This document shows positions 1 through 46,115 of a stretch of 46,115 nucleotides of DNA, piece by piece. Below the pieces are notes generated by a model. It worked only from the letters and a program-made list of their open reading frames with translations, had not been told where the DNA came from and did no database searches. Each line of letters opens with the position of its first letter. The stretch's first letter is position 1. The position numbers and the translations under genes are program-made. The stretch is from Coriobacteriales bacterium (lineage in GTDB: Bacteria; Actinomycetota; Coriobacteriia; Coriobacteriales; UMGS124). The stretch is from positions 1 through 46,115 of the forward strand of contig JAFWFL010000012.1 of NCBI GenBank assembly GCA_017515595.1, read 5' to 3'.

Positions 1-62
1 GGTTCAACCAAAAGCGAAGACCACGCTTGGGTAAACACTTCATAAATGTGACACATATGAAC

Positions 63-102
63 TGCCCAAACGCCCCAAATCTCGCGAATTTGGGGCTGGG
101 CA
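63..102. terminator. Imperfect hairpin, possible terminator of a gene outside the window
   Basis: GCCCCAAAT (72-80) pairs with ATTTGGGGC (88-96). The stem extends outward as TGCCC (63-67) with GGGCA (98-102) across a bulge. No T-tract follows on the plus strand, so termination is uncertain. It could also belong to the palindrome cluster at 136-177. The rest of 1-334 shows no gene. Confidence 0.4.
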
Positions 103-135
103 GGCTTGTCACTTGACAGGGCGATGAACATATGA

Positions 136-177
136 GGGGACGTGTTGGTGTTCATTTTTGAACACCAACACGTCCCC
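136..177. repeat. Perfect 19-bp inverted repeat with TTTT loop
   Basis: Positions 136-154 are the exact reverse complement of 159-177, with a four-base T loop. The stem is rich in GTGTTGGTG/CACCAACAC and ends in GGGGAC/GTCCCC. It is followed by GTCCCCTGTT and a CCCTGTTCACTCA echo, which resembles the GTCCCCTGTTAC/CCCCTGTTAC arrangement at 20795-20843, so the two may belong to one REP-like family. No transposase lies nearby. It may also act as a transcription barrier, but no T-tract follows. Confidence 0.85.
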
Positions 178-288
178 TGTTCACTCACCCTGTTCACTCA
201 GTGGCTTATTGCAATTGTTGCATTTATCTGCATTTAACTCTGTGTTAAAGGGGCAGGTTGTTTGAAATATCATTTGATTATTCTATAC

Positions 289-302
289 CATGATATATCA
301 TG
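289..302. promoter_or_regulatory. 14-bp palindrome upstream of the small ORF, candidate operator
   Basis: CATGATATATCATG is a perfect 14-bp palindrome centred about 40 bp before the ATG at 335. Small ribbon-helix-helix antitoxins commonly repress their own promoter through such a site. That role is inferred here from position alone. Confidence 0.35.
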
Positions 303-334
303 AATACATGTATTTATTGAGCTAGAGAGACAGA

Positions 335-520
335 ATGCCAACAAATGTGAGAATCGACTCAGCTTTTGAGAATAGTATAGATGTGTTACGAGCCCAGCGA
401 ATCAAAACGTTTAACGAGTTAACAAATACCATAAGAAGCAACGACCCTGAGCCTGGTTGGCCGCAAGACAAAAGTGATAAAGAGCTTTTAGGCGAAGAAA
501 GGGTGAGCCGTTTTGGTTAA
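335..520 (+). CDS. Small hypothetical protein, possible RHH-like orphan antitoxin
   Basis: This 61-residue protein is not securely recognised. The first half (MPTNVRIDSAFENSIDVLRA) has the short beta strand then amphipathic helix pattern of ribbon-helix-helix antitoxins, and the second half is charged with an EPGWP segment. The Shine-Dalgarno is weak (GAGAGA). A 14-bp palindrome lies just upstream. No toxin-like ORF follows before the DUF523 gene 157 bp downstream, so if it is an antitoxin it is an orphan or a remnant. It may also be non-coding. Confidence 0.4.
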   Translation: MPTNVRIDSAFENSIDVLRAQRIKTFNELTNTIRSNDPEPGWPQDKSDKELLGEERVSRFG

Positions 521-677
521 TTTGGTTAATACCAAACTGGCGCATCATAATTATTCATAAGTTAGTATTGGATAGTATATAGTTAACTTATAAATAGCAC
601 TATCATAGTTTACACAAGAGATAGTGCTGGTTAAAGGATAAAACAGACGTATAAGTGGCACTATATAGGATAAAATC

Positions 678-1106
678 ATGAAAATCATGGTAAGCGCCTG
701 CCTGGTGGGTGAAAACTGTAAATACAGCGGAGGTAATAATCTTGATACAAGAGTGTCTCGTCTGGAAACAGAGAATACACTCATCAAGATATGCCCGGAA
801 GTTTTGGGAGGCTTGCCAATACCACGGATTCCGGTCGAAATTAGAGATGGTATCGCAACAACAAAAGACGGAAGAAATGTTGACGCGGAGTTCCGTGCCG
901 GAGCACAAAAGTGTCTTGAGATTGCAAAACAGGAGCAGCCTGATCTGGTAATTCTTCAGCCCCGGAGTCCAAGTTGCGGCGTGAGGCATCACTATGACGG
1001 GACATTCTCGGGTACTTTAGTAGACGGGCCGGGAATCACGGCTCAGCTCCTCATGGAAAACGGTTTTAAGGTAATCGAGCCGGATGATTTAGGTAGTTTT
1101 GAATAA
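678..1106 (+). CDS. DUF523 family protein
   Basis: This 142-residue protein covers the full length of the DUF523 (YbbK-like) family, whose biochemical role is not established. Family signatures are visible: the N-terminal SACLVGENCKYSGG, the ICPEVLGGLPIPR block and the QPRSPSCGV motif near residue 97. The conserved cysteines suggest metal or iron-sulfur binding, which is an inference. The ATG at 678 starts the family motif directly and is preceded by a weak AGGA. It is monocistronic; the next gene is convergent and ends 18 bp away. It appears intact. Confidence 0.9.
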   Translation: MKIMVSACLVGENCKYSGGNNLDTRVSRLETENTLIKICPEVLGGLPIPRIPVEIRDGIATTKDGRNVDAEFRAGAQKCLEIAKQEQPDLVILQPRSPSCGVRHHYDGTFSGTLVDGPGITAQLLMENGFKVIEPDDLGSFE

Positions 1107-1123
1107 GAGACAAAACGAGCAGT

Positions 1124-2047
1124 TTAATAAAGCTCCAGCGCATAAGGGATATCGTAGGCAATATCAGAAGCTATGAGCATATGGTTATTGGGAGTTAGCG
1201 GGTTGTGGGTTGTAGCGGTAGGATCATAACAAGGGACTATTTTTACTTGCGAGAAAACTTGCTTAAGATTGTTTACGGCTGTGTATAAAAACTCCGAGTC
1301 TTTACCCTCAAGAGTTGCAACTACATTTGATAGATAGAGGCCTTCAGGAGTGAGGCAGCTGCGGTAAAGCTCCACAGCATCTACGGTTGCAAGATCTTGC
1401 GAAGGCTCGAGCGATTTAAAGGCATCGTTCATAATGATGTCATATGGTTTTGGGTTTTGATCTTCGGCAGTCTGCAACTCTTGCAGAGAGCGGGCATATT
1501 CTTTGAGATATGCTAACCCATCTGCACAAATAAGTTCCAGCTTACCGGTAGATTCAGTTTCGAACTCCTCAATAAGACGGTCTAAAAAGAAAAACCTGTG
1601 GGCTATTTGCTCTATAGCGGGGTCAACCTCAATCACATCTATGCGTTTCTCGGGATAAGTCGCAATAAAGTGCTTAGGATATGCATAGCCGCCGCCCCCA
1701 ATCATACACACGTTGTTTGCCTGGGGATTGAGTTCAAAAGCGAGGTCATAGTAGGTATCATAAGCAAATACCAAGTCATAGACCATATCGTCATCAAGAT
1801 ACGTCGCGCTTTGATAACTGCCGTCAACATCGAGCACGCGCACAGGTTTCTCGCCTTCGCCAAATTTATCGCTAAAACCTTCAATGGTGTATACAAAAGC
1901 GTGACCAAACATCGTGTCCTGAGAATAATCTGCCTGCATATGCAGGCCTATGCGCCGCATGAGCCTGCCAACCGTTTTATTAAACACAGAAGTCCTCAGT
2001 GCTCCGAGTTTAGATTGTACGCTGTTCGCAGAAGTATTCGCCTTCAT
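1124..2047 (-). CDS. Spermidine-synthase-like methyltransferase-fold protein
   Basis: This protein of about 307 residues has the Rossmann fold of the spermidine synthase family. The nucleotide-binding stretch reads NNVCMIGGGGYAYPKHFIATYP, followed by the acidic turn VIEVDPAIEQIA; a later DIIMNDAFKSLEP segment matches the catalytic-loop position. No membrane segments are present, unlike the fused MFS forms. I chose the ATG at 2047 because GAGGAG sits about 10 bp upstream; an in-frame ATG at 2098 has no ribosome site. Many homologues of this type act on unknown substrates, so polyamine synthesis is not assured. No decarboxylase gene is adjacent. The gene is divergent from the TIR gene. Confidence 0.8.
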   Translation of the reverse strand: MKANTSANSVQSKLGALRTSVFNKTVGRLMRRIGLHMQADYSQDTMFGHAFVYTIEGFSDKFGEGEKPVRVLDVDGSYQSATYLDDDMVYDLVFAYDTYYDLAFELNPQANNVCMIGGGGYAYPKHFIATYPEKRIDVIEVDPAIEQIAHRFFFLDRLIEEFETESTGKLELICADGLAYLKEYARSLQELQTAEDQNPKPYDIIMNDAFKSLEPSQDLATVDAVELYRSCLTPEGLYLSNVVATLEGKDSEFLYTAVNNLKQVFSQVKIVPCYDPTATTHNPLTPNNHMLIASDIAYDIPYALELY

Positions 2048-2253
2048 GCTGTTCCTTACTCCTCTGTATATATTGAGCCCAAGTATATCATGAAGCATCA
2101 GATAAAATGAGAGTACCCGCTCAGGCTCGTTCTGTGGTAATACTTGTGTTACTGATTGCTGTGTAGCACCGGTTTTGTTCTCAGTTGAATGTTTGCGTAA
2201 AGGAGAGAATAGATTTAAAATATCAAGAAAACGTCTGTTGCGGGGGGTATGTT

Positions 2254-3609
2254 GTGAAGATCTTTTTTAGTCATGCCAGCAAAAATAAGGCTACAGTAAA
2301 AGGCATTATCAATAATCTTCCTAAGGCAGTTTCGAGCTGGCTTGACGAGAAAGACCTTTTGTGGGGAGATAACCTTGCACCCAAATTCGAGAAAGCCATC
2401 AAAGAAGAAATTGACTATCTCGTCATTTTTGTTGACAGCGATGCCGCTCGCTCTGAATGGGTACACAAAGAGCTGGCCTGGGCTCTTGAGCGCGAGAAAC
2501 AACTGCACAGAACGTTTGTTTTGCCCATTGCCCTGTCACTGAGCCAGGATCAAAAGAGCACATATTTCCCGGAATTATTTACCGGCAGCAGTAACCGCAA
2601 ATCCATTGATATGTTCGTATTTGATGATTCTGAATTCACCGAGACGGCTAAAAAGGTTGCGTCTCAGCTCTTTGCACTCATCTGCGATGACCTTGACCGC
2701 AAGCAGCATCCGGTTGCCTTAAATGCCGAGCAGACAGTTAAAAATGCAGATCAGGTCCTTAACGATCTTGCAGTGCAGGTTGACAAGATTGTCTTTAAGC
2801 ACAGAATAGACAATCCTATTTCTATCAGCGATCTTTACAAGAAGCTGTTGCCTGTCCTTACAGAGCGGCTGGAGTTTGAAGAGTTTGAGAGCCTGCTCCA
2901 GGAGATGTTTGCGAAAAACCTTCTCTCCGGTATTTATTATGACGGTTATGAAATGTACCTGGTAGAAGAACATTCGCTATGGAAGTCATATTTAAACCAC
3001 GAGAAGAAACTCAAAATTGCCCGGCGAGCGGCTATGCGCATAAAAAGCGGCATGACCATCTATTTGGATGCCGGCTCGACAACGGCCGAGATTACAAAAA
3101 TTGTTTGCAACAGGCTTACAGCCAAAACATTGGCAAACGTAGATATAGTAACGCCTTCTGTACCCCATGCTTCGTATATTGCAAACTGCTGTACCAAGCT
3201 GGGTTTTGATGACGATACCGCAACGATGCATGTATATGTTCCCGGCGGGCAGGTACGTCCTTCAACTCAAGCGCTCATTCCTTTTGGAATAGATGATTCT
3301 TTGGGTGTCAATACCATGGCCAAAAAACTCGGTGGCTTTGACCTCGCATTTATAGGCGCTAACGGATTATCCTTAGATGGCGGCATTACAACACACAGCA
3401 ACTTGGAGGTGCAAAGAAAACGGGATGCTTTCTCATGCGCAGCCAAACGTTGCATAGTGTGTGACAGTTCAAAGTGTGGTATTACGCTCGAAGAACAAAT
3501 AGCTACATGGGACGAGGAAATGGCAATTGTTTGTGATGATGATCCGTCAAATGAAGACCTTCAATCAATTCTCGAGAAGTATCGCGATCGTTTTGAGTTG
3601 GTGAACTAA
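2254..3609 (+). CDS. TIR domain fused to a DeoR-type C-terminal sensor domain (putative NADase effector)
   Basis: The protein has about 451 residues. Residues 1-140 form a TIR domain: it opens VKIFFSHASKNK and carries SEWVHKELAWAL, matching the helix of SARM1 and bacterial TIR NADases, with the presumed catalytic Glu at residue 73. Residues 165-240 are helical with a hairpin (GIYYDGYEMYLVEE), possibly a degenerate winged helix. Residues 248-445 are a DeoRC sugar-phosphate-binding domain, with DAGSTTAEI (272), VTPSVPHA, a GGQV turn, IGANG (367) and CDSSKCG (403). The usual DeoR N-terminal HTH is missing. I chose the GTG at 2254 because CGGGGGG precedes it and the TIR strand begins there; an ATG at 2185 would add 23 residues without a ribosome site. 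A HAD hydrolase starts 2 bp after the stop. NAD cleavage triggered by a sugar phosphate is an inference. Confidence 0.85.
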   Translation: MKIFFSHASKNKATVKGIINNLPKAVSSWLDEKDLLWGDNLAPKFEKAIKEEIDYLVIFVDSDAARSEWVHKELAWALEREKQLHRTFVLPIALSLSQDQKSTYFPELFTGSSNRKSIDMFVFDDSEFTETAKKVASQLFALICDDLDRKQHPVALNAEQTVKNADQVLNDLAVQVDKIVFKHRIDNPISISDLYKKLLPVLTERLEFEEFESLLQEMFAKNLLSGIYYDGYEMYLVEEHSLWKSYLNHEKKLKIARRAAMRIKSGMTIYLDAGSTTAEITKIVCNRLTAKTLANVDIVTPSVPHASYIANCCTKLGFDDDTATMHVYVPGGQVRPSTQALIPFGIDDSLGVNTMAKKLGGFDLAFIGANGLSLDGGITTHSNLEVQRKRDAFSCAAKRCIVCDSSKCGITLEEQIATWDEEMAIVCDDDPSNEDLQSILEKYRDRFELVN

Positions 3610-3611
3610 TA

Positions 3612-4181
3612 ATGCCCAATACCTTTATCTTTGATTTCTTTGGAGTCATTTGTTCTGAAATCGCTCCGTTTTGGCTCAGAAGGTACTTCTCGGATGAAGA
3701 AGCTAATGCCATAAAATCAAACATTGTAGGCAAGGCAGATACCGGCGCCATAACGTGTGAAGAAATGTACCAACAGCTTGGTGAAATCGCGCATGTATCA
3801 CCCTCACAAGTTGAGGCTGAATGGTATGATCTTGCGGTTATTGATGCACAGGTGGTTAACCTTGTTCATGTGCTTAAAAGTACATATAGAGTTGTACTTT
3901 TGTCAAATGCACCGGCGCCATTTTTGTACAGGCTTTTGGAAGCAAATCAGCTAACCTCACTTTTTGAGACCATAACCGTCTCAAGTGAACAGCATATCGC
4001 AAAGCCTGATCCGGCAATCTATATGTATTTACTTCAGGAACTCGGTATCAATGCACAGGATGCAATTATGATAGATGATAACCCGCGTAATGTCGCAGGT
4101 GCTCAAAACGTTGGTATTCAAGGAATCCACTATACTGATTACAAAAAGCTCTGCGAAGATTTGCGGGAATATGGCGTATAA
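3612..4181 (+). CDS. HAD-superfamily (subfamily IA) phosphatase-like protein
   Basis: This 189-residue haloacid-dehalogenase-like hydrolase resembles YihX-type sugar-phosphate phosphatases. Motif I is FIFDFFGVI with nucleophile Asp8; the usual Asp at +2 is Phe10, a change also seen as Gly in the FDxGxV branch. Motif II is LLSNAP, motif III KPDP and motif IV MIDDNPRNVAGA, which supplies the metal-binding acids. A helical cap lies at about residues 15-75. The start is 2 bp after the TIR-DeoRC stop (TAATAATG), so the two are almost certainly co-transcribed and possibly translationally coupled. It may hydrolyse the ligand sensed by the DeoRC domain or a product of the TIR reaction; this is inferred from gene order only. 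Confidence 0.9.
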   Translation: MPNTFIFDFFGVICSEIAPFWLRRYFSDEEANAIKSNIVGKADTGAITCEEMYQQLGEIAHVSPSQVEAEWYDLAVIDAQVVNLVHVLKSTYRVVLLSNAPAPFLYRLLEANQLTSLFETITVSSEQHIAKPDPAIYMYLLQELGINAQDAIMIDDNPRNVAGAQNVGIQGIHYTDYKKLCEDLREYGV

Positions 4182-4213
4182 AACTGGGCTACAAGTCTAT
4201 TTCTGTTGCACTT

Positions 4214-4237
4214 AACTCAAACTGAGAATGAGTTTTT
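4214..4237 (+). terminator. Short hairpin with T-run after the TIR/HAD unit
   Basis: AACTCA (4214-4219) pairs with TGAGTT (4229-4234) and is followed directly by TTT. The 6-bp stem and 9-nt loop are marginal for intrinsic termination, but the position 32 bp after the HAD stop fits. Confidence 0.4.
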
Positions 4238-4262
4238 GTTATCGCGTACTCGTAGTAGTTTT

Positions 4263-5102
4263 TCAGTTCTCAACGCTTCGTAAAAGCTCGATTTCTTTGC
4301 CCCAGCCGGAAAGATCATCTTGGGGAGTTTCCAGGATAAAGGGCAGGCCTCTTAATGCCGGATGAGTTACAATGCGCTCGAATGCTGCGAGGCCAATTGA
4401 GCCTTTGCCAATTTTCTCATGACGGTCTTTATGGCTTGCGAAGGGATTTTTGCTGTCATTGATATGAATAGCGTGCAGATGTTCGAGTCCAATTATGCGG
4501 TCGAACTCCTCGAGAACCCCGTCAAGATTGTTTACAATGTCATATCCGCTGTCAAATACATGGCAGGTGTCAAGGCATATTCCTACATAAGGTTGCAGCT
4601 CTTGGCGAATGCCTGCGCGTATAGCTGCAAGTTCTTCAAAAGAACGGCCAACCTCAGTGCCTTTTCCTGCCATGGTTTCGAGAAGAATTGTAGTCTGCAT
4701 GCCTTCAAAAAGAAGGCTGTTAAGTGCTTCAACAATCATACTAATACCGGTCTCGGCACCTTGATTCATGTGGCAGCCGGGATGAAAATTTAGGTAGTTG
4801 CCCGGAAGAAGTTCCATGGTTTGAATATCTTTAGCAAACGATTCTATAGCAAATGAACTGGTCTCAGGCTTATTTGAACAGAGATTCATGGTATATGGAG
4901 CATGGGCTACAAGCTTGGCAAAATGGTGGTTGTCCATAAGATCAATGAGAGCCCGAACATCTTGGAGATCCGCTTCTTTAGAGCGTCCGCCGCGAGGGTT
5001 TCTCGTAAAAAACGCGAACGTATCTGCATTGATTGAAAGCGCGTCTTCTCCCATATGCAAAAACCCGGAAGAAGTTGATAAATGGCATCCAATATGAAGC
5101 AT
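4263..5102 (-). CDS. nfo: Deoxyribonuclease IV (AP endonuclease, family 2)
   Basis: This protein of about 279 residues is a complete endonuclease IV, which cuts DNA 5' of abasic sites using three zinc ions. It begins MLHIGCHLSTSSGF, and the metal-ligand segments appear in order: FHPGCH, LLETMAGKG, CLDTCHVFDSGYD, HINDSKNPF with DRHEKIGKG, and the terminal ILETP. The ATG at 5102 is preceded by AAGGA at good spacing and starts at the conserved family N-terminus, so I prefer it to the ATG at 5141. It is monocistronic on the minus strand, with a strong hairpin between it and the upstream cydB. The action is cytosolic base-excision repair, thematically close to the AlkD-like gene at 7875. Confidence 0.95.
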   Translation of the reverse strand: MLHIGCHLSTSSGFLHMGEDALSINADTFAFFTRNPRGGRSKEADLQDVRALIDLMDNHHFAKLVAHAPYTMNLCSNKPETSSFAIESFAKDIQTMELLPGNYLNFHPGCHMNQGAETGISMIVEALNSLLFEGMQTTILLETMAGKGTEVGRSFEELAAIRAGIRQELQPYVGICLDTCHVFDSGYDIVNNLDGVLEEFDRIIGLEHLHAIHINDSKNPFASHKDRHEKIGKGSIGLAAFERIVTHPALRGLPFILETPQDDLSGWGKEIELLRSVEN

Positions 5103-5183
5103 AGTCCGTTCCTTTTGATAATTAACATCCAACACGGACATCAGTTTATCATAAGCCGATCCTGTGAACTCGGTTTGAGTCGG

Positions 5184-5236
5184 TAAAAGCTGATCCCCAT
5201 GTCATTGAATCAGCGTGACATGGGGATCAGCTTTTA
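5184..5236 (-). terminator. Perfect 21-bp inverted repeat, likely terminator of cydAB
   Basis: Positions 5184-5204 are the exact reverse complement of 5216-5236, with an 11-nt loop. On the minus strand the hairpin ends GCTTTTA and lies 24 bp after the cydB stop, as expected for an intrinsic terminator. The 21-bp perfect stem is longer than usual, and its CCCCATGTCA/TGACATGGGG arm resembles the other GGGGAC/GTCCCC palindromes of the window, so a repeat origin is possible. Confidence 0.75.
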
Positions 5237-5259
5237 GTTCTGATGTTTCTTGCTCATGT

Positions 5260-6285
5260 TTAGTGAGCCAGGTCCTCCGGAGTAATGCGTCCGGCGAATT
5301 TACGGTATACCAGCACGTGGTAGAAGAGTACGAGCGGTACGCCAATAACAGCGATGACAGTCATTGCTCCCAAAGTTACGTCGCTGCCGGCGGCCGAGGC
5401 GATGGTAATAGACAACGCCGGGTCGGTTGCGACAATAAGATTGGGGAAAAGCGTTGCGGCCATAAGGCCAATAAGGCATACACAGCCTGCTTCAGTGAGG
5501 ATAAATGCCAGGAGGTCACATGATGAAGACCCTGATCCCATACCAATTGCAAGCACCATCACAATGACATACATAAAAGCAAAGATAAATGCCAGAGAAG
5601 TCAGACCAATCTCTGCAGAGGAGCCTGGTAAAACTGTGGTAAACCACAAAACGGTAGCAATTACAAAGACCAGGAGCGCGGCGATACCAAGCGGGTAGCG
5701 CAGTTTACTGGCGCTGGCGCGAAGATCGCTGCCGAGAGGAGCCTTGAGCGATACCCAGCATGCACCTTGGAAAAGCATTTGTACGAGTCCTAATACACCG
5801 CATATAAGCGTAAAGGGCGTAAGCAGACCAAAGAACGTGCCAGTGTAATCGCCGTTAGCATTCAGCGGAATACCGGCCATAACATTGCCCACCGCTACAC
5901 CAAAGAGCAGTGCGGGAAGCAAGCTGCCCACAAAGAATGTCCAGTCCCAGATGCCTTTATTGTCTGCGTATGCACGGAACTCGAGTGAGACGGCACGCAG
6001 GATAAGGCCCATAAGAACAAGCATGATCGCAAGGTAAAAGCCCGAGAAGCTCGTGGCGTATGCCGGAGCAAAAGCTGCGAACAAAGCGCCGCCTGCGGTG
6101 AGCAGCCACACCTCGTTACCGTCCCATACGGGACCAATAGCACGGCGCATAATTGCTTTGTCCTGCTCGTTCTTACCCAAGAACGGATAGAGCACGCCTA
6201 CGCCCAGGTCAAAACCGTCAAGCACAAAGTATCCGGCCATGACAACGGCGATAAGTACAAACCATAAAATTGCAAGTGCCGACAT
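5260..6285 (-). CDS. cydB: Cytochrome bd ubiquinol oxidase subunit II
   Basis: This 341-residue, highly hydrophobic protein has about nine transmembrane helices, the normal size for CydB. The N-terminus ILWFVLIAVVMAGYFVLDGFDLGVGVLYPFLG and the WDGNEVWLLTAGGALFAAFAPAYA block are family signatures. It pairs with CydA to form the high-affinity quinol oxidase that reduces oxygen to water. The start lies 5 bp after the cydA stop, with GAGGAGGC upstream. A 21-bp hairpin follows the stop. In an otherwise anaerobic-looking gene set it probably serves oxygen scavenging or microaerobic respiration. Confidence 0.95.
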   Translation of the reverse strand: MSALAILWFVLIAVVMAGYFVLDGFDLGVGVLYPFLGKNEQDKAIMRRAIGPVWDGNEVWLLTAGGALFAAFAPAYATSFSGFYLAIMLVLMGLILRAVSLEFRAYADNKGIWDWTFFVGSLLPALLFGVAVGNVMAGIPLNANGDYTGTFFGLLTPFTLICGVLGLVQMLFQGACWVSLKAPLGSDLRASASKLRYPLGIAALLVFVIATVLWFTTVLPGSSAEIGLTSLAFIFAFMYVIVMVLAIGMGSGSSSCDLLAFILTEAGCVCLIGLMAATLFPNLIVATDPALSITIASAAGSDVTLGAMTVIAVIGVPLVLFYHVLVYRKFAGRITPEDLAH

Positions 6286-6290
6286 AGTTC

Positions 6291-7655
6291 TTACGCCTCC
6301 TCTCCTGCTTTGGCTTGCTCTTCTGGAAGATAAACAGAAGGACCGGCTTTAACGGTCTTGAGCACAATTTTTGCCCAGACAACATAGATGATCACATAGA
6401 CAATTATGAAGAGAGCAAGTGTGATCAGCAGCTGCGTTGCGCTTACAGATTGTGAAATTGCATCTGCTGTTTTGAGCTCGCCGTATACAATCCACGGCTG
6501 GCGGCCAAACTCGGCTACAACCCAGCCAAACTCAATGGCGAGAATGGGGGCAATCCAGCCAAACTGCAAAATACGTAAGACCCATTTTTTGCCCTGAAGC
6601 TTGTCAAACATCACGAGCAGAGCCAAAAGTACCACAAGGGCAATGAGTCCAAACATTGCGACCATGAGGTGGTATGACTGGAAGATAAAGTTCACGCCCT
6701 CGGGCTGCTCATCTACCGGGAAGTCGTTGAGACCGGGATACTCGGTGGTGAAGTCAAAGTCTGCCAAGAACGAGGTTCCGCCGGGAATGCTGATGGCATA
6801 GGTTTTTTGCGCAGACTCGTCGACCCAGCCAATGAGCGACAGCTCAACGGGGCCTGTCTCGTACTGGCCTTCCATTGCGGCGAGCTTGGCAGGTTGGTTC
6901 TCAACTACGGCAACAGCTTGCATATGTGCAGCCGGGAGCATAAGAACGGTGGTAGCGATGGCGGTAATGACGCCTACGCGCAAAAGCTTGGATGCAAAGA
7001 TGTCATCTCTGTTCTTAAGCTTGTAATATGCAGCTATGGCAATGGCAACAAAAGCGCCCATAATGAGGAGTGCCATTACTACATGGAGGTAACGCTGTAT
7101 GGTACTCGGGTTAAAAGCTGCCTCAAAGAAATTGGTCATTACAGCTTTTGAACCGGCTGCGGTTTCTACTACTTCATAACCGGCAGGGGTCTGCATCCAG
7201 GAATTGGCAATGATAATCCACAATGCCGAGAGGCAGGAGCCACCCCACACAAGCCATGCGCTTACGGTATAGAAACGCTGCGACACACGGTTGCGGCCAA
7301 AGAGTAAAACACCAAGGAATACCGACTCGAGGAAGAACGCAAAGAGCGCTTCTGCTGCGAGCGGTGCGCCAAAGATGTCGCCTACAAAGCGGGAGTAGTC
7401 AGCCCAGTTGGTACCAAAGCTAAACTCCATGGTAATACCCGTGGCTACGCCTACGGCAAAGGTAACCGTGAAAATGCGTAACCAGAATCTGGCAAGTGCA
7501 ACGTCATGCACGTCGCCTGATTTAGCCGCCTTCGTTTGCAGGATGGCCATGATGAGGCCAAATCCTACAGAAAGCGGGACGAACAAGAAGTGGAACAGTG
7601 CTGTTGCGGCAAACTGCAAACGGGCAAGCACAACAGGATCGCTGAATACTTCCAT
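6291..7655 (-). CDS. cydA: Cytochrome bd ubiquinol oxidase subunit I
   Basis: This 454-residue membrane subunit carries the quinol site and the hemes. It begins MEVFSDPVVLARLQFAATALFHF, with His22 at the position of the heme b595 ligand. Further signatures are GAPLAAEALFAFFLESVFLG with the proton-channel glutamates, NSWMQTPAGYEV, and GRQPWIVYGELKTADA near the C-terminus. The Q-loop is of the short type. I chose the ATG at 7655, preceded by AAGGAGGG; a longer frame to 7814 adds an unrelated tail. It is co-transcribed with cydB. The cydDC genes are on the opposite strand about 0.9 kb away, with an AlkD-like gene between. Confidence 0.97.
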   Translation of the reverse strand: MEVFSDPVVLARLQFAATALFHFLFVPLSVGFGLIMAILQTKAAKSGDVHDVALARFWLRIFTVTFAVGVATGITMEFSFGTNWADYSRFVGDIFGAPLAAEALFAFFLESVFLGVLLFGRNRVSQRFYTVSAWLVWGGSCLSALWIIIANSWMQTPAGYEVVETAAGSKAVMTNFFEAAFNPSTIQRYLHVVMALLIMGAFVAIAIAAYYKLKNRDDIFASKLLRVGVITAIATTVLMLPAAHMQAVAVVENQPAKLAAMEGQYETGPVELSLIGWVDESAQKTYAISIPGGTSFLADFDFTTEYPGLNDFPVDEQPEGVNFIFQSYHLMVAMFGLIALVVLLALLVMFDKLQGKKWVLRILQFGWIAPILAIEFGWVVAEFGRQPWIVYGELKTADAISQSVSATQLLITLALFIIVYVIIYVVWAKIVLKTVKAGPSVYLPEEQAKAGEEA

Positions 7656-7874
7656 CGTCACCCTCCTTTTGACAACTCGCAAAAACCTACATATGGCAGT
7701 GCAAATACCAAACAAATGAATAGTAGCGCGTTTAGTATTATGAAACAATAGGAAGACCGGCAGAGAAGAAACAAATATGAGCGTCAGGGGTATGCGATTT
7801 GGTCTATACATCATGTCTATGAGATATAATGGTTGTATAATGTATGTATTGATTCTTATCTTAGGGAGGCATAG

Positions 7875-8567
7875 ATGCCGGTCAACGAGATTACTGATGA
7901 GTTGTTTAGGCTTCAGGACGAGAAGTACCGGGAGTTTCAGATTAAGCTATTGCCTACCGTTGACCCTGAGACGGTTATTGGCATAAGGACGCCTGAGCTG
8001 CGGGCATATGCCAAGAAACTGGTAAAAAACGATGGTATCACGGAGTTTTTAGACGCGCTTCCACACCGGTATTTTGACGAGAACCAGCTTCATGCATTTA
8101 TAGTGTCTGCAATCAAGGATTACGGACAGTGCATAGAGGAGGTTAAAAGGTTCCTCCCGTTTGTGGACAATTGGGCGACATGCGACCAAATGTCTCCCAA
8201 GATTTTTGCAAAGCATAAAAGCGAACTGCTTGATTGTATTAAGGAATGGCTTACTTCTCCCTTAACATATACGCAGCGTTTTGCGGTTGGAATGCTTATG
8301 GAGCATTATCTTGATGATGACTTTGATGCTGCATATCTTGATATGGTTGCCCGGATAAAATCAGATGAGTACTACGTGAACATGATGATTGCCTGGTATT
8401 TTGCGACTGCTCTTGCAAAGCAATATGAGGCAACGGTGCCCTATCTTGAGGAGCAGCGTCTCGACACCTGGACGCATAACAAAACAATTCAAAAGGCACT
8501 CGAGAGCTACCGTATTACTCCTGACCACAAGACTTATCTCAAAAGTCTCAAGCTCACCAAAAAGTAA
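7875..8567 (+). CDS. DNA alkylation repair protein (AlkD-like HEAT-repeat glycosylase)
   Basis: This 230-residue all-helical protein is of the AlkD/AlkC family, which removes bulky N3- and N7-alkylated purines without base flipping. Family segments include RTPELRAYAKKL, a D-rich HRYFDENQLHAFIVS stretch, FVDNWATCDQMSPK and the C-terminal WTHNKTIQKALES block. The ATG at 7875 has GGGAGG 5-10 bp upstream. Two TATAAT hexamers at 7825 and 7836 lie in the leader region, but no convincing -35 was found. The gene ends 17 bp before cydD on the same strand and may be read through into it. Confidence 0.9.
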   Translation: MPVNEITDELFRLQDEKYREFQIKLLPTVDPETVIGIRTPELRAYAKKLVKNDGITEFLDALPHRYFDENQLHAFIVSAIKDYGQCIEEVKRFLPFVDNWATCDQMSPKIFAKHKSELLDCIKEWLTSPLTYTQRFAVGMLMEHYLDDDFDAAYLDMVARIKSDEYYVNMMIAWYFATALAKQYEATVPYLEEQRLDTWTHNKTIQKALESYRITPDHKTYLKSLKLTKK

Positions 8568-8584
8568 GAGCGGAGGGGTCGTGC

Positions 8585-10359
8585 GTGTTTGACCGGGAAA
8601 TACTGCAGCTCCCAGGAGCAAAAAAAGTATTTGTGCTGCTTATCATAAGCTCGTTTATACAGGCATGTCTGGCTGGCGGGCAGGCAATATGTTTGGCGCT
8701 TGCGCTTTTTGGACTCTGGGAAGGCAGCGGAATCGAATCGCAAATAGTGTTTCTCGGCGGCTTTTTGGCCTGTTTAATTGCGCGGAAGATCATTGAGCAC
8801 ATACGGTTGGTAGGAATGGATGCGTTTGCAAGTGACTATGCCTGTGGCTTGCGGCGCAGTTTGGCAGAAGCATACTTTGAAGGCGGCCCGGCTTTTGCCA
8901 AGAGAATCGGCACGGGTGCCTCGGCCACTTCTCTTGTAGAAGGGGTTGATCATGTTGAGACATACTTATCGCTTGCGGTTCCAAAACTTGCTGCGGTAAT
9001 GGTTGAACCTCTTGTAATTCTTGTTGTGCTTGTTTGGGCAGACTGGCCGAGTGCACTTATTGCTGCTGTTGTTTTGCCCTGTGTGATTCTTTATATGCGT
9101 TTACTTGGTCGCAATGCCCGCGCGGCTGCAGAGCGCAGGCATGATGAGTATACCAGCCTGGCGAACCATTTTGTTGATTCGCTGCGGGGGATTACAACAC
9201 TCAAGACGTTTGGCCGTACAACTGAGCGAACCAAAGAGGTCTTTACGGTAAGTGAGCGGTTTAGAGAGGCAACGGTAGCGACGCTCCGCACAGCAACACT
9301 TTCGAGTTTGGTGCTTGATTTGTTTGCAACTTTTGCCCTGGCAGCAGCCTCTATACTTTTGGGCTTTAGGCTGCTTGGCGGAAGCATTGAACTGTTTTAT
9401 GCACTTGCGGCGCTCCTGCTTGTTCCGGAGTGCTTTGCTCCCGTTTTGCGGTTTGCGAGCGATTTCCATGCAACGCTTGATGGCAAAAATGCACTTAAAG
9501 CCATCAATGCAATTATCGGAGAAGCTCAAAACAATGCTCATGACATGTCGGCTGCTTGTGTAGCGCCTTGGGATGAACATTCGTTCCTCAAGGTTTCGCA
9601 TGTTTCGCTCGCCTATAAAGAAAGGAATGATCATACCCCGTATGATGCTTCCTCAGAATCCCTGGAAACAGAGGCTCTCTGTGATATCAGCTTTGAGGCT
9701 CAGGGGTATCAAAGAATAGGAATTGTAGGGGTAAGCGGGGCAGGTAAATCTACATTATCACAGGTACTTGCAGGATTTGCTTTACCAAACAGCGGACAGA
9801 TATACCAGAATGGCACGCCTTGCGAACTCACCAGCCCCTCATGGCACAGCCAGGTATGTTATATTCCACAGCATCCTTACATCTTTAAAGCATCGCTTCG
9901 CGATAATATTGCCTTCTATTGTCCTCAGGCTCCTGATGAGCAGGTGTATGCAGCGCTTGAGGCTGCCGGTTTGTCTGAGTTTGTGAATGAGCTCCCCATG
10001 GGTCTGGATACGCTTATTGGCGACGGCGGACGTGGGCTCAGCGGAGGTCAGGCACAGCGCATTGCTTTGGCACGGGCATTTTTGGATGGCGACTCCCGTA
10101 AAGTACTTATATTTGATGAGCCCACGGCCCATCTCGACATAGAAACGGAGTATGCTCTGAAAGCCCCTATGAAGGCTCTCATGCAAGACCGCCTTGTCTT
10201 TTTGCGACACACCGGCTCCACTGGATGCGCGATATGGACCGTATTCTTGTACTTGACAACGGCCGCTTGGTTGAAGAGGGATCATATGATGAGCTCATCT
10301 CATATAACGGAACGTTTGCGTGTCTTGTACGTGAGCTGCGCGGAGGTGATGCTGCATGA
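8585..10359 (+). CDS. cydD: CydD-like ABC exporter subunit, frameshifted near the 3' end
   Basis: This is an ABC half-transporter with an N-terminal membrane domain (about residues 1-310) and a nucleotide-binding domain. Walker A is GVSGAGKST, the signature LSGGQAQR and Walker B VLIFDEPTAHLD. It pairs with CydC to export thiols (cysteine, glutathione) needed for cytochrome bd assembly. After LMQDRLVFL the frame breaks at about 10204. Reading on in the -1 frame gives ATHRLHWMRDMDRILVLDNG, which is the missing H-loop and C-terminus, ending at TGA 10357-10359 in a perfect ATGA overlap with cydC. In the unbroken frame the ORF runs to 10552 with nonsense sequence and no H-loop. One lost base (TTGGCG to TTGCG) explains this. 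It is either a pseudogene or a sequencing error. Confidence 0.85.
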
Positions 10360-12242
10360 CGAGCATTGCGCAAAGAATCCGCACGCTCTGGGCGGGCGAC
10401 AACTGGGTGAAACCTTTTGTGCTGCACTACCGCAAAGCGCTTGCTCTTGCGGTTGGTTTGGGGTTTGCCGCATCAGCATGTTCAATAGGTCTTATGTTTG
10501 TGGCCGGATATCTCCTAAGCGCGGCGGCCGAGAAACCCTGGTCGATCTTTGAGCTTATGGTGCCGCTTGGCTTGGTACAGGTGTTTGGTATAGCCCGGCC
10601 ATTTTGTGCATATGGGGAGCGTCTGGCACGTCATGATTGGGTGTTACGCATGGGGTCTGCTCTGCGCGCAAAGCTCTTTGGTACCCTTGCGGGCGAAAAC
10701 ATTCTTGAGTTGAAGCTACGGAGTGTGGGCGATGCTCTGGGATTTGCCGCCAGTGATATTACTCATGTACAGGATCTTTATATAAAGAGCCTTTTGCCTC
10801 TTATGATTGGCTTTGTTGTTTGGCTTGCGACGGTTGTGCTTTTGGCGTTTGTTGCTCCTCTGGCCGCACTACTGATAGCGGTATTTATGGGCATTGCGGC
10901 TGTTGGGGCCCCGCTTGTTTCTCTGCTTGTACAGGCAGCGCGGGAAGAGCAGGCAAAGACACTGCGCAAAAAGCTTCTTACCGCTGCTACTGATGATATT
11001 TTGGGTCTCGCAGATTGGATGTACTCGGGCAGGCGCGATGATTTTGTTGCGAATGTGAGCGGGGCTGCCCAAACAATGCACATTCATGATGCAAAAACAC
11101 GCTCATTTGTGCGCCGGCGTGATTTGCTGGTGCAAATTGTGGGCGGGGTGGCCGTTGTTGCCCTTATTTTGTGGGCAAATTCCCAGTTTGCTATGGCAGT
11201 TGCGGCAGTGAGCGAGGCTCAGTTTTCTGCATGGATACCCGGTGCGCACGATTATATTGCGGCTTTTGCAATTGGCGTGTTCCCGCTGGCAGAAGCTTTG
11301 CTGCCCATGGGAAGCGCCGCATCAGGGATAAGCGCTCATCTTGATGCTATTGAAAATCTCAACGGTTTGGAGAACCCAAGAAACGGGGATGTACAAGAAA
11401 CTCAAGCAAAACCCGCACCTTTGCCCAGTCTTTGTCTCGACCATATTACCTATACGTATGCAGGCGCACTGCATCCTGCAATAAACAACCTGAGCGTTAC
11501 TATACCCTTTGGTCAAAAAGTTTGTATTCTGGGTTCAAGCGGTTCGGGAAAATCCACGCTTTTAGGGATCATGCATGGCGATATTGTGCCGGATTATGGC
11601 AAGGCGGAGATTGGCGGTATGACGCTTGCATCTTTGGGTGAACATACCTGCGAATATATAGGTGTTGTCCAGCAAAATCCGTATGTTTTTGACAGTTCTC
11701 TTATAGCCAATTTACGTATTGCGTGCCCTCGGGCGACAGAAGAGCAGTGCTGGCAGGCGCTTGAGCGTGTGGGTTTGCGCGAGATGGCAGAAAGCTTACC
11801 TCATAAGCTTGATACCGTTTTGGGCGAAGGCGGAGTAAGGCTTTCTGGCGGACAACGTCACCGTTTGGCGTTAGCAAGAATCCTCCTTGCAGATACTCCC
11901 ATTGTTTTGCTTGACGAGCCTTTTGCTGCGCTTGACCCAAAGACTGAGGCCGCCGTACTCAAAACGCTTTTTGACGTGCTGAACGGACACACGATTGTCA
12001 TGGTGACACACCATTTGCTTGGTATTGAAAACTTTGACCGTGTGATTTTTATGCAAGAAGGCAGTATAGCTCATGATGGCAGTATTCTGCTTGATAATAA
12101 CCCAGCTGAACTTGTAAAAGCCAGCCCGCGTTACAGGTGTTTGTTATCTTTTGACCGAGGATGGACGCATGCAGATATCTCATGTCCTTTAAAAAAAGAT
12201 GAGACAAACAGCGGGCTGTGTGCGTATGAGAGTCTAATCTAA
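10356..12242 (+). CDS. cydC: CydC-like ABC exporter subunit (thiol reductant exporter)
   Basis: This 628-residue half-transporter has a six-helix membrane domain (about residues 25-310), where YGERLARHDWVLR matches the CydC-type loop. The ATPase domain has Walker A LGSSGSGKST, signature RLSGGQRHR, Walker B IVLLDEPFAALD and H-loop MVTHHLL. It works with CydD to move reductant to the outside for cytochrome bd maturation. The start overlaps the true cydD stop as ATGA, so the two are translationally coupled. The C-terminal 30 residues beyond the ATPase core are unremarkable. The next gene, a small leader-like peptide, starts 34 bp downstream on the same strand. Confidence 0.9.
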   Translation: MTSIAQRIRTLWAGDNWVKPFVLHYRKALALAVGLGFAASACSIGLMFVAGYLLSAAAEKPWSIFELMVPLGLVQVFGIARPFCAYGERLARHDWVLRMGSALRAKLFGTLAGENILELKLRSVGDALGFAASDITHVQDLYIKSLLPLMIGFVVWLATVVLLAFVAPLAALLIAVFMGIAAVGAPLVSLLVQAAREEQAKTLRKKLLTAATDDILGLADWMYSGRRDDFVANVSGAAQTMHIHDAKTRSFVRRRDLLVQIVGGVAVVALILWANSQFAMAVAAVSEAQFSAWIPGAHDYIAAFAIGVFPLAEALLPMGSAASGISAHLDAIENLNGLENPRNGDVQETQAKPAPLPSLCLDHITYTYAGALHPAINNLSVTIPFGQKVCILGSSGSGKSTLLGIMHGDIVPDYGKAEIGGMTLASLGEHTCEYIGVVQQNPYVFDSSLIANLRIACPRATEEQCWQALERVGLREMAESLPHKLDTVLGEGGVRLSGGQRHRLALARILLADTPIVLLDEPFAALDPKTEAAVLKTLFDVLNGHTIVMVTHHLLGIENFDRVIFMQEGSIAHDGSILLDNNPAELVKASPRYRCLLSFDRGWTHADISCPLKKDETNSGLCAYESLI

Positions 12243-12276
12243 ATGAGTAGGGACGGTGCGAAAGAGGAGGCGGGCC

Positions 12277-12531
12277 GTGGATGATCAGGATTTTGAGCAA
12301 AAGATTTCACGGTTGATGAGGCTGGACTTATCTGCCGGAACAGAGGCATTCCGTGACGCTTTATCACAACGTTGTTTTGCCGAGCTGGATGCCAATGATG
12401 AAAGCGAATGTCTGGATGATGATGAGCTCGGCCTTCTCGCGGCAGCAGGCGAGAAAACTTCATGCGATCCAACCCTGATTGAACCATACGATACCTATTC
12501 CGGTAACAGCGACAATAACCGCGTCATATAA
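12277..12531 (+). CDS. Small leader-like protein, candidate exported peptide precursor
   Basis: This 84-residue acidic protein matches no family I can name with certainty. Its C-terminal half has the layout of a peptide leader: CLDDDELGLLAAAG (residues 45-58), resembling the acidic LxxxELxxLAGG leaders of NHLP/Nif11-type precursors, then a 26-residue tail rich in Ser, Thr, Asp and Asn with one Cys. The GTG start follows AGAGGAGG. It lies between cydC and an operon encoding a C39-peptidase exporter able to cut such leaders. Export and cleavage after Gly58 are inferred. Alternatively it could be a small regulator of the adjacent sigma factor. Confidence 0.6.
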   Translation: MDDQDFEQKISRLMRLDLSAGTEAFRDALSQRCFAELDANDESECLDDDELGLLAAAGEKTSCDPTLIEPYDTYSGNSDNNRVI

Positions 12532-12549
12532 ACAGATGATTTTTGTGTA

Positions 12550-12581
12550 ACAACCTGCGGTAAATTATTTTAACAGGTTGT
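12550..12581 (+). terminator. Hairpin after the small peptide gene, possible terminator or attenuator
   Basis: ACAACCTG (12550-12557) pairs with CAGGTTGT (12574-12581) around a 16-nt AT-rich loop. A TTGTTTTAG run follows five bases later. It lies 19 bp after the peptide stop and before a candidate promoter, so it could separate peptide transcription from the sigma-factor operon. Confidence 0.42.
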
Positions 12582-12610
12582 GCGTTGTTTTAGTGGCTTT
12601 GATGTGTCAA

Positions 12611-12638
12611 ATGACGTTACGCTCGCCGCGTTTATAAT
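12611..12638 (+). promoter_or_regulatory. Candidate promoter of the sigma/NHLM operon
   Basis: ATGACG at 12611-12616 and TATAAT at 12633-12638 are separated by 16 bp, about 26 bp before the possible TTG start. The -10 is perfect and the -35 moderate, suggesting a housekeeping-sigma promoter for the operon rather than autoregulation. No other promoter-like pair was seen in this 130-bp gap. Confidence 0.5.
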
Positions 12639-12663
12639 AAACAAATCAAAGTGTCTTATGTGA

Positions 12664-13230
12664 TTGCGGACGGAGGTCAGCACTACGGACAGCGAGAAGC
12701 AGCAAAGCCGAGCCGGTATTTTGCGATACAGGCATGGCGATGACGCATTTGAACAGGAATTTGAGCGGCTTTATTACGAGAGCTATAAAGCTGTATATAA
12801 TTATGTGCGCGCTCGTATGTCTTGTGATGCTGATGCAGAAGATGTTGTTGCAGAAGCGTACCTCAAGGCTGCTCGTGCATTTTCATCATTTGATCCCGCC
12901 AAGGCAAAATTCGTAACCTGGGTAACAACTATAGCTAAAAACTGCATGATAAGCCATTTTCGCAAAGAGCATCCGGTCGCGGCGCTTGAAGATGTCCCTG
13001 AAGGTGCATTTGCCATAGATGGCGAACAAGGCAGTGCAGATGACATAATGCTTGCAAAGCAGCTGCTTACATGCTTGGATGATGAGGAGCGCGAACTGAT
13101 TGCGCTTAAATACCGCGCCGGCATGCGAAACATTGATATTGCAAAAGCGCTGGATATGAACCCCTCAACCGTTTCGACTAAACTCGCCCGCGCTCTCGAA
13201 AAAATGCGTTGTGTTGCAGAGAGGGATTAG
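12664..13230 (+). CDS. Sigma-70 family (ECF-like) RNA polymerase sigma factor
   Basis: The product has 181-188 residues with a sigma region 2 (FERLYYESYKAVYNYVRARM through AKFVTWVTTIAKNCMI) and a sigma region 4 helix-turn-helix (LDDEERELIALKYRAGM, IAKALDMNPSTVSTKLARAL). Region 3 is absent, as in ECF factors. The start is unclear. A TTG at 12664 has no ribosome site, whereas the strong GGAGGT at 12672-12677 points at an ACG codon (12685) and no ATG, GTG or TTG lies at the right distance. The gene ends 2 bp before the HlyD-like gene and heads a seven-gene run. It probably directs transcription linked to the export system and may be controlled by the STAS/SpoIIE pair at the operon's end. Confidence 0.85.
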   Translation: MRTEVSTTDSEKQQSRAGILRYRHGDDAFEQEFERLYYESYKAVYNYVRARMSCDADAEDVVAEAYLKAARAFSSFDPAKAKFVTWVTTIAKNCMISHFRKEHPVAALEDVPEGAFAIDGEQGSADDIMLAKQLLTCLDDEERELIALKYRAGMRNIDIAKALDMNPSTVSTKLARALEKMRCVAERD

Positions 13231-13232
13231 CA

Positions 13233-13745
13233 ATGTCTGACACATCGCAAAGCATATTCAACAAACGGGCGACAGAAAAACTTCGCAATCCGGATGAACT
13301 TGACAAATACATACGTGTAACCAATCCCAGTGTTTGGGTGGTACTTGCAGCATGCATAGCACTTTTGGCGGGGCTCTTGGTGTGGGGAATATTTGGCGCC
13401 GTAACCACAAGCGTAACAGCTACGGGGGTATTTACAGGCGGACATGCAATGTGCTTTTTAACGGCAGATGATGTTGCGCGGGTAGATGAGGGCGATGTTG
13501 CCATTGTTGACGGTACCAGGATGCGGGTTGCTGAGGTAGCAGCGGTTCCTGTTTCGCGCGAAGAAGCAAGTACTCTTTTGAAAAGCGACTACCTTGTGAG
13601 CTCGCTTGTAAAAGGCGATTGGGCTTACCAGGTGATTTTTGACGGCGATACCTCAGAATTGACGCCGGATATTCCGCTCACGGTACGTATTACAACCGAG
13701 CGTATTACGCCTATAAGCCTGGTGCTGGGAGGCGGCACCAAATGA
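13233..13745 (+). CDS. Short HlyD-like NHLM system secretion protein
   Basis: This 170-residue protein has an N-terminal cytoplasmic stretch (RATEKLRNPDELDKYIRVTNP), one transmembrane helix at about residues 30-52 (VWVVLAACIALLAGLLVWGIFG) and an extracytoplasmic beta-rich part. The ATEKLxxPDELDxxIxVTxPxxW opening is typical of NHLM bacteriocin-system secretion proteins. It is shorter than standard HlyD adaptors and shows no long coiled coil, so it may be a minimal adaptor for a cell without an outer membrane. The start is the ATG at 13233 with AGAGGGA upstream. Its stop overlaps the next start (ATGATG). It probably docks with the C39 exporter. Confidence 0.8.
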   Translation: MSDTSQSIFNKRATEKLRNPDELDKYIRVTNPSVWVVLAACIALLAGLLVWGIFGAVTTSVTATGVFTGGHAMCFLTADDVARVDEGDVAIVDGTRMRVAEVAAVPVSREEASTLLKSDYLVSSLVKGDWAYQVIFDGDTSELTPDIPLTVRITTERITPISLVLGGGTK

Positions 13746-15901
13746 TGGGAAGGATTCCCAAAGTACCCCAGGTCATGCAGATGGAAGCGTTGGAGTGCGG
13801 AGCCGCTTGCCTTACCATGATCTTGGCTTATTATGGACTTTGGGTACCGCTTGAGCAGGTGAGGGCTGATTGCGGTGTATCGCGTGACGGTTCCAAAGCG
13901 TCTAATGTGCTCAAAGCTGCACGCTCCTATGGTTTGTCTGCTAAAGGTATGACTTACTCGGTGGACGCTCTGCGCAGAAAAGCAACATTTCCTTGCATCC
14001 TCTTTTGGAATTTTAACCATTTTGTGGTATTACGCGGATTTGCAGGTAAGTATGCGCTTTTAAATGATCCTGCACGCGGCCAGGTTAAAGTATCCATGGA
14101 TGAGTTTGAAGAAAGCTTTACCGGCATTGCTCTATTATTTGAAAAAACGGACGCTTTTAAAGAGGGCGGAAACAAACCAAATACCCTGAAGTATGCATTT
14201 AAACGTTTGGAAGGTTTGGGTGTTCCTATTGCGTTTGTCATGCTAACCGCTGCTATAACTTCATTTGTAGCGATAATTAACACCTCTTTGGGCCAAGTTT
14301 TTATGGATCGCATTCTTACCGGGAGCGATCCTGACTGGCTTGTTCCGCTTACGGCAATTATGCTGATACTGGCCCTTATAACCGGTGTAGTATCGATTTT
14401 GAACGCGGTGTATTTGGTACGCATACGGGGAAAAATTGCGGTTGTCTCGTCATCACGTTTTATGCACCACTTATTACGTTTGCCAATTACGTTTTATTCT
14501 CAGCGAATGGTAGGAGATCTGCAGCAACGGCAGTCAGTAAATGAGACTATTGCTTTTACGCTTATTGGCAAGCTTGCCCCGGTACTTGTAAATGCAATAA
14601 TGCTTGTATTGTATTTACTTATTATGCTGAACTACAGCGTTCTTCTGACGATTGTGGGTTTACTCACGGTTGTAATCAACGCTCTTCTAGGCCGCTATAT
14701 CTCTAAAAAGCGCATAAACATTGCACGCTCGGGAGCTGCAAATGCAGGTAAGCTCTATGCCACAACCATTAGCGGTATAGAGATGATCGAAACCATACAA
14801 TCTGCAGGTGCCGAGAATGGCTATTTTGGCCGTTGGGCCGGCTATCAAGCTATTGTGAATGAAGCTGATGCACGTACAACACGCTTGAATACGTATTTGG
14901 GTATGGCGCCGCAAATCATGACCCAGATTGCAAATATTGCTGTACTTGTCCTTGGTATTTGGCTTATAGTTGAAGATGCGTTTACTCCCGGTGCATTACT
15001 CGCATTTACCGGTTTTCTTGCCTCATTTATGGCTCCCGTAAACGACATGATCAATCTTGGCCAGACGGTACAAGAGATGCAGACGCAGATGGAACGTGTA
15101 GAAGACGTTTTGCGTTATCCTGCAGACGTAGAAGAAGAGCCGGAGCCCATTATTCATTCCAGCGGGCTTAACCGGGAAAAACTGCGTGGCGAAGTTGATC
15201 TTAAAGGTGTAACCTTTGGCTATTCTCCGCTTGAGCCCCCGCTTATTGAGGATTTTGATTTGCATATTGAACCGGGTCATTGGGTAGCGCTTGTTGGAGG
15301 GTCCGGTTGCGGAAAAAGCACTATCACCAAGCTTATAAGCGGTCTTTATGAACCATGGAAGGGCGAGGTCCGGTTTGACGGAACGTTGCTTCATGATATA
15401 CCCCGTCCCATTCTGCGCGGTTCTTTGGCTGTTGTTGACCAGGATGTCGTAACGTTTGATGATACGGTTTCTGACAATGTTAAGTTGTGGGACAATTCTA
15501 TTCAGGATTACGAGGTTATTCTGGCCTGCCGTGACGCAGGTATTCATGATGCGATTGACGAGCGTCCCGGCGGTTATTCAAGCCGCGTTTTGCCTGGCGG
15601 ACGTAACTATTCAGGCGGACAGCTTCAGCGTCTTGAAATAGCGCGTGTATTGGCGCAGGATCCTACCATTATTGTTTTGGACGAAGCCACAAGCGCTCTT
15701 GACGCTCAAACAGAAGCCGATGTCATACGCCATATTCGTGACCGAGAAATCACATGTATTGTCGTGGCCCATCGCCTGTCTACTATTCGCGATTGTGATG
15801 AGATAATTGTGCTTAAAGACGGTAAGGTAGCCGAGCGCGGTACACATGAAGAACTGTTAAAAGCTGACGGTGCATATGCGGAGTTGGTGCGCAATGACTG
15901 A
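13742..15901 (+). CDS. NHLM-type ABC exporter with C39 peptidase domain
   Basis: This 719-residue exporter has three domains. Residues 8-130 are a C39 cysteine peptidase with a complete catalytic set: Gln13 and Cys19 in QMEALECGAACL, His93 in NFNHFVVLRGF and Asp109 in LLNDPARG. Residues 160-455 are the six-helix membrane domain. Residues 490-715 are the ATPase, with Walker A GGSGCGKST, signature YSGGQLQR, Walker B IIVLDEATSALD and H-loop VAHRLST. Such proteins cut leader peptides after a small-residue pair while exporting the core. The start overlaps the HlyD-like stop; its own stop overlaps the next gene by 8 bp. The intact triad predicts an active peptidase. Confidence 0.95.
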   Translation: MMGRIPKVPQVMQMEALECGAACLTMILAYYGLWVPLEQVRADCGVSRDGSKASNVLKAARSYGLSAKGMTYSVDALRRKATFPCILFWNFNHFVVLRGFAGKYALLNDPARGQVKVSMDEFEESFTGIALLFEKTDAFKEGGNKPNTLKYAFKRLEGLGVPIAFVMLTAAITSFVAIINTSLGQVFMDRILTGSDPDWLVPLTAIMLILALITGVVSILNAVYLVRIRGKIAVVSSSRFMHHLLRLPITFYSQRMVGDLQQRQSVNETIAFTLIGKLAPVLVNAIMLVLYLLIMLNYSVLLTIVGLLTVVINALLGRYISKKRINIARSGAANAGKLYATTISGIEMIETIQSAGAENGYFGRWAGYQAIVNEADARTTRLNTYLGMAPQIMTQIANIAVLVLGIWLIVEDAFTPGALLAFTGFLASFMAPVNDMINLGQTVQEMQTQMERVEDVLRYPADVEEEPEPIIHSSGLNREKLRGEVDLKGVTFGYSPLEPPLIEDFDLHIEPGHWVALVGGSGCGKSTITKLISGLYEPWKGEVRFDGTLLHDIPRPILRGSLAVVDQDVVTFDDTVSDNVKLWDNSIQDYEVILACRDAGIHDAIDERPGGYSSRVLPGGRNYSGGQLQRLEIARVLAQDPTIIVLDEATSALDAQTEADVIRHIRDREITCIVVAHRLSTIRDCDEIIVLKDGKVAERGTHEELLKADGAYAELVRND

Positions 15902-18086
15902 TTGGTTTGAATCACAAATTGAGACGCGTGCCAAACTTGATAAACAACTGACGGAGAAGGCTTATGCCAAGCTTGCGGATAGCGTGTGTGATCCGGGACA
16001 ATCGCTCGATTTTGATACAGACAGCCTAGAAGCAGCTGACGGTGCCGTAAGAGCATGTCTCAAATACAATGGTATAGAAGCCGGTACGGTGCCTGAAGAT
16101 ATTGTTGATCTTAATGAACATTTGGATTGGCTTTGCCGTCCGGCAGGCGTTATGCGGCGTGATGTTCAGTTAAAACGCGGTTGGCAAAAGCAGGCTTTTG
16201 GTGCGATGTTGGGAAAACTCAAGTCGGGCGAGGCAGTGGCTTTACTACCCCAAGGTATACGCGGTTACTACTATATTGATCCGGTAAATAAGTGCAAAGT
16301 TAAGGTAACATCCAAAACGTGTTCAAATATTGAGCAGGAGGCGATACTGTTTTACCGGCCGCTCCCGGCTAAACCGCTCACAATTCGCGATCTTGCTGCG
16401 TTTATTTTTAGGATATTTGACCGCAATGACTACCTTTTGGTTTTGGTTGCGGGACTCATTGTGGCTGCTATTGGCCTTCTTCCTGCGTGGGCTAACCAGG
16501 TTGCTTTTGATGTTGTGGCACCTTCGGGCCAGGCCCGTCTCATTTTACCTATAGCTGCGCTTCTTTTGGGTGTGGCGGTCTCGACAGCGCTCATTGGCGC
16601 CTGCCGTAGCCTTGTGATGGCCCGCGTCTCTGCTAAGCTCGATATTATTACGGAGGCAGCGACATTTGCACGTATACTTGCACTACCGAGTTCCTTTTTT
16701 AAGCAGTATGCGTCAGGCGACCTTGGCAACCGCATATCAAGCGTAACAAGCATAGCGCAAACAATAGTTACTACCTTCCTTGGCTCGGGGCTTTCGGCCT
16801 TCTTATCGCTTATATATATCTTCCAAATTGGAGCATTTGCTCCTGCGCTTGCGTTGCCTGCGCTTGTAATTGTTATCATACAATCGGTGCTTACAATTAT
16901 GGCAACACTTGTCACCATACGGTACGAGAAAGAAAAGATGACAGCATCAGCTAAACTTTCCGGAACGGTAACAGCGCTTTTGAACGGTATACAAAAAATA
17001 AAACTTGCCGGAGCTGAGAACCGGGCTTTTGCAAAATGGGCAGACGGATACGCCGAATACGCAAGGCCGGTTTATAACCGTCCGGTATTTATCAGAGCGC
17101 TGCCTGCAATTGTGGCGCTTGTTGCGCTTTTGGGAAATATTGCTATCTATTATTTCGCAGGTTCAACCGGTGTTTCCATTGCTAATTATATGGCATTCAA
17201 CACGGCATACGGGCAGGTTACAGCCGCTATTATGGCGTTCGCCGGTATAGCAGGTCAAATTGCTCAGATTCAGCCCTTACTTTCTATTGTATCTCCTATC
17301 CTGGAAGCGACTCCCGAGATTGCCGAGGACAAGCCGAGTGTAGAATCGCTTACGGGCGGTATTGAAGTCTCGGGCCTGACATTTAGGTATAATGAAAATG
17401 CCCCCTATATCCTGCAAAATCTATCGTTTAAAATAAATCCCGGCGAATATGTAGCCCTGGTAGGGAAGAGCGGTTGCGGGAAGTCAACCATTCTGCGGCT
17501 TCTTCTGGGTTTTGAGACTCCGGAACGGGGCAGTATATTCTATGGCCCCTACAACATTCAAAAAATAAATCTTCGCTCGCTGCGCAGGCATATTGGTGTA
17601 GTGATGCAGGACGGAAAGCTGTTTATGGGTGATATTTCGAATAATATCACTATTTCGAACCCTTCAGCCACGCTTGATGATGCCTGGCAAGCTGCTGAAT
17701 TGGCCGGTATTGCTGACGACATACGCAAAATGCCCATGGGAATGCAGACGCTTATTACAGAGGGTAGCGGTGGTGTCTCGGGCGGTCAGCGCCAGCGTCT
17801 TATGATTGCGCGGGCAGTGTGCGGTAAGCGTCGTATTCTTATGTTTGATGAGGCCACAAGTGCTCTTGACAACCTCACACAAAAGCATGTGGCAGAATCA
17901 CTCGAAAACCTCAAATGTACGCGTATTGTGGTAGCACATCGCCTCTCAACGGTGCGCCATTGTGACCGTATTTTGGTAATAGATAACGGAAACATTGCAG
18001 AAGAGGGTACATACGAGGAACTTATTGCAAAGAACGGAGTATTTGCAGAGCTTGTAAAGCGGCAGCGTTTGGATAAGGAAGGATAG
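15894..18086 (+). CDS. NHLM-type second ABC transporter protein
   Basis: This 730-residue partner exporter lacks a C39 peptidase. Residues 1-165 form a soluble N-terminal region typical of the second NHLM ABC protein. Membrane helices span about 170-455. The ATPase domain has Walker A GKSGCGKST, signature VSGGQRQR, Walker B ILMFDEATSALD and H-loop VAHRLST. It probably forms a heterodimer or parallel pump with the preceding gene, with which it overlaps by 8 bp. The ATG at 15894 is preferred to an upstream in-frame start because GGAG lies close upstream and the overlap fits the operon style. The STAS gene follows 2 bp after the stop. Confidence 0.92.
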   Translation: MTDWFESQIETRAKLDKQLTEKAYAKLADSVCDPGQSLDFDTDSLEAADGAVRACLKYNGIEAGTVPEDIVDLNEHLDWLCRPAGVMRRDVQLKRGWQKQAFGAMLGKLKSGEAVALLPQGIRGYYYIDPVNKCKVKVTSKTCSNIEQEAILFYRPLPAKPLTIRDLAAFIFRIFDRNDYLLVLVAGLIVAAIGLLPAWANQVAFDVVAPSGQARLILPIAALLLGVAVSTALIGACRSLVMARVSAKLDIITEAATFARILALPSSFFKQYASGDLGNRISSVTSIAQTIVTTFLGSGLSAFLSLIYIFQIGAFAPALALPALVIVIIQSVLTIMATLVTIRYEKEKMTASAKLSGTVTALLNGIQKIKLAGAENRAFAKWADGYAEYARPVYNRPVFIRALPAIVALVALLGNIAIYYFAGSTGVSIANYMAFNTAYGQVTAAIMAFAGIAGQIAQIQPLLSIVSPILEATPEIAEDKPSVESLTGGIEVSGLTFRYNENAPYILQNLSFKINPGEYVALVGKSGCGKSTILRLLLGFETPERGSIFYGPYNIQKINLRSLRRHIGVVMQDGKLFMGDISNNITISNPSATLDDAWQAAELAGIADDIRKMPMGMQTLITEGSGGVSGGQRQRLMIARAVCGKRRILMFDEATSALDNLTQKHVAESLENLKCTRIVVAHRLSTVRHCDRILVIDNGNIAEEGTYEELIAKNGVFAELVKRQRLDKEG

Positions 18087-18088
18087 TA

Positions 18089-18391
18089 ATGAAAATCAAA
18101 ACAAGTGTAGACGGCACCAAAGCTATTATCGAGATAGAGGGCAAGCTTACAGTCAACACATCACCAGATTTAACTGCTGCGGTAGAGCAGCTTCCAGATG
18201 ACGTATGCGATATTGACGTCGATTTTACCAAGGTTGACTACATTGCTTCTGCAGGTTTGCGCGTGCTTGTAGCTACCGATAAACTCGCTGTAAAGCGGGG
18301 TGGACGCATGCGCATACTGCACCCATGCAGTGAGGTAAGGGATGTGCTTGAGATGACAGGCCTTTCTGAAGTTTTTACTATTGAGCGGTAA
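18089..18391 (+). CDS. STAS-domain anti-sigma factor antagonist
   Basis: This 100-residue single STAS domain resembles SpoIIAA/RsbV. The motif YIASAGLRVL places Ser54 two residues before Gly, where the phosphorylated serine of RsbV lies. In partner switching, the unphosphorylated form binds the anti-sigma kinase and frees sigma. Here a sigma factor lies upstream and a SpoIIE-type phosphatase follows 25 bp downstream, but no anti-sigma kinase is encoded in the window. The start has AAGGAAGG upstream and follows the ABC stop by 2 bp. Confidence 0.9.
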   Translation: MKIKTSVDGTKAIIEIEGKLTVNTSPDLTAAVEQLPDDVCDIDVDFTKVDYIASAGLRVLVATDKLAVKRGGRMRILHPCSEVRDVLEMTGLSEVFTIER

Positions 18392-18416
18392 ACAATAAGA
18401 CAAGGGAGTAAGCATT

Positions 18417-20810
18417 ATGCCTCCGGGCGTTAAACGATTCCCTAAAAAATCGAGGTTAATAAGCTGGGGTGGGACACTTGCCAAAATGGATCGCACTCCG
18501 CGATTGATGATTGCTGTTGTGCTGGCGGTCGCCTGCATTTCTCTTACATTTACCCAGCTGGGTTTTTTAGCTGTTACATTGCCGGGCGGTACTGTTGGAT
18601 ATGTAGTTGTTTTACTGGGAGTTGTAGCGCTCGGGGCACTTTTACTGGGCACGTTTTTTGGTACGGCATTGGGTCTTTTAGCCGGTGGCGTGCTCTTGTT
18701 GCATGCGCATTATTTACCGCTTGACCACTATGAGCTTTCATTTGTAACTCCCGTAACATCTATTGTTATGCTTGGGTTTGCAGGCTTGCTTTTGGGCGTG
18801 TTGTTTGCGTTTGTCCTGCGCAACAAGCCTTCACGGGGCAGATTTACAGTCTATATAACTATTGTTTGTATTATTGTGGCAGCACTTTATAGTCTTGCAT
18901 TTGTTTCGAATGTGTACTCTTTGCTTGTTATGAGCCTCGCCGAAAGTATAAATGAAGGGGTTGATGAGGCCTATGTACGGGAACTGGCAGCATCAACCGC
19001 TCTACGGTTGGGCAATATTGGTGTTCAGATAATTCTAACTGCCGCATTTATGGCTTTACTTTGTTTTGTTGGTAATTATTTGGCCCAAAAAAGATTGGAA
19101 CATAGCAGCTCTCTGGGATTGCGGGCTTTGTTTGGTTTGCGGCTTTCTGTTGTGGTGTTGCTTACGTTTATGATGATGACAGCCGTGAGTTATGTTGTTG
19201 TTACCTGGGATGAGCTTTGGGATAATGCGGAACAAATGCGTGACGAGGTTACCTATTTATGTAACCAGCTCGAAGACAACAGTAAACGCAGCAAAGCATT
19301 CGCAGATTTTACCGAGCGATCAGGGTTCGATTATAACGATTATACGTATGAACTCTGGTATGATACCGTTAGGATTCTTTCAGATGACAACTTGCTTTCA
19401 GGTTATTCCGTAGAAGAAGACGGAGATGTCATTGTGTTGGTTGGCTCTCTCATAGATAAGAGCAACAACAGCCGTTACAGCGATTTGTATTTTTCTGCAG
19501 ATTATTTTTCGTCCGGCATGCGCGAGGCAATCGAGAAAAGTATTGATACCGGTAAAATGCAGCGTTTTGTGTATGATGAAGTAAAGCTGTACCTTGAAAA
19601 TCCCAATCTCAACACTGCTGAAATGACCCAGCCGTATGTTGCCTATCTTTTGGCCAAACGTATGGGGTTTGAGAATTACGAAGGCGATAAATTTACGCAA
19701 ACCGTGATCATCATCCGGTCTTCGAGTATGGTATTTGAGAAGCGCGCGTTCATAATGACATGGGAAATTCTCGGATTCCTTGTGCTCTTGCTGGCTGTAT
19801 TTTTCATTGTGTTTCAGCTGATCAGTAAGGTGATTGCGAGCTATATTGACGAGACAAACGGTGTGCTTGCGCGCATTACCTCGGGCGATCTTGATGCGCG
19901 TGTGGAGGTACATGATACCCGCGAATTTGATTCGCTTTCAAACGGTATTAACACAACGGTAGATGCCCTCAAAGGCTGGATTGCCGAGGCCGAGACGCGC
20001 ATGGATGCCGAGCTGGCTACAGCTCGTGCTATCCAGGAAGCGACACTCCCCAGAGATTTTCCGCCGTTCCCCGACATTTGCAGATTTGATATTTTTGCGA
20101 GTATGGAACCGGCACGTGAGGTGGGCGGGGACTTTTATGACTTCTTCCTCATTGGAGAAGACTGTGATTCCCTGAAGGGCAAAGTAGGCTTTGTTGTGGC
20201 TGATGTAAGCGGTAAAGGTATTCCTGCCGCATTGTTTATGATGAAGGCAAAAGCGCTCATACGCGATTATGTTGACAACGGGGTAGAGCTTGGCGAAGCG
20301 GTATCTGCTGCGAATAAACAACTTTGCGACGGCAATAACGAGGCCATGTTTGTAACCGCATGGATAGGTGTTCTCGACTATGCTACAGGGCATGTGGATT
20401 ATGTAAACGCCGGTCATAACCCGCCGCTTCTCTGGCAGCGTGAAGGAGGCTGGCGCTGGTTGAAGCAGAGATCAGGTCCCATGTTGGGCTTGTATGACAT
20501 ATCCTACCGCACGTATTCTGTGGACTGCATTGCCGGCGATACGTTTTTGCTCTATACAGATGGAGTAACTGAGGCCTTTGATGTGAACGAGAAGCTCTAT
20601 GGCGAGGATCGCCTGCTGGTAGTGGCCGAGAAGGGTTACCGTTTGCATCCGGAAGATTTGCTTGAGTCTGTTCGTGCGGATGTTGCCGCTTATACAGAAG
20701 AAGCCGAGCAGTCTGATGACATTACAATATTGGCTCTCGAGGTAGGAGTACCGCCCGAGTTGACAAAAATTGAACGCCCACCAATCAAGATAAAAGGTAA
20801 CAGGGGGTAA
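18417..20810 (+). CDS. Membrane-bound SpoIIE-type PP2C serine phosphatase with HAMP domain
   Basis: The protein has 797 residues. Residues 30-240 hold about six transmembrane helices. Residues 260-440 form an extracytoplasmic sensor region bounded by helices near 243 and 450. A HAMP-like segment at 470-525 (ITSGDLDARVEVHDTREFDSL) leads to the PP2C domain at about 545-780. Metal and catalytic motifs are EVGGDFYD, VVADVSGKGIPAALF, YVNAGHNPPLL, LLYTDGVTEAF and QSDDITILAL. It probably dephosphorylates the neighbouring STAS protein in response to an outside signal and so switches the sigma factor. The last residues, GNRG and the stop, are encoded inside a 21-bp palindromic repeat, suggesting the repeat reshaped the C-terminus. 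Confidence 0.93.
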   Translation: MPPGVKRFPKKSRLISWGGTLAKMDRTPRLMIAVVLAVACISLTFTQLGFLAVTLPGGTVGYVVVLLGVVALGALLLGTFFGTALGLLAGGVLLLHAHYLPLDHYELSFVTPVTSIVMLGFAGLLLGVLFAFVLRNKPSRGRFTVYITIVCIIVAALYSLAFVSNVYSLLVMSLAESINEGVDEAYVRELAASTALRLGNIGVQIILTAAFMALLCFVGNYLAQKRLEHSSSLGLRALFGLRLSVVVLLTFMMMTAVSYVVVTWDELWDNAEQMRDEVTYLCNQLEDNSKRSKAFADFTERSGFDYNDYTYELWYDTVRILSDDNLLSGYSVEEDGDVIVLVGSLIDKSNNSRYSDLYFSADYFSSGMREAIEKSIDTGKMQRFVYDEVKLYLENPNLNTAEMTQPYVAYLLAKRMGFENYEGDKFTQTVIIIRSSSMVFEKRAFIMTWEILGFLVLLLAVFFIVFQLISKVIASYIDETNGVLARITSGDLDARVEVHDTREFDSLSNGINTTVDALKGWIAEAETRMDAELATARAIQEATLPRDFPPFPDICRFDIFASMEPAREVGGDFYDFFLIGEDCDSLKGKVGFVVADVSGKGIPAALFMMKAKALIRDYVDNGVELGEAVSAANKQLCDGNNEAMFVTAWIGVLDYATGHVDYVNAGHNPPLLWQREGGWRWLKQRSGPMLGLYDISYRTYSVDCIAGDTFLLYTDGVTEAFDVNEKLYGEDRLLVVAEKGYRLHPEDLLESVRADVAAYTEEAEQSDDITILALEVGVPPELTKIERPPIKIKGNRG

Positions 20811-20843
20811 CAGGGATATGTCCCCTGTTACCCCCTGTTACCT
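20795..20843. repeat. Perfect 21-bp inverted repeat spanning the ends of two convergent genes
   Basis: Positions 20795-20815 are the exact reverse complement of 20823-20843, with a 7-nt loop. The arms are tandem GGTAACAGG/CCTGTTACC units; a further near-copy of the CAGGGATATGTC...CTGTTAC half follows at 20847-20868. The repeat contains the stop of the phosphatase gene (20808-20810) and of the minus-strand membrane gene (20838-20840). It can act as a bidirectional terminator but looks like an inserted REP-like element; the GTCCCCTGTT part is shared with 136-190. Confidence 0.87.
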
Positions 20844-22283
20844 ACCCAGGGATATGTCACCTGTTACTTCATCAGCTAGTTGTTGGGCGGCATATGTTGA
20901 GGCATTTGATATCGCTTCATCAAGTTGCTGCATGGTATCTTCTGGCGGATTAATGATGTAGAGCGACCAGAGGATTCCGCCAAAGATTGCAACAACTATG
21001 AACACGATGTTCATGATGTCATTGGGAACACGGGCAAGGGCTCGTTCAAGCATGGGGTATACAAACCAGGTAATGATAGACGCGGCAACGCCAAACGCAA
21101 GGGTGTTTTGCAGGCATACCTGACCCATGATGTTACAAAAATTATTGCTGTAATCCCACATTTGCAAATCGCGGTTCATAATCATGCCCATGGTAAACTC
21201 AATGACCGTGCACAAAAGGGCATTTGAAAGGAAGCTGATAAGATAGGGAATAACCGGGTTTGAGAACCTTTTATCGAGCCATTCTTTGAACGGATACAAA
21301 AACAGTGCAATGAGCACCACAGCCATACCTTCCATAGGGAAGGGGTACAGCCAGTCGCGCCAAAGAACGGTATCGGCCGGGTTATATTCTCCTTCTACCC
21401 ATCCAAGGATTATGAACTGGCACAGGCCTGCCTCCATCCAATGGCCAAGAACCGCAAACACCACAAAGTAAATGCCAAGGTTCCTGATAAACGGCCATCC
21501 TTTGCGACGAATTACAAAGTCTTTTTTGTCGTACAGGCCATCGTGTTTTGCAAGATCGTTCACAAGCACTGTTTTGACACGTTGCGAGAAAGTAAAATAA
21601 AGAATTAAAAAGATATAAAAAGCTGTCTGGACATCAATATAGAGCCAGCTCGATGTGCCTGCAAGCAGATTGATAATTATGGTTGACGCGATACCAAAAA
21701 GCGCAATAGCAATAGTAAACGGACGCGCAATTTTATAGCGGTTAATAAAGAACCAAAACGCGACGCCTTCGAGCGCAATCATGATCCAGTCACTGATTGT
21801 CGCAACGTTGTACTGAATTGCGTCGCGCGAGGTAAAAACAAGCATCAAAAGTGTCAGCAAAATATGTGTTGCAAAAATGATTTGAATTGCGCGCATGAGA
21901 CCCAGCTTATTGGGAGCGCTGAACTTAATGGCATCGTAAGCCTGTTTAGCTGCTTTGGTAGCTGCACGATGATCCTGTTTGGCTTGAAGACGCGCTGCTC
22001 GTTCATGTGCGCGAGCGGCTTTTACGTCGCCGGCGCCGGTGTTTGTTTCGGCAATTATCCTAATACGCGTAGCGTCGTCTGCAATGGCATCAGCTTCCAT
22101 TGCAATACCAACCAGCCTTACAGCCTCAGCAGCGTCTGTTTGGGCTGCTTGCGTGATGTTGGCACGGTCAGCTCTGCCGGTGGAATACGCACGGTTAATT
22201 GCTGCTTCTGCAGCTTCTATATCTCTGAGCCGCTCTTCAGGCGTGGGAGTAGTGCTCTCGGGCTTCTCGGTCTTATTGCTCAC
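20838..22283 (-). CDS. Putative ABC transporter permease-like membrane protein (CmpB type)
   Basis: This protein of about 481 residues has an Ala- and charge-rich, probably coiled-coil cytoplasmic N-terminus (about residues 1-125) followed by some ten transmembrane helices. The C-terminal third carries signatures of the putative ABC-transporter type IV (CmpB) family: FPMEGMAVVLIALFLYPFKEWLD and MWDYSNNFCNIMGQVCLQ. No ATPase is adjacent, so the function is unknown. I chose the GTG at 22283 with AAAGGA six bases upstream; a TTG at 22310 lacks a ribosome site. The last residues (VTGDISLGR) are encoded by the palindromic repeat. Confidence 0.8.
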   Translation of the reverse strand: MSNKTEKPESTTPTPEERLRDIEAAEAAINRAYSTGRADRANITQAAQTDAAEAVRLVGIAMEADAIADDATRIRIIAETNTGAGDVKAARAHERAARLQAKQDHRAATKAAKQAYDAIKFSAPNKLGLMRAIQIIFATHILLTLLMLVFTSRDAIQYNVATISDWIMIALEGVAFWFFINRYKIARPFTIAIALFGIASTIIINLLAGTSSWLYIDVQTAFYIFLILYFTFSQRVKTVLVNDLAKHDGLYDKKDFVIRRKGWPFIRNLGIYFVVFAVLGHWMEAGLCQFIILGWVEGEYNPADTVLWRDWLYPFPMEGMAVVLIALFLYPFKEWLDKRFSNPVIPYLISFLSNALLCTVIEFTMGMIMNRDLQMWDYSNNFCNIMGQVCLQNTLAFGVAASIITWFVYPMLERALARVPNDIMNIVFIVVAIFGGILWSLYIINPPEDTMQQLDEAISNASTYAAQQLADEVTGDISLGR

Positions 22284-22556
22284 TGTGTTTCCTTTAGTTA
22301 CAACCTTCAATCTTTAGCCAGGCAATGAACGGGCACGTTGGCTTGCAAATTATACTCTGTCAATTGTACACGCACAAACGAGGTAGGTTCAATTGGATTA
22401 TTGTTTTCATATAAGCGTAAAAGCCATGGATTGGCGGAGTTTGATTGTCATATAATACTTTACTCATTAAAGATGGGAACTTGTTTACCGGAGCAAAACG
22501 CCGGTGACAATTTGTAAATGTGGTACTGTGAACTGCGGGCTTGAGACAGGAGTAAG

Positions 22557-23207
22557 ATGAAACGGCCGGAACCCGAGATGGACGCATCACGTTTTGTTGT
22601 GATGGCAGATTATATTCCGAGCATTGTCCAGGAGATTCGTTATTACTCCACATATAATTTTATTGGAGACCGCATTGACGGATACGAGGAGCCCATAGCC
22701 CTGTGCACGCTCGACTGTGCCCGGGCGCTCAAAGATGTGGCAGCCGAGCTTTTGGTACTTGGATATCGTCTGAAGGTGTTTGATGCTTATCGTCCCAAAA
22801 CTGCGGTAAAGCATTTTGTGCTCTGGGGTATTGAGGATACTGACCAGCGCATGAAGCAATATTTCTATCCGGATATTGATAAAACCGATACCTTTAAGCT
22901 TGGCTACATCGCATCTCGTTCATCACACAGCCGCGGCAGTACCGTTGACCTTTCGCTGCTCAATATGGACACCGGTCATGAAGTAGATATGGGCAGTCCT
23001 TTTGACCTGTTTGGCGAGATTTCGCATCCTTCATATACCGCAATTACTGATGAACAGTATCGCATGCGCATGCTTTTGCGCAACTCCATGATGCGCGCCG
23101 GGTTTGTGCCGTACGAATGCGAATGGTGGCACTTTACTCTGGCTGATGAACCCTATCCCGACACATATTTTGAGTTCCCTGTAACCCGCTCGAGCTTGAG
23201 AGCTTAA
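22557..23207 (+). CDS. VanX-like D-Ala-D-Ala dipeptidase (peptidase M15D)
   Basis: This 216-residue zinc dipeptidase cleaves D-Ala-D-Ala. All active-site residues are present at family spacing: Arg79 in DAYRP, His124 and Asp131 in SSHSRGSTVDLSL, and Glu189 and His192 in EWWHF. No signal peptide is seen, so it acts in the cytosol. No vanH or vanA ligase is adjacent, so a role in cell-wall dipeptide recycling (as DdpX) is more likely than glycopeptide resistance. The ATG has CAGGAG upstream. Its stop overlaps that of the convergent hydrolase by 4 bp. Confidence 0.93.
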   Translation: MKRPEPEMDASRFVVMADYIPSIVQEIRYYSTYNFIGDRIDGYEEPIALCTLDCARALKDVAAELLVLGYRLKVFDAYRPKTAVKHFVLWGIEDTDQRMKQYFYPDIDKTDTFKLGYIASRSSHSRGSTVDLSLLNMDTGHEVDMGSPFDLFGEISHPSYTAITDEQYRMRMLLRNSMMRAGFVPYECEWWHFTLADEPYPDTYFEFPVTRSSLRA

Positions 23208-24031
23208 GAGTCTTTCTCAAGCTTTTGGAGAAAGTCTTTGATGAGGTTGTTTACGATTTCCGGTGCATCTGTATTGGAGTTGTGTCCTGCGTCTTTAATC
23301 CACTCAATGGGGATCCCTGATTTTTGGTGCCATGCTTTGTTGTAGCGAATACAGGAACCTGCGTGGTCTTTTTCTCCGCAGATGAGAAGCGCCGGGCATT
23401 TAATCTCATAGGGGAGGTTTTCTTCTATAGCCTCAGCCAGAATTCTATAGCCATGGCCTGCGAGTTTTGCATATCTTTCTTGATCTCCGTCATAAACAAG
23501 CATCATATCGAGCATCAGCTGTCTTCCATAAGGAGACGTAGCCACGCCGTTTGTTCCTTGTTTTAAGAGTGTCTTCCAGGGATAATGACGGTAAACAGGC
23601 TCCATTCTCTTAAGGAGCCAAATCTCGGCCGCGGTCATATACTCACGCTTTAACGGCGCTGAGTCAACGGAGATAAACCCCTTGAGTTTCTCGGGAAACA
23701 GCTGAGAATAGGCTTGGCCAACATAGACGCCCATCGATTGGCCAATGATACACGGTTCTTCAAAGCCTTCTCGCTGAAGGATTTCGTCGAGCCATCTGGC
23801 CTTGTCCGTGAGGGAGAACGTCATTTCAAACGGCCAGGAAGATGTATGTCCCGGAGCATCCCAAACAAACACGGGATATTGGTTTTCAAAAAACTCGAGT
23901 TGCTTTTGGAACAGACGGTGATCAGCTGTGAGCCCCGGGAGAAAAACCAGCTGCGGGGAGGCTTTTTGGGCTTCTCGGTTTACCCAGTAATGAATTGTTC
24001 CGTGGGAAGTTTCGTATGTTTTCTCGATCAT
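23204..24031 (-). CDS. Alpha/beta hydrolase
   Basis: This protein of about 275 residues has the alpha/beta hydrolase fold. The oxyanion strand reads LVFLPGLTADHRLF, the nucleophile elbow IGQSMGVYVG (catalytic Ser), then LLICGEKDHAGSC for the acid and KDAGHNSNTDAP for the His. The substrate cannot be told from sequence; lipase-, esterase- and lactonase-type activities are all possible. The ATG at 24031 (MIEKTYETSHGTIHYW) has CGGAG eight bases upstream; a GTG at 24040 is too close to it. Monocistronic, convergent with the dipeptidase gene. Confidence 0.88.
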   Translation of the reverse strand: MIEKTYETSHGTIHYWVNREAQKASPQLVFLPGLTADHRLFQKQLEFFENQYPVFVWDAPGHTSSWPFEMTFSLTDKARWLDEILQREGFEEPCIIGQSMGVYVGQAYSQLFPEKLKGFISVDSAPLKREYMTAAEIWLLKRMEPVYRHYPWKTLLKQGTNGVATSPYGRQLMLDMMLVYDGDQERYAKLAGHGYRILAEAIEENLPYEIKCPALLICGEKDHAGSCIRYNKAWHQKSGIPIEWIKDAGHNSNTDAPEIVNNLIKDFLQKLEKDS

Positions 24032-24170
24032 GATTTGCACTCCGCCCTGTTCTTTGCTGGATTTATACCCACGCGAACATTAACAGACGGAGGCTTCTCC
24101 TTGTGTCTTCTTTTGTATCTTCACAGGTATTCTTAACGCCGGGGGTATTGTGGCGGTTTAAGAAACAACG

Positions 24171-24207
24171 GCAGCGCCGTAACAAAGCGATCTTGTTACG
24201 GCGCTGC
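24171..24207 (-). terminator. 15-bp perfect hairpin, terminator of the PII/amt operon
   Basis: GCAGCGCCGTAACAA (24171-24185) is the exact reverse complement of 24193-24207, with a 7-nt loop. On the minus strand it lies 32 bp after the PII stop and is followed by GTTGTTTCTT, a moderate T-rich tail. Confidence 0.8.
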
Positions 24208-24238
24208 GAAGAATCTGTTGGAAAACTCTTACATGCGG

Positions 24239-24577
24239 CTAAACTGCTTGGAGGCCACGTTCCCGAGTACGAATACGAATGACTTCTTCTACGGGGCTTA
24301 CAAAGATCTTGCCGTCGCCTACTTCACCGGTAGCAGCAACATCGCAAATAAGATCGATAAGGTCCGAGACCTTCTCGTCTTCTACGACGAGTTCAAACTT
24401 GACCTTGGGAAGCATGTTTAGAAGGACCTCAGTACCTCTAAAGTACTCGCTCCAACCGTGCTGGTTTCCGCAGCCCATTACCTGGGTTATTGTCATGCCG
24501 GTAATCTGGGCTTCAAATAACGCATCTTTGAGGGGCTCCAACTTCTCGGGTCGCACAATTGCGGTAAGACGTTTCAT
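24239..24577 (-). CDS. glnK: PII nitrogen regulatory protein
   Basis: This 112-residue PII protein senses ATP/ADP and 2-oxoglutarate and plugs the AmtB channel. It opens MKRLTAIVRPEKLEPLKDAL, has the T-loop from about residue 37 to 55 and the C-terminal signature TGEVGDGKIFVSPVEEVIRIRTRERG. Position 51, the Tyr modified by uridylylation or adenylylation in many bacteria, is Val, and position 46 is Phe; Tyr45 is the only T-loop tyrosine. Control is therefore probably by ligands only. The start has a purine-rich AAGAAAGAG upstream, 43 bp after the amt stop; the two form the usual operon. Confidence 0.95.
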   Translation of the reverse strand: MKRLTAIVRPEKLEPLKDALFEAQITGMTITQVMGCGNQHGWSEYFRGTEVLLNMLPKVKFELVVEDEKVSDLIDLICDVAATGEVGDGKIFVSPVEEVIRIRTRERGLQAV

Positions 24578-24620
24578 GAGAACTCTCTTTCTTCACATCG
24601 CAGGTAATACCGGGGCTTTG

Positions 24621-25895
24621 TTAGTCAAGGCCAAGATAAGCCGGGTATGCGCTCTCGCCATGAACGGTAATGTCCAGGCCGCGGGCTTCGTCGGCTTCGC
24701 TGACGCGTAAGGTACCACCAAATACTTGCTTAATAATGAAGGCAATAATAACATCAAGCACAATTACAAAGGCGAGCGTTATGGCTATACCAAGGAATTG
24801 GCTTATAAAAAGCGAAGGATCGCCGGTATAAACAAGACCGCCGTATTCCGTCCAGGAAAGCTCGGGCACGCAGAAAATGCCGGTTAAGAGTCCTCCTACT
24901 ACGCCTCCTACAGAATGGCAGCCAAAGGCATCGAGCGCGTCGTCATACCCAAACTTGCGCTTTGCGATCGAGATGGCAAAGTAGCAGCACGGCGGTACGA
25001 CGAGGCCCATGATAATTGCTGCCCACGGCTCTACAAATCCGGCAGCCGGTGTAATGGCCACGAGGCCGGCGACTAAACCGGTGCAGGCACCTACCAGGGT
25101 TGACTTTCCAACCTTAATGCGCTCTACAATCATCCAGGAAACAATTCCCGCGGCAGATGCTGCAACGGTGTTCAGAAGCGCCAGTACGGCAACTCCGTCG
25201 GCAGCAAACTGAGAACCCGCGTTAAAGCCAAACCAGCCAAACCACAAAAGCGCAGCTCCCAATGCCACGAATGGAACATTATGAGCACGATAGCTCATAA
25301 CAGGGTATCCGCTGCGGCCACCCAGCATAAGGCACAAAACCAAGCCGGTAATACCTGAGCTGATATGTACTACGTCGCCACCGGCAAAGTCAAGTGCACC
25401 TATGGTATCGCCAATGAGAGAGCCTTCTCCGCCCCAAACCATGTGGGCGAGCGGAGCATATACCAAAACAACCCATATACTGATAAATGCAATAAGTGCG
25501 CCAAACTTCATGCGTCCGGCAACTGAGCCGGTAATAATAGCTGTCGTAATCATGGCAAATGCCATCTGGAAGCCAATGTTAAGGATTTCCGGATATGTGG
25601 CGTTTGTCTCGGCATCTGCCGCTTCTGCGAGCATTTGCTGCGTTGCACCTAAACAACCAAGCTGGTCAAAGCCGCCAAAGAACGGGATTGAGCCGTCTCC
25701 GCCGTATGCAAACGACCATCCGCATACAATCCAAAGAATTCCAACTACACCGATGACGCTAAAAACCATGATCATAGTATTGACCACGTTTTTGCGCCTT
25801 GACAAGCCTCCGTAAAAGAAGGCGAGACCGGGCGTCATAAGAAGCACCAGCATGGTACAAATAATCATGAACGCCGTCGATCCGGTATCAAACAT
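24621..25895 (-). CDS. amtB: Ammonium transporter (Amt family)
   Basis: This 424-residue, eleven-helix ammonium channel contains FFYGGLSRRKNVVNTM, the first pore histidine in APLAHMVWGGEGSL and the second in DDALDAFGCHSVGGVVGG. A phenylalanine gate region and the C-terminal LRVSEADEARGLDITVHGESAYP tail, the PII-contact segment, are intact. I chose the ATG at 25895, preceded by AAGGAG; the frame extends to 25919 without a ribosome site. It is followed by the PII gene. The 190-bp upstream gap holds no other gene, and I could not assign a regulator site with confidence. Confidence 0.97.
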   Translation of the reverse strand: MFDTGSTAFMIICTMLVLLMTPGLAFFYGGLSRRKNVVNTMIMVFSVIGVVGILWIVCGWSFAYGGDGSIPFFGGFDQLGCLGATQQMLAEAADAETNATYPEILNIGFQMAFAMITTAIITGSVAGRMKFGALIAFISIWVVLVYAPLAHMVWGGEGSLIGDTIGALDFAGGDVVHISSGITGLVLCLMLGGRSGYPVMSYRAHNVPFVALGAALLWFGWFGFNAGSQFAADGVAVLALLNTVAASAAGIVSWMIVERIKVGKSTLVGACTGLVAGLVAITPAAGFVEPWAAIIMGLVVPPCCYFAISIAKRKFGYDDALDAFGCHSVGGVVGGLLTGIFCVPELSWTEYGGLVYTGDPSLFISQFLGIAITLAFVIVLDVIIAFIIKQVFGGTLRVSEADEARGLDITVHGESAYPAYLGLD

Positions 25896-26086
25896 TTCGA
25901 CGCTCCTTTTTTGTAGCAACGGTTAGATGGGCGCTATTCTTGTCTGCCGCTGTTACTAAAGCGTTTCTCTTACCTGCTCGAAATACGAGCTTAATCAAGC
26001 ATATACGCCCTGTTAATCATCCTGATACGTTTATGATGTTTCTACCAGGCATTTTCATAATCCAGGGACGTACTCCGTCTTATGTC

Positions 26087-26485
26087 TTATGGCCTGTTTG
26101 ACATTGCTCTGCCATCAAGAACTTTATAACCAAACTGCTCATAAAATGCGAGCGCATCTCTGGTAAGTAATAATCCGCGAAGGCCCTCGTATTCAGGTCG
26201 CGATTCGATATATGAAACCAGCGCTGTTCCTAGACCTCTGTGCTGCCATTCTTGATCAATAATTACATCGCAAAGATAGTAGGTTGTCGCATAGTCACTG
26301 ATGACCCTTGCAAAACCAACCAATTTATGCTCACTGTTAAGATATACGCCATAGCATGATGAATTACGCATGGACCGCTCAATTGTCTCTTTGGAGCGCT
26401 TATTTGCCCAATATGACGCTTTGAGCAGCTTGACCACTTCATCAATGTTCATTTTATCTGCACCGTCAATGATTTGGTAATCCAT
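26087..26485 (-). CDS. GNAT-family N-acetyltransferase
   Basis: This 132-residue acetyltransferase has motif A VIIDQEWQHRGLGTALVSYI (acetyl-CoA pyrophosphate loop HRGLGT) and the C-terminal ALAFYEQFGYKVLDG strand. An N-terminal IDEVVKLLKASYWANKRSKETI helix pair is typical of small stand-alone GNATs. The acceptor substrate is unknown. The ATG at 26485 has AGGTGGTGGG upstream. It lies downstream of the TetR gene on the same strand but 86 bp away, so co-transcription is uncertain. Confidence 0.88.
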   Translation of the reverse strand: MDYQIIDGADKMNIDEVVKLLKASYWANKRSKETIERSMRNSSCYGVYLNSEHKLVGFARVISDYATTYYLCDVIIDQEWQHRGLGTALVSYIESRPEYEGLRGLLLTRDALAFYEQFGYKVLDGRAMSNRP

Positions 26486-26571
26486 ATCCCACCACCTTTG
26501 TCACATATATTAAAGCGTAACTATAGTGAGCGAGGAACCACATATCAAGATCATACAGTGAATAATAAGTT

Positions 26572-27204
26572 TTATGAACGGTTATTCTTTAAGATGTCGT
26601 ATTCGCTGAAGACGGTCCATTCGCGGGTTTCTTCGGGCTTTATGTCGAGGAGATTGTAAAGTTCTCTGGGTACAAGTGTGCACATCATCGAAGCGATTTT
26701 CTCGGGGCTTTCTTGCATACCGCGTATTTGCCAGCGGGTTGTAGCTTGTGTTGTTGTATACGCGAAGTTCTCAATCTGGAAGGCAATAAGCTCGGGAATC
26801 TCTGATCCTCCAAGGCGCATGAGTGCTGCGCGCTCGTAATCCTCCTTGGCAAGACGTACGGCAATGGTAGGCAATGTGTTAACATCCTGCGATTTAGCAG
26901 AGTTTGCGAGAAAGTCTTTCATCTCAAGAAGCGCCCGGTGCAGGCGCAAAAAGCCTTCGTACCAGCCAAGAGTAATACCAATGTTGCGAACCGTGGGACG
27001 AGTAAGCTCGGTGAGTACCCAATCTACCACGTCGTATTTATCAAGGAAACATTGATAAAAGGTTTGCCGAGAAATACCTGCTTTATCGCAAATGGCAGTC
27101 GTAGAAAGCTTATCGAGAGGCGTCTCCTTCATGAGGTCATCCATCGCATGGACAATCTTCATGCGGCTTTCTATGTGGTTTTGCCGGTCGTGTCCTGTAT
27201 CCAT
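26572..27204 (-). CDS. TetR/AcrR-family transcriptional regulator
   Basis: This 210-residue regulator has an N-terminal TetR helix-turn-helix (about residues 15-60), with LSTTAICDKAGISRQTFYQCFLDKYDVVDWV being the family recognition-helix segment. The remaining helical ligand-binding domain has no family-specific motif I recognise. The start has GAGGAAGC upstream. It lies downstream of the Tat flavoprotein gene on the same strand, separated by a terminator, and may control that gene; a 19-bp inverted repeat upstream of the flavoprotein (29111-29129) is a candidate operator. That link is inferred. Confidence 0.9.
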   Translation of the reverse strand: MDTGHDRQNHIESRMKIVHAMDDLMKETPLDKLSTTAICDKAGISRQTFYQCFLDKYDVVDWVLTELTRPTVRNIGITLGWYEGFLRLHRALLEMKDFLANSAKSQDVNTLPTIAVRLAKEDYERAALMRLGGSEIPELIAFQIENFAYTTTQATTRWQIRGMQESPEKIASMMCTLVPRELYNLLDIKPEETREWTVFSEYDILKNNRS

Positions 27205-27295
27205 GACTTGCTTCCTCCAAGAAGTAACAAAGAAGGGTTTACTATCTTTGAGAGTTTATAATACAGGATTATATCGTAAACGGAAATCAAAAAAC

Positions 27296-27335
27296 CGGTA
27301 GCACAGCTCGAACAACTTCTATGCTACCGATTTTT
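27296..27335. terminator. Bidirectional intrinsic terminator
   Basis: CGGTAGCA (27296-27303) pairs with TGCTACCG (27322-27329). TTTTT follows on the plus strand (27331-27335), and on the minus strand the stem is followed by GGTTTTTT. In context it ends transcription of the flavoprotein gene before the TetR gene. Confidence 0.8.
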
Positions 27336-27357
27336 AGTATTCATAATGTGACAGAGA

Positions 27358-27413
27358 GAATGGTTTAGGTGCCATGTCATATTGGCCCCCACAAAGCAGC
27401 GCCAAAACCATTC
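27358..27413. repeat. Imperfect inverted repeat downstream of the flavoprotein gene
   Basis: GAATGGTTTAGGTGC (27358-27372) pairs with GCGCCAAAACCATTC (27399-27413) with one mismatch and one G-T pair, around a 26-nt loop. It lies in the 3' untranslated region of the flavoprotein transcript, 34 bp after the stop. No T-tract is attached. It may be an RNA-stability element or the remains of a repeat. Confidence 0.5.
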
Positions 27414-27446
27414 CCTGCAATCACACTATTTTAAATGATATTTGTT

Positions 27447-29006
27447 TTATGCCAAGGCGCGCAGTGCGGCGCGGGCACCGGCGACACGGCCGGTAGCGAT
27501 TGCGATGCTTTGGTCTGAACCGGGAAGTGAGATGCCATAGGTCTCACCGGCATAGCCGTTGCACTCCATACCTGCAGCATAGAGGCCCTCAATGGGTTTA
27601 CGCTCGGCGCTAATGACACGGCAATCAATATCAGTGCGGATGCCGCCCATGGTATTCATGAGGTTAGCAATAACGCGGAAGCCGTAGAACGGAGGCTCGG
27701 TGAGAGCTACGAGGCTCGAAGGATCCTTGCCGTACTCCTCGTCAACTCCTGCTTCGCATGCTGCGTTGTATGTAGCAACTACCTGGGCAAGCTTGGCGGG
27801 GTCAAGACCCATTTGCTCGGCGAGCTCTTCAAAGGTATCTGCCTTATAAATGTCAGGGTTGCCGTCGGCGAGTGCTTCTTCAATGTCATCAAAGATGTGC
27901 TCAAGCAGTGTGCCGGGAACTACATAAGCGCCGGCACCAAAACGTGCGCCTTCAGTCTGGAGCTTGGTAAGCACGGTGGTGTCAACAAAGGAGTAAACCT
28001 CATCCTGCATGAGCACGCAGTTGGTGGCGCGGGTATAGTGCTTGGCCACGTCCTCGCTTACAAAGCGCTCGGTGTCCTGGTTTACCCAAAGCTGCATAGG
28101 ATCCATAGCGCCGGCTACGGTGATGTGATTGGTCAGAGGAATGCCCTTAACGGTTGTACCAATGGTGCAGGCAGTGAAGTTAGAAGGCTCAAGTCCGCCG
28201 GCCTCAAAAGCCATACGAATACCGTCACCTGAGATGTCATTAATGCCACGGAAGTACACACGGTTCATATCGAGGTTGCAGTATTGCTCGAGCATTTCAT
28301 TGTTGCCGGCAAAACCACCGGTTGCAAGAATAACTGAAGGAGCGTTTACCTGCAGATAGCTGCCATCAGCCTTGCTTGCAAGAAGACCAGTGGCTACACC
28401 GTCTGTCATAACAACAGAAACCGCGGGAGACTCAAAAAGGATCTGAACCCCAAGCTCCTCTGCAGCAGCGTTCAAATGGTCAATAAGCATCATGCCATGG
28501 TTATCGCCGGCGTAAACATGCCAGGTAGCAAACTCGCCGCCGGTAGCCGCAACGGTTGCAAACTCGACGCCGTGGGCAATGAGCCAGTCGATATTTTCAG
28601 CGGAGTTAAAGGCTACCTGCTCCCAAAGCTTGGTGTTAACCTTGTAGTTTTGGAACTCATATTCGGCAACGAGAAGGCTCTTGGGATCGCCCTCAATGCC
28701 CATCTCCTTCTGAATGGAGGAACCGGCAGCAAAAACGCCTTCTGCGAACTGGCAGCTGCCACCCAGGCGAGCAGCCTTCTCAAGAACAATAACGCGAGCG
28801 CCATTCTCGGCTGCTTCAACAGCAGCAGTGAGGCCTGAAGCACCGGCGCCGGCAATAACAACGTCAGCTTCAAGAATCTCAGCAGGCTCAACAGCTGCCT
28901 CATCAGCCTGAGCAATAACAGTGGTGCCCAAAGCTGCAACGGCGGCTGTGCCGGTAGCAGCCTTAAGGAATGCACGACGGTTCATAGCATTGCATGTGGT
29001 AGTCAT
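27447..29006 (-). CDS. Tat-exported FAD-dependent fumarate-reductase-like oxidoreductase
   Basis: This 519-residue flavoprotein has a twin-arginine signal (NRRAFLKAAT, Arg10-Arg11), a hydrophobic stretch and an ADEAAVEPAE junction, so it acts outside the membrane. The FAD site is VVIAGAGASGLTAAVEAAENGARVIVLEK in form; the substrate half ends with GGIRTDIDCRVIS, GLYAAGMECNGYAGETYG and LPGSDQSIAIATGRVAG. No heme-binding CxxCH or FMN-binding domain is present, so electrons must come from a separate carrier. Coriobacteria hold many paralogues that reduce fumarate, urocanate, phenylpropenoids or other enoates; the substrate cannot be told here. The start has AGAAGGAT upstream. Confidence 0.93.
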   Translation of the reverse strand: MTTTCNAMNRRAFLKAATGTAAVAALGTTVIAQADEAAVEPAEILEADVVIAGAGASGLTAAVEAAENGARVIVLEKAARLGGSCQFAEGVFAAGSSIQKEMGIEGDPKSLLVAEYEFQNYKVNTKLWEQVAFNSAENIDWLIAHGVEFATVAATGGEFATWHVYAGDNHGMMLIDHLNAAAEELGVQILFESPAVSVVMTDGVATGLLASKADGSYLQVNAPSVILATGGFAGNNEMLEQYCNLDMNRVYFRGINDISGDGIRMAFEAGGLEPSNFTACTIGTTVKGIPLTNHITVAGAMDPMQLWVNQDTERFVSEDVAKHYTRATNCVLMQDEVYSFVDTTVLTKLQTEGARFGAGAYVVPGTLLEHIFDDIEEALADGNPDIYKADTFEELAEQMGLDPAKLAQVVATYNAACEAGVDEEYGKDPSSLVALTEPPFYGFRVIANLMNTMGGIRTDIDCRVISAERKPIEGLYAAGMECNGYAGETYGISLPGSDQSIAIATGRVAGARAALRALA

Positions 29007-29427
29007 ATTCCCATCCTTCTTTCTTCTTGGTTAAAAGGTTGTACAAGAGTTTATGGCTTTTGCCCCGGCGAGGGAATTGACAGAATGTGCGCTAACGCCT
29101 TAAAGGGTTGACAACTAGGCCATAGTTGTACTGACTTGGATACAACATTGTTCCGAATGACAAAAGTGTTAGTAAAAAGATAATGATTAGTAGTCAAGAA
29201 CCAAGACCAGCGGGCTTCTCGGCCAGAAAATTGTGGCTCTGGGACCAACTATTGTCTCTTGGAGTTGTCTGATGCGAGTGCATCAATATAAAAAATATAC
29301 TTACTATTAATGTTTGGGAATAGGTACTATAATGGTATTGAAACTCTGTGCTTATGTTGAGTGGCTTGCCAGAGAGTATGACAAAGATTGCTTAAGCAGA
29401 GCCGAGATCAGAGGGGGAGGCATTTGT
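29007..29427. other. Non-coding gap between flavoprotein and rubredoxin genes
   Basis: No gene is supported in this stretch of about 420 bp. It holds the divergent control regions: a 19-bp inverted repeat at 29111-29129; one copy of the recurrent motif GGCCGAGAAGCCC (reverse strand, near 29213-29225); and a TATAAT at 29328-29333 with only a weak -35 for the rubredoxin gene. An in-frame extension of the rubredoxin ORF back to 29314 lacks a ribosome site. Confidence 0.6.
29111..29129. promoter_or_regulatory. 19-bp inverted repeat, candidate regulator operator
   Basis: ACAACTA (29111-29117) and TAGTTGT (29123-29129) are perfect inverted half-sites around a 5-bp centre. The site lies 105 bp before the flavoprotein ATG. 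Size and symmetry suit a TetR-family dimer such as the one encoded at 26572-27204, but nothing shows direct binding. Confidence 0.35.
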
Positions 29428-30066
29428 ATGAGATATGTATGCGGCGTATGCGGTTATGTATACGATGAAGAAAAAGAAGGAGTTCCCTTTTCTGAATTGC
29501 CGGAGGATTGGCGCTGTCCTCTTTGTAAAGCCCCCAAGTCTGAATTCAGGGCTGAAGGCGAACAAACAGCGGCGGTGGCAACACCAGCGCTAAAAACAGA
29601 CGAGGACTTCAAAAAGCTGTCGGTTGGGCAGATGGCTGCCTTGTGTACAAACCTTGCGCGAGGCTGTGAAAAACAGTACAAACAAGAAGAATCACAGCTG
29701 TTTACAGACTTGGCTGCCTATTTCTCAAAAGTAGTGCCGGAGCAGACAGATGCCGGAATAGAAGAACTGGCGTCGCTTTTACAGGCTGATATTGATCAGT
29801 ATCCCGGGATTCGAACGGTTGTGGATCAAAACAAAGACCGGGGTGCAGCAAGAGCGCTCGTATGGGGCGAGAAAGTCTCGCGGATGCTATCTTCCCTTGT
29901 GAACCGGTATCTAAAAGACGGCGAAGAGCTTTTGAAGGATACAGAAATCTGGGTCTGCACCGCCTGTGGGTTTGTCTATATTGGAGACACTCCCCCCGAG
30001 CGTTGTCCGGTTTGCAGAGTTCCTGCAGAGAAGTTCGAAAAGATTGAGGGGAGGAAGGCATCATGA
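29428..30066 (+). CDS. Double-rubredoxin-domain protein (electron transfer, oxygen defence)
   Basis: This protein of about 212 residues has a rubredoxin domain at each end. The N-terminal one is [14 protein letters not shown]...WRCPLCKAP (two CxxC pairs); the C-terminal one is [25 protein letters not shown]. The central 120 residues are helical without a diiron ExxH motif. It probably passes electrons to the rubrerythrin encoded next, for peroxide or oxygen reduction. I chose the ATG at 29428, preceded by GGGGGAGG; the frame extends back to 29314 without support. Its stop overlaps the next start as ATGA, so the pair is translationally coupled. Confidence 0.88.
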
Positions 30067-31235
30067 AGAAATTCGCCGTGAGAAATCTCTCTCTATGCAC
30101 CAAGGATTGCATGTGTCTGTTTGTCTGCCCTTATGGTGCGACTGACACAGAGAATAGTATTATTGACAAAGACAAGTGCGTGGGTTGCGGAGCGTGTGCG
30201 GAGGCATGCCCCAGCAAAGCGATCAGCATGATTCCGGCAGATTACCCTCCTCAGCAGGAGAAGCAAGAAGAAGTAATTGCCGTGATGAACGTATTGGCAC
30301 AGAACAAAGCCAATCAGGAAAAAATCGCTTTGCAAATCGCGGAGACTTCTCAAGATGAAGGGCTGTACAGACTGATGAAAGCTACTGCCGCCTCTCTGCG
30401 TTTGCTGGGAGCGGATGTAATGCGAGAGGCAGGGTATCTTTTACCGCAAAGCGGTAACGTGCAAGAAAAGCTTACGGAATGGAGCAGTGATGCGAGTTTG
30501 CCGGAGACGGTAAGAGAAAAAGCCGCAAAGCTGTTAAAAATGTTTTCAAATAAACCAGGGCAAACGGAGGATATCAAAATGGCACAGTACAAATGCAAGA
30601 TTTGCGGAGCAGTATTCGAGGTAAAAGAGGGCGAAACGCCGGTATGTCCGGTATGCAAAGCTACGGGCGATAACCTGGAAAAGATTCAAACAAACGCCGG
30701 CAATAAGTATGCCGGAACACAGACTGAGAAAAACTTGGAGGCTGCGTTCGCCGGTGAGTCACAGGCAAGAAATAAGTACACGTATTTTGCCTCTGTAGCC
30801 AAAAAAGAGGGCTATGAACAGATCGCTGCCATGTTCTTGAAGACAGCAGATAATGAAAAAGAACATGCAAAAATGTGGTTCAAAGAGCTGTCGGGCATTG
30901 GGTCAACAGCCGAGAATCTTGCAGCCGCGGCAGACGGTGAAAACTACGAATGGACAGACATGTATGAGGGCTTTGCCCAAACTGCCGAGAAAGAAGGATT
31001 CCCCGAGCTTGCCGCTAAGTTCAGAGCAGTGGGAGCGATCGAGAAGCACCATGAAGAGCGTTACCGTGCGCTGCTTAGAAATGTTGAGGCACAAGAGGTT
31101 TTCCAAAAGAGCGAAGTAAAAGTGTGGGAGTGCCGGAACTGCGGACATATTGTAGTTGGCACAAAAGCCCCGGAAATCTGCCCTGTCTGCGCTCATCCGC
31201 AAAGCTACTTTGAGATCAATGCAGAGAATTACTAA
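30063..31235 (+). CDS. Ferredoxin-rubrerythrin fusion protein
   Basis: The product has 390 residues. Residues 10-52 form a ferredoxin with eight cysteines (12, 16, 18, 22 and [12 protein letters not shown] from 39), fit for two Fe-S clusters; the first group is irregularly spaced. Residues 60-165 are helical. From Met173 follows a complete rubrerythrin: an N-terminal rubredoxin-type knot (CKICG...CPVCK), the diiron four-helix bundle ([40 protein letters not shown]) and a C-terminal rubredoxin knot ([10 protein letters not shown]...CPVCAHP). It should reduce peroxide with electrons delivered in cis. Met173 has its own strong ribosome site, so a stand-alone rubrerythrin (218 residues) may also be made. 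Confidence 0.9.
30565..30581 (+). promoter_or_regulatory. Internal ribosome-binding site and ATG inside the ferredoxin-rubrerythrin gene
   Basis: ACGGAGG (30564-30570) lies eight bases before an in-frame ATG at 30579-30581, whose product begins [10 protein letters not shown], the normal N-terminus of a free rubrerythrin. It suggests either dual translation or a recent fusion of two once-separate genes. Confidence 0.55.
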
Positions 31236-31311
31236 TGGTAAGATTCTCGACAAGCTGATTGGGGTAGACTGCCTAGTGGTGAGCGGTAGCAATGAGGCCA
31301 CGGTGTTGCCA

Positions 31312-31340
31312 TTGGCTAGGCTATCTTTGCATTGTATAAT
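31312..31340 (+). promoter_or_regulatory. Candidate promoter of the DUF5714 gene
   Basis: TTGGCT (31312-31317) and TATAAT (31335-31340) are separated by 17 bp and lie 34 bp before the ATG at 31374, a good housekeeping promoter match. Confidence 0.55.
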
Positions 31341-31373
31341 CACTTCTAAATCAGGTTCTCGGAGGTGACTGCG

Positions 31374-32078
31374 ATGAAAGAAGAATGTCTTATTTGTAAA
31401 GCCCCTTTGGAATATCTTGAGACAGATGAGCTGATGGAATGTGCTATTTGTCACAAGAAAGAGAATAGTAAGACCAGGTGTATTAACGGTCATTACGTCT
31501 GTAACACATGCCATACTGCAGGTATGGATACAATTATTGACCTGTGTTTAAATGAGACATCAAAAAATCCGATTGCGATAATCGAGAAAATGATGGCCTT
31601 GCCATTTTGCCATATGCACGGCCCCGAGCATCATGTGATGGTTGGTGCGGCGCTGCTCACAGCCTATAAAAATGCCGGGGGCGTGATTGATCTTGAACCG
31701 GCTTTGATAGAGATGCTGAATCGTGGCAAAAGCGTGCCCGGAGGAGCCTGCGGTTTTTGGGGGGCCTGCGGTGCAGGCATTAGTTCAGGCATGTTTGTAT
31801 CCATTATCTCAAAGTCCACACCGCTTGCCAAGGAGCCGTTTGCCCTTTCGCATCAAATGACAGCAAAATCTCTGGAGGTCATTGGAGAGATTGGCGGTCC
31901 ACGTTGTTGTAAACGAGACTCATTTCTCTCCATCCTGTCTGCGATTGATTTTGTAAAGGATCATTTTGGTATTGAGATGGAGAAGCCCGCGATCACTTGT
32001 ACATACTCCGCGCAGAATAACCAATGCATCAGAAAACGCTGTCCTTTTTACGATGACAAACCAAATATCAGGATATAA
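31374..32078 (+). CDS. DUF5714 domain protein
   Basis: This 234-residue protein matches the DUF5714 family, common in anaerobes and of unknown function. It is cysteine-rich: an N-terminal zinc-ribbon-like part (CLICKAPLEY, CAICHKK, CINGHYVCNTCH), then LPFCHMHGPEHHVMVG, the glycine-rich PGGACGFWGACGAGISSG, the GGPRCCKRD motif and a C-terminal CIRKRCPFY. The many Cys and His suggest metal or iron-sulfur binding, possibly linked to C1 or cofactor metabolism, as an inference. I chose the ATG at 31374, seven bases after GGAGGT. The 3' end overlaps the convergent membrane gene by 11 bp. Confidence 0.85.
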   Translation: MKEECLICKAPLEYLETDELMECAICHKKENSKTRCINGHYVCNTCHTAGMDTIIDLCLNETSKNPIAIIEKMMALPFCHMHGPEHHVMVGAALLTAYKNAGGVIDLEPALIEMLNRGKSVPGGACGFWGACGAGISSGMFVSIISKSTPLAKEPFALSHQMTAKSLEVIGEIGGPRCCKRDSFLSILSAIDFVKDHFGIEMEKPAITCTYSAQNNQCIRKRCPFYDDKPNIRI

Positions 32079-33552
32079 GCGCGTATTGCAAGATGCCATA
32101 TACTATGAGCACCGATGCGAGCGTTATTGCCAAAGGAATTGGTTTAGACATGATAAATCCTACAAACTCGCGCAAAAGGGCGTTCGGCCAAAAGTATGCT
32201 CGTGTGGGGCTTGCAATACCATGAGCATCCATTCCCGCCTGATGCGCACAAATATATGCTCTGAATACATGGTAATTTGTGGTGGAAAATACGATGCTCG
32301 GTAATGTGTCTTTACCCTTTTGTTCCCAATCCTTTTGTATAAGCCCGGCCGAGAAGAGCATGTTTTCACTTGTGCGCGTTGATTTATCTTCAGGAATAAT
32401 GCAGTCGGCAGGTACACCGTTTTGTACCAGATATTCTCTCATTGACTCAGCTTCCGAGCAAACCTCATCAGGGCCTTGCCCTCCGCTTGGAACAAATACC
32501 GTTGGTGTTCCGTCGCTATATGCATGGTTTGCCACCCATTGGCGCATGGTGTCTATTCTCCCCTTGAGCAAAGGTGTAGGAGTCCCGTCCTTCCTGAGAC
32601 CGCATCCCAAGATAATTGCGTAATCAGCAGCTTTGTCAGGTACGTAGCGCACCGCTAACCACGAACAAATAAAGATTGAGAGCAAAAGCGCGATGACAAA
32701 AATGGCAGTCATAGATATACTGCCTTCTACAAGCATAAATATGCGGTATTCCTCAAACGAGCCGGTAAAATTTCTGCCCATCATAAAGATCAAAAACGCA
32801 AACCATATCACGCCGAGTACAAACCCCAGGAGGTTTTGAGGTCTGAATCCCTCATGGCGCACGAGGGAGATATTACTGACCGCAAGACCTACAGACATAA
32901 CAATCATGATAGGTGTGACTAAATACAAAACCATAGTGGCCATAGAGACAATGCTTTGTGCCAATTGACCAAAAGAATTTGTCTTACCCGGTAGTAGTAA
33001 GTAGCAGAATATTGCCTCGGCAAGCATAAAAAACATGGCCAGACCGCAATATGCCACCATCTCATATGAGTACCATCTTTGCCGGAGAAGATCTACAAAT
33101 CCCCAAATCAAAAGTACAAGCAAAACCCCAATAAAGATAACAATTGAGATATGAATTACCTCATAACCCGAGAAGTTTACGCCATCTACCGTGAGTATTC
33201 CGCTGACACTGTCAACATTTGCGAGCGCAAAAAAGGATCGAGACGTATCTGCATCACCAGTTGTTTCAACATTCACAAAGGTTTCCCCGGGCGCAAGTGC
33301 TTTGAGCTGAAGCAATGATTTACCTTGAGAATCAGTGACAATGTTTGCGTCAACAATGCCTTCAGTTTCATACGTAATAACAGCATTATCCTGAGTAATA
33401 CCGACAATCGTGATAGGCATGGAATACGATGAACCAACGTTTCTAACATTGACAGCGCAAATAATGACCAGCGCCACAAACAGCGGTATCAAAATCAAAA
33501 ACCGCTTCTTGGTAGAAACCGGACACTGCATTTCTGTCTTTGGCTTGTTCAT
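32068..33552 (-). CDS. Membrane protein with C-terminal YdcF/DUF218 (ElyC/SanA) domain
   Basis: This protein of about 494 residues has one N-terminal transmembrane helix (FLILIPLFVALVIICAV), an extracytoplasmic beta-rich stretch of about 100 residues, then some seven helices, and a DUF218 domain with ADYAIILGCGLRKDGTPTP, LLKGRID, VFVPSGGQGPDE, SEAESMREYL and STRTSENM. A final helix ends the protein. DUF218 proteins act in envelope or polysaccharide-related processes; the exact reaction is not known. I chose the ATG at 33552 with GGGAGA upstream over one at 33621. Confidence 0.85.
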   Translation of the reverse strand: MNKPKTEMQCPVSTKKRFLILIPLFVALVIICAVNVRNVGSSYSMPITIVGITQDNAVITYETEGIVDANIVTDSQGKSLLQLKALAPGETFVNVETTGDADTSRSFFALANVDSVSGILTVDGVNFSGYEVIHISIVIFIGVLLVLLIWGFVDLLRQRWYSYEMVAYCGLAMFFMLAEAIFCYLLLPGKTNSFGQLAQSIVSMATMVLYLVTPIMIVMSVGLAVSNISLVRHEGFRPQNLLGFVLGVIWFAFLIFMMGRNFTGSFEEYRIFMLVEGSISMTAIFVIALLLSIFICSWLAVRYVPDKAADYAIILGCGLRKDGTPTPLLKGRIDTMRQWVANHAYSDGTPTVFVPSGGQGPDEVCSEAESMREYLVQNGVPADCIIPEDKSTRTSENMLFSAGLIQKDWEQKGKDTLPSIVFSTTNYHVFRAYICAHQAGMDAHGIASPTRAYFWPNALLREFVGFIMSKPIPLAITLASVLIVYGILQYALIS

Positions 33553-33659
33553 ACGCTTCTCCCAAGTAAACAAAGCTTTGATCCAGATCATTGTTGATTG
33601 TCTTGGTATCAAACTATACAATCACTCTAGTAAATCTGGAGTGATCTAAGAAGATTGTT

Positions 33660-34145
33660 ATGAGTATTACACTCAAAAAGCCAAAAACCGATGATGAAAT
33701 CAAGGGCAAGGCATATGTTCACTGGAAATCATGGCATGAAGCATATACCGGTCTTGTGAGTCAGGAATATCTTGATAAGCTTACGTTAGATAAATGTGAG
33801 AAGATGGCTTATAGCTGGCTTGATAATGTCATCATTGCGAAAGATGAAGACCGCGTTGTTGGTTTTGTCGCATATGGCAACCGTGAAGGCGAATCTTCTG
33901 CAACCGGCGAGATCATTGCTCTGTATATTCTGTCAGAATACTATGGAACAGGCCTTGGCCGCCAACTGATGGAAGCAGGTCTTGAGCAGCTGGCAGAGTA
34001 TCCGCAAATCTGTCTATGGGTTTTAAAGGATAACAAAAGAGCAATCCGGTTCTATGAAAAATGCAGCTTCTGCCCTGACGGAGAAGAAATGTATAACTCT
34101 AACATTAATGCTGCAGAGATTAAGATGATTCTTAATCGGTTCTAA
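33660..34145 (+). CDS. GNAT-family N-acetyltransferase
   Basis: This 161-residue acetyltransferase has motif A GEIIALYILSEYYGTGLGRQLM and motif B ICLWVLKDNKRAIRFYEKCSF, typical of the RimI/PhnO-like group. The N-terminal HWKSWHEAYTGLVSQEYLD segment is common in GNATs of Gram-positive bacteria. The substrate is unknown. The ATG has a weak AGAAGA upstream. A strong terminator lies 71 bp after the stop, inside the nested repeat, so the gene is monocistronic. Confidence 0.9.
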   Translation: MSITLKKPKTDDEIKGKAYVHWKSWHEAYTGLVSQEYLDKLTLDKCEKMAYSWLDNVIIAKDEDRVVGFVAYGNREGESSATGEIIALYILSEYYGTGLGRQLMEAGLEQLAEYPQICLWVLKDNKRAIRFYEKCSFCPDGEEMYNSNINAAEIKMILNRF

Positions 34146-34185
34146 TGAACGTTTTACATCACTGCGCACGGGAGACTGCCCAAAA

Positions 34186-34387
34186 CTATCTCGTGCAGAG
34201 AATTTGCCAATTCATGACTACTCAAACGCATTTGAGTAGTCTGTTTTTCTATATTCAACCCAATATGCCGAGAAACCCGCATCGCTGACCTGCGGGTTCT
34301 TCTCGGCCAGTTCTTCTTGCTCTCCTTGGCAGACTACTCAAATGCGTTTGAGTAGTCATGAATTGGCAAATTCTCTGCACGAGATAG
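34186..34387. repeat. 202-bp nested inverted repeat (perfect 58-bp arms)
   Basis: Positions 34186-34243 are the exact reverse complement of 34330-34387: a perfect 58-bp inverted repeat around an 86-bp centre. Each arm holds its own palindrome, GACTACTCAAA/TTTGAGTAGTC around a 4-nt loop. The centre holds a third hairpin, GCCGAGAA-ACCCGCA (34267-34281) with TGCGGGT-TC-TTCTCGGC (34291-34307), two bases bulged. No ORF, target-site duplication or recombinase gene is seen. It lies between a GNAT gene and the DUF3990 operon. Confidence 0.95.
34216..34248 (+). terminator. Intrinsic terminator of the GNAT gene within the repeat's left arm
   Basis: GACTACTCAAA (34216-34226) and TTTGAGTAGTC (34231-34241) form a perfect 11-bp stem with a CGCA loop, followed by TGTTTTT. 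The mirror hairpin in the right arm lacks a T-tract. Confidence 0.8.
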
Positions 34388-34469
34388 ATATAGACTGTTT
34401 ATCTACCTGTACTTCTCATTGCACAGTAGCGTAATTACTCCTGGTTTAATGGCAAGCCATTATCTCTCT

Positions 34470-34503
34470 TGACTATTATATCGCTATAGCGATATAATAG
34501 TCA
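34470..34503 (+). promoter_or_regulatory. 34-bp perfect palindrome overlapping the DUF3990 operon promoter
   Basis: Positions 34470-34503 form a perfect 34-bp palindrome centred between 34486 and 34487 (ATCGCTA/TAGCGAT core). It contains a promoter: TTGACT at 34469-34474 and TATAAT at 34493-34498, 18 bp apart, about 20 bp before the AAAGGTGG ribosome site. A regulator bound here would block RNA polymerase. The HTH protein encoded by the second gene of the operon is the obvious candidate, as in autoregulated toxin-antitoxin operons. Confidence 0.85.
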
Positions 34504-34524
34504 CACAGAAAGGTGGTGAGCTTC

Positions 34525-35196
34525 ATGATTGTTTATCACGGATCAGATCATATTATCAAAACTCCTCTGTACAACGGCAGTAAACGAACAAATGACTATG
34601 GGTATGGTTTTTATACAACAGAGAGCATCGAACTGGCTAAAGAGTGGGCTTGCGGTGATCAGAAGGACGGTTTTGTCAATATATATGATCTAAATATTGA
34701 TGATCTCAGTATTATGAGGCTGAGCTCGCCGGAATACAATATTTTGAACTGGTTGTCAATCCTCACAAAATACCGTAGTTATTGGCAGAACGGCAGCATC
34801 GCAGAAGAAGCAAAGAATTATCTTCAGGAACATTTTTTTATTGATCCGTTGCCCTATGACATTATTATTGGTTATCGTGCTGATGATTCATATTTTACTT
34901 TTGCCCAAGACTTTGTGGCCGGAACGATATCTCTCAAAAAACTATCAGAAGCGATGCGGTTGGGCAAGCTGGGAGAACAGATTGTTCTAAAAAGCAAAGC
35001 TGCATTTGAGAACATACGGTTTGTTGGAGCAGAACCGGCAGATGCCGCAACTTACTACGAGAAAAAAACCATGCGTGACCGAGAAGCCCGCCGTGCTTAC
35101 CGCAATGTCAGGCATTCTACTGGCGAAATACATGAACTGTATATGCTTGACATCATGAGAGAGGGCATTAAAAATGATGATCCACGCTTATACTGA
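34525..35196 (+). CDS. DUF3990 family protein, ADP-ribosyltransferase-like putative toxin
   Basis: This protein of about 223 residues resembles DUF3990 proteins, whose fold is related to ADP-ribosyltransferases. The N-terminus MIVYHGSDHIIKTPL gives the H of the NAD-binding motif (His5), and NDYGYGFYTTESIELAKEWA gives the Tyr strand. YDIIIGYRADDSYFTFAQDFV and LGEQIVLKSKAAFENI supply the remaining family blocks; the acidic or Gln catalytic position is probably in GEQ (151-152). NAD-dependent modification of a cell target is inferred. The ATG at 34525 has AGGTGGTGAG upstream. It overlaps the HTH gene by 23 bp and is controlled by the palindrome at 34470. Confidence 0.8.
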   Translation: MIVYHGSDHIIKTPLYNGSKRTNDYGYGFYTTESIELAKEWACGDQKDGFVNIYDLNIDDLSIMRLSSPEYNILNWLSILTKYRSYWQNGSIAEEAKNYLQEHFFIDPLPYDIIIGYRADDSYFTFAQDFVAGTISLKKLSEAMRLGKLGEQIVLKSKAAFENIRFVGAEPADAATYYEKKTMRDREARRAYRNVRHSTGEIHELYMLDIMREGIKNDDPRLY

Positions 35197-35815
35197 GGAC
35201 TATGTCGCGGGAGCACAGCGTATTCTTGGAGACGCGGTTGATTTTGCTGTTATGACCTTAGGAATGGAACCTGACGCTTTTGGTAAAGCATTCGCCGTAT
35301 CAGATGTCTCCAAGCAATTCGGGAGTGGAAATCCTCGCTACGTGGCCGGTATGAATGGCTGTGAGCTGGCCCGGAAGGTGCTGACGGAGACGCACACAGC
35401 TTTTACAGATGCTCCTGACGCTATGTTTATTGATAAAGGACCGGAGTTTTGGGCAGGGTGGGCGCTTGCGTTTTATCAGTGGTATAGCAACGGCTCGTTC
35501 TTTGAAATACTTGCAGCTGTTTCTCTGGAGAAACTCATTGCCATGTATCCCATCTACCATGAGATGGACATCATGCAATTTGTGGACCGAATGGCTAAAG
35601 AAATGCAAACAGCTTATCCTCAAACAAAGCTACGCATGAGACGGGAAACCTGTGGTTTATCTCAGTCAGAGCTTTCATCAGATTCAGGAGTATCGCTGCG
35701 GCAAATTCAGCTTTTTGAACAACGCCAGAGAGATATCAATAAAACAGCTGCAGAAACGCTGCTCAGGTTGAGCAAAGCACTTCATTGCAGGATGGAAGAT
35801 TTATTAGAGCGATAG
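35174..35815 (+). CDS. XRE-type HTH protein with N-terminal extension, putative antitoxin
   Basis: This 213-residue protein has a C-terminal XRE helix-turn-helix (about residues 148-213: RMRRETCGLSQSELSSDSGVS and RQIQLFEQRQRDINKTAAET). The first 140 residues form a helical domain I do not recognise, with DVSKQFGSGNPRYVAGMNGCELARKVL and WAGWALAFYQWYSNGSF; it may bind the DUF3990 partner. The 23-bp overlap with the upstream gene and the GAGAGGG before its ATG imply coupled translation. It probably neutralises the DUF3990 protein and represses the operon at the 34-bp palindrome. The toxin-first gene order is less common than antitoxin-first. Confidence 0.8.
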   Translation: MMIHAYTEDYVAGAQRILGDAVDFAVMTLGMEPDAFGKAFAVSDVSKQFGSGNPRYVAGMNGCELARKVLTETHTAFTDAPDAMFIDKGPEFWAGWALAFYQWYSNGSFFEILAAVSLEKLIAMYPIYHEMDIMQFVDRMAKEMQTAYPQTKLRMRRETCGLSQSELSSDSGVSLRQIQLFEQRQRDINKTAAETLLRLSKALHCRMEDLLER

Positions 35816-35839
35816 AGGCAGCAAGATTTTTTGATTGTA

Positions 35840-36265
35840 TTACATGGAGAAATACTCCATTGCTTTTCTCATTTTTTCTTCGAAGAGATCTGCTGGCATC
35901 AGGGCGATGCCCAGTTCATCGCTTACTACTATGAGGCGCTGTCCTCCTGTGAGGTTAAATTTATCTCTTGCTCCTTTGGGTATGACAATTTGTCCTCGGT
36001 CGTTAATGGTGACCGAGCCCCAGATATTTTTGCCTTTGGGAGCGGGCGGGATCATTCCTACACCGTCTACCGTCTCGGTTCTGATGAGGCTGTCAATGGT
36101 GGTGTCGTATACCTCTGCGAGCAGGCTGCATTTTTCTATATCAGGTATTGTTGCTCCGGTTTCCCACTTGGCGTAAGCCTGCCGAGAAATGCCAATCTTC
36201 TCGGCAATTTCTTCTTGAGAGAACCCGTGCATTTTACGGAGCATCACGAGGTTTTCTTTGAGCAT
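35840..36265 (-). CDS. XRE-AbrB fusion transcriptional regulator
   Basis: This 141-residue regulator joins two DNA-binding domains: an XRE helix-turn-helix (residues 1-60; FSQEEIAEKIGISRQAYAKWETG) and a SpoVT/AbrB beta-barrel (about 84-125; GSVTINDRGQIVIPKGARDKFNL). The start has AAGGAGGG upstream, and the gene follows the ABC permease by 12 bp, so it is the third gene of an ABC operon it may control. Two inverted copies of GCCGAGAA lie within it (36181-36205). Confidence 0.9.
   Translation of the reverse strand: MLKENLVMLRKMHGFSQEEIAEKIGISRQAYAKWETGATIPDIEKCSLLAEVYDTTIDSLIRTETVDGVGMIPPAPKGKNIWGSVTINDRGQIVIPKGARDKFNLTGGQRLIVVSDELGIALMPADLFEEKMRKAMEYFSM
36181..36205. repeat. Inverted pair of the recurrent GCCGAGAA motif
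   Basis: GCCGAGAA (36181-36188) and TTCTCGGC (36198-36205) form an 8-bp stem with a 9-nt loop inside the XRE-AbrB gene. The same pair forms the centre of the nested repeat at 34267-34307. Inverted pairs of this kind are how uptake sequences often occur in other bacteria. Confidence 0.6.
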
Positions 36266-36277
36266 TCAATGCCCTCC

Positions 36278-36931
36278 TTACAGATCAATCTTTTCAAAAT
36301 CTCTGCATGCCTTCTTATATGCAAGCACTGTTATGATTATATAAGATATGATTCCGGCGGCAAGCAGTATCAGCTGGAGACCCATATGATCTGTGCCAAA
36401 AGCGTTGAGCGGTTCAAGTCCCGGGAAATGGTGCAGAGCTTCTGCTACACCAATGGTAAGAAACGCGGCAACAATATAGATTATAAATGGGCGGCCAATA
36501 TTGTAGGCTGTTTTAAAGAATCCAGCCAGAAAGATCAAGTTGAATAATCCAAAGATCAAAAATGCAACTCCTAAGGCAAACAAGTTGGCGTTCATGAGTG
36601 CATTATTTTGGTAAACCGGCGAGTCCAAAAAGAATGTCATTCTGATAATCATGCTTATGGCCATCAGGATCAAAGCGCAAGCCTCAATCATGCAGACAAA
36701 CAAAAATTTCCCTTTTACCACGTCTTTCTTTGCGATTGGAAGCAGTGCAGAGAAAACAATGTCATTTGCTTCCCGGGCTGTCTGGAAACTTTGGAATATG
36801 CCCAGTGTCACAAAGAATGCTCCGCAGAGAACAGGGTATCCGGGGAGGAAGAACATCAGGCCAAAGAGTATAAAAATATATGCAAGCGGAGAAGCGCTCA
36901 GCTTCATTTCTTTCAACAGAATATTACTCAT
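36278..36931 (-). CDS. ABC-2 type transporter permease
   Basis: This 217-residue protein has about six transmembrane helices of the ABC-2 permease type: IFILFGLMFFLPGYPVLCGAFF, a TAREANDIVFSALLPIAKKDVVKGKFLF cytoplasmic loop, and four more helices to ITVLAYKKACRDFEKIDL. The loop with PIAKKDVVKGK is typical of the small permeases paired with GntR- or XRE-regulated ABC pumps. I chose the ATG at 36931; it overlaps the ATPase stop by 8 bp. It exports an unknown compound, possibly a peptide antibiotic. Confidence 0.87.
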   Translation of the reverse strand: MSNILLKEMKLSASPLAYIFILFGLMFFLPGYPVLCGAFFVTLGIFQSFQTAREANDIVFSALLPIAKKDVVKGKFLFVCMIEACALILMAISMIIRMTFFLDSPVYQNNALMNANLFALGVAFLIFGLFNLIFLAGFFKTAYNIGRPFIIYIVAAFLTIGVAEALHHFPGLEPLNAFGTDHMGLQLILLAAGIISYIIITVLAYKKACRDFEKIDL

Positions 36932-37646
36932 GGTCAATGCCTCTTTCCATTCTCAGCATGATATCCTCAAGGCTTTCGCCGGCTTGAGAGAATTTCTCGA
37001 TAAAGTCTTCTTTTGATGTTGCCGCAACGAGTTTTCCCTCAGAAATATAGACAATGTCATCAGCGCATTTCTCAATATCAGAAATAATGTGCGTGGAGAA
37101 GAACACCGCTACGCCATCTCTTTTTAACTCGTCAAATACATCGAGCAACTCGCTTCTCGAGAATGGGTCGAGTCCGCTTGTAGGTTCATCGAGAATCAGC
37201 ACCTCTGCTTTGTGAGAAAGAGCGATCAAGAGATTGAACTTTACTTTCATGCCTTCAGAGAGTTCCATGGGCGCTTTTTGCGGGTCAAGCTTAAACATAT
37301 TGAGGTACTTACGGTAAGCTTCATCATCCCAGGTATCGTAGAACCTTTTAACAATAGCAACAATATCTGCAATCTTTTTCCTGGGATACCAGTTTACAAC
37401 ACCGGTTGAGTAACCAATATGCTTTTTGATCTCTGTCTCGTTTCCAATCAGCGGCTTGCCAAAGTAATTGACCGTTCCGCCGTTCGCGTGGATGAGATTC
37501 AGTATCGCTTTAATGGTGGTTGTTTTGCCCGAGCCATTCCGGCCAATAAACCCCGTGATTCGGCTTGCTTCAATATTAAAAGAAACATCCTTTAATACAA
37601 ATGACGGGTATTCTTTTGTAAGATTCCGTACTTCTACAATACTCAT
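36924..37646 (-). CDS. ABC transporter ATP-binding protein
   Basis: This 240-residue ATPase has Walker A GRNGSGKTTT, a Q-loop at IGYSTGVVNW, a degenerate signature LSEGMKVK, Walker B VLILDEPTSGLDP and H-loop STHI. The LSEGM signature and short length fit the efflux ATPases of bacitracin- or lantibiotic-type pumps. The ATG at 37646 is preceded by GGAGGTG. First gene of the operon with the permease and XRE-AbrB regulator. Confidence 0.95.
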   Translation of the reverse strand: MSIVEVRNLTKEYPSFVLKDVSFNIEASRITGFIGRNGSGKTTTIKAILNLIHANGGTVNYFGKPLIGNETEIKKHIGYSTGVVNWYPRKKIADIVAIVKRFYDTWDDEAYRKYLNMFKLDPQKAPMELSEGMKVKFNLLIALSHKAEVLILDEPTSGLDPFSRSELLDVFDELKRDGVAVFFSTHIISDIEKCADDIVYISEGKLVAATSKEDFIEKFSQAGESLEDIMLRMERGIDHE

Positions 37647-37766
37647 AAACACCTCCAAATGTTTGAAATATCTGAAATGTATGAATAGTGTAAAGTATAG
37701 TTATCTACAATTCTACCAACCGCAAATAACAAAATATTACGTATTTGGTTACATTTAGTTGCATAA

Positions 37767-37822
37767 GAGAACACCAAAATGCGGACCCTGTTTTGTGGCA
37801 GAATCCGCATCTTGGTGTTCTC
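37767..37822. terminator. Long hairpin between the ABC operon and metY
   Basis: Nineteen bases at 37767-37785 pair with 37804-37822, with a single non-Watson-Crick position, around an 18-nt loop. On the minus strand it lies 39 bp after the metY stop. The T-tail is poor on that strand (CTCTTA), while GGTTTTC follows on the plus strand. It shares GAACACCAA/TTGGTGTTC with the palindrome at 136-177, so a common repeat origin is possible. Confidence 0.7.
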
Positions 37823-37860
37823 AGGTTTTCTTGGCAGTTTATGGCGCCAAGCGGTTGTTT

Positions 37861-39153
37861 TTAGCTTCGGGCTGCTTCAAAGCCTTTTTCGAGGTCGGCA
37901 ATGATATCGTCAATATGCTCGGTACCAATGGAGAGGCGAATGGTGCTTTGCTTAATGCCCTGGTCTTCAAGCTCTTCAGGGCTAAGCTGCGAGTGAGTGG
38001 TGGTCGCCGGATGAATAACAAGGCTCTTTACGTCTGCAACGTTGGCAAGCAGTGAGAATATTTGAAGCGCATCAATAAACTTGAATGCCTCTTCCTGCCC
38101 GCCCTTGATGTCAAAGGTAAAGATGGATGCTCCGCCGTTGGGGAAGTAGGTTTTATAGAGCTCATGGTCAGGATGATCAGGCAGTGACGGATGGTTAACG
38201 CGTTCAACCTGGGGGTGCTGTGCCAGGAAGTCGACGACCCGCTGGGTATTAAAGGCATGGCGGTCAAGCCTGAGCGAGAGCGTCTCGATACCTTGCAACA
38301 GCAAAAATGCGTTGAACGGTGAGATACACGAGCCAGTGTCGCGCAGGAGGATAGCCCTGATGTAGGTAACAAATGCTGCGGCGCCTACTGCGTCAACAAA
38401 CGAGATACCGTGATAGCTGGGGTTGGGCTCGGCGATTGGCGCGTACTTGCCTGAGGCCTTCCAGTCAAACTTGCCGGAGTCCACAATGATGCCGCCAAGC
38501 GTTGTACCGTGTCCGCCGAGGAATTTTGTTGCCGAGTGCACAACAATGTCGGCGCCGTGCTCAATGGGGCGAATCCAATACGGTGTGCCAAAGGTGTTGT
38601 CAATGACAAGCGGCAGGCCATGCTTGTGGGCAATCTCGGCGACGGCATCAATGTTGGGGATATCGCTGTTGGGGTTGCCGAGTGTTTCGAGATAGACAGC
38701 CTTGGTGTTGGGCTGAATTGCGTCTTCAATTTCTTGCAAGTCGTGGGCATTCACAAAGGTGGTACTGATTCCGTACTGAGGAAGAGTGTGGGCGAGCAAG
38801 TTGTAGCTTCCGCCGTAGATGGTCTTTTGGGCAACAATGTGGTCGCCGTTTTGTGCGAGCGCCTGGATGGTATAGGTAATTGCCGCAGCTCCTGATGACA
38901 CTGCGAGAGCGGCTACACCACCCTCAAGTGCAGCTACGCGTTTCTCGAGGACATCTTGGGTTGAGTTGGTAAGGCGGCCGTAAATGTTACCGGGATCAGC
39001 AAGACCAAAGCGGGCAGCAGCATGAGCTGAGTTGTGGAACACGTACGAGGTGGTTTGGTATATAGGGACAGCACGAGAGTCAGTGGCGGGATCAGCGGTC
39101 TCTTGTCCTACATGAAGCTGAAGTGTTTCAAACTTGTAATTGTTCTCCGACAT
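37861..39153 (-). CDS. metY: O-acetylhomoserine aminocarboxypropyltransferase (sulfhydrylase)
   Basis: This 430-residue PLP enzyme of the Cys/Met metabolism family makes homocysteine from O-acetylhomoserine and sulfide. It opens YKFETLQLHVGQE and has PIYQTTSYVF, YGRLTNSTQDVLEKRVAALEGG, SSGAAAI for cofactor phosphate binding, VIDNTFGTPY and the lysine motif VHSATKFLGGHGT. SLVIHPATTTHSQL and STIRLSIGTEHIDDI close it. The length suits MetY rather than the shorter MetB/MetC. The ATG has GGGAGGA upstream. The leader has a candidate operator and promoter at about 39210-39272. Confidence 0.95.
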   Translation of the reverse strand: MSENNYKFETLQLHVGQETADPATDSRAVPIYQTTSYVFHNSAHAAARFGLADPGNIYGRLTNSTQDVLEKRVAALEGGVAALAVSSGAAAITYTIQALAQNGDHIVAQKTIYGGSYNLLAHTLPQYGISTTFVNAHDLQEIEDAIQPNTKAVYLETLGNPNSDIPNIDAVAEIAHKHGLPLVIDNTFGTPYWIRPIEHGADIVVHSATKFLGGHGTTLGGIIVDSGKFDWKASGKYAPIAEPNPSYHGISFVDAVGAAAFVTYIRAILLRDTGSCISPFNAFLLLQGIETLSLRLDRHAFNTQRVVDFLAQHPQVERVNHPSLPDHPDHELYKTYFPNGGASIFTFDIKGGQEEAFKFIDALQIFSLLANVADVKSLVIHPATTTHSQLSPEELEDQGIKQSTIRLSIGTEHIDDIIADLEKGFEAARS

Positions 39154-39210
39154 GGCAATATCCTCCCTGTTAAAGTGATATTTTTGTTTATCTGAATTTG
39201 AAGTGTTTAT

Positions 39211-39272
39211 AAGGTACGCGTAATAACCTACTAAGTCAATAGGAAAAACGAAACCTATATTAGTAATAGTAA
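39211..39272 (-). promoter_or_regulatory. Candidate metY promoter with tandem Rrf2-like operator sites
   Basis: On the minus strand TTGACT (39234-39239) and TACCTT (39211-39216) form a promoter with a 17-bp spacer. Two related sites overlap or flank the -35: ACCTACTAAGTCAATAGGA (39226-39244) and ACCTATATTAGTAATAGTA (39253-39271). Rrf2-family sulfur regulators bind CCTA...TAGG-type sites at such genes; the assignment is by resemblance only. Confidence 0.38.
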
Positions 39273-39406
39273 ATACACAGTTATCTAATTAACAAATAAC
39301 AGGAATCTATAGCATCGTTCTGTCTTCGCGTGAAACACGTAGCTTTATGCGAGAGATGCTCTCGTGATAATCTTGTCCGAGCTGTTGTGCGGCGTATGAA
39401 AGGTTT

Positions 39407-40339
39407 TTATACCGTTTGTTCCAGAACCAGCTGAGTAATATTAGCTGCCTGAGCAAGGGAATAGGGGTCTTCACAGCCAGGCAGAGCAAATTGTTGCGGG
39501 AGATACTCGTTAAATCCATGAGCCAAAAGAGCGGCACGGGTTTCTCCCATACAAAGCTTGATATCTGAGCTGTATCTGTCAGTATAACCGGGTTTTTCAA
39601 AACCGTACTGCGGTATTGTCTTGCAAAGCGGCTCGGCAAACGCAACGTGGCATACATGAGCACCAATAATCTCATGTATTAATTCTTCAATTGAACCAAA
39701 GCATTGCTCAGGGTCATATGACCGGTATTCGCGCTGTATAGCCGCTGCGCGTAATCCAATACCGTTATAAGGCCGGTAAGGCTGCATTTTTCCGTTTTGA
39801 CAGTATGCACCAACTATGCTTCCGTTCCATTCAAACCGGAGCGTAATACCAAGCGAAGCCTGTTCATAGTATTTCAAATACCCGTTCCCCATGATTCTGA
39901 GCTTTTGCAGATCATGGCAGGCATACAGGTTGTTTGCGCCGTCACACATAATCTGAACAGGAACGTTTGCAATGCTGTAGTTGGTGATTCCCGCTTGCTT
40001 GTGATACGGAATCATGCCGCCCCACATGTTGTCAAACGATGTTTTAAGCGTAATGCCCTGGCAATCATCCATCTCAAAAGACTGATGCAGCATCTTGATG
40101 ACATGTGGTATTTCTTCATGGGAGATGTTTGGTGTTGTGCTTATATCCCAGCATATTGCACGAATTTGATATTCAGGATACTCCGACGCGAGCTTCTCAA
40201 CAGTTCGTTTAAGCTCTGTAAAAGACAACCGGTTTTTGGGTGGCCGAGAAGCCCAGGAGTTGCCGCTAAACTGGCCGGTGCCGCCACACTTTGTACTCGG
40301 TATACTTTTAAGCGTTATTGTCAACTCCCGAGAAGCCAT
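39407..40339 (-). CDS. Cysteine-rich protein of unknown function
   Basis: I do not recognise this 310-residue protein. It is soluble, with no signal peptide, and has eleven cysteines (18, 63, 93, 132, 141, 180, 213, 230, 239, 263, 289) without CxxC or CxxxCxxC spacing. Notable segments are STKCGGTGQFSGNSWASRP, ICWDISTTPN, VQIMCDGANNLYACHDLQKL, HVCHVAFAEPLC and LPGCEDPYS. His-Cys pairs suggest metal or cofactor binding. It is divergent from the AraC regulator that heads the FmdE/ABC region, with about 157 bp between their starts, so shared control is plausible. The start has a weak ribosome site. Confidence 0.72.
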   Translation of the reverse strand: MASRELTITLKSIPSTKCGGTGQFSGNSWASRPPKNRLSFTELKRTVEKLASEYPEYQIRAICWDISTTPNISHEEIPHVIKMLHQSFEMDDCQGITLKTSFDNMWGGMIPYHKQAGITNYSIANVPVQIMCDGANNLYACHDLQKLRIMGNGYLKYYEQASLGITLRFEWNGSIVGAYCQNGKMQPYRPYNGIGLRAAAIQREYRSYDPEQCFGSIEELIHEIIGAHVCHVAFAEPLCKTIPQYGFEKPGYTDRYSSDIKLCMGETRAALLAHGFNEYLPQQFALPGCEDPYSLAQAANITQLVLEQTV

Positions 40340-40495
40340 ACTAATACGTCAAATCCTTTTCCGGTTTTGCCTGCTGCAAATTTCAAGCTTTTCCATCTGA
40401 CATAATGTTTGCATATTATCCCAAATTTGTTAAAATACTTGCAGTATTACATCATAGATTTGTACTATTCAGTCATTTTGAGAACGGACCGGTTT

Positions 40496-41407
40496 ATGCG
40501 TAACTATGAGATGTCAACAGACCATGATCTTAAAGCGCTTCTCGATTACGGCACACCGGGGTTTCCGTATATACGTTTTGATGATGATATTGCCCGCTAC
40601 AAAGGGGGCTGCATAGACTGGCATTGGCATGACCAGCTTGAGTTTGTATTGGTAACGTCCAACTCCGTTATATGTGATATCGACGGAATCACGCTTACTG
40701 TTCCAAAGGATAGCGGGCTTTTTATTAACAGCGGTGTTATTCACAGTTTTAGAACTTCAACAGATGGCACCATGTGTTCATTTTTATTCACTCCGCATTT
40801 TATTGCGCCAACGCAGAGTTTGGCTTATAAAAGGTTCGTTCTGCCGGTCATAAGCTCGGGCCTCAGGTATTGCGCACTTAGTCCAAAGGTTGCCTGGCAA
40901 AAAGACATTTTGGATATGCTTTTTGCAAATGCCCAGTCGGCAAGCGAAGAGCGTGAACTCTATGAACTCGATATACAGATTTTTGTTCTTGAGATTTGGC
41001 GCATTCTTTTTGAAAACCTCAAAACGTTGATTGCCCAAACTCCAGATAACCGCACAATTCGTTTGCAAAACCGCATGCATCTTATGCTTGAATACATAGC
41101 CAACAATTACCAGTACAGTATCTCGGTAGATGATATTGCCCGGTCAGCGGCGATCAGCACAAGTGAAGCGCAGCGTTGTTTTCATACGGCAATTCAGTCA
41201 ACTCCAATTCGATATGTGCTGGAATACCGCCTGGGAGAAGCGCACCGTTTATTGCAGGCTACGGATCTCCCTATTTCAACCATAGCAGCCAATACGGGGT
41301 TCGAAAGTATTAGCTACTTTGACCGGCAATACAGAAAACAATTTGGCATATCGCCCAGCACAACACGCAAGAACTGCCGGCACACCTTTGCAAGCAAGAG
41401 TAAATAA
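40496..41407 (+). CDS. AraC-family transcriptional regulator with cupin sensor
   Basis: This protein of about 303 residues has an N-terminal cupin-like sensor (about 30-110: GGCIDWHWHDQLEFVLV, then SGLFINSGVIHSF) with His residues fit for metal or ligand binding. The C-terminal AraC DNA-binding domain has two helix-turn-helices: ISVDDIARSAAISTSEAQRCF and LPISTIAANTGFESISYFDRQYRKQFGISP. The ATG at 40496 is the first plausible start; a TTG 87 bp upstream would add an unlikely tail. It lies upstream of the FmdE/ABC operon in the same direction, as regulators of siderophore uptake often do, and probably activates it. Confidence 0.88.
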   Translation: MRNYEMSTDHDLKALLDYGTPGFPYIRFDDDIARYKGGCIDWHWHDQLEFVLVTSNSVICDIDGITLTVPKDSGLFINSGVIHSFRTSTDGTMCSFLFTPHFIAPTQSLAYKRFVLPVISSGLRYCALSPKVAWQKDILDMLFANAQSASEERELYELDIQIFVLEIWRILFENLKTLIAQTPDNRTIRLQNRMHLMLEYIANNYQYSISVDDIARSAAISTSEAQRCFHTAIQSTPIRYVLEYRLGEAHRLLQATDLPISTIAANTGFESISYFDRQYRKQFGISPSTTRKNCRHTFASKSK

Positions 41408-41512
41408 TACAGAGATTAATTTGTTCATACTATGGTAAGATTGATTGCTCATATGTAATACCCTATACTCATCTTGCAAAAGAACCTGCAAGGTCGAGGG
41501 GGTATTGTGATT

Positions 41513-42055
41513 ATGTATGACAAACAGGCCTGGGAGCGTTGCGTTGCTTTTCATGGACATGCTTGCCCGGGATTGGCGATTGGTTTTAAAGCAGTGGAAG
41601 CAGCGATTGCAGAGCTCGCACTGCCCGGAGATGTAACCTCTTCTGACGAAGAACTCGTATGTATTACCGAGAATGACGCATGCAGTGTTGACGCTGTTCA
41701 ATGTTTGCTGAGCTGCACCTATGGTAAAGGCAATCTTATACCGAGGCTTCGCGGCAAAATGGCGTTTTCTTTCTTTATTCGCGGGACACAAAAACGTGTG
41801 CGTGTGTGCTTAAAGAGCGGTATCGGTAACGGTATGACCCGTGAAGAAGAGCAGCAATACATTTTGGAAGCCCCTTATACCGAGCTGTTTACCGTTCAGG
41901 AGCCGTCTTACGCGCTTCCTGAAGAAGCGCGTATCTTCAGATCTGCAAAATGTGCGATCTGCGGCGAATCTACCGGCGAATATGCCTTGCGCGTTATGGA
42001 CGGCCAGCTCGTATGTCTGGATTGCTATGACCCCTACCAGCGTGAGGGATTCTGA
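41513..42055 (+). CDS. FmdE-family protein
   Basis: This 180-residue protein is of the FmdE family, found beside molybdenum formylmethanofuran dehydrogenase in archaea and beside metal-type ABC transporters in anaerobic bacteria. The signature CVAFHGHACPGLAIGFKA is complete, with ENDACSVDAVQ after it. A C-terminal zinc ribbon (CAICGE...CLDCY) is typical of the bacterial form. Its role, perhaps handling a metal or metal chelate, is unproven. The ATG at 41513 follows GAGGGGG by about ten bases. The permease starts 5 bp after its stop. Confidence 0.9.
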   Translation: MYDKQAWERCVAFHGHACPGLAIGFKAVEAAIAELALPGDVTSSDEELVCITENDACSVDAVQCLLSCTYGKGNLIPRLRGKMAFSFFIRGTQKRVRVCLKSGIGNGMTREEEQQYILEAPYTELFTVQEPSYALPEEARIFRSAKCAICGESTGEYALRVMDGQLVCLDCYDPYQREGF

Positions 42056-42060
42056 TTTAC

Positions 42061-43161
42061 ATGGAACCCAATGCACGTTCTGTGACCGATACCCTGCCGC
42101 AGCAACAGCCCAAAAAAGGAATAAGTGAAATCACACGTGAGCAACGCCTGGTAGAGCGGCGCTCGGTGATTATGATCATTGTTTTTGTACTTGTGTTGCT
42201 TGGGATAGCAGTGGCCGAGCTTTCGAGCGGCGCTTCGAATATGGACGTTTTTGCGAGTATCAGGTCGTTATTTGGTTATGGTACGCGGGGAGAAGTTGCT
42301 GCCGTGCAGAATATTAGGCTTCCCCGTGTTGTGTGCGGCATTATCTCGGGTGCGGGCCTTGCCATAGCGGGATGTGTTTTGCAAAGCGTGCTCGAGAACC
42401 CCTTGGCATCAGCTTCAACCATCGGTATTTCGCAAGGCGCGGCATTTGGCGCTACCCTTGCTATCCTTGTGATTGTTCCTATGTTTACCGGGCGTGTTAC
42501 AAACCTTGGTATGGGCACAACAGCGGCGTTTGCTTTTGGTGGCGCCATGATATCTGCCCTCATAGTGCTGGCATTTTCTCAGCTTGGCAATATGAAGGCC
42601 GAGAGTATTGTACTGGTTGGCGTGGCGCTCTCGGCGCTTTTCTCGGGCGCGTCAACCATCATGCAATATTTTGCAGATGATGTTGAGCTGTCAAAAGTTA
42701 TCTTTTGGGAGTTTGGCGACCTGGGAAGGGCAACCTGGAACCAAATGGCGTTCATGGCTATAGTGGGAGCAGGTTGCAGCATATATTTCTTTTTGAACAG
42801 ATGGAACTATAACGCGCTGCTCAACGGAGGTCATGTTGCGGGAGGCCTCGGTGTAAACGTAAAGCACACGCGCGTTGTGGGGGTTGCCGTTGCATCGCTC
42901 GCAGCAGCCGTTATGGTCTCGTTTGTGGGTCTTATCAGCTTTATTGGTCTTATTGCGCCGCATATCGCTCGCAGGTTTATTGGTAATGATTACCGGTTCT
43001 TGCTGCCCGCATCGCTCGTTTTGGGTTCTGCGATTATGCTCGCGAGCGATTTTGTTGCACGTATGGTGCTTTCGCCCATTATTCTTCCTATTGGAGCTAT
43101 TACGTCATTTATGGGTGCGCCGCTCTTCTTATACCTGCTGTACAGGGGGTATCATAAATGA
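42061..43161 (+). CDS. FecCD-family ABC transporter permease
   Basis: This 366-residue permease has about ten transmembrane helices and imports iron-siderophore, heme or cobalamin-type ligands. Family signatures include IRLPRVVCGIISGAGLAIAGCVLQ, NPLASASTIGISQGAAFGA and the C-terminal GLIAPHIARRFIGNDYRFLLP coupling segment. A 35-residue cytoplasmic N-terminus precedes the first helix. It follows FmdE closely and overlaps the ATPase as ATGA. Confidence 0.95.
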   Translation: MEPNARSVTDTLPQQQPKKGISEITREQRLVERRSVIMIIVFVLVLLGIAVAELSSGASNMDVFASIRSLFGYGTRGEVAAVQNIRLPRVVCGIISGAGLAIAGCVLQSVLENPLASASTIGISQGAAFGATLAILVIVPMFTGRVTNLGMGTTAAFAFGGAMISALIVLAFSQLGNMKAESIVLVGVALSALFSGASTIMQYFADDVELSKVIFWEFGDLGRATWNQMAFMAIVGAGCSIYFFLNRWNYNALLNGGHVAGGLGVNVKHTRVVGVAVASLAAAVMVSFVGLISFIGLIAPHIARRFIGNDYRFLLPASLVLGSAIMLASDFVARMVLSPIILPIGAITSFMGAPLFLYLLYRGYHK

Positions 43162-43982
43162 CTGATACTCTCAAGAACGGTACGCCGCAAATAGATTTGG
43201 ACGCGCAAAGCGAAGCATATCCTCTTTGCGTAAAAGATGTTGCGTATACCTACCCCCATGCCCGGAACGCAGTTTTTGAGCATATCTCTTTGGACGCGCC
43301 TGCCGGTAAAATGCTTGCGATTCTCGGTAATAACGGAGCCGGTAAATCAACGTTTCTTGATTTACTCGCAGGAATTACCAAGCCTTCAGAGGGCACTATA
43401 ACGGTTGATGGCGCGAGTATTTCTCGGCTAAGCAGGAGAGAGGCTGCCCAGCGCATTGCGTATGTTGCACAGCAGCAAACAATCCCGCACCTCTCGGTAT
43501 ATGATGAGGTTCTTTTGGGGAGAAAACCCCATATTACCTGGGCTGTAACCGAGAAGGACCGCGAGATTGTGGCGCAGGCGATTGCCGGAATGGAGCTTGA
43601 AGCTTTTACGCTGCGCTATTGCGATGAGCTCTCGGGTGGCGAGCGGCAAAAGGTGTTTATTGCACGCGCTCTTGCCCAACAGCCTAAAATACTTATTTTA
43701 GATGAGCCTACCAGTGCGCTTGATCCAAAAAACCAGGTGGAGGTACTCAAAGCGATTCGTGATGCGACGCATGAACGCAACCTCACTACGATTCTTGTCT
43801 TGCATGATATCAATTTAGCTTTGAGATTCTGCGACCTGTTTTTGCTGATTCGAGACGGAAATGTTGTAACGCGGGGAGGTCACGAAGCTATAACCGAGGA
43901 AACTCTCGCAACAACATACGGAACCGAGTTTGAGCTTGTAACAATAGGAGGCGTACCTGTAGCTGTCCCAAGAATTATATAG
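43158..43982 (+). CDS. Iron-type ABC transporter ATP-binding protein
   Basis: This 274-residue ATPase of the FepC/BtuD type has Walker A LGNNGAGKST, signature LSGGERQK, Walker B ILILDEPTSALDP and H-loop LHDINLAL. It powers the preceding permease, whose stop it overlaps by 4 bp. The N-terminal 20 residues before the core are slightly longer than usual. Confidence 0.95.
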   Translation: MTDTLKNGTPQIDLDAQSEAYPLCVKDVAYTYPHARNAVFEHISLDAPAGKMLAILGNNGAGKSTFLDLLAGITKPSEGTITVDGASISRLSRREAAQRIAYVAQQQTIPHLSVYDEVLLGRKPHITWAVTEKDREIVAQAIAGMELEAFTLRYCDELSGGERQKVFIARALAQQPKILILDEPTSALDPKNQVEVLKAIRDATHERNLTTILVLHDINLALRFCDLFLLIRDGNVVTRGGHEAITEETLATTYGTEFELVTIGGVPVAVPRII

Positions 43983-43999
43983 GTTAATAAGGTGCTTAT

Positions 44000-44023
44000 T
44001 CCCGGGCAGAGAGAGACCCGGGA
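44000..44023 (+). other. Short GC-rich hairpin between ATPase and binding-protein genes
   Basis: TCCCGGG (44000-44006) pairs with CCCGGGA (44017-44023) around a 10-nt purine loop. No T-tract follows. It could stabilise the downstream mRNA or cause partial termination, a common way to set the binding-protein level. Confidence 0.5.
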
Positions 44024-44064
44024 TGAACATAAGCCGGTATTGGCATAAAAGATTGGAGCAAACA

Positions 44065-45207
44065 ATGGATACCGCAAAACTTACCCGCCGTTCGTTTGTA
44101 GGCGCAGCAGCCGCTACCACTGTTGGTATGCTTGCCATGCGCATTAACACGCCGGCTCCCGCAGCGGCAGAAGAAAAGAAGACCCTCAAGATCACCGATA
44201 TGCGCGGTCGTGAAGTAGAAATTCCCGAGAAGCCCGAGCGCATTATTGCCATTGGCTGCGCACAGCGTTTTGCCTGCTATCTTGGCGCTGCAGGCAAGCT
44301 TATTGGTGTGGAAGAGTCTGACAAGAATGATGCCGTTGCCTGTACATATCGTCACGTATATCATGACTTGTTTGAGAATCTGCCCATTACCGGCGACGGT
44401 GGCAGCAACGGCGCTTTGGTTAACGAAGAAGCCATTCTTGTTGCCGACCCGCAGTTGATTCTTTGCGACAGCATTGATGTCGACTCGTGCAATGCTCTCC
44501 AGGAGCGCACCGGTATCCCGGTTGTAGCCCTTGACCAGCCCGAGAGTGTTTTTGACGAGTTCTATTATCAGAATATGATGGTTGCCGGCGAAGCGCTTGG
44601 CAAGCAGGATCGCGCAAAAGAGATTGTAGACTTCATTAAGGGTATCGAAAAAGATATTGCTGACCGCGTAAAGGATGCCGACAAAAGCATCACCGCCTAT
44701 GCCTGCGGTATCAGCTATCGCGGCGGCCATGGTTTTGACGGTACCGAGGCAAAATTCCCGCCGTTTATGGCATGCGGTGTTACCAATGTTGCGGACGGCA
44801 AGGATCTGGATGGCCCTTATACCATTGATGTTGAGGCGGTTATCGAGGCACAACCCGACTTCATTTTTATTGAAGCCGGCAACCTTGACCTCGTAAAAGA
44901 GGATTACGAGAAGAGCCCTGCGGTTTATGAGGCTCTAGACGCCGTTATGAACAAGAACACCTACACCATTATTTCGCACCGTTATTATTCAACCAACGTC
45001 GAGCTCGCATTGGCAAACTGCTATCAGGTTGCCTGCGTTTTGTTCCCCGAGGAATTTAAAGACATTGATTCGATTGAGAAGCTTGATGAAATCTGCAAGT
45101 TCCTTCTCGATTCAGAATCCTGCACCTTCTTCAAAGATCACAAGATGAGCGAAGATCTGGCCGAGAAGGGCTATGAGTACAAACAGGTAGACATTACCAA
45201 GCTCTAA
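44065..45207 (+). CDS. Tat-exported periplasmic-type iron/cobalamin-class binding protein
   Basis: This 380-residue protein opens with a twin-arginine signal (LTRRSFVGAAAATT, Arg8-Arg9), and cleavage is likely after the Ala-rich PAPAAAEE region. No lipobox cysteine is present, unusual for a binding protein in a cell without an outer membrane, so its retention is unclear. The mature part has the TroA/FepB fold: ITDMRGREVEIPEKPERIIAIG, LVNEEAILVADPQLILCDS, YRGGHGFDGTEAKFP and VIEAQPDFIFIEAG. The ligand may be a metal chelate, heme or corrinoid. The ATG at 44065 has GGAG upstream. Confidence 0.9.
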   Translation: MDTAKLTRRSFVGAAAATTVGMLAMRINTPAPAAAEEKKTLKITDMRGREVEIPEKPERIIAIGCAQRFACYLGAAGKLIGVEESDKNDAVACTYRHVYHDLFENLPITGDGGSNGALVNEEAILVADPQLILCDSIDVDSCNALQERTGIPVVALDQPESVFDEFYYQNMMVAGEALGKQDRAKEIVDFIKGIEKDIADRVKDADKSITAYACGISYRGGHGFDGTEAKFPPFMACGVTNVADGKDLDGPYTIDVEAVIEAQPDFIFIEAGNLDLVKEDYEKSPAVYEALDAVMNKNTYTIISHRYYSTNVELALANCYQVACVLFPEEFKDIDSIEKLDEICKFLLDSESCTFFKDHKMSEDLAEKGYEYKQVDITKL

Positions 45208-45230
45208 GATTGAGGTCATAAAGAAGCCAG

Positions 45231-45284
45231 AGTTTGCGGGGGGGGGGGGACGTATACGTAAGTACTGCGTTCCCCTGCAAAACT
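45231..45284 (+). other. G12 homopolymer within a hairpin before the methyltransferase gene
   Basis: A run of 12 G (45238-45249) lies in a hairpin formed by AGTTTGCGGGGG with TCCCCTGCAAAACT (45271-45284). ACGTATACGT, a 10-bp palindrome, lies in the loop. It sits 24 bp after the binding-protein stop and 57 bp before the methyltransferase start. G-runs of this length are prone to slippage, so it may be a phase-variable control site, or simply a terminator stem. Confidence 0.65.
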
Positions 45285-45305
45285 TGCTTATTTAACGGGG
45301 TGAAT

Positions 45306-46115
45306 ATGGATCTCGAGCAAATCAAACAGGAATGGATGCTTGGTGCAGAAAACGAGGCAGCTCAGATCGTTGCCTGGGACAGTACTGCAGAAGAATATGT
45401 TTACGAGCCCAAGAACAATTTTGACGAGGACCCCTTTTTACGCTTCATTGCAGACCAAATAGATCTCACCCCCAATTTGAGCTCTCTCGACGTGGGCTGC
45501 GGGGCAGGCGCATACTCTGTTGCCATGGCTCAGCGAATCGGCATGGCCCATGGAGTTGATTTGTCTCCACGTATGATAGAGCTCGGTCAGCAGTATGCTA
45601 AGCAAAACGGCATCCATAACGTGCAATTATGGGTTCGTAACTGGCATACATGTGATGTTGGAGAGTTTTACAAGAAGTATGACATTGTATTTGCTCATAC
45701 AACTCCCGCAATAGCTGATTTACAGACATTGCAAAAAATGATTGCTGCTTCTACCAGGCATTGTTTTTACTGTACAACTGCCCGCAGAACTGATCTTGTT
45801 TTTGATGAATGCAAAAAGATTGCCGGCGTTACAGAGCGGGATCACGACAAGCATATACTCTATACCTTCAATGCACTGTGGCTCATGGGGTACGATCCCA
45901 TCGTAAGTTACGCAAACACAACCTGGTTACCCGTCAAATCCTATGATGAAGCAAAATCCTGGTTTACCGGGCGCTTAAGAGCACATTATGAATTAAACAC
46001 CCAAGCCGAGAAGAACGTCAGCGACTATCTGCAGTCACTTGTCCAACCAGACGGCATGATCCACGAACAGATCCAAACAACCCTCGTCAATATGTACTGG
46101 GATGTGTCGGAATAA
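45306..46115 (+). CDS. Class I SAM-dependent methyltransferase
   Basis: This 269-residue methyltransferase has the SAM-binding motif I LDVGCGAGAYSVAMAQ, the acidic loop GVDLSPRMIELGQQYA and motif IV YDIVFAHTTPAI. The rest, with FYCTTARRTDLVFDECKK and a helical C-terminus, matches no named subgroup I can give. The ATG at 45306 has CGGGGTG upstream. It is the last gene of the FmdE/ABC run and ends at the window's last base. Methyltransferases of this kind occur beside such uptake operons and may modify the imported ligand or a cofactor made from it; that is inference. Confidence 0.88.
   Translation: MDLEQIKQEWMLGAENEAAQIVAWDSTAEEYVYEPKNNFDEDPFLRFIADQIDLTPNLSSLDVGCGAGAYSVAMAQRIGMAHGVDLSPRMIELGQQYAKQNGIHNVQLWVRNWHTCDVGEFYKKYDIVFAHTTPAIADLQTLQKMIAASTRHCFYCTTARRTDLVFDECKKIAGVTERDHDKHILYTFNALWLMGYDPIVSYANTTWLPVKSYDEAKSWFTGRLRAHYELNTQAEKNVSDYLQSLVQPDGMIHEQIQTTLVNMYWDVSE

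Follow-up and report, generated by a model that had tools for sequence, protein, structure and literature searches.

Several described systems resemble parts of the locus analysed here. The streptococcal peptides ComC/CSP and BlpC/BIP carry leaders with Leu at -12, Glu at -8, Leu at -7 and a hydrophobic residue at -4 and leave the cell through the C39 exporters ComAB and BlpAB (PMC7595303, PMC6363468); their cores are short, linear and hypervariable, and a set of other double-glycine peptides is co-regulated with them (PMC7595303). Work on LahT150 and ComA assigned recognition to these four positions together with a pair of small residues at -2/-1 (PMC6363468), and in Synechococcus the motif was disabled by changing GG to AA (PMC4997328). 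The NHLP and Nif11 precursors (TIGR03793, TIGR03798) combine a long leader and a hypervariable core with a three-part exporter cluster (TIGR03794/03796/03797), and Nif11 precursors have been reported beside an NHLM exporter in Eggerthella lenta (PMC2887384, PMC4289311). Control of a secreted peptide system by a pathway-specific ECF sigma factor is exemplified by MibX/MibW of the autoinduced lantibiotic microbisporicin, which has its own promoter consensus and a feed-forward arrangement (PMC4973701). We describe here a small gene in a 46,115-nucleotide stretch of a Coriobacteriales genome (the window), which appears to specify a new variant of the double-glycine secreted peptides, newly recognised with an ECF-like promoter. 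The literature searched, outside of which most subscription journals lie, yielded no description of this system and no peptide signalling system for these gut and rumen Actinobacteria.

Read directly from the window, the gene (12277-12531, + strand) is an 84-codon open reading frame with a GTG start that lies 6 nt after a GAGGAGG ribosome-binding site (12264-12270, + strand). It begins 34 bases past cydC, and its translation runs through CLDDDELGLLAAAG, followed by EKTSC, to the C-terminus NNRVI, with Gly as residue 58. No Pfam or NCBIfam model matched the peptide at E ≤ 0.1, including TIGR03793, TIGR03795, TIGR03798 and PF07862. The following genes lie on the same strand in the order ECF sigma factor, HlyD-like protein, NHLM C39 exporter, second exporter subunit, STAS protein and SpoIIE/PP2C phosphatase. 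Among 400 genomes of the class, a first search matched 30, of which 24 held convincing homologues, and profile searches of two families, 140 genomes each, matched 37 and 25 genomes, some of them weakly. After removal of duplicates 62 distinct peptides remained, all from one order of Coriobacteriia, and the phylum sample held no true homologue outside that order. Named records with the peptide comprise Eggerthellaceae, Denitrobacterium and Coriobacteriaceae MAGs, some of them of ruminant origin. As these homologues share the same kind of leader, the reading frame is genuine and not a chance one.

The peptide divides into two parts with different evolutionary behavior. The family alignment, pN/pS ratios and a structure model delimit a leader of residues 1-57 (12277-12447, + strand) with three predicted helices, at residues 3-15, 18-39 and 48-57; from residue 58 the model is of low confidence and mostly unstructured. 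Over all pairs of the 62 sequences the mean identity is 0.37 for the leader and 0.17 for the tail, with 0.13 for shuffled tails, and the tail was the less conserved part in all 247 pairs whose leaders are at least 50% identical. In close pairs gaps are confined to the tails, and pooled pN/pS rises from 0.18 in the leader to 0.51 in the tail. The low identity and the pN/pS value of the tail together imply that it evolves fast yet stays constrained. The original prediction had named a conserved leader with a variable tail as the mark of a precursor, and equal conservation along the whole protein as evidence against one. The relatives display the former pattern. The tails range from 9 to 30 residues, are hypervariable in length and sequence, and are mostly acidic, with a net charge between -4 and 0 in 59 of the 62 peptides. 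Cys occurs in eight tails and never twice in one; the window peptide has one Cys in its tail and two in its leader (Cys 33 and 45). The motif [ND]P is present in 26 tails, compared with 15.2 expected from shuffled tails. In otherwise unalignable tails (L036-L162) this Asn/Asp-Pro frequently precedes Phe, Leu, Ile or Trp.

The boundary between the two parts coincides with a C39-type recognition segment, LDDDELGLLAAA (12412-12447, + strand; L-12, E-8, L-7, L-4, A-2, A-1). Residues L46, E50, L51 and L54, which are conserved in the family, occupy positions -12, -8, -7 and -4 only for a cut after Ala57. After AAA, 55 of 62 relatives have Gly and the others S, E, Q, K or M. Because the recognition register points to Ala57 and this residue is better conserved than Gly58, we prefer a cut between LAAA and G to one after LAAAG, and the site first proposed, after Gly58, probably lies one residue too far along. 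Since the motif places the cut before Gly58, the predicted core, GEKTSCDPTLIEPYDTYSGNSDNNRVI (12448-12528, + strand), which is predicted to be disordered, has 27 residues instead of the 26 first counted; its single Cys was correctly described. In place of Gly-Gly, Gly-Ala or Gly-Ser, positions -2/-1 hold Ala-Ala throughout the family, or Ala-Gly in the shifted reading, and Ala-Ala is unusual for C39 peptidases. With the Gly-Gly pattern absent and the NHLP and Nif11 models failing to match, the peptide should not be filed under either family. A divergent subgroup reads LKCDFPARESFREALL...DLEMLAAA with E, K, Q or M and then Gly as the next residues (L073, L152, L153, L154, L161, L162).

The candidate exporter stands beside the peptide gene, as the original prediction held, but not as its immediate neighbour, since it starts 1.2 kb downstream on the same strand. 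Upstream of it is a gene for a short HlyD-like membrane protein (13233-13745, + strand), which corresponds to the N-terminal part of NHLM HlyD only (TIGR03794 positions 1-64, E 5e-12). The exporter itself (13742-15901, + strand) is an NHLM-type peptidase/permease/ATPase with a C39 domain (PF03412; TIGR03796 at 917 bits, cut-off 853.3) in which the catalytic residues Cys19, His93 and Asp109 are all intact. A second NHLM subunit without a peptidase (15870-18086, + strand) scores 704.7 bits against TIGR03797, just under the cut-off of 709.4. In a tree of 46 C39 exporters, all from peptide-bearing genomes, the peptide-linked exporters form one clade (support 100/99) with the divergent L073 as sole exception. 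This clade is separate from the exporters that adjoin Nif11 genes, among them the second one of the window genome (contig C119). One member of the divergent LKCDFPARESFREALL subgroup lies near a long-branch C39 exporter. A few positions among the C39 specificity residues differ between the clades, and none could be linked to Ala versus Gly.

The association of peptide and exporter was also evaluated at the level of genomes. When the window exporter was searched against the 400 genomes, no score fell between 1030 and 981 bits, and 35 genomes lay above this interval. Of these, 32 carry the peptide, compared with two carriers seen among the other 365; the latter number is a lower bound, as families outside the two that were profile-searched had only the window-leader search. 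The clade exporter was found without a detected peptide in G139 (a complete genome), G379 and G388. Of the two carriers among the 365, G392 is a fragmented assembly, and in G194 the exporter gene runs off the end of its contig. Genomes whose peptide gene is distant from the exporter still hold an exporter of the clade at another place. Occurrence away from C39 exporters had been proposed as an argument against a precursor; by genome, the peptide instead tracks one exporter clade. The possibility that this locus really serves a Nif11 or NHLP precursor was considered and rejected, as the Nif11 genes of this genome sit on other contigs, one of them beside the exporter of the other clade on C119. 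That second locus (L066) holds an NHLM exporter with a Nif11 precursor, a STAS protein, a PP2C and a separate HATPase_c_2 protein.

Downstream of the peptide gene is an ECF sigma factor gene (12664-13230, + strand; TIGR02937, PF04542, PF08281). Its reading frame opens with TTG at 12664, and an ACG at 12685 has GGAGGT 7 nt upstream. About 15-18 window-like sigma homologues carry an ACG and its ribosome site ~24-28 codons ahead of a conserved LYxESY anchor, more distant homologues have ATG or GTG at this place, and the frames of L037, L056, L138 and L142 contain no in-frame ATG, GTG or TTG before the anchor. The sequence comparison indicates that the start is probably ACG 12685 and not TTG 12664. 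Between the peptide and sigma genes is an imperfect hairpin, ACAACCTG...CAGGTTGT (12550-12581, + strand), a possible attenuator, whose folding is no better than that of shuffled sequence (z -0.73). About 45-65 bases before the peptide start we identified a promoter consensus, TGRGACR-N15/16-CGTATAA. Counting sites with 11 or more of the 13 consensus bases, it precedes 80% of 59 peptide genes and appears in 3.4% of shuffled sequences. In the window the -35 element GAGACA (12201-12206, + strand) lies inside the 3' end of cydC and is followed after N16 by the -10 element CGTATGA (12223-12229, + strand). We take the layout to resemble that of ECF promoters, and the neighbouring sigma factor is most likely the one that uses it.

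For 41 of the 62 peptide copies the distance to an ECF sigma gene is at most 1.5 kb, many of the remaining copies being on cut contigs. This gene is the most constant neighbour of the peptide, even without a nearby exporter, and no anti-sigma gene is visible adjacent to the peptide or sigma gene in the window locus. These observations would also suit a small protein that stays in the cytoplasm as a regulator of the sigma factor, either an anti-sigma or a co-factor, with LAAAG as a mere helix end. Such a role is improbable given that conservation ends exactly at the C39-type motif, that the length of the tail is free to vary, that gene-bearing genomes also hold the matching exporter clade, and that the promoter is common to export substrates. 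Taken together, we put the probability that this is a precursor gene for a peptide exported by the C39 route at roughly 85%.

The promoter is shared with other secreted peptides in relatives of the window genome. Across 20 peptide-bearing genomes there are 59 exact matches to RRGACR-N16-CGTATRA, compared with 15 for the reversed pattern. The downstream genes include eight peptides of this family, 17 small Nif11-like or other double-glycine-leader proteins, two of them degenerate (an example is L220, MKYEDLS...ELTDEELEGVAGG followed by WGDC), three radical-SAM/SPASM enzymes (L201, L221, L232), of which L221 comes nearest to peptide maturase families, and three small zinc-ribbon proteins with the N-terminus MCFRPS. 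Scanning the loci with a matrix placed the same promoter ahead of double-glycine peptides near L036, L040, L050 and L072. In genomes with a single exporter of this kind, the peptide and the double-glycine peptides presumably share it. The window genome, scanned as a whole, has the exact pattern once, upstream of the peptide gene, and its Nif11 genes lack the promoter, so the regulon is proposed from the relatives. Members of the MCFRPS zinc-ribbon family (~60-65 residues; L227, L235, L238, L062), which is under this promoter, end in N-x-(R/K)-I-(L/I), and the window core ends in NNRVI. Some short Gly-Gly peptides under the promoter (L040 near 15994, L036 near 10044) have cores like INPTAAIYQFVKRYLTKHFGN, with a bacteriocin-like look.

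This shared control bears on the function of the core. One alternative is that it is exported as an effector, antimicrobial or otherwise, and that the sigma factor merely co-regulates all secreted peptides. The promoter type common to the 17 double-glycine peptides agrees with this, variable cores are typical of bacteriocins too, and microbisporicin, an effector, works with the ECF sigma factor MibX (PMC4973701). We consider an effector unlikely, although it is the strongest of the competing explanations. The cores are short, mostly acidic and Cys-poor, no recurrent immunity-like gene adjoins the peptide, and the motif of the peptide is not the Gly-Gly found in the co-regulated ones. Tails of 9-30 residues that are mostly negative and never hold two Cys make these cores unlike pore-forming bacteriocins or thioether RiPPs, and they do not have the cationic or amphiphilic core, usually of more than 25 residues, of class II bacteriocins. 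A second alternative, modification of the core before export by a maturase encoded elsewhere in the genome, would make the peptide a RiPP. It could draw on the radical-SAM/SPASM enzymes under the same promoter in relatives and on the radical SAM gene near the peptide in L051 and L054, the only such loci, but modification enzymes are absent from the window locus and most peptide loci, and the 62 tails have no modifiable-residue pattern in common, which leaves it very improbable. A DUF7005 protein (PF22541) is encoded near the peptide gene at two loci, L047 and L054.

The remaining genes of the locus are regulatory. A STAS anti-sigma-factor antagonist (18089-18391, + strand), matched by Pfam and NCBIfam models, is followed by a membrane SpoIIE/PP2C phosphatase with a HAMP domain and a divergent extracytoplasmic domain (18417-20810, + strand; Pfam). 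Both recur as neighbours of the peptide in many loci, and L033, L050 and L057 have a HisKA_7TM-type histidine kinase and a response regulator near the peptide. Exporter, sensor (PP2C/STAS or 7TM kinase/regulator) and ECF sigma factor thus occur in one locus, the combination by which a peptide-pheromone locus is recognised. The extracytoplasmic domain of the PP2C shows 25% identity, compared with 63% for the phosphatase domain, and such high divergence is expected of a sensor. It has no structural match of its own, the matches being to the phosphatase domain and, for the membrane part, to ECF transporter S components. Tail similarity correlates with that of the extracytoplasmic domain at 0.58 and with those of other domains at 0.47 and 0.61, values from eight sequences that are inseparable from phylogeny. 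Relatives of the PP2C are fused to a C-terminal HATPase-like kinase domain that the window protein lacks, and a perfect 21-nt inverted repeat lies at the end of its gene (20795-20843). The phosphatase switch may be incomplete in the window genome, which encodes several HATPase_c_2 proteins elsewhere.

We favor the following model. The helical leader (residues 1-57) would dock on the C39 domain of the downstream NHLM-type exporter, which would cut after LAAA (Ala57) and export an acidic linear core of ~27 residues. The peptide gene would be transcribed from the ECF-type promoter, most likely by the adjacent sigma factor. Outside the cell the core would most likely act as an autoinducer (pheromone), a proposal made because the cores are short, acidic and linear, there is usually one precursor per exporter, and the sigma factor is common to other secreted peptides, an arrangement like that of BlpC and the Blp bacteriocins (PMC7595303). 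The adjacent membrane PP2C/STAS switch, or in some relatives the sensor kinase/response regulator pair, may sense the core and thereby free the sigma factor for more peptide and, in relatives, for double-glycine peptides and radical-SAM maturases. The original prediction leaned towards a signal rather than a toxin. Tail length, acidity and the sigma, phosphatase and kinase neighbours favour this without proving it, and we judge a signalling role for the secreted core somewhat better than even. The wider proposal is tentative and, as a whole, doubtful: an undescribed class of cell-cell signalling in Coriobacteriia in which a linear, C39-exported peptide with an AAA motif acts by way of a phosphatase-kinase receptor of the RsbU/RsbW type, gates an ECF sigma factor whose translation begins at a conserved ACG, and so switches on a dispersed double-glycine/radical-SAM regulon. 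If it holds, one small gene and one promoter motif would give a handle on when double-glycine peptides are produced and exported. This would concern dozens of unstudied peptides whose genes are scattered and unannotated in these genomes. The locus would also offer a naturally occurring C39 exporter whose specificity may be for a pair other than Gly-Gly, and a tie between peptide export and ECF/PP2C control that is directly testable in a laboratory host.

Compared with ComC and BlpC, the window family has the same recognition register, a C39 exporter, a short linear hypervariable core and a co-regulated set of double-glycine peptides. It differs in having Ala-Ala for Gly-Gly, a leader of 57 residues rather than ~20, an NHLM-type exporter pair, and an ECF sigma factor with PP2C/STAS rather than only a two-component system. 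The long leader, hypervariable core and exporter cluster are those of NHLP/Nif11 precursors, but the window peptide matches neither HMM, its leader is different and lacks VAGG, the tails are not rich in Cys, Gly or Ser, and the family has its own sigma factor and promoter. The pathway-specific sigma factor and promoter consensus are similar to those of microbisporicin. There, however, the lantibiotic promoter is driven by MibR and lacks the ECF motif, which the peptide gene bears here, and the membrane anti-sigma factor is replaced here by PP2C/STAS or a kinase/regulator pair. The phosphatase is most similar to the RsbU-RsbW partner switch (e.g. Rv1364c), as its relatives are PP2C-HATPase fusions and the best fold match of its model is the RsbU-RsbW structure 3ke6. 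In the window, however, the kinase part has been lost and the PP2C pairs with an ECF sigma factor rather than one of the sigma-B/F type.
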